IMG/VR virus record: IMGVR_UViG_3300032271_000886
Span: 1-22,386 of that record
Reading direction: 5' to 3' (one strand)
Source of the DNA: a virus
DNA length: 22,386 bases
The position numbers and the translations under genes were made by a program. Under the pieces are notes generated by a model. That model had not been told where the DNA came from and did not search any database. It saw only the letters and a program-made list of their open reading frames with translations. Shown piece after piece: positions 1 to 22,386 of the stretch (positions are counted from its first letter, which is position 1; the number at the start of each line of letters is the position of its first letter).

Positions 1-269
1 AAAGCATTAGTGGTCATACGCACACCTTCAACCAATGGCTGTGCAAAGCCAAGGTTGTTGTAACGCATGAAGTTGATCTGAAGACCTGGTGCAACACCAA
101 GTTCGGTTTTCTTTACAGCAAACTGTTCGAAACGCAAAATTGGCATAGCCTGGAAAAGGATTTCCTTTGACCAAATCTGCTGAATCGCCTGAGTTAGCTG
201 CGAGTTTGTGCCTGAATAGGCAGTTGGGGACGCGGCAAGATTGCCTGTTCCCGTTAAAGCGCTAGCCAC
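1..269 (-). CDS. Major capsid protein, N4-gp56-like family (N-terminal 89 residues only)
   Basis: This is the start of the shell-forming coat protein; the rest lies beyond the left edge. The reading frame opens with a GTG at 269, preceded by AGGAG six bases upstream, and stays open to position 1. The visible part has a short disordered leader rich in Ala, Thr and Gly, then a helix (about residues 24-45), then a stretch ending in RYNNLGFAQPLVEG near residues 70-83. A pattern of this kind, with basic-aromatic residues followed by a loop ending in EGV, is typical of N4-gp56/P22-like HK97-fold capsid proteins. The position directly after a coiled-coil scaffold candidate and the portal supports the call. 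The family assignment is from the N-terminus alone, so it is probable, not certain. Confidence 0.75.
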   Translation of the reverse strand, partial: MASALTGTGNLAASPTAYSGTNSQLTQAIQQIWSKEILFQAMPILRFEQFAVKKTELGVAPGLQINFMRYNNLGFAQPLVEGVRMTTNA

Positions 270-307
270 TGATGACTCCTAATTTGATAATTAATTGATT
301 AATTGGG

Positions 308-1108
308 TTAATTGAACAGGCCCTTTGAACCACCTTGAGCCCGAGGACTCAAAAGCTGGGATCGATACTTAGCGTAATCATTCAGCGGCATAGCTGCAAT
401 TTCTTCAGCCGTAAACTGTCTGTTGCCCGTCTCGATGTCCAAAGGTCCAGCATTCGGAGGAGTTGTGACTCTCGTTCCTGCCATATCCCTTCGTGCAGCT
501 TGCGTAGCTTGCTGCACATTATCTAGGATACGGGAAGAACGTTCTTTAAGTCCTGCGATACTCTGTTCAATTTCTTCTGGTGAGTTACCTGTAATAAGGT
601 CTACAAGTTCAGGAATAATGTTTTCCTGCTCTTCTTGTACACGCTGGTTACGGTAGCTCTGCGTCTCCGCAAATGCCTTCTCACGTTCCAACAAAGCAAA
701 GGCACGTTCACGCTCGTTGCGCTCACGCTCCAACTGCTCCTGCCATTCAGATTCTTTAACCTTTAAAAGGTCTCGAACCTCTAGCTCTTCCTCTTGCTTG
801 CGCTTAGCTTCCTCAGCGTACTGAGTTTCAAGGGCCTCTTTTTCAGCAGCTCTAAGAGCTACTTCTTCGTCGCGATCCTTTTTAATAGCATCAAGTTCTT
901 CTTTGAGGCTGCTAATTTGAGGGTAAAGCTTATCCTTCTCCTGAGAGCGAACTCTAGCCAAGTCTTCCTCGGTGTAGAACTTACTCCCATTAAGAGATGG
1001 GGTGATCGAAGTAGTAGTCGGTGCGTCAACGCCCGTCGTTACTACCGCTGGAATAGTTCCTGCTTCCACCGCGAAGGCTTCAGCACTTGCATTTACAGTA
1101 TCAGACAT
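308..1108 (-). CDS. Putative capsid scaffolding protein
   Basis: A 266-residue protein with a low-complexity Ala/Thr/Val leader (about 1-40), a long, very charged Glu/Lys/Arg-rich heptad region (about 45-165) that should form an extended coiled coil, and a more polar C-terminal third ending in Gly-Leu-Phe-Asn. No enzyme motif is visible. Phage scaffolding proteins are typically helical, highly charged, and encoded between portal and major capsid genes, exactly where this gene sits; they guide capsid assembly inside the procapsid and then leave. The ATG at 1108 has AAGGA at a usual distance. A capsid maturation protease domain was looked for and not seen. The call rests on position and composition. 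Confidence 0.72.
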   Translation of the reverse strand: MSDTVNASAEAFAVEAGTIPAVVTTGVDAPTTTSITPSLNGSKFYTEEDLARVRSQEKDKLYPQISSLKEELDAIKKDRDEEVALRAAEKEALETQYAEEAKRKQEEELEVRDLLKVKESEWQEQLERERNERERAFALLEREKAFAETQSYRNQRVQEEQENIIPELVDLITGNSPEEIEQSIAGLKERSSRILDNVQQATQAARRDMAGTRVTTPPNAGPLDIETGNRQFTAEEIAAMPLNDYAKYRSQLLSPRAQGGSKGLFN

Positions 1109-1228
1109 ACTTGTATCCTTAATTTTCTCTGGGTCGTTTTCCGAAGTGTTAGCACATATGACCGAACAAATGTTTCTATATTAATTTTTGTATAAATAAG
1201 CAGTCTTGTCATAGTAAAACTCAACTGT
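1109..1228 (-). other. Intergenic leader between portal and scaffold genes
   Basis: This is 120 A/T-rich bases, unusually long for this tightly packed strand. It holds several AT-rich runs that could serve as a -10 element on the minus strand (around 1176-1200), but no convincing paired -35. It also contains the 12-base motif GTTTTCCGAAGT (1136-1147), found again at 7808-7819 ahead of the membrane-protein genes. An internal promoter or regulatory leader that boosts scaffold and capsid expression is plausible but unproven. Confidence 0.3.
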
Positions 1229-2953
1229 TTAGCTATACGTATCTTCTGACGGAACCCTTCGGTTTGGAAGGGTAGTGCCATAAGCTCGTGTAACTAGATC
1301 GATACGTAGCTGTTGCTCGGCTTGCTCTGTAGCAAGGAGTGCCTGGTCGATCATTGGAGGAGCGCCCATAGGAGCGCCTTCTTGCCCTGGAGGTGGGCCG
1401 CCTGGTTGACCTGGGGCCATAGGTACTGGTTGACCACCAAGGCCACCAGAAAGCATGCCTGTAAGCTGTGCGATAGTGTTTTCAATCTGGGTTTGTACCA
1501 GTTTAACTGCGCCATCAGCCTTAGCATCTGTCATCAATTCCATACGGATCTCTTCAAGCTTCTCGTATGGGAACTCTTCACCAAGGGCGCGTAAAGCTCC
1601 AGCCTTTGATTCCAAGCCCAAAGAAAGCTTGGTTTGAATCTCATTAAGCACAATCAGCTTATCTAGAGGAAGAGGAGGAAGGAAGTGCACGTAGTTTTGG
1701 TAGGTCAAAGGATCATTAGGATCAAGCATTTGAGCCTCACCCTGCTGCAACTGTCCATCAACAGTCGGGTTCCACATAAGAGTATCAGGCTCTTTAAGTG
1801 TTAGGTTAAGTAAGATTAGCTCATTGATGCGTTGAATACCGCGGCCATACTGAGTAGTTTTCTGGTTCCACTTGTTCATCAATGGCTGGAACTGGATAGA
1901 AAGTGCAACACCTGAAGTGTTAGAGATAGGCTGCGACATACCCAGCGCGGTCTCAGGAACACCAGTCATCTCGTGCATGGTCTTCTTGAGCATTGCTAAG
2001 AAGTCCATAGCGCCTTTTAGGCCCTGTGCGCCACCCTCAAGGTTAGTTACGCGGGCGTCCTTAGGAAGACCACCCCAGACTTTGTTAGCGCCTTTTTCTA
2101 ATTGACTAGCTTTAGCGCCAGTAATAACAGTTACTGGAGCGGCATGGTAATTAACAATATCAGCGACGTCAGTAGAAACTTCGTTATAAATACGGTTAAT
2201 TGGAATAATATCGTAACAATCAGACAAGCCCCAAGGACTACCAGAAATACGGACGTTAGGAATGTGGATAACTGGAATAGTGCCAAGCGGGTTAGGGCGC
2301 GAATCAATAAGTTCATCGTTGATATATTCTTCGATAATGTCATCAGTCAAGATCTCCGTGTAGGTAAAGACCTGACGAGTGCCTTCTAATGATGTGCCCC
2401 AAAAGCGGTATTTCAGCTTAAAACGAATAAGACGCTCACGGTCGTGCGGATGGAACTCAGGAAAACAGAAAGATGCGTTAAGTGGTAGGATTCTAACCTT
2501 ACCTGGGTGGAAACGACCCACGGAGTCTGTGTACGCTTCTTCGTAAGCTACCTTTACAAAACAATCTCCAGAAACGCCGCCCTGTTGACCCATTTCCCAA
2601 AGTACGGTGCCTTTGTCGTTGTCTACTTCCCAGACTCTCTCTAGTAGGTCTGGTACGATGCCCTCAGTCTGTTTAGGACTTCTAAAATGTACGCCGCGGC
2701 TAAAAGAGAAGTTAATAATATAATCCGTGATAGCACGGTAGTAGTTCATAACTACAGAAGGTTCACCAGCCTGACGGCGGTAAGAAGTATGGTGACCTAG
2801 ATACATAGCCCAGTTAAGCGAGTAACGGTTTAGACGAGGACCGTGAACCTCAAACTCTTCATCTGCAAGTTCTACAAGACCCAGAGGGGAAATTGAGATA
2901 GTTAAGTCGGAAGAAGCCGCCCTATAACTGGGCGGTGAGAAATCAATACTCAC
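1229..2953 (-). CDS. Portal protein
   Basis: A 574-residue protein that fits the SPP1 gp6-like/Gp6 portal family, the dodecameric ring at the capsid vertex through which DNA is packaged and to which the tail binds. Features matching portals are the length, the N-terminal segment with Arg/Tyr-rich helices (about 40-90), the acidic/aromatic core with a beta-rich wing (about 120-240), a conserved-looking HEMTGVPETALG segment near 340-350 (the clip/stem region of many portals), and a C-terminal tail rich in Gly, Pro and Gln (about 505-540). The start is a GTG at 2953 with AGAGGAAG upstream. It lies four genes after nothing but structural partners: terL, two small proteins, portal, scaffold, capsid. 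Confidence 0.88.
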   Translation of the reverse strand: MSIDFSPPSYRAASSDLTISISPLGLVELADEEFEVHGPRLNRYSLNWAMYLGHHTSYRRQAGEPSVVMNYYRAITDYIINFSFSRGVHFRSPKQTEGIVPDLLERVWEVDNDKGTVLWEMGQQGGVSGDCFVKVAYEEAYTDSVGRFHPGKVRILPLNASFCFPEFHPHDRERLIRFKLKYRFWGTSLEGTRQVFTYTEILTDDIIEEYINDELIDSRPNPLGTIPVIHIPNVRISGSPWGLSDCYDIIPINRIYNEVSTDVADIVNYHAAPVTVITGAKASQLEKGANKVWGGLPKDARVTNLEGGAQGLKGAMDFLAMLKKTMHEMTGVPETALGMSQPISNTSGVALSIQFQPLMNKWNQKTTQYGRGIQRINELILLNLTLKEPDTLMWNPTVDGQLQQGEAQMLDPNDPLTYQNYVHFLPPLPLDKLIVLNEIQTKLSLGLESKAGALRALGEEFPYEKLEEIRMELMTDAKADGAVKLVQTQIENTIAQLTGMLSGGLGGQPVPMAPGQPGGPPPGQEGAPMGAPPMIDQALLATEQAEQQLRIDLVTRAYGTTLPNRRVPSEDTYS

Positions 2954-3000
2954 TTAGCTTCCTCTCTGGTAAACATATTAATGATACCATAAAAATAATA

Positions 3001-3312
3001 CTATCCACGAAAACGTTCGCCACGGATACCGCCACGACCAACTGGCTTGGTTACCTTTTCTTTTTGAGCGGCAATACGTTTATCAATTGACTCTTGCACG
3101 TAATCGCGGAAACGTGGGTCAACATCTTTTTCGTGATCAACAAAACTTCCACCAGATTGAGAATAGTGACTGTGTACCCAGTGAGCCGCGGCTGGAGAAG
3201 GGTAAACACGAAAGCGTGATTTAGCTTGTGCTACGTACATGTTCCAAAGTTTAGGATTAGCAGGGTACTGCTTTGGTCCTTCTTGGACCGCTTTACCTTG
3301 AATAAGAGCCAT
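3001..3312 (-). CDS. Small conserved-type protein, DUF5872-like, in head gene block
   Basis: This 103-residue basic protein has a central pattern with Trp-x-x-Tyr-Val-x-x-Ala-Lys-x-x-Phe-x-Val-Tyr-Pro-Ser (about residues 23-39), then Trp-Val-x-x-x-Tyr and a Gly-Gly. A similar pattern is found in DUF5872-type domains, small modules of unknown role seen in phage and viral proteins. The C-terminus is Arg/Gly-rich and may bind nucleic acid. It sits between the 134-residue gene and portal, behind a hairpin (3327-3351), with AAGGA before the ATG. I do not know its function; a minor head or packaging-associated protein is a guess from position. The family link is from memory of the motif and needs a profile search. 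Confidence 0.6.
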   Translation of the reverse strand: MALIQGKAVQEGPKQYPANPKLWNMYVAQAKSRFRVYPSPAAAHWVHSHYSQSGGSFVDHEKDVDPRFRDYVQESIDKRIAAQKEKVTKPVGRGGIRGERFRG

Positions 3313-3326
3313 ATTAAATCCTTAAG

Positions 3327-3351
3327 CCCCTCCGCTTTAAAGGCGGAGGGG
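3327..3351 (-). terminator. GC-rich intergenic hairpin, possible weak terminator or RNA processing site
   Basis: A perfect 9-bp inverted repeat (cccctccgc / gcggagggg) with a 7-base loop sits between the stop of the 134-residue gene (3369) and the start of the 103-residue gene (3312). On the minus strand the stem is followed by CTTAAGGATT, which is the Shine-Dalgarno of the next gene and not a T-run. It may therefore act as a 3' stabilising or attenuating stem and not as a full terminator. Confidence 0.55.
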
Positions 3352-3368
3352 ACTTTTAGGTAGCGAGT

Positions 3369-3773
3369 CTAGTCTTGAACGACGGCTGGGTTCAAACGGT
3401 ATTGATGACCGCCGTCACGGAATACTTCTTCAAAGTGGTTATCGCCATGATCAGCAAATGCTTCAGAAGCAAAGTCAACAAGTACTGTTGGCGCTTCTAC
3501 CCAAGCCGCAGAGCCGACGTGTGCGCGTTCACGCATGGTCTCCTCTGGGAACTTTTCGAATACGTTTGCGTTATGGTTAACACGGCCTGGTGCTGGCATG
3601 TAGCCCTGCATAGCGCCCTTGGTAAATTCCATAGGGACATCCGTGTCGGTGGCGATACCTTCTTCAAAACGAAGTGGTCCACGCTGTCCTGGCAATGCAG
3701 GACTGAAGGTGCGGTCGTAAATAGTACCTGTCTTCTCAGGGAACTGAGGGGCAGGTGCAATGATCTCTGACAT
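3369..3773 (-). CDS. Hypothetical protein between terL and portal
   Basis: A 134-residue acidic protein of unknown function. It is rich in Pro, Phe, Glu and Asn, has no predicted membrane segment and no cysteine, and carries a Pro-rich N-terminus (about 6-35) that looks extended. The ATG at 3773 has AAGGAG upstream. The gene lies 83 bases after terL and is followed by a stable hairpin. Small genes between terL and portal often encode head decoration, completion or packaging-related factors, but nothing in this sequence allows a choice. Confidence 0.7.
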   Translation of the reverse strand: MSEIIAPAPQFPEKTGTIYDRTFSPALPGQRGPLRFEEGIATDTDVPMEFTKGAMQGYMPAPGRVNHNANVFEKFPEETMRERAHVGSAAWVEAPTVLVDFASEAFADHGDNHFEEVFRDGGHQYRLNPAVVQD

Positions 3774-3856
3774 ATGGAGATACTCCTTAATTAAGGGTTG
3801 AGGTTCCTCATTTAAATTGTGCCCTGTATTGGGGCAAATGTCAGACTAAACTCAAA

Positions 3857-5437
3857 CTACCTTGAGTAAAATGGATTACTAGATACCTCGGCTTCAACCA
3901 TGGTCATATCCAATGTAAGTACACAAGCAATAGCTAAAGAGTCGGCGTAGTCGTCATGTGCGTGAGCCTCATCGGGAGCTGCAGCCATGAAATTAGGGCC
4001 TTTAAACTTAGTCTCTAGGTCTGTCATTTGCTGGTAAAAACGCTTCCACGTACGCAGACGACGGGTCTTGGCATGGTTAGGAAACCCAATCATACGGCGG
4101 TCAATAAGAGCCTTAAGGTGCTTCCAGCGTTTTGACTGCTCTGTTGGGCTACTGGTTAGGGAAATAACTTCTGCTCTAGGTAATAGCAGTTTAAGGCGTT
4201 GGGCTACTGCGTCACCGACACCATTAGCGTCAATACCTACCATGAAAACGTTGTAATTGGCTAAGAAGTTAACAATCTGGAAGTACTGGTCTTCCCAGTC
4301 ATCTCCTTGGATCTCCATCCAATTAAGCACACGGTGGTCGTAAAAACCAAATTCATCTGGTCTATCCCAGTCTACCCAGACCACAGTAACAACTGTAGAG
4401 TCCATCTTACGAGCGGGGTCAATCCCTACAACTACAGGGCTACGGTGGTAAGACCTAACAATTTCCATACTGGTATCGCCAAGTTCTTCCATAACTGTAG
4501 ATGTAATGAACATACCCTTTTCAAGCATCCACTTACAGTTGTAAGACATCTGGAACTCGTCGGAATCTTCACCAATACGAAGCTTTTCTTTTTCAATAAA
4601 CTTAGCGTATTTAGAGTTAACTTTAGATACGTCTCTCCAGTCCCACTGGAAATGGTTCTGTCTCTTACCTCGGGATGTCTGGGTACGTTTATTTAATTGA
4701 ATAGACTTGTAGAAGTTATTTTTGGTATTAGACGGGGTACCTGTTTTAACCATAGTTCCCGCGTAGTACGCAAGCATAGGGGAAATTGATTTGTCAACCA
4801 TGTGGTCGTCTGCCCCCTGACACTCGTCAATAACGATAAGGTGGAAGGACTTAGATTCAATTTTAGCGCGAGGGTTCGCGGTCATCATCATCATGGTAGA
4901 GCCCGAATTCTTTAGGCGGATCTGTCTTGTAACACCAGGGACTCTACCCAAAGTATCATCAATCTCTGGATCTCCAAGGATGTCTAAAGCTCTCTCAGAG
5001 CTAAGCCGATCCACCGTTCTACCAAATAGAGTTTCTACCTGACCTTCAACAGGAGCAAACAGTCCAATCCAAATACCGTCTTTAAACTGACCTAGTAGGT
5101 CTGGGTACATCTTTGCAAGTCGTGGTAACAAGACCATTAGGGTTGCCACGGTGTTGGCAATAGTCTCTGATTTTCCAGACTGGCGGGCGGCTAGGGCCGT
5201 TACTTCCGCGCTATCATTGATAATTACAGATTCCATGATACGCCTAGCTAAAGGAACCTGGTATGGGTGAAGCTCATACCCTACAAGCGCATTCATGAAT
5301 TGCATCATCTTATCGATGAGCTTGTTAACGAACTCTTTAGATAGTTCGTCTGCCTCTTCTGTATCAATATCCTCTTGCTCAACGGTTTCGTAAAGACCGT
5401 CTTCTCCAGAGTCTATGTAAAACTGGTGTTCACTCAT
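3857..5437 (-). CDS. terL: Terminase large subunit (ATPase and nuclease)
   Basis: The motor that pumps phage DNA into the procapsid through the portal and cuts it. The 526-residue length is normal for TerL. N-terminal ATPase: Walker A-like ARQSGKSE at about 84-91 and Walker B LIVIDEC at 200-206, whose Asp204-Glu205 pair binds magnesium and activates water; a coupling motif KTGTPS follows at 231-236. C-terminal RNase H-like nuclease: VVGIDPA (Asp340), VGIDANG (Asp403) and a third acidic cluster HDDYADS (about 494-500). All catalytic elements appear present. An acidic stretch precedes the ATPase domain. The gene starts a new transcript after the terminator at 5486-5531; no small-terminase gene was recognised nearby. 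Confidence 0.95.
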   Translation of the reverse strand: MSEHQFYIDSGEDGLYETVEQEDIDTEEADELSKEFVNKLIDKMMQFMNALVGYELHPYQVPLARRIMESVIINDSAEVTALAARQSGKSETIANTVATLMVLLPRLAKMYPDLLGQFKDGIWIGLFAPVEGQVETLFGRTVDRLSSERALDILGDPEIDDTLGRVPGVTRQIRLKNSGSTMMMMTANPRAKIESKSFHLIVIDECQGADDHMVDKSISPMLAYYAGTMVKTGTPSNTKNNFYKSIQLNKRTQTSRGKRQNHFQWDWRDVSKVNSKYAKFIEKEKLRIGEDSDEFQMSYNCKWMLEKGMFITSTVMEELGDTSMEIVRSYHRSPVVVGIDPARKMDSTVVTVVWVDWDRPDEFGFYDHRVLNWMEIQGDDWEDQYFQIVNFLANYNVFMVGIDANGVGDAVAQRLKLLLPRAEVISLTSSPTEQSKRWKHLKALIDRRMIGFPNHAKTRRLRTWKRFYQQMTDLETKFKGPNFMAAAPDEAHAHDDYADSLAIACVLTLDMTMVEAEVSSNPFYSR

Positions 5438-5481
5438 GTGTTGTCCAAACTGGTAAATCGGTTACTTATAGTTTACAGTAA

Positions 5482-5531
5482 TAAAAAAGAGGCCCTAGTG
5501 CGAAAGGAGGGAAATTCACTAGGGCCTCTTT
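5482..5531 (-). terminator. Strong intrinsic terminator upstream of terL
   Basis: A perfect 15-bp inverted repeat (5486-5500 with 5517-5531) encloses a 16-base loop. Read on the minus strand, the stem is followed at once by TTTTTTATT, a classic intrinsic terminator. It ends the message of the five small genes at 7160-5569, and implies that terL is transcribed from a promoter between here and 5438 or by read-through. Confidence 0.85.
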
Positions 5532-5568
5532 GCCACCATAGGAGAGGGAAGAGGTAAGGCACTTACTA

Positions 5569-5817
5569 CTATACCATAAATCTGGCGTGTAATTCCGAAA
5601 CCAAAGCGTTCACGGCTTCTGCTCCGATAAGTGCTTCGTCTAAATGTAACTTATCGCCAGAACTAGCATAACTACTCATACTGCGACTAGTCTCAGATAA
5701 TGCCTGATCGATCCAAGAACTCAGGTCTGGAGTTGCAATCTTTGATACCCTATTAGCCAGCTTTTCAGGAAAAGGTTTTGTTAGAGGGTCTGGCTTACGC
5801 CAAAATGCTAATCCCAT
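5569..5817 (-). CDS. Hypothetical small protein
   Basis: An 82-residue, apparently soluble protein with no domain I recognise. The N-terminus carries a Trp-Arg-Lys-Pro segment, the middle is Ser-rich (about 34-54), and the C-terminal half should be helical. It overlaps the preceding gene by ten bases and is the last gene before the terminator at 5486-5531, so it belongs to the five-gene unit 7160-5569. Function unknown. Confidence 0.65.
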   Translation of the reverse strand: MGLAFWRKPDPLTKPFPEKLANRVSKIATPDLSSWIDQALSETSRSMSSYASSGDKLHLDEALIGAEAVNALVSELHARFMV

Positions 5818-6071
5818 TCCAGCAGTTCCTCTACAGAAACATCCAATTTACGCCCCCAGATTGCAGCGGTTAAAGCGTCGTCTTCATCTTGACTATGCTT
5901 CCACCACCCAATAACAAGAGCTGGTTTGGTAAACGGTAGACGGAATACTAAACAACTGCCATTACGAAATGGCTCTTCAATTTCATTTGTCCAGCCAATT
6001 TCTACAACAGGTAGTGGTTTACGGTGCGGGTATTTTAACCCTGTTACGTATATTGGTCCAATGTTTAGCAT
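5808..6071 (-). CDS. Hypothetical small protein
   Basis: An 87-residue protein with a beta-rich look: alternating hydrophobics in the first 60 residues and several aromatic pairs (VIGWWKHS at about 53-60), then an acidic helix to the end (EELLEWD). It has no cysteines and no membrane segment. The start overlaps the end of the KTSC gene by one base (TAATG) and its end overlaps the next gene, consistent with coupled translation. No family is recognised. Confidence 0.65.
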   Translation of the reverse strand: MLNIGPIYVTGLKYPHRKPLPVVEIGWTNEIEEPFRNGSCLVFRLPFTKPALVIGWWKHSQDEDDALTAAIWGRKLDVSVEELLEWD

Positions 6072-6571
6072 TAAGCAATATCTCCATGGGGTGACGGACT
6101 TCTCGATATAGTAGGTAAGTTTAGCTCATTCAGAGGCACATTTTGGACGCCGCGTGTTTCGCCCTTACGTTGGGTGCCTCTAGTTAGTTGCTGCATACGA
6201 GCAGCATCTCTGGCAACAGTGTTCAAAGTAGCCCTTTGACGAGACGACATTTGACCCATATCCACAGGGCCCATATCGTAAACTCCAGAGTCAAACCCGT
6301 TAGATTTTAAGAATCTACCTTTAGAGAATGCGGACTTAAAGTCTAACCATACATCCTCTGGAACATCGTAGTAGTTCCACCATACGTTCTTAGGGAACAC
6401 CACAGTCATTGTTTTAGTGTTTCTATCGTACCCCGCCGCTACAGTTCTTGGGTTTTGTGGGTTAATAGTAGATGTGCCCTTTAGTTCCAACTTAGCGAAT
6501 TGAGTAGCATCGTGGGTATCAAAATCCCCGTCATCTTCTAGCATAGACAGCTCGTCTGGGTTAACAGCCAC
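6071..6571 (-). CDS. KTSC-domain protein
   Basis: This protein contains a KTSC domain (about residues 40-92 with the start used here): Val-Ala-Ala-Gly-Tyr-Asp, a strand Met-Thr-Val-Val-Phe, Tyr-Tyr-Asp-Val-Pro, then SKGRFL. KTSC modules are short, named for their Lys-Thr-Ser-Cys-like signature, and occur in phage and bacterial proteins, often with nucleic-acid enzymes; their role is not established. The remainder is a polar, Arg/Gln-rich C-terminal tail. An upstream in-frame GTG at 6628 would extend the frame by 19 codons but overlap its neighbour by 58 bases. I prefer the GTG at 6571, which has GGAG five bases before it and overlaps the previous stop as TAGTG, giving 166 residues. Confidence 0.75.
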   Translation of the reverse strand: MAVNPDELSMLEDDGDFDTHDATQFAKLELKGTSTINPQNPRTVAAGYDRNTKTMTVVFPKNVWWNYYDVPEDVWLDFKSAFSKGRFLKSNGFDSGVYDMGPVDMGQMSSRQRATLNTVARDAARMQQLTRGTQRKGETRGVQNVPLNELNLPTISRSPSPHGDIA

Positions 6572-6894
6572 TATTTCTCCATGCTTGATAGTACTTGACG
6601 TTGTTTGTAACCGCCTGTGGAACGCCACATCTTGTGCCAGTTCTTTTTAAACTTAGCAGCGTGTTTTTCTGGTATTGGTTCCCAATTAGTCCAGGCGTCT
6701 GTATTATGTGGAGTTACTAAAGACACGGTTCCAGGCTTTGCTCCGCCTTCTACAGCTCCTTTTGGAGTTACGGCAAATCTAAACGCTTTACCGTAATGAG
6801 TATCCCAGTCAGGAGCATCAGCGCCAGTATCTGCCATTGTTTCAGGAGATGCTGTCATAGATGGATCTAAAGAGAATTGGGGTCCTTTATCCAT
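6571..6894 (-). CDS. Hypothetical small protein upstream of KTSC gene
   Basis: This 107-residue protein is of unknown function. It has a Met/Ser/Asp-rich, probably flexible N-terminus, a middle region with strands (AFRFAVTP, GTVSLVTP) and a basic, Trp/Lys-rich C-terminal helix region (about 80-100). A GTG at 6906 would add four residues; the ATG at 6894 is chosen because it forms a TAATG junction with the preceding gene and has GAGGAG just upstream, although the spacing is short. It ends in TAGTG with the KTSC gene. Confidence 0.68.
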   Translation of the reverse strand: MDKGPQFSLDPSMTASPETMADTGADAPDWDTHYGKAFRFAVTPKGAVEGGAKPGTVSLVTPHNTDAWTNWEPIPEKHAAKFKKNWHKMWRSTGGYKQRQVLSSMEK

Positions 6895-7160
6895 TACTCC
6901 TCGCACTCATGTAGTTCGGTCTCATCCTCGCGGACTCGTGCGTGACAGTCGTAGCAACGAAGCCACATAGGAGGCTCAAAGTTATTTTGGGCAGTAGCAC
7001 CTAACCTAAAATCAGAACCATCTTCAGGCATTGCCTGCTCATATTCATAGTTAACAGGTTCTTGCCTAAACAACTCAGCAGGAAATGGGCCTTGTGGGCG
7101 GGTTACTCTGGAGGGCACAGGATGGCCCTGGAAGGTCTCTACAGTACGTATGACGTGCAT
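6894..7160 (-). CDS. Hypothetical small protein with C-terminal Cys/His cluster
   Basis: An 88-residue protein whose first 60 residues are polar and Pro/Glu-rich. The last 20 carry Cys69-x2-Cys72-His73 and His84-x-Cys86, a pattern able to hold one zinc ion. Similar short C-terminal zinc knuckles occur in many small phage proteins that bind nucleic acid or protein. It is the first gene of the five-gene unit ending at 5569 and starts just downstream of the terminator at 7176-7200. Function unknown. Confidence 0.65.
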   Translation of the reverse strand: MHVIRTVETFQGHPVPSRVTRPQGPFPAELFRQEPVNYEYEQAMPEDGSDFRLGATAQNNFEPPMWLRCYDCHARVREDETELHECEE

Positions 7161-7174
7161 GATACAAGAATAGC

Positions 7175-7200
7175 AAAAGGGAGGGCTCTACGCCCTCCCT
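7175..7200 (-). terminator. Intrinsic terminator after the membrane-protein gene pair
   Basis: An 8-bp perfect stem (7179-7186 with 7192-7199) and a 5-base loop. On the minus strand it is preceded by TTTAGG and followed by TTTTGC. It lies 15 bases after the stop of the gene at 7215-7484 and should end that message, separating it from the next five-gene unit. Confidence 0.75.
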
Positions 7201-7214
7201 AAAGCAATTTAAAG

Positions 7215-7484
7215 CTACTTAGCGGACTTCTTAGGCGCCCTAGCTGCCTCAGCAACTACTTCAGATACAACTGAAGCTACCTGTGGAGGAAGGTACCCAA
7301 TTCCAAACTTAACTTCTTTAGGATTAAGCGCAGCAAGTACTGGCCCAAATACGCCAGCAAGAGCAGCAATTACTAGATCTTTTGGCGTAGTAGTTCCTGC
7401 AATAATAGCAGCACCTACTGCGGCTACAGCGGCGTAGACGTAATGCTGAGCAATAGCTAACACTTGATTCTTAGTGAGTTTCAT
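7215..7484 (-). CDS. Small membrane protein, candidate holin
   Basis: An 89-residue protein with two hydrophobic segments (about 14-30 and 36-53) joined by a short polar turn containing Pro-Lys-Asp, a charged N-terminus and a C-terminal tail ending in Pro-Lys-Lys-Ser-Ala-Lys. Size, two-helix layout and basic tail fit class II-like holins, which form lesions in the inner membrane at lysis. It has an AGGAGA ribosome site before the ATG and is followed by a terminator. It is paired with another small membrane protein just upstream, as in many actinobacteriophage lysis cassettes. No endolysin gene is adjacent, so the holin call is not proved. Confidence 0.6.
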   Translation of the reverse strand: MKLTKNQVLAIAQHYVYAAVAAVGAAIIAGTTTPKDLVIAALAGVFGPVLAALNPKEVKFGIGYLPPQVASVVSEVVAEAARAPKKSAK

Positions 7485-7495
7485 AGTTCTCCTGT

Positions 7496-7762
7496 TTATT
7501 TATTATTATTATCGATGTGATGTTCCAACCGCTCCTGTAGGTTGTCTACTTGCTTCTCAATACGGTTAACCGCATCGCGCATACTAGAGCCCCCATTAGG
7601 AACGTACTGCGACTCCACTTTTTTAATTCTATCATCAATTTCATCGAGTTTATCCAATTTACGGACAACTTTATTTAAAAACTTAATTCCTGCCCATACA
7701 ATGGCTAGGATTTCAATGGCTGAGGTAACTACTTGACCCCAGGTACTCACGTCGTTTAACAT
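7496..7762 (-). CDS. Single-span membrane protein with coiled coil, holin/DUF2746-like
   Basis: This 88-residue protein has one hydrophobic helix near the N-terminus (about 9-29), then a Lys/Asp/Glu/Leu-rich coiled coil (about 31-50), a conserved-looking break VPNGGSSMRDAVNRIE (54-69) and a second helix to the end. The PNGGSS(M/L)RDA break after a single membrane span is a pattern I associate with small actinobacteriophage membrane proteins near the lysis genes (DUF2746-like). It probably acts with the two-span protein that follows 11 bases later, for example as a holin partner or regulator of lysis timing. No signal peptidase site is seen. Confidence 0.65.
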   Translation of the reverse strand: MLNDVSTWGQVVTSAIEILAIVWAGIKFLNKVVRKLDKLDEIDDRIKKVESQYVPNGGSSMRDAVNRIEKQVDNLQERLEHHIDNNNK

Positions 7763-7870
7763 ACTAAATGCCTTCAGTTTTGGGTTCTACAAAATGCATG
7801 GTACGGTGTTTTCCGAAGTAATTGCCACTTAATAATTAAACAGGAAATATGAGTAAAAATCTCGCCCAAC

Positions 7871-7900
7871 TTGCATTATGTCAGTGGTTGTGTGTAGAGT
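7871..7900 (+). promoter_or_regulatory. Candidate promoter of the whiB gene
   Basis: TTGCAT (7871-7876) and TAGAGT (7895-7900) are separated by 18 bases, a fair sigma-70-like pair, 30 bases before the gene. The Shine-Dalgarno AAGGAG (7918-7923) is ideal and six bases from the ATG. The region 7763-7929 separates divergent genes and probably also holds the minus-strand promoter for the membrane proteins. Confidence 0.4.
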
Positions 7901-7929
7901 ACTACTAATCAATAGTTAAGGAGAAAAAA

Positions 7930-8304
7930 ATGATTGAGGCGCCAAGCTTTGACGGAACGCAAGAGTGTATAAACGTCGACCCTGAGATGTTCTTTCCAGA
8001 CATGCCAGAAAAAATTACGTTACCTGAAACTGCTTCTCTTGCGGAGCGTAAAGAGCAGAAAGACAACTATGAGAATGCGATGGAGGACTACCGTGAAAAG
8101 GTAGAACAAGCAAAAGCTATTTGCTCTGAGTGTCCATTTGTAGAACCTTGCTTTGTCTATGCCATGCAAAACGATGTGTATGGTATATGGGGTAACACCA
8201 CAGAAAACGAACGACGTAACTTCCGCCGTCGTAATCGCATACCCGCACCAAAATCTATGATTGCTAATATTGATTTTTGGGTAAAAGAAAAGGGCGCCTT
8301 TTAA
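7930..8304 (+). CDS. WhiB-family iron-sulfur transcriptional regulator
   Basis: WhiB-like (Wbl) proteins hold a [4Fe-4S] cluster on four cysteines and act with the host sigma factor to change transcription. Here the ligands are Cys13, Cys65, Cys68 and Cys74 (the last three as C-x2-C-x5-C), followed by the turn GIWGN (85-89, equivalent to the G-[VI]-W-G-G motif) and a basic Arg-rich tail (93-104) for DNA contact. At 124 residues it is slightly long. The gap between the first and second cysteine is about 51 residues, versus about 27 in WhiB1, because of an inserted charged helix (about 30-58). It is transcribed against its neighbours from its own promoter, so it probably acts at a different time from the late genes. 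Confidence 0.92.
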   Translation: MIEAPSFDGTQECINVDPEMFFPDMPEKITLPETASLAERKEQKDNYENAMEDYREKVEQAKAICSECPFVEPCFVYAMQNDVYGIWGNTTENERRNFRRRNRIPAPKSMIANIDFWVKEKGAF

Positions 8305-8315
8305 AGGCGCCCTTA
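8288..8315 (-). terminator. Terminator hairpin after the fibre gene, overlapping the whiB stop codon
   Basis: An 11-bp perfect stem (8290-8300 with 8304-8314) leaves a 3-base loop. On the minus strand it is followed by a T-rich run (TTTTCTTTT), so it is a good terminator for the 918-residue gene that stops at 8328. The whiB stop codon TAA (8302-8304) lies at the tip of the same hairpin, so on the plus strand the stem forms around the end of that message too, but the T-run there is weak. Confidence 0.85.
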
Positions 8316-8327
8316 ACTTTAGTCGGC

Positions 8328-11084
8328 TTAAAGACCAGTGTTACGAGTTAAAGTAACAAGCTTTGAGTCAGTGCCTTCGGTTAGTACTGTAGCGGCAGAT
8401 GGGTTCTGTACGGTTACTACAGAGTTTAATGGAACTACAACGCCACCTGTAGGGTTAGCTCCTGTTACACCAGCTACGTTAACCGTGATCTTGCTGTTTG
8501 CCGTATCAATTGAAGAAATAGCAACTTGGTTACGGTTGTACTGAGTATTAGGAAGGAAACCAGTGTTTGTATCATCTTTTACGTACAGGATGTTTACGTA
8601 GTCACCCACGGAAAGGCTAGCTACTGAACTTACTGTGTAAGTAACGGTACTTGTGGTAGTTGCAAAAGCACTAATTGTAAGAGTATTTGGAGCAACTCCA
8701 AATGATAGTGCAGTAGCCGAGTTAGTCGAAGTAGCTGAAGTAGATAACGTAATGTGCGTCGAATCAGGAATTGCCGCAACGGTTGTTCCGCTCGCAATAC
8801 CTAGACCAGATACAGGCATACCAATCTTTACGTTAGTCGTAGCACTAACAGTAACTGCTGTTGTAGCTGCCGCAGTTGTTCCTGTGATACCAGTTGGTGT
8901 GGTCTGATTGATCACGGTACCATCCAAGCCAGCAGCCTTTAGAGCCTGAATAGCATTGGTGTAGGTCTTGCCGACAACGTTAGGGACAACGTACTTCGGG
9001 AAGTAATCTGGGTAACCTAGACGTGGAGTCGTTACAATTTCAGCGTTATCTGTTACTGAGTTCAAGGTGATTGAAGGGACGGTGTATGATGAGCCCCATG
9101 AACCGTCTGTTCCACCAACATATGCTGGAGATACAAACGTTCCGCCCTTCTTGACCAAGTAGCCAAACTTGCTTGAATCAGCAGACGTGGTACTAGATGC
9201 AACTGGTAGAGCAAGGGTAGAAACCGTAATAGGAGCCGCTGAAGTAGAGACTGCAGGGGTTCCAGATGCCACAAAGGTTGATGGGTAAGTGATTGTTACG
9301 GCGCTTGGGCTTGCAGTAGCTACAGTACCAGAGGCATCATAGTTAGTTCCAGTACCTGCTACCGTTACAGGCTGACCAACAACAAAGTTGTTTGGAAGTG
9401 TAAGGGTGATTGAGTTCGCGGTAGTGGCAATAGATGAATCAGTTACACCTGAGACTGGAGTTGCAGCTGTAGTTGCAGATACCGTCAAGGTTGCAGAGGC
9501 TACGCTGATGGAAGCAGTTGATACGGCAGTAGGCATAGCCGCAACCAAAGCTCCAGCAGTAGCGCTAACTACAACAAAGTTAGTGTTGAATGCTGCAGTG
9601 TTTGCAACGCCAGACACACCTGCAATGGTAACTAGCTGACCAGCCTTAATTGAGCCAAACGAAGACGCTTTTGTAATGGTTAGCAGGTTGCTAGCAACAG
9701 CTACAGTTGCGCTAGACAGCGCCACCTGTGCTGGGGTGTTAATCGTAATACTGTTTGCAGTTGTAGCAGAAACTGCTACGTCACCACGAGTGTTAAGGTT
9801 AGCACCACCAATAAAGCCGTAAACGCTTACTGAATCGCTTGTTGTAGCGTTGTGTCCTGAAGCTAAAGTAAAGGTTACCGCAGTTCCAGAAACCGTTACA
9901 GGAGTAGTAGACGCTGGGTTTACTGGGAACTTGGCAGCGTTTACACTAGCGATTTTAGTTGATGCTGTAGCAACAACAAGACCAGATACGTTGTACTCAG
10001 CAAGAGAAGCGCCAGTTACAGACACATTCTGACCTGTTGTTAAGCCGTGAGCCTGCTGAGTAGTGTAAGAGTTGCTCTGTACAGATGCCCAACCGCTCTT
10101 TGTAGATGTTCCAGGGTTCGCAGCACTTGTGATCGTAAAGTTTGTATTATCAACTTTTGTGATAGCGCCTGATACGTTAAGCCCTGTTGGAACCATACCC
10201 GAAATTGTTACATACTGACCAGTAATCAAACCGTGGTTTGCACCAGATGTGTAGTAAAGAAGGGTTGAGCTTGAAGTAGCAGATACGTTTGGTACCTGAA
10301 TTGGGCCAACAGCCGAAGTAGCCACTGCCTGAGCAGACCCTCCAGCAGTGTTAATTGCGGCAATTTGACCAAATGAATTAACTGAATCGTAAGTTCCTGT
10401 GGAGGTGCTTAGTACAGTAATTTGGGTTGATGTTACAGAAGCAACCGAAACTTGGTTAAAGTTAAATTGTGAAGGAACAACGCCGTCAATAGTGATTAAC
10501 GATCCAGCGCTGATAAGTGTAGTTGGGTCAGATGCTACTGTGTACACAATAGTTGAGCCGTTTGCAGTAACGCCTGAGATAGATGCTGTAGTTGCGGTTG
10601 TAGCACCAATTGAGTTCGTACGGCCAGTGTTTGGCTGGATTGGTAAAGAGTCGCCCCACTCAAGGCCAACAGCCTGATTAGTAACAGAAGTTGGGGTTAA
10701 CCAAAAATCTCCACCACTAAGAGGTCCTGCCGTAACAAGGGTGTCATTCTGAACATACCCAGCAATAGCTGAAGCAGTTGTAGAAAACGACCCGTTTACG
10801 GTGAAGCCCGTTGAAGAAGTTACAGATGCAACAATAGCAGGTTTACCTGCACCAAGTGCGGTAGATACGTTATTAATTGTTGAGTTTGGAGCGTAGTTTA
10901 GCCATGCACTTGAAAATCCGTATAGGATAACAGGCTGACCAACAACAAGGTTGTGAGCGGTGCTTCCTGTGCTAACACTGATTACAGTGGATGTATTAGT
11001 AGCAGTAGCCGCGAGTTGAAGCGACGGGTTCTGGTACTGAGTTGGAAGGGTACTGGGGGTCCATGTACCTGAGTCTGTTGCCAT
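8328..11084 (-). CDS. Large repetitive virion protein, probably tail fibre or decoration, with a PASTA module
   Basis: This 918-residue protein is made almost entirely of Ser, Thr, Ala, Val and Gly, a composition typical of secreted beta-rich repeat proteins. Diverged repeats appear throughout, with units such as HGLITGQYVTISG (near 283) and HGLTTGQNVSVTG (near 346) followed by strands ending in a Thr-rich turn; they resemble FCCH-type repeats common in phage fibres and minor structural proteins. A PASTA-like segment PNVVGKTY...AIQALKAAGL is at about 697-720; PASTA modules bind peptidoglycan. No cysteine is evident and no signal peptide. Expected role: host-surface or cell-wall contact by the virion. 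It is the last gene before the 8290 terminator. Confidence 0.72.
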   Translation of the reverse strand: MATDSGTWTPSTLPTQYQNPSLQLAATATNTSTVISVSTGSTAHNLVVGQPVILYGFSSAWLNYAPNSTINNVSTALGAGKPAIVASVTSSTGFTVNGSFSTTASAIAGYVQNDTLVTAGPLSGGDFWLTPTSVTNQAVGLEWGDSLPIQPNTGRTNSIGATTATTASISGVTANGSTIVYTVASDPTTLISAGSLITIDGVVPSQFNFNQVSVASVTSTQITVLSTSTGTYDSVNSFGQIAAINTAGGSAQAVATSAVGPIQVPNVSATSSSTLLYYTSGANHGLITGQYVTISGMVPTGLNVSGAITKVDNTNFTITSAANPGTSTKSGWASVQSNSYTTQQAHGLTTGQNVSVTGASLAEYNVSGLVVATASTKIASVNAAKFPVNPASTTPVTVSGTAVTFTLASGHNATTSDSVSVYGFIGGANLNTRGDVAVSATTANSITINTPAQVALSSATVAVASNLLTITKASSFGSIKAGQLVTIAGVSGVANTAAFNTNFVVVSATAGALVAAMPTAVSTASISVASATLTVSATTAATPVSGVTDSSIATTANSITLTLPNNFVVGQPVTVAGTGTNYDASGTVATASPSAVTITYPSTFVASGTPAVSTSAAPITVSTLALPVASSTTSADSSKFGYLVKKGGTFVSPAYVGGTDGSWGSSYTVPSITLNSVTDNAEIVTTPRLGYPDYFPKYVVPNVVGKTYTNAIQALKAAGLDGTVINQTTPTGITGTTAAATTAVTVSATTNVKIGMPVSGLGIASGTTVAAIPDSTHITLSTSATSTNSATALSFGVAPNTLTISAFATTTSTVTYTVSSVASLSVGDYVNILYVKDDTNTGFLPNTQYNRNQVAISSIDTANSKITVNVAGVTGANPTGGVVVPLNSVVTVQNPSAATVLTEGTDSKLVTLTRNTGL

Positions 11085-11208
11085 AAGAGTTTAATCCTTC
11101 CTTAGGCGTTGAATAACTAGTTATTTCGCTGTTAGTGAAGAAATCGATGCCTCGAGTAACTTCCAGCTTTATCAGTTTATCTAATTCTGAGGTAGGCAAC
11201 TGCCTAAA
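11085..11208 (-). other. Leader region of the large fibre-like gene
   Basis: A 124-base gap between the 127-residue gene and the fibre-like gene, long for this strand. The fibre gene has GGAAGGAT about ten bases before its ATG. A TTG-started frame (11199 to 10996) is open through the gap and into the fibre gene in another phase, but it is probably not coding. A small palindrome TAGGCA-AC-TGCCTA lies at 11193-11206. No clear promoter was found. Confidence 0.3.
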
Positions 11209-11592
11209 CTATTTTTTGTTTTCGTTCTTGCAGTGCCAGCAGTGCTCTCGGTCAAGCATGTTATCAACACTAGCTTTTTCTCCATGGCTGCCTTCTTTAT
11301 GCATACTGGCTAAAAAGTCGCACTCGTCACAATCGTCTAACGGGCTAGGGGCATTGACATGACCCTCTGTCTGGTGGATCAGCTGTTGCATATCATCTGC
11401 ACCAGATTCATAGTCAATAAGCTCATCCATATTTGTAGACCCAGTTTCAGCCATTCTTTCTTCTAGAAAGTTAGGGTTAGAGCCAGGGTCTGGGTTAGGC
11501 CTATGTTTTTTAAAAGTATTGAAAAAATGACCAAAACGAGACATAGGATCTTTAGGATCTTCGCCCTTAGGAGTATGGTTAGGGTGGAACAT
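11209..11592 (-). CDS. Hypothetical protein with zinc-ribbon-like Cys pairs
   Basis: A 127-residue protein, polar and acidic in the middle, ending in a basic tail. It has two Cys-x2-Cys pairs, Cys88/Cys91 and Cys118/Cys121, 26 residues apart, with several histidines between them (His98, His103, His117). This spacing fits a zinc ribbon. Asp/Glu-rich segments surround the first pair. The gene starts at a TAATG junction with the 53-residue gene before it. Function unknown; a structural zinc site in a virion or host-interacting protein is possible. Confidence 0.65.
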   Translation of the reverse strand: MFHPNHTPKGEDPKDPMSRFGHFFNTFKKHRPNPDPGSNPNFLEERMAETGSTNMDELIDYESGADDMQQLIHQTEGHVNAPSPLDDCDECDFLASMHKEGSHGEKASVDNMLDREHCWHCKNENKK

Positions 11593-11753
11593 TAGACTTG
11601 GTGTTCTCCGTCCTGCCCTTTACCTGGGCTACCGTATGTAAAGATCGAGGGTAATTCGTTATCGTTCATAAACCTTTTACGCAGGCCAAATCTACTGTCT
11701 TTAACAGTGATTGGCCTAGCTACTGCTTTAATAAAATTTTTTGTACGGCTCAT
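11592..11753 (-). CDS. 53-residue basic hypothetical protein
   Basis: A short gene found from its junctions: its ATG (11753) overlaps the previous stop as ATGA and its TAA overlaps the next start as TAATG. The product begins MSRTKNFIKAVARP and is strongly basic in the first 30 residues (Lys/Arg-rich, RFGLRKRF near 21-28), then turns neutral and Gly-rich. A positively charged N-terminus suggests contact with nucleic acid or membrane, but no domain is recognised. The double overlap makes the frame very likely real despite its size. Confidence 0.72.
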   Translation of the reverse strand: MSRTKNFIKAVARPITVKDSRFGLRKRFMNDNELPSIFTYGSPGKGQDGEHQV

Positions 11754-11938
11754 GGTGACCATCTACCCCATTGAGTGGTATTAGTAGGGACACCGCGAAT
11801 ACCGCCCGTAACTTTTGTTAGAGCGTCTCTAAATGCCCGTGTGTTAGTTCCATAAGCCATAGCATTCTCATTATATTTGGCTACTGCCTGAGACTGTAGG
11901 TCTGACTGAGGTTTTAACGGCGGTCTTTTGTTAGCCAT
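11750..11938 (-). CDS. 62-residue hypothetical protein
   Basis: This 62-residue basic, polar protein has no membrane segment and no cysteine; a central helix is likely (about 13-42), followed by a Gly/Thr-rich tail ending in WGRWSP. It starts eight bases after the collagen-like gene and ends in an ATGA overlap with the 53-residue gene. It belongs to the same run of small genes between the virion proteins and the fibre-like gene. Function unknown. Confidence 0.65.
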   Translation of the reverse strand: MANKRPPLKPQSDLQSQAVAKYNENAMAYGTNTRAFRDALTKVTGGIRGVPTNTTQWGRWSP

Positions 11939-11946
11939 ACTAAACC

Positions 11947-13296
11947 TTAAGCAGATGGAGTAGTAGGTTTAGTTGGCTTAGCAGGTTTAGCGGTCTGTGT
12001 TGAGGTATCAGCAGGAGCGGCTGGAGCTGCTTTACTAGCGTCCGTACCAGGGGACACTTTTGCTTTAACCTTGTTCTTTACGTCTCTAAGTTTTTTAACT
12101 CCTGCAGCCGCAACTTCGGCCGCTACTGGACCAGCCCCAGGGAATAGAACGTTACCGCCAATGTTAGCTAGTCCCTTAATTCCCGCGTCAATAAGTGGAT
12201 GAGGAGATTCTCCTGATGCAGGTGCTGTAGGTACTGCTGCTGGACCCATGCCAGCAACGCCTCCGCCTTGCTGAGGAGTTCCTCCAGCAGCAGGCGTTCC
12301 ACCACCAGCAATTGGTAAACCAGAAAGAGTGGGGTTAGGCTGGTCAAAGCCTGGCTCTCCCGCTTTACGGCGTTTATCGTACTCTTGACTCATTGTAGTT
12401 GGAGCTATAAGTGGCCTTGGAGGATTATTAAGGAACTCATCTTGAGCTTCCTGAGGCATCTCAACGCCTGTCCGCTTCAAGTGATGTTCTTTAATTTGGT
12501 CTAGTTCCGCTTGACGCCTTGCTTTAGCGCTTTCAGCAGTTCTAGCGTCTTGCGCTTTAAGCTGCTGTCTTTCTGGAATTGCTTGAAGTTTACCTGTTAC
12601 AGGATCTTTTTGGACAGATGGTCCACGGAAATCGTGTAGTAAAGGAATAAACGTGCTAGTTCCCCCACCTTGAGGCTGATCCGTTTCTTGAGGTACTTCA
12701 GGCTCTTGTGGGCCTTGAGGCTCTTGTGGTCCTTGAGGACCTTGCGGAGCCAACGCAGGGATATCAAACTGAGAGCTAATTGGGCCACTTCCACCCCACT
12801 TAAGGTTTTTATACTGCCCAGACATAACTTGAGTAGCGGCGCGTCTAACAGCTTGTGGAGTACCAGGTTGAGCATCAGTTGCTGGAGCACCTTCTCCACC
12901 TGCTTGAGCGCCAGCTCCTTGGCCATTTCCTGCCCCCCACGGACTTCCTCCAGTAGTACTGTCTTTACCAACAAAGGTACCTACCTGGTCTCCGTTCTCA
13001 TCGTACTCGGCGCCTACTGTTGAGTGACGTATAGCTTGTTGTAGAAAGCCTTCGTCTCCGAGTGCTTCAGTCATTTGTCCATGCTCGATGTTAGCTCCAT
13101 GAGCTGCTTCTTCTCGGCGTAGTTGGGATTCGTATTGCATTAGTTTTGCCTGTTGCTTTAGGCTTCCCTTACCCCCTCCGCGCAAACCTCTAAAAGGATC
13201 ATTCAGCACATTATTAAGCATGCCAAGCCCACGATGCCCACCCACCATTTGGTCTGAGCTTGAAGCACCAACAATATTTTCCATAGGAACGGTCAT
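11947..13296 (-). CDS. Low-complexity, collagen-like protein, probably virion-associated
   Basis: A 449-residue protein of uneven composition. A Gly-rich N-terminus (about 15-45) leads into a charged helix (50-70). Then come Gly/Ala/Gln-rich segments (120-150), a collagen-like Pro-Gln-Gly stretch (about 184-210), a Lys/Arg/Glu/Gln helix region (about 245-290), another Gly-rich stretch (about 325-345), and a hydrophobic Ala/Gly helix followed by a Lys/Ala/Pro/Thr tail. No enzyme motif or signal peptide is seen. Such proteins in phages are usually flexible linkers, fibres or injected proteins. It overlaps the HNH gene by four bases (ATGA). The function is inferred only from composition and position. 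Confidence 0.6.
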   Translation of the reverse strand: MTVPMENIVGASSSDQMVGGHRGLGMLNNVLNDPFRGLRGGGKGSLKQQAKLMQYESQLRREEAAHGANIEHGQMTEALGDEGFLQQAIRHSTVGAEYDENGDQVGTFVGKDSTTGGSPWGAGNGQGAGAQAGGEGAPATDAQPGTPQAVRRAATQVMSGQYKNLKWGGSGPISSQFDIPALAPQGPQGPQEPQGPQEPEVPQETDQPQGGGTSTFIPLLHDFRGPSVQKDPVTGKLQAIPERQQLKAQDARTAESAKARRQAELDQIKEHHLKRTGVEMPQEAQDEFLNNPPRPLIAPTTMSQEYDKRRKAGEPGFDQPNPTLSGLPIAGGGTPAAGGTPQQGGGVAGMGPAAVPTAPASGESPHPLIDAGIKGLANIGGNVLFPGAGPVAAEVAAAGVKKLRDVKNKVKAKVSPGTDASKAAPAAPADTSTQTAKPAKPTKPTTPSA

Positions 13297-13586
13297 TTCT
13301 CGTTCTCCTTCTTGCCTGCACGGCGCTTGTTTTCTTTAGCAACATTCTTGCTCTTGCTTAATGGGCGTAAGTTACTATCTCGGTCATCACTGTGGTTGTT
13401 ATTCTTATGGTCCACGTCTTTATCTTTAGATAGCTTTCCGTGCTTACTCTCATAGTCAGCGCGAGCTTTATTCTTAGACGTAGTGTGCCATTTACCATCT
13501 GCGCCTTTTTTCTTATAGACGTAGATGGGACGACCACCGTTTTCTTTAGAACCTTTGTAAGGCCCAAACTTTTTAACTTCTGACAT
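13293..13586 (-). CDS. Small HNH endonuclease-like protein
   Basis: A 97-residue, very basic protein with the signature of an HNH nuclease: DVDHKNNNH near 57-65 (Asp59-His60), then SNLRPLS with Asn72 (about 71-77) and Asn81 in the following helix. This Asp-His...Asn...Asn arrangement coordinates one metal and cuts DNA. The length matches stand-alone HNH proteins of phages, which assist terminase cleavage or act as homing nucleases. The N-terminal half is a Lys-rich beta region. The gene lies far from terL, between a hydrolase and a low-complexity gene, and overlaps the latter by four bases, so co-translation is more likely than a free-standing homing unit. Confidence 0.8.
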   Translation of the reverse strand: MSEVKKFGPYKGSKENGGRPIYVYKKKGADGKWHTTSKNKARADYESKHGKLSKDKDVDHKNNNHSDDRDSNLRPLSKSKNVAKENKRRAGKKENEK

Positions 13587-13588
13587 AT

Positions 13589-14554
13589 TTAGCTCCCAAC
13601 TGGTTTAACGGTTACGTCTGAGTTTGGCTCATCAATAGACGAGGTAGTGTCTGCGCTACTGCCTGAAGACGTGCTTTCGTTAGTAGCTGACGGAGTAAGG
13701 CCATCAAACTGAGTTGACATTCCTGGGTTCATAGCTGACAAAGCTGAAGAAGCTCCTTGGGCCACTGCCCTATTTGGTTGGCTAACCCCACCAAAAATAG
13801 AGCTAAAAAATGATCCAAAAGGCATGCTACTGCCTGAGCTACTGCTTTGGCTACTGCTCGAAGTATTGGGTTTTGCAGGTTGCTGATCAATTACAGTAGG
13901 AGGTGTAGGAGCAATAGGTTTTTTAGGCTCCGCCGCAGCGCCCCCAGTCCCAGTGTCTGTAGGTTTGTAAGCTTTTCCAATAGTTGAAACATCATATTTA
14001 ATGTACTCAGGGTCCCCTCCTGCTTTACCTTGCACAATGTCTGACCAACCAGCAGGTCCGCCATACAAATCACTGGCTTTTACTTTCGTAATTGGAGCTC
14101 CGTTTTCTCCAGTAGTCCATACATACCCATTACCAGCAGATATGGTTACATGCCTATTTGGGTTTTTTGTATCATAAAACACAGGGACCCCTGCTGGGGC
14201 GTCTCCTGTAAAGAAATGCTTTTGATCTTGGGAGTATTTTTCCCAGTCTATGGCCCCTCCGTAAACCCCTCCATGCCCTAAGACCGAGTACTCGCCGTAT
14301 CTTTGACAGTGACCAGAATAATTTGGCTCCGTGTTGTTGGTGTCGTGTACTTTAAAGTTTTTACCAGTAGGATCAGCATTAGCTACAACCTGTGTCCAAG
14401 GAATACCACCAGGATTGACTATAGTAGTTGGGCCAATAAATCCTGGGTCTCCAGGTTTAACTGTAACTGGGGTCGATGAGTTAGTCGGCGTAGGTGTAGG
14501 GGTAGGTGTAACGGGGTTTAGAGGCTTAAGCCTAGGAGTAGTTTTTATTCCCAT
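13589..14554 (-). CDS. CHAP/NlpC-like cell-wall hydrolase with low-complexity arms
   Basis: A 321-residue protein. After a Thr-Pro repeat leader (about 13-35), a domain at about 45-150 contains Cys83 (GHCQRYGEYS), a following GGAIDWEKY segment (99-107), AGVPVFYD (121-128) and His135 in NRHVTISAGNGYVWTT (133-148). This Cys...(P)AGVPVF...HV(A/T)(I/L)..G.G..(S/T)T pattern is that of CHAP-like amidase/peptidases that cut bacterial cell wall; Cys83 and His135 would be the catalytic pair. The C-terminal half is Ser/Thr/Pro-rich and may be flexible. Position among virion proteins suggests tail-tip hydrolysis at entry, but an endolysin role is possible since no other is seen. Confidence 0.72.
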   Translation of the reverse strand: MGIKTTPRLKPLNPVTPTPTPTPTNSSTPVTVKPGDPGFIGPTTIVNPGGIPWTQVVANADPTGKNFKVHDTNNTEPNYSGHCQRYGEYSVLGHGGVYGGAIDWEKYSQDQKHFFTGDAPAGVPVFYDTKNPNRHVTISAGNGYVWTTGENGAPITKVKASDLYGGPAGWSDIVQGKAGGDPEYIKYDVSTIGKAYKPTDTGTGGAAAEPKKPIAPTPPTVIDQQPAKPNTSSSSQSSSSGSSMPFGSFFSSIFGGVSQPNRAVAQGASSALSAMNPGMSTQFDGLTPSATNESTSSGSSADTTSSIDEPNSDVTVKPVGS

Positions 14555-14556
14555 AA

Positions 14557-15276
14557 CTAGTAAGCCCTAGTAAAGGTTTCTTGTTGGCCTGGCCCTATTT
14601 GCGGAGCTCCAAAACTTGGAAGAGTAATTCCTGCAATTTCGTGAGCTGCATGAGCTACTTTCTCAGCTTTTCTAGCCTTACCTGCGTTAGAGCCTTCTTC
14701 CGCGGCAGTTTTAGCTTCAGTCTCAACGACGTCTTTAGCTCCAGTCTCAGCGACGTCTTTGGCTACTGTCTCACCTGCAAGACGGGCACCTTGTGCAGCA
14801 AGTTCAGCACCTTTAATAGCTTCTCCAGCGCCTGGTATAAGAAGTGATGCGGTTGCCCCAACCGATGCGGCTCCCCAAGCTGCTGACTTAAGTGCGTCAC
14901 CCCAATGTCCTTGAGATGCAGCTCTCCATGCATCTCCCCAATCTTTTGCCCCAAAAGCAGCATTAGCAGCTGCGCTGACTAAATCGTGACCAAGATGCAG
15001 AGCGGTTCCAGCAGCACCGCCATGGTTGTGTACGTACCCACCCGCGGCGTGAGCGATGGTATTACCCCATCCACCTTGTCCTTGAGCATAGTGGTTAGCG
15101 GCGTTCCAAGCTGTACCTGCAATATCACCGAACTGACTTGCGGCACCAGCCATGGTTCCTACGATACCGTCAGCATTAGCGTGCCCGAGAAATACGTCCC
15201 CCACAGTTGGTGCAGGTTGATCCTGTGCATCAGTTGTTACGGCATCTGGTAACCCATCATCTGTGTAGTCTGACAT
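14557..15276 (-). CDS. Ala/Gly-rich hypothetical protein with hydrophobic centre
   Basis: A 239-residue protein. The first 30 residues are acidic and polar; residues 35-110 are Gly/Ala/His-rich; two similar segments KDWGDAWRAAS and GHWGDALKSAA (about 111-133) lead into a hydrophobic helix (about 133-150), then ETVAKDV/ETGAKDV/ETEAKTA imperfect repeats (about 169-191) and a Lys/Ala tail. The helix-breaking glycines and hydrophobic helix suggest a protein that meets a membrane, for example one injected with DNA, but this is inference. It starts at a TAATG junction and ends two bases before the hydrolase gene. Confidence 0.6.
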   Translation of the reverse strand: MSDYTDDGLPDAVTTDAQDQPAPTVGDVFLGHANADGIVGTMAGAASQFGDIAGTAWNAANHYAQGQGGWGNTIAHAAGGYVHNHGGAAGTALHLGHDLVSAAANAAFGAKDWGDAWRAASQGHWGDALKSAAWGAASVGATASLLIPGAGEAIKGAELAAQGARLAGETVAKDVAETGAKDVVETEAKTAAEEGSNAGKARKAEKVAHAAHEIAGITLPSFGAPQIGPGQQETFTRAY

Positions 15277-15425
15277 TAAGCACCAGTCCTTCTAAGAGCG
15301 TCCATTGAGTTGGGGCCTATGCTATAAGACCCATATGAAGGTCGGGGTCCAGAAAACATGCCAACATTCACGCTTCTCCATTGTACATTGGATAAACGCG
15401 GCAAAACTGTTGAACTAGGGCTCAT
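15276..15425 (-). CDS. 49-residue hypothetical protein
   Basis: A short polar protein beginning MSPSSTVLPRLSNVQW, with a Tyr/Ser/Gly-rich middle and an Arg-rich end (MDALRRTGA). The TAA overlaps the start of the next gene as TAATG, and the ATG (15425) follows directly after the stop of the 21-residue gene. No domain is recognised. Its place in an unbroken chain of overlapping frames is the main reason to accept it. Confidence 0.62.
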   Translation of the reverse strand: MSPSSTVLPRLSNVQWRSVNVGMFSGPRPSYGSYSIGPNSMDALRRTGA

Positions 15426-15491
15426 TTAATCGCCTTTAATAGCGTGTGAAACCCAAAGTAAAGTTAAAAATAGTGCTATAAACAAGTTCAC
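15426..15491 (-). CDS. 21-residue putative membrane micropeptide
   Basis: A tiny frame with GTG start at 15491 overlapping the preceding stop (GTGA), ending in TAA directly before the next ATG. The product MNLFIALFLTLLWVSHAIKGD is almost wholly one hydrophobic helix with a charged end, so it would insert in the membrane. There is no good Shine-Dalgarno, only translational coupling. It may be a real micro-membrane protein, or simply a 60-base gap with a chance frame. Confidence 0.4.
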   Translation of the reverse strand: MNLFIALFLTLLWVSHAIKGD

Positions 15492-15613
15492 TTTTTCTTT
15501 TTTACCTTTTCTGGTAGTTTTTTACCCTCAGGGGTGTGCTCAGCCCATTGTTTAGCCATTTGAGGCTCATTTGCGAACATCCACTTACGTTGCGATTTAG
15601 ATTTAAACGGCAT
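15488..15613 (-). CDS. 41-residue basic protein of a widespread phage small-ORF type
   Basis: A 41-residue protein starting MPFKSKSQRKWMFANEPQMA, then AKQWAEHTPEGKKLPEKV and a Lys tail. The pattern MPFKSKxQRxWMFANxPxMAxxWxxHTP is one I recognise from small ORFs in many phage and prophage genomes; its role is unknown. It is joined to the gene before it by TAATG. The conserved pattern gives it stronger support than its size would. Confidence 0.8.
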   Translation of the reverse strand: MPFKSKSQRKWMFANEPQMAKQWAEHTPEGKKLPEKVKKKK

Positions 15614-15705
15614 TATGCATCCTCAAGCTCTCTTTGACGCTCTCTACGAGGTCTAGAATGGCGAATCCAAGGACTTTCTTCTTCTTCGTACTCTTCTTCT
15701 TCCAT
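15613..15705 (-). CDS. 30-residue acidic-basic micropeptide
   Basis: A frame coding for MEEEEYEEEESPWIRHSRPR followed by Arg/Glu residues, so an acidic head and a basic tail. Both ends are TAATG junctions, with the 53-residue gene before and the 41-residue gene after. No ribosome site of its own is obvious, so it would depend on coupling. Function unknown. Confidence 0.5.
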   Translation of the reverse strand: MEEEEYEEEESPWIRHSRPRRERQRELEDA

Positions 15706-15866
15706 TAATACTCAATTTTACCCTTCTCGGACACCGATTTATCGCTATCTGTAGTTCCAAGAGCGCGAGCAGCGCGATCATCACTAATAGATGCCTGGGC
15801 ATTAGCTACCCCAAAGGCTCCTACTAACTTATTTAGATGAAGCTGTTGCAACTCATTAACGTTCAT
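15705..15866 (-). CDS. 53-residue hypothetical protein
   Basis: A 53-residue protein beginning MNVNELQQLHLNKLVGAFGV, with a helix in the first half and a Ser/Asp/Lys-rich second half. Start and stop both lie in TAATG junctions. No domain is recognised. It is part of the micro-gene chain 15276-16300 and is likely real because its frame is flanked by exact overlaps on both sides. Confidence 0.65.
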   Translation of the reverse strand: MNVNELQQLHLNKLVGAFGVANAQASISDDRAARALGTTDSDKSVSEKGKIEY

Positions 15867-16300
15867 TAACCGCGCCCTCGGGCTCGCTGCTGCTTTAATT
15901 TACGACGACTCTTAGGTACTGACGGCAAGTTAAGAGCTTCCGCAGCTTTACGTCGTCCAGCTACTGTGTCAACTCTAGTTGCTGCAACTTCACCTAAATT
16001 AGTATCCGAATTTAAACTGCCTGTTAAAGAACCATCGATCACTGTTGGCGGATCCACAACTGCTGGAGGGTTTATAACGGCAGTGCTTTCCCAATTATGG
16101 ATACCTTTTGCGGCAGCTTTAGCAATACCTTTTGCAGCCTCTCTAGCGTCATAAAAAGCCGCTAGCCTACTAATACTTGTAACTTTTGGGTCATATCCTG
16201 AAGTTGATTGGCCTAAACCAATAGTTACTTCATCGTTAGGGTTGATGTCATACCTAACGTCTCTGCGTCGTCTGCTTCTTCTATCTGCGTTAGAGCCCAT
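15866..16300 (-). CDS. Hypothetical protein with basic ends
   Basis: A 144-residue protein. Arg-rich segments at both ends (RRSRRRRDVR near 7-16 and a Lys/Arg/Gln tail in the last 20) flank an Ala/Lys helix (about 54-66) and a Pro/Val/Ile-rich centre. The charge at the ends suggests nucleic-acid contact. Its TAA overlaps the next start (TAATG), and it begins where the ParB-like gene ends. Function unknown. Confidence 0.65.
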   Translation of the reverse strand: MGSNADRRSRRRRDVRYDINPNDEVTIGLGQSTSGYDPKVTSISRLAAFYDAREAAKGIAKAAAKGIHNWESTAVINPPAVVDPPTVIDGSLTGSLNSDTNLGEVAATRVDTVAGRRKAAEALNLPSVPKSRRKLKQQRARGRG

Positions 16301-16761
16301 TATCTACCTTTCATTACAAGATTAGGGTCAGCAACCTTAGGGTACCAACCATGCGCGTTAGGTTGAAGCGAAGGGATTTTACCTACTCGATGCCCACGGC
16401 TACTGCCGTACTCAGTTACTTGGGCTACTGTTGGGAGCAAAATGCCTCCAGCACTTTTTGCAGCTTCTACTCGGTGGTGGCCTTCATCAATATAAGTAGT
16501 TCCAGATCGTAAACTATGTTCTAAAACAATAGGATTACGAAGACCTGAGCCGTTTCGCAGTTGATCGGCAATATCATCAATAGTTGCTCTAGAATCTCCT
16601 CGATCGTCTTGCCCAGGCCTATCTTGAACTCGGTAAGGGTCAAAATCTTGTGCACCGACTAGAGCGACAGGATAAGCACCGCGCCAAAGACCGTTGTCGT
16701 CTACCGACTGAGCAAAGTCAGGATGGAGTCTATGTAACAGTTCTAGTTGCTGCGGGGTCAT
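16300..16761 (-). CDS. ParB/Srx-like domain protein
   Basis: A 153-residue protein with NPIVL (76-80) followed by TTYIDEGHHRVEAAKSAG (88-105) and then LLPTVAQV (108-115). This is the pattern of ParB-like nuclease/sulfiredoxin folds, where a Gly-x-His/Arg-Arg-x-x-Ala-Ala motif binds a nucleotide. Stand-alone ParB-like proteins are common in phages, with roles from DNA processing to regulation, and here no ParA partner or parS-like site is seen. It overlaps the preceding zinc-like gene by four bases. The fold call is good; the activity is not known. Confidence 0.72.
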   Translation of the reverse strand: MTPQQLELLHRLHPDFAQSVDDNGLWRGAYPVALVGAQDFDPYRVQDRPGQDDRGDSRATIDDIADQLRNGSGLRNPIVLEHSLRSGTTYIDEGHHRVEAAKSAGGILLPTVAQVTEYGSSRGHRVGKIPSLQPNAHGWYPKVADPNLVMKGR

Positions 16762-17024
16762 TGTGAGCCGTCCTCAGGAAATAAAGTCTCCGAAAGGCGC
16801 TCGTTATGTTCAATAATGTGTTTAGGAGGTTGAAACCTCTTACAAGAACGGCACGTCATTCGGTGATGTGGTTCTTCAATCATACCAGAATCTTCTAGGG
16901 CGTTTTCATGGTTTACTACGTCAATTGGAAACCTAAAGTGTCTAACTCCATAGGTTAAAGCAGCTTGGGCTACTTCCTTAATATTAGTTCTACTGTTAAA
17001 AAATCTAGTATCTTTTTTAGCCAT
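16758..17024 (-). CDS. Small protein with C2H2-type zinc motif
   Basis: An 88-residue protein. Residues 58-73 carry Cys58-x2-Cys61-x7-His69-x3-His73, a zinc-binding pattern, with His53 and His54 just before. The N-terminal half is basic and should be helical (about 13-30). Such short zinc proteins may bind DNA or stabilise a virion part. It overlaps its downstream neighbour by four bases and starts at the end of the fifth paralog (TAATG). No named family is recognised. Confidence 0.62.
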   Translation of the reverse strand: MAKKDTRFFNSRTNIKEVAQAALTYGVRHFRFPIDVVNHENALEDSGMIEEPHHRMTCRSCKRFQPPKHIIEHNERLSETLFPEDGSQ

Positions 17025-17785
17025 TATCTACCTCTTACGTTTACGGGATCACCAAACAAGTCTAAATCACCAGAAGTTGTTGATTTATGTGCGTCGTACT
17101 CAGCATTAGCTTTTTCTTGAGCTATTGCTAAGTTAGCTTGCGGATCATTTTCTCTACGCTTACTTCTAGCTTCTAAGCCTTCCTTTACGGCTTGAGCCCC
17201 AGCGTCTTCGGGTAGTTTCTTAATATCTACGTATGGGTGCTTCTTCTTGCTATATTTACTAATATCAGCTACTGCATCTTCTACATCTTCTTGAGCATGT
17301 TCTTCGTAGAGATCTTTAGTACGTCTACCAGACACTGGGCCGCTTTGTCCATAGTCTTCAGTGGCATCATCTATAGTAATATCATCTCTAGGAACAATAT
17401 CCCCACGTTCTAAAGCCTTTTTGGCAATTTTACTGCTAGTAGGGTTCATGTTCTCGGAGTATGTTAGCGATCCCCAATGTTTTGCTGCATGCTGACGCGC
17501 TAGCGCCAATACCTCTAAAATACTACTTGGTGAGGCATTATGGCTACTTTGGATGTCCGCTAAAGTCGCTGGGGTATAGTTAAATAGCTTATATTGCCCG
17601 TGCTCATCGGGAGTTTTAGGTAAGTAGTCGTACCTAGGTGGGTACACGATAGCTTTTGCGCCTTCGGTTCTAAACTGCTTTCCAGCATTAGGATTATCAT
17701 GAATGACAAACTGGGCTTCTCCAGCTAAACCACTATCCGTGCCTTTAGCACCGCTGTACTCTGCACTAAAGTAATTTTTAGTCAT
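17024..17785 (-). CDS. Tandem paralog 5 (most diverged, 253 residues)
   Basis: The fifth and shortest of five related genes. The shared core (about 45-132) holds HGQYKLFNYTP, then ASPSSILEVLALARQHAAKH, GSLTYS and SSKIAKKALERGD. The ending LDLFGDP resembles the LFGNP tail of paralog 4. Core helix-strand-helix order, with a small residue and a long amphipathic helix, resembles the second half of GNAT acetyltransferases, but the pyrophosphate-loop motif Q/R-x-x-G-x-G/A is absent, so catalysis is doubtful. Beyond the core it is Lys/Glu/Ala-rich helix. Starts in overlap with paralog 4. Function unknown. Confidence 0.72.
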   Translation of the reverse strand: MTKNYFSAEYSGAKGTDSGLAGEAQFVIHDNPNAGKQFRTEGAKAIVYPPRYDYLPKTPDEHGQYKLFNYTPATLADIQSSHNASPSSILEVLALARQHAAKHWGSLTYSENMNPTSSKIAKKALERGDIVPRDDITIDDATEDYGQSGPVSGRRTKDLYEEHAQEDVEDAVADISKYSKKKHPYVDIKKLPEDAGAQAVKEGLEARSKRRENDPQANLAIAQEKANAEYDAHKSTTSGDLDLFGDPVNVRGR

Positions 17786-18701
17786 CTTGCTTGCCCCACC
17801 TAAACAGCTTTCTAGTTACCGTTGGGTTACCGAACAAGTCGGTATCATGCTTCGCGTCTTCTTGTATTTTAGTATATTCTGATAACGCAGCTTCTTGATC
17901 TGCAGCTAAGGTTTGCTGGCTAGTGTCTGGCTCTCGCATAGAGTGGGCTTCTCTAACTGCTTGTTCAACTTCTCCCCTAGATAACTGGACGCTAGTTACC
18001 GAGCTGTCTGTTATTCGGTTAGGACCTTTCTCCATAAGGCGGGCAGCATTTTTAATTTCAGTTTTAGCTTGGTAATCGCCGCTGTCTTTTAAATAATTAA
18101 TATGCTTATCTAAAGCGTTCTGGTATGCGTCAAAAGAGTCGTACCCTTGGCTTTCTAACTCATCCCGATCGTTGTCTATCTCGTTGTCCGTTTCGATATC
18201 CACTTGTTTTTCGTAGTCTTCAATTGGAGTGCGTTCTCCCGTAAATTGACTGATAGGAGATTTAACATCCCCTCGCTTAACTGCCTGCTTGACAACTTTT
18301 AAACTAAGCGGGTTTAGGGAAATATCATGAACCAGCTCAGGTCCAGCTTGTTGTTTTGCCATAGCTAGTACTTGGGCAATGCTTTTAGGATTAGCGCCCA
18401 TGGTAGAGCCCAATGCAGTCAATTGCGGCGGATAATAGTTAAATAACTTGTATTGCCCATGCTGGTCTGGAGCTGTAGGTAAAAGATGGTAATGTGCGTC
18501 AGTCATGCGGGCCCACGCACCTTGAATTTGACTAAACTGCTTGCTCATGGGTGACCCATTCTCCGAGGCTACAAAACGAGTGGAGTTTCCTGCGTATTCG
18601 CCCTGAGAGCTAGTAGAAGGGTACGTCTGACCAGTATCTTGTCCGTAGTCAACTCGTTGGGTTTCCTGGCGTTGTCTGTAGTAGACGTTCTCGTCACTCA
18701 T
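17778..18701 (-). CDS. Tandem paralog 4 (307 residues)
   Basis: Member four of the array. The core (about 62-150) has HGQYKLFNYYP, NPKSIAQVLAMAKQQAG and LSLKVVKQAVKRGD, closest to paralog 5 by the identical HGQYKLFNY. A polar, Tyr/Gln-rich N-terminus and a long charged helical C-terminal region follow, ending in DLFGNP. It overlaps its neighbours by eight bases on both sides. The absence of cysteines and of membrane segments points to a soluble or virion protein. Function unknown. Confidence 0.72.
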   Translation of the reverse strand: MSDENVYYRQRQETQRVDYGQDTGQTYPSTSSQGEYAGNSTRFVASENGSPMSKQFSQIQGAWARMTDAHYHLLPTAPDQHGQYKLFNYYPPQLTALGSTMGANPKSIAQVLAMAKQQAGPELVHDISLNPLSLKVVKQAVKRGDVKSPISQFTGERTPIEDYEKQVDIETDNEIDNDRDELESQGYDSFDAYQNALDKHINYLKDSGDYQAKTEIKNAARLMEKGPNRITDSSVTSVQLSRGEVEQAVREAHSMREPDTSQQTLAADQEAALSEYTKIQEDAKHDTDLFGNPTVTRKLFRWGKQDD

Positions 18702-19593
18702 TGCCTTCTCCTAAGTATTTGATTAGACCCCCGAAGTCAAGGGGTGTACCCGTTGCAGAATGAGGCACTCTCGAATCGACCGATTTTTGATGGGTATATA
18801 CGTGTCCCTGGCTCATGTAGTCTTTCCAGGCGTTGCTTTCTTTTTCTGGCATGTGGTCAAACAGGGTGCCTTCGTCAGGTAGGGGCGCCATGGCCTCTTC
18901 AGGCTTCTCGGCAGCTATTCGGCGGGCTCGCTGGGATCTAATGTCAGCTACGTGTGCTAGTGCGTCTTCTTGGCTTACTTCGGTGGGCTCGTCACCCCAA
19001 CTCTTGCCTGCGAAAGTAACTGGGTGAAGTTGGTCAGCCAAAGCTCTAGCTTCTTCATCGTAGTCTACTCTTCGTGCATTTAGGTTCCTGCGCTCGCTCT
19101 CTTGAACTTCAGGAGGGGCGCTCTTAAACCATTCCTTGTTCTGTATTCGCTGTTTTGCACGGTTTTCTAGATCTTCAATAGGTAAGTTACGGTTCTCTAC
19201 TAAATAACCTCTTTTTAGAGCGGCTAAAGTTACTCTTGAGCTATCATCAGTCAAAGCCGAAGAATACGTAAGAGTTCCAGGACCATGTTTTGTAGCTTCT
19301 TTATGCATGAGGGCTAGTAACTGTTCAATTCCTCGATCAGTAGTACCTTGTGTGCTATAAAGTTGAGTTAATTTAGACGGAACGCCTTTAAACAATGTAG
19401 GATTGCCAGATTCATCTTTTGGGTAATCTGGCTCAGCTTCAGGATCATCGTATTTAGGATCTGCTGTTTTCCAATATCCAGGGAAAATTGTCGCAGCCGC
19501 AGTTTCTGGCTCTCCGCCTTCATCTGGGTACTCATCTACAGAGGCCATGGGGATGCCGTCTTTTGTTGTTTGGAAGAACTTACGGGTTGGCAT
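18694..19593 (-). CDS. Tandem paralog 3 (299 residues)
   Basis: The middle member. Its core (about 40-140) includes PTLFKGVPSKLTQLYST, TTDRGIEQLLALMHKEATKHG, TLTYSSAL, SSRVTLAALKRGYLVEN. The RGIEQLL segment is the closest in the array to the GNAT loop RGxGxxLL, which suggests that the family descends from an acetyltransferase fold. C-terminally it carries TLFDHMPEKE, related to the NLWDHAGxKD of paralogs 1 and 2. A Glu/Arg-rich helix links the two. It overlaps its neighbours by one to eight bases. Confidence 0.72.
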   Translation of the reverse strand: MPTRKFFQTTKDGIPMASVDEYPDEGGEPETAAATIFPGYWKTADPKYDDPEAEPDYPKDESGNPTLFKGVPSKLTQLYSTQGTTDRGIEQLLALMHKEATKHGPGTLTYSSALTDDSSRVTLAALKRGYLVENRNLPIEDLENRAKQRIQNKEWFKSAPPEVQESERRNLNARRVDYDEEARALADQLHPVTFAGKSWGDEPTEVSQEDALAHVADIRSQRARRIAAEKPEEAMAPLPDEGTLFDHMPEKESNAWKDYMSQGHVYTHQKSVDSRVPHSATGTPLDFGGLIKYLGEGNE

Positions 19594-20528
19594 TATCTAC
19601 CTCTAATTTTAGAAACGGCGTTTACTAAGGAATCTTTAAAAGAACCAACACGACTTGCTGCAGGTACCGAAGATGCGGCAGCATCCCAAGACTTTTTATC
19701 TTTTTTACCTGCGTGATCCCATAAATTACCCTCGTGAGTTACAGGTTCCTGTGCAGGTTCTGGTAGTTCCTGCTGAGCTACTCTTCGAGCTCTTTCTGCT
19801 TTTACAGCATTTACTGCGTCTTGCCCAGCAGTATCGGGCAAATCTTCAGGCTGTTTCCACATAGGCTCGCTGTCGTAGCTGTACTCGTTACCTGCGTCAT
19901 CTTCGTACCAATCAACCGTAACGCCACGATCCTTAAACACGTCATTGTAGTCAGACCTTGCAAGCCTGGACGATCCTAATCTCCGTCGATATTTACGATC
20001 ATCGGCGTCTGCTTTGTTCTCATCATCCGATTCAAGGTATTTAGCTCTAGTTTTGGATCTGAAATCCGCCTCTTTTTGCAAAGCTCCACGTGTATGCGTA
20101 GGGTTCTCTTCCAAATACCCACTATCTAACGCATGGAGAACCATTGGGGAACTATGTTCAGACAAGCTATTTCCGTAAGATACTTTTCCTGAGCCATATT
20201 TTTTAGCATCTTGATGCGCTAAAGCTAGCAAATGCTGAACCGCTTTAGGCGTAAGGTCATCTGTACTGTAAAGATTATTTATGTATGAAGGATAAGCTTC
20301 AAATAGAGCGATGTTACCTTGCTCATCCCTAGGTTGGAGAATATTATCATCAGACCTTGCAGGGTTGTAAGTTTTCCACCCCCCTCTTCTCATACCTAAG
20401 ATTCCTAATTCATCTGGAATATGAGATCGGTCACTAGCGTTTTCTTCAACCCCAAAGTACACGCTCTCGTTCTCATGAAAATTTGCGTGTTCTGGCTCAG
20501 TTCTTTTATAACTACGTGACGGGATCAT
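19593..20528 (-). CDS. Tandem paralog 2 (311 residues)
   Basis: Core at about 50-143: NIALFEAYPSYINNLYSTDD, LTPKAVQHLLALAHQDAKKYGSG, VSYGNSLSEHSSPMVLHALDSGYLEENP in consecutive pieces. It is the nearest relative of paralog 1: both have TPKAVQ, (L/S)HQ(D/E)AKKYGSG, LSE-x-SSP, a C-terminal GNLWDHAGxKD and a final SRV-x-x-FKDSL tail ending in RGR/RGK. The middle third is acidic and Arg/Asp-rich. The one-base junction TAATG with both neighbours indicates co-translation. No function is recognised. Confidence 0.74.
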   Translation of the reverse strand: MIPSRSYKRTEPEHANFHENESVYFGVEENASDRSHIPDELGILGMRRGGWKTYNPARSDDNILQPRDEQGNIALFEAYPSYINNLYSTDDLTPKAVQHLLALAHQDAKKYGSGKVSYGNSLSEHSSPMVLHALDSGYLEENPTHTRGALQKEADFRSKTRAKYLESDDENKADADDRKYRRRLGSSRLARSDYNDVFKDRGVTVDWYEDDAGNEYSYDSEPMWKQPEDLPDTAGQDAVNAVKAERARRVAQQELPEPAQEPVTHEGNLWDHAGKKDKKSWDAAASSVPAASRVGSFKDSLVNAVSKIRGR

Positions 20529-21412
20529 TACTTACCTCTAACTCTGGACACGATACCACTTAACGAGTCTTTAAACGCGTCTACGCGGCTACGGGCAGGA
20601 AGACCCATAGGTTTATTCCACGAGTTTTGATCCTTACGACCAGCATGGTCCCACAGGTTACCTTCATCAGGTAGTGGGGCTTGCTCAGGCTCTGGCAGCT
20701 CTTGTTTAGAAACTCTTCTATTTCTAGCGGCTACAACGTTATTAACAGCTTCTTCTCCAGCGTTCTCTGGAAGATCTGTAACTCTGTTGACTCCCTCTGT
20801 GTAGGCGAGCATTCGACCCATGTTGTCTCTAGTCATTCGACCAAGTGAGCGCCGATGTGCACGGTTACCCTGCGCTTGCGCGTTTTGCCACTCTGCGCTT
20901 GAAGTCAAGTCAAATTCCCTAGAATCAGCCCTATCTTGGGCCTGACCTTCTAAAACTGCCCGTGGAAGCTCTGGATTTTCTGTCACATACCCTTTATCTA
21001 ATGCACGAAGCACTAGTGGCGAGCTAAACTCAGAGAGCTCATCTGCATACGTAAGTTCGCCTGATCCATACTTTTTAGCCTCTTGGTGCGACAAAGCCAA
21101 AACTTGCTGTACTGCCTTAGGAGTAGCCTCTTCAGTACCGTATAAAGTAGATAAAACAGATGGGTTAGCACTAAATAGCTGCCGTTCGCCATCAACTTTT
21201 GGGTAATATCCAGTTTTAGGGTCGGCCACATTCCAGCCGCCTGGCTCTATGTGAGCGTACACACCCTCGTTACGACTTTGAACTCCAATATCTGGACGTG
21301 CATCTGCAAGACCCCTTGGATCGTCACCCTCTTCAACAGAAAGCATTACTTCACTAGGGGTGCCATACATCTCATCTATCGCTCTTCTCTTATAGCGACG
21401 CGTAGGATTCAT
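20528..21412 (-). CDS. Tandem paralog 1 (294 residues)
   Basis: First of the five in transcription order. Core (about 60-150): YYPKVDGERQLFSANPS, VLSTLYGTEEATPKAVQQVL, ALSHQEAKKYGSGELTY, SSPLVLRALDKGYVTENP. The strand-loop-helix-strand-helix order and the LY-x6-TPKAVQ-x-x-L spacing parallel GNAT motif A, without its glycine loop. The end carries GNLWDHAGRKDQNSW and a basic FKDSL helix. The first ten residues are basic (NPTRRYKRR), like those of paralog 2. Fourteen bases separate it from the YozE-like gene. Confidence 0.74.
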   Translation of the reverse strand: MNPTRRYKRRAIDEMYGTPSEVMLSVEEGDDPRGLADARPDIGVQSRNEGVYAHIEPGGWNVADPKTGYYPKVDGERQLFSANPSVLSTLYGTEEATPKAVQQVLALSHQEAKKYGSGELTYADELSEFSSPLVLRALDKGYVTENPELPRAVLEGQAQDRADSREFDLTSSAEWQNAQAQGNRAHRRSLGRMTRDNMGRMLAYTEGVNRVTDLPENAGEEAVNNVVAARNRRVSKQELPEPEQAPLPDEGNLWDHAGRKDQNSWNKPMGLPARSRVDAFKDSLSGIVSRVRGK

Positions 21413-21426
21413 TTACCTATTATGAC

Positions 21427-21681
21427 TTAAAACGGCTCTTTTTGCTCTTTCAACTCTACGCAATACTCTACGTAAGCGTCACTGAGCATCGCTAGCAAGG
21501 CCTCGAACTTGCTCGGGTGTTTCTGCTCAAAGTGCTCTTTCCAGGCCACAGCGGTCCTGTACGGCCCCGCACAGCCCGCGTTGTAGTCTTGCCACATAGT
21601 TCTAGCTAGCAAGCCCACAGAGTCGTCACGGTCCTGCTGTTCAAAAGCCCATAATAAGAACATGAACACATGATACACCAT
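21427..21681 (-). CDS. YozE/SAM-like domain small protein
   Basis: An 84-residue protein whose first half, FMFLLWAFEQQDRDDSVG followed by LLARTMWQD, matches the start of the YozE_SAM-like fold (F-x-x-W-L-x-x-Q-x-x-R-x-D-x-x-G-x-L-A-x-x-x-x-x-D), a five-helix module found in Firmicutes and in many actinobacteriophage small proteins; its role is not established. The C-terminal helix is Glu/Tyr-rich. The ATG at 21681 has no clear Shine-Dalgarno; an alternative ATG lies six codons on. As the first gene of the leftward run, it would sit just after the promoter. Confidence 0.66.
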   Translation of the reverse strand: MVYHVFMFLLWAFEQQDRDDSVGLLARTMWQDYNAGCAGPYRTAVAWKEHFEQKHPSKFEALLAMLSDAYVEYCVELKEQKEPF

Positions 21682-21745
21682 GAAACGTCTTAAGTAAATA
21701 CTTTAATCCATAAACCCGCTAATTCACACAAAAACGGCCCATTAA

Positions 21746-21773
21746 CGTATTTAGGCTACTGTTATCGTATTTA
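21746..21773. repeat. Two direct repeats 20 bp apart, possible operator
   Basis: CGTATTTA occurs at 21746-21753 and 21766-21773. With flanks the units read TAACGTATTTA and TATCGTATTTA, so ten of eleven bases agree. The 20-bp spacing is two helical turns, placing both on one face of the DNA, as for a dimeric regulator. They lie about 65 bases before the first leftward start. Confidence 0.4.
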
Positions 21774-21868
21774 ACCCGTTGGCAGTGGGTAAGCCCTCGT
21801 GCGGCTCTGGCTGGCGGGTCACTTAAGGGCTACCCCGTTCAGCCCTGAGCGAACAGAGCGAATCTAAC

Positions 21869-21897
21869 TTGACATTCGAGAGATAAAGTCCTAAGTT
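21869..21897 (+). promoter_or_regulatory. Candidate promoter of the 94-residue plus-strand gene
   Basis: A perfect -35 TTGACA (21869-21874), a 17-base spacer, and TAAGTT (21892-21897) as a partial -10. The inferred message would start near 21904 with a purine-rich leader and the strong Shine-Dalgarno AGGAGAGGAGGAG (21949-21961) before the ATG at 21967. Confidence 0.5.
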
Positions 21898-21966
21898 TAG
21901 AGAGTGAGAGTTAGTACGGACTCCACAACCGCGAGAGCGAGAGAGATAGGAGAGGAGGAGAGAAAC

Positions 21967-22251
21967 ATGGGATACATTACACTTGAAAATTATGTAGAGA
22001 AAGCACTAAGCAACGAATTGGCAGACCTGCTGAGTGGTAGCGACATCTCGTTTGACATTGTTGTGTCATTCGGTACACCGACACCACATAGCGCTTGCGT
22101 TTGCATCGAGGCAGCTGAGGATGACAAAGACATCTGGGTTATGCTTGCAGTCTACGATAACGAAGGCACTTTGGTTACCCGAACACGCAACACACAGATT
22201 GCAGTGATCGAGTTCATCAAAGCGTACAAAGTCTACGCGCTGAACGCGTAA
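21967..22251 (+). CDS. Hypothetical 94-residue protein, orphan on the plus strand
   Basis: An acidic, soluble protein of alpha/beta type: helix (about 6-22), strand VVSFG (32-36), strand SACVCIEAA (42-50), strand IWVMLAVYD (56-64), strand TLVTRTRN (68-75) and a C-terminal helix. No domain is recognised. The frame is open from a GTG at 21904, but the ATG at 21967 follows a purine-rich Shine-Dalgarno (GGAGGAG) and is the better start. Its own promoter and two following hairpins make it a single-gene unit, transcribed away from the late operon, as early or regulatory phage genes often are. Confidence 0.72.
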   Translation: MGYITLENYVEKALSNELADLLSGSDISFDIVVSFGTPTPHSACVCIEAAEDDKDIWVMLAVYDNEGTLVTRTRNTQIAVIEFIKAYKVYALNA

Positions 22252-22257
22252 CACACT

Positions 22258-22300
22258 GTGGGGAGTGCGTACTCACTCCCCACTCCCTCGGGAGGGTTTT
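22258..22300 (+). terminator. Tandem hairpins and T-run ending the 94-residue gene
   Basis: A 10-bp perfect stem (22258-22267 with 22274-22283) with a 6-base loop stands seven bases after the stop codon. A second short stem (CTCC/GGAG within 22283-22294) follows and ends in GGTTTT (22295-22300). Together they make a convincing intrinsic terminator. Confidence 0.8.
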
Positions 22301-22323
22301 CCTATCTCTCCCCTCCTGAGGAC

Positions 22324-22370
22324 ACACAGAGCCTCCCAGCCTCACTTCCCCGAGGCTGGGCAGGCTGTGT
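22324..22370 (+). terminator. Long GC-rich hairpin at the contig end
   Basis: A near-perfect stem: CCCAGCCTC (22335-22343) with GAGGCTGGG (22352-22360), continued by AGCCT/AGGCT and ACAC/GTGT with small bulges, 18 pairs in all with an 8-base loop, then TTTGTG. It may be a further terminator or structure at the genome end; the T-run is short. Confidence 0.55.
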
Positions 22371-22375
22371 TTGTG

Positions 22376-22386
22376 AGATCGGAAGA
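22376..22386 (+). other. Sequencing-adapter remnant
   Basis: The last 11 bases, AGATCGGAAGA, equal the first 11 of the common Illumina TruSeq adapter. They are probably not phage DNA. The real sequence then ends at about 22375. Confidence 0.8.

Follow-up and report, generated by a model that had tools for sequence, protein, structure and literature searches.

A tandem array of five diverged paralogs with a predicted GNAT-like core in a variable cargo slot of a probable actinobacterial phage

The array and its genomic setting

The window, i.e., the whole stretch of DNA analysed here, is an IMG/VR virus record of 22,386 bp and represents a fragment of an uncultured phage genome. Five intact consecutive ORFs, termed p1 to p5 in the order of transcription, are located on its minus strand at positions 17024-21412 (Table 1). 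They lie upstream of a lysin-like gene and the genes coding for terminase, portal and scaffold, all of which are encoded on one strand. The TerL protein of the window is 51-52% identical to TerL of the Streptomyces phage BRock and its relatives, whose genomes encode a tail sheath, and TerL relatives are present at at least 558 sites, which marks a widespread environmental phage group. A WhiB-type regulator (Pfam, E=4e-14) is encoded at 7930-8304 (+), as one of only a few genes on the plus strand. It indicates an actinobacterial host, and the phage probably infects actinobacteria.

Table 1. Position of the array, its neighbouring genes and the tagged ORFs. Positions refer to the window unless a contig of a related phage is named.
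Feature	Position	Strand	Description
p1	20528..21412	(-)	294 aa; predicted GNAT-like core, helical middle, disordered tail with EGNLWDH
p1/p2 junction	20526..20539	(-)	AGAGGTAAGTAATG; Shine-Dalgarno sequence of p2 within the C-terminal codons of p1; 1-nt stop/start overlap
p2	19593..20528	(-)	311 aa; nearest paralog is p1 (40% over 324 columns)
p3	18694..19593	(-)	299 aa; sole copy with Gly at the motif position (TDRGIE)
p4	17778..18701	(-)	307 aa; sister of p5 (HGQYKLFNY, DLFGNP)
p5	17024..17785	(-)	253 aa; sister of p4; model topology as in p1
Upstream flank gene	21427..21681	(-)	84 aa; kept in relatives; one edge of the slot
Downstream flank gene	16758..17024	(-)	88 aa; C-C-H-H zinc-finger-like; kept in relatives, invariant C-terminal LF; other edge of the slot
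ParB-like protein	16300..16761	(-)	phrog_1033, E=1.2e-6; same cassette as the array
Small conserved ORF	15705..15866	(-)	closes the cassette in relatives
Tagged ORF, window	6571-6894	(-)	
Tagged ORFs, relatives	L104 1263, 1622, 2283; L134 7810, 8154; L009 1185; L095 17539		
Tagged ORFs, L130	325, 780, 1268, 1656, 1943, 4090, 4428, 4882		

The initial annotation had described five tandem, overlapping paralogs, with p1/p2 and p4/p5 as the closest pairs, and this description is borne out; the duplication in place followed by divergence that it suggested is supported. Its coordinates are exact, and all ten pairs are related, with Smith-Waterman scores of 7 to 70 SD over shuffles. BLASTP E-values are lowest for p1-p2 (1e-61), p1-p3 (7e-37), p2-p3 (1e-27) and p4-p5 (1e-24), followed by p1-p5 (2.6e-15), p3-p5 (4e-12) and p3-p4 (6e-8), and the weakest pairs are p2-p5 (1e-7), p1-p4 (7e-7) and p2-p4 (1e-5); as a control, none of the other genes of the window matched p1-p5 below E=0.2. 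The unrooted tree of the five copies groups p1,p2 / p3 / p4,p5 with support values of 91 and 100 and mirrors the gene order, as duplication in place would predict. The core motifs of the annotation are present in the copies, and its TPKAV- or NPKSI-like 'turn' is joined by two further variants, TDRGI in p3 and SPSSI in p5. Codon position 3 is the least conserved one among the copies (0.34-0.39 versus 0.54-0.67 at position 2), a pattern that is also in line with divergence after duplication; since this position diverges fastest, p1-p5 are maintained as proteins by selection.

Adjacent ORFs along p1-p5 overlap by 1, 1, 8 and 8 nt. The junction form AGAGGTARRTAATG occurs at p1/p2 (20528), at p2/p3 (19593) and before the gene ending at 17024, and a near copy is found before the gene starting at 16300. 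In p1, p2 and p5, the codons for the C-terminal RG[KR] are those of the Shine-Dalgarno sequence that serves the following gene, which explains the invariant last Gly of the p alignment; this residue was therefore rejected as a protein motif. The layout of the overlapping stop/start junctions suggests that the translation of p1-p5 is probably coupled, so that the copies would be produced together.

A variable cargo slot between two conserved genes

The array occupies a variable cargo slot, which is bordered by the two flank genes listed in Table 1. In the related genome G007, the slot is empty and the homologues of both flank genes are adjacent (contig L090, 420-758 and 773-1000), whereas the same two flanks enclose a single small ORF in L135 and approximately 3.4 kb of other ORFs in L130. 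In L104, a tandem of three GNAT-like ORFs is found after the upstream flank gene, together with an Arr-like ORF and further ORFs. True GNATs, which match Pfam Acetyltransf_1 or Acetyltransf_7 above cut-off, are encoded in the cassettes of several relatives (L104 1263, L130 3690, L009 1185 and L134 7810). The matches of cassette ORFs to Arr (E=0.004) and ParB_N (E=0.035) are both below the Pfam cut-off, and peptidase-like assignments refer to HExxH-type motifs read by eye.

A probable distant relative of p1-p5 is encoded in L134 (IMGVR_UViG_3300032332_000710), in which a tandem pair of genes (8625-9317 and 9324-9998), coding for proteins of 231 and 225 aa, is located directly upstream of the homologue of the downstream flank gene. 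The cores of this pair and of the p proteins align in register over 71 columns in hhalign with a score of 20.3, compared to 12.5 +/- 2.3 for shuffled profiles, and one of 100 column shuffles reached the L134 score. The pair thus resembles the p array in its slot, its flank gene, its tandem arrangement and the register of the core; however, it comprises two copies instead of five, and the similarity is remote and close to the detection limit. L130 contains another family of three paralogs (M[DE]QGQQF..DFLAQHGFSPEEQ; 1943-2290, 4090-4428 and 4428-4766) in the same cassette region, which shows that small paralog arrays recur at this locus.

Apart from the L134 pair, relatives of the p family were not detected in the libraries and scans covered here, and the family is an orphan within them. 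Comparison of p1-p5 with Pfam, NCBIfam, PADLOC and PDB sequences gave no match of note, and tblastn with all five proteins against 50,697 phage records (INPHARED) gave none. Back-translated pattern scans, which detect close relatives only, revealed no close relatives in IMG/VR (using p1, p3, p1+p2 and p4+p5) or in GTDB contigs (using p1+p2 and p4+p5). The only match in PHROGs was a weak one of p4 to phrog_4181 (E=4e-4), a family without assigned function; it lies in the helical region and was put down to chance or composition. The same applies to Val_tRNA-synt_C on p3, which is below the cut-off (E=0.008), and to PRK09438 (E 0.12).

The initial annotation had also considered an assembly of the five products into a hetero-oligomer in the virion. 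Such a role would be in agreement with the position of the p genes among late genes, their adjacency and their probable co-translation. However, a p profile identified no copy in the stretches of 36 related IMG/VR records, many of which are fragments, or in two Streptomyces phage isolates. The genes for terminase, portal and scaffold are conserved in relatives, and the slot is empty in G007. The absence of the p family from these related records makes a core structural role unlikely, and we consider it very improbable that p1-p5 are subunits of a virion part.

Predicted fold of the p proteins

A likeness of the pattern LYxTxxATPKAVQQVLALxHQ...SS...ALxxGY to the GNAT core had been seen before modelling, and the AlphaFold2 (AF2) models thus tested this idea. 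Models of p1 (pLDDT 66, pTM 0.59) and p5 (pLDDT 65, pTM 0.61) were built on one shared alignment of only five sequences. Both show N-terminal strands, a helix, a short strand and a helix, which are followed by a helical region and a strand-helix unit. According to DSSP, the b4-a3-b5-a4 order of the GNAT fold is present in both models; in the p1 model, b4 spans residues 85-91, a3 98-112, b5 120-122 and a4 130-140. The initial annotation had named unrelated folds of the five products as a refutation of its proposal; the models of the distant copies p1 and p5, although they derive from one five-row alignment, agree in topology and share their structural neighbours, so that the proposal was not refuted by this test of two products.

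The best structural neighbours of p1 in the PDB are AAC(6')-Iy (Z 6.6), HPA2 (6.6) and KAT6A (6.3), and Eco2 and SSAT were also found; those of p5 are AAC(6')-Iy, HPA2 and AAC(2')-Ia (6.8 each), and 123 chains reached Z>=5 with the p5 model. Z values below 8 are in the range of common arrangements and are not decisive by themselves. The reading as a GNAT-like fold is therefore based on the uniformity of the neighbours rather than on the Z values: for p1 and p5 alike, nearly all of the top 50 belong to the GNAT superfamily. A further structural neighbour, ICL2, has a C-terminal domain that we take to be GNAT-like, and a viral GNAT (Yasminevirus) was among the structural matches of p5 (E=0.09).

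It is conceivable that the GNAT-like model is an artefact of the shallow alignment and that the proteins adopt another or a new alpha/beta fold, as the pLDDT of 65-66, the use of five sequences and the Z values below 8 would allow; in addition, a Foldseek search of the PDB with p1 gave nothing under E=0.3. Against this speak the top-50 neighbours, which are not mixed in either model, and the tandem GNATs at neighbouring cassette positions in relatives, and an artefact appears rather unlikely. Proteasome subunits, which appeared in the Foldseek PDB search with E>0.3 and TM values below 0.2, were rejected as relatives of the p proteins. The closest structural matches in BFVD are three uncharacterised proteins of uncultured Caudovirales (A0A6J5QYR8, A0A6J5PTC8 and A0A6J5QTJ8), which have a similar length (223-241 aa), match p1 with Foldseek E-values of 1.6e-5 to 7e-4 (probability 0.99-1.00) and also top the list for p5; however, they are only 16-20% identical to the p proteins and lack an annotation.

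The predicted strand/helix order and the structural neighbours, including AAC(6')-Iy, HPA2, SSAT and KacT/AtaT-type toxins, would relate the p proteins to the GNAT superfamily (PF00583 and relatives), from which they differ by an additional helical region and a disordered tail. Moreover, profile-level sequence similarity to GNATs is absent in Pfam, PDB hmmsearch and hhalign, and in hhalign comparisons with the cassette GNATs of relatives, neither the whole p profile nor its core scored better than shuffles. Where helix 3 begins, real GNATs have the acetyl-CoA loop R/Q-x-x-G-x-G/A; p1 to p5 read TPKAVQ, TPKAVQ, TDRGIE, NPKSIA and SPSSIL at this site, and none of the five copies contains the loop motif. 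Owing to the missing cofactor loop and sequence confirmation, p1-p5 are predicted to be GNAT-like in fold and are not classed as GNAT enzymes. Since the loop is not kept, acetyl transfer was probably lost, and the proteins probably act by binding. Alternatively, p1-p5 could be acyltransferases that are active in spite of an unusual cofactor loop, and each could modify a different host protein. The GNAT-like models, the canonical GNATs in the same cassette of relatives, the Gly retained in p3 and the invariably small residue at the first Gly position of the motif (A, A, G, S, S) would be compatible with this; however, the Arg/Gln position is occupied by T, T, T, N and S and the second Gly/Ala position by Q, Q, E, A and L, so that the pyrophosphate loop is not conserved, Ala being found only in p4 and Gly only in p3. 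Enzymatic activity thus seems quite doubtful.

Possible role and delivery

A family that is locally expanded, orphan, probably non-catalytic and located in a cargo slot is best read as a group of host-directed binding proteins, and p1-p5 are probably accessory proteins that evolve fast and target the host, and not core parts of the phage. The explanation that we prefer, and to which we give an even chance, is that one accessory protein with a predicted GNAT-like core was expanded in tandem in this lineage, probably lost its catalytic function and binds host factors. In each product, the GNAT-like alpha/beta core would precede a helical region and a disordered tail, and the five copies would be made together through probable translational coupling from a cargo site among the late genes. 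They may then bind host factors and thereby neutralise them, either in early infection or in the course of takeover, both the target and the timing being our suggestion, and divergence of the copies would allow several host targets to be covered. A role in host takeover or in an arms race is plausible, and the arms race proposed in the initial annotation fits a variable cargo cassette. If the explanation is correct, the array would be a clear case of an acetyltransferase fold that was reused by a phage as a non-catalytic binder and multiplied in place, which is what the need to track a host factor would lead one to expect. The two conserved marker genes that bracket the cargo locus could then also be used to collect new host-takeover and counter-defence proteins from this phage group.

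Delivery of p1-p5 with the virion is possible. For phage polyvalent proteins (Iyer et al. 2017, PMC5512222), which contain GNAT, ART, ParB and peptidase effectors and adjoin late genes, packaging and injection have been predicted. The cassettes of the relatives, which are located near late genes and encode GNAT, ART-like, ParB-like and zinc-peptidase-like domains, resemble this arrangement and share with it protein-modifying and nuclease-like domains; however, they consist of separate small single-domain ORFs instead of one multidomain polypeptide, and the p proteins are single-core proteins of 253-311 aa.

Many cargo ORFs of the relatives start with the peptide M-[DE]-x-G-x-Q-[FW], which is followed by unrelated domains (GNAT, Arr-like, ParB-like, zinc-finger-like and others; Table 1). 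The core motif of this tag is 27-fold commoner beside start codons than elsewhere, a value that includes homologous and thus not independent copies. The tag codons vary among the tagged ORFs, so selection acts on the peptide, which is possibly a packaging or targeting signal. This side finding may be more important than the p array itself.

It was also considered that p1-p5 are packaged in the head, ejected together with the DNA and targeted by short motifs instead of the folded core, which concerns delivery and is compatible with the preferred explanation. This idea draws on the common N-terminal tag of the relatives' cargo ORFs, on a tag-like peptide inside p5 (AGKQF at 34-38, aligned with MSKQF in p4) and on L-[FW]-[DG] in the tails of all five p proteins, which recalls the near-invariant GLF[GN] at the C-terminus of the scaffold. 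However, a cargo tag at the N-terminus of p1-p5 had to be rejected, as none of the five copies starts with it, and the tail motif is short and weak and may just as well be a motif of the sliding-clamp type or due to chance; ejection by means of such motifs is a tentative idea.

In a broader and speculative version, which we regard as unlikely, the locus is a modular cargo site at which small effectors of unrelated kinds would be exchanged as ORF cassettes, with overlapping junctions of a standard form and with short peptides for targeting. In this lineage, it would hold a five-fold expansion of catalytically dead GNAT-fold binders that, once ejected from the virion, each neutralise another protein of the host or of its defence.

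Further variable positions and terminal motifs

The putative scaffold of the window (308-1108, minus strand) has a C-terminal GLF[GNS], which is near-invariant in 39 distinct homologues reaching as far as Streptomyces phages. Proteins of the downstream flank family (16758-17024) end with L-F. Together with the L-[FW]-[DG] of the p tails, these peptides could be a capsid-binding or clamp-type motif or a coincidence.

The putative lysins differ at the same place in the genomes: the window encodes a CHAP-like protein (13589-14554, minus strand), which has no match in Pfam, and L104 encodes an M23-like peptidase (4925-5740), both assigned by eye. A second variable site is found beside the KTSC gene (window 6071-6906, L009 1185-1535 and L010 5101-6550). 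The tagged GNAT of L009 sits near the position of the tagged window ORF, and TerL of L009 is 100% identical to that of the window; as the cargo differs despite the identical TerL, cargo turnover appears to be quick.
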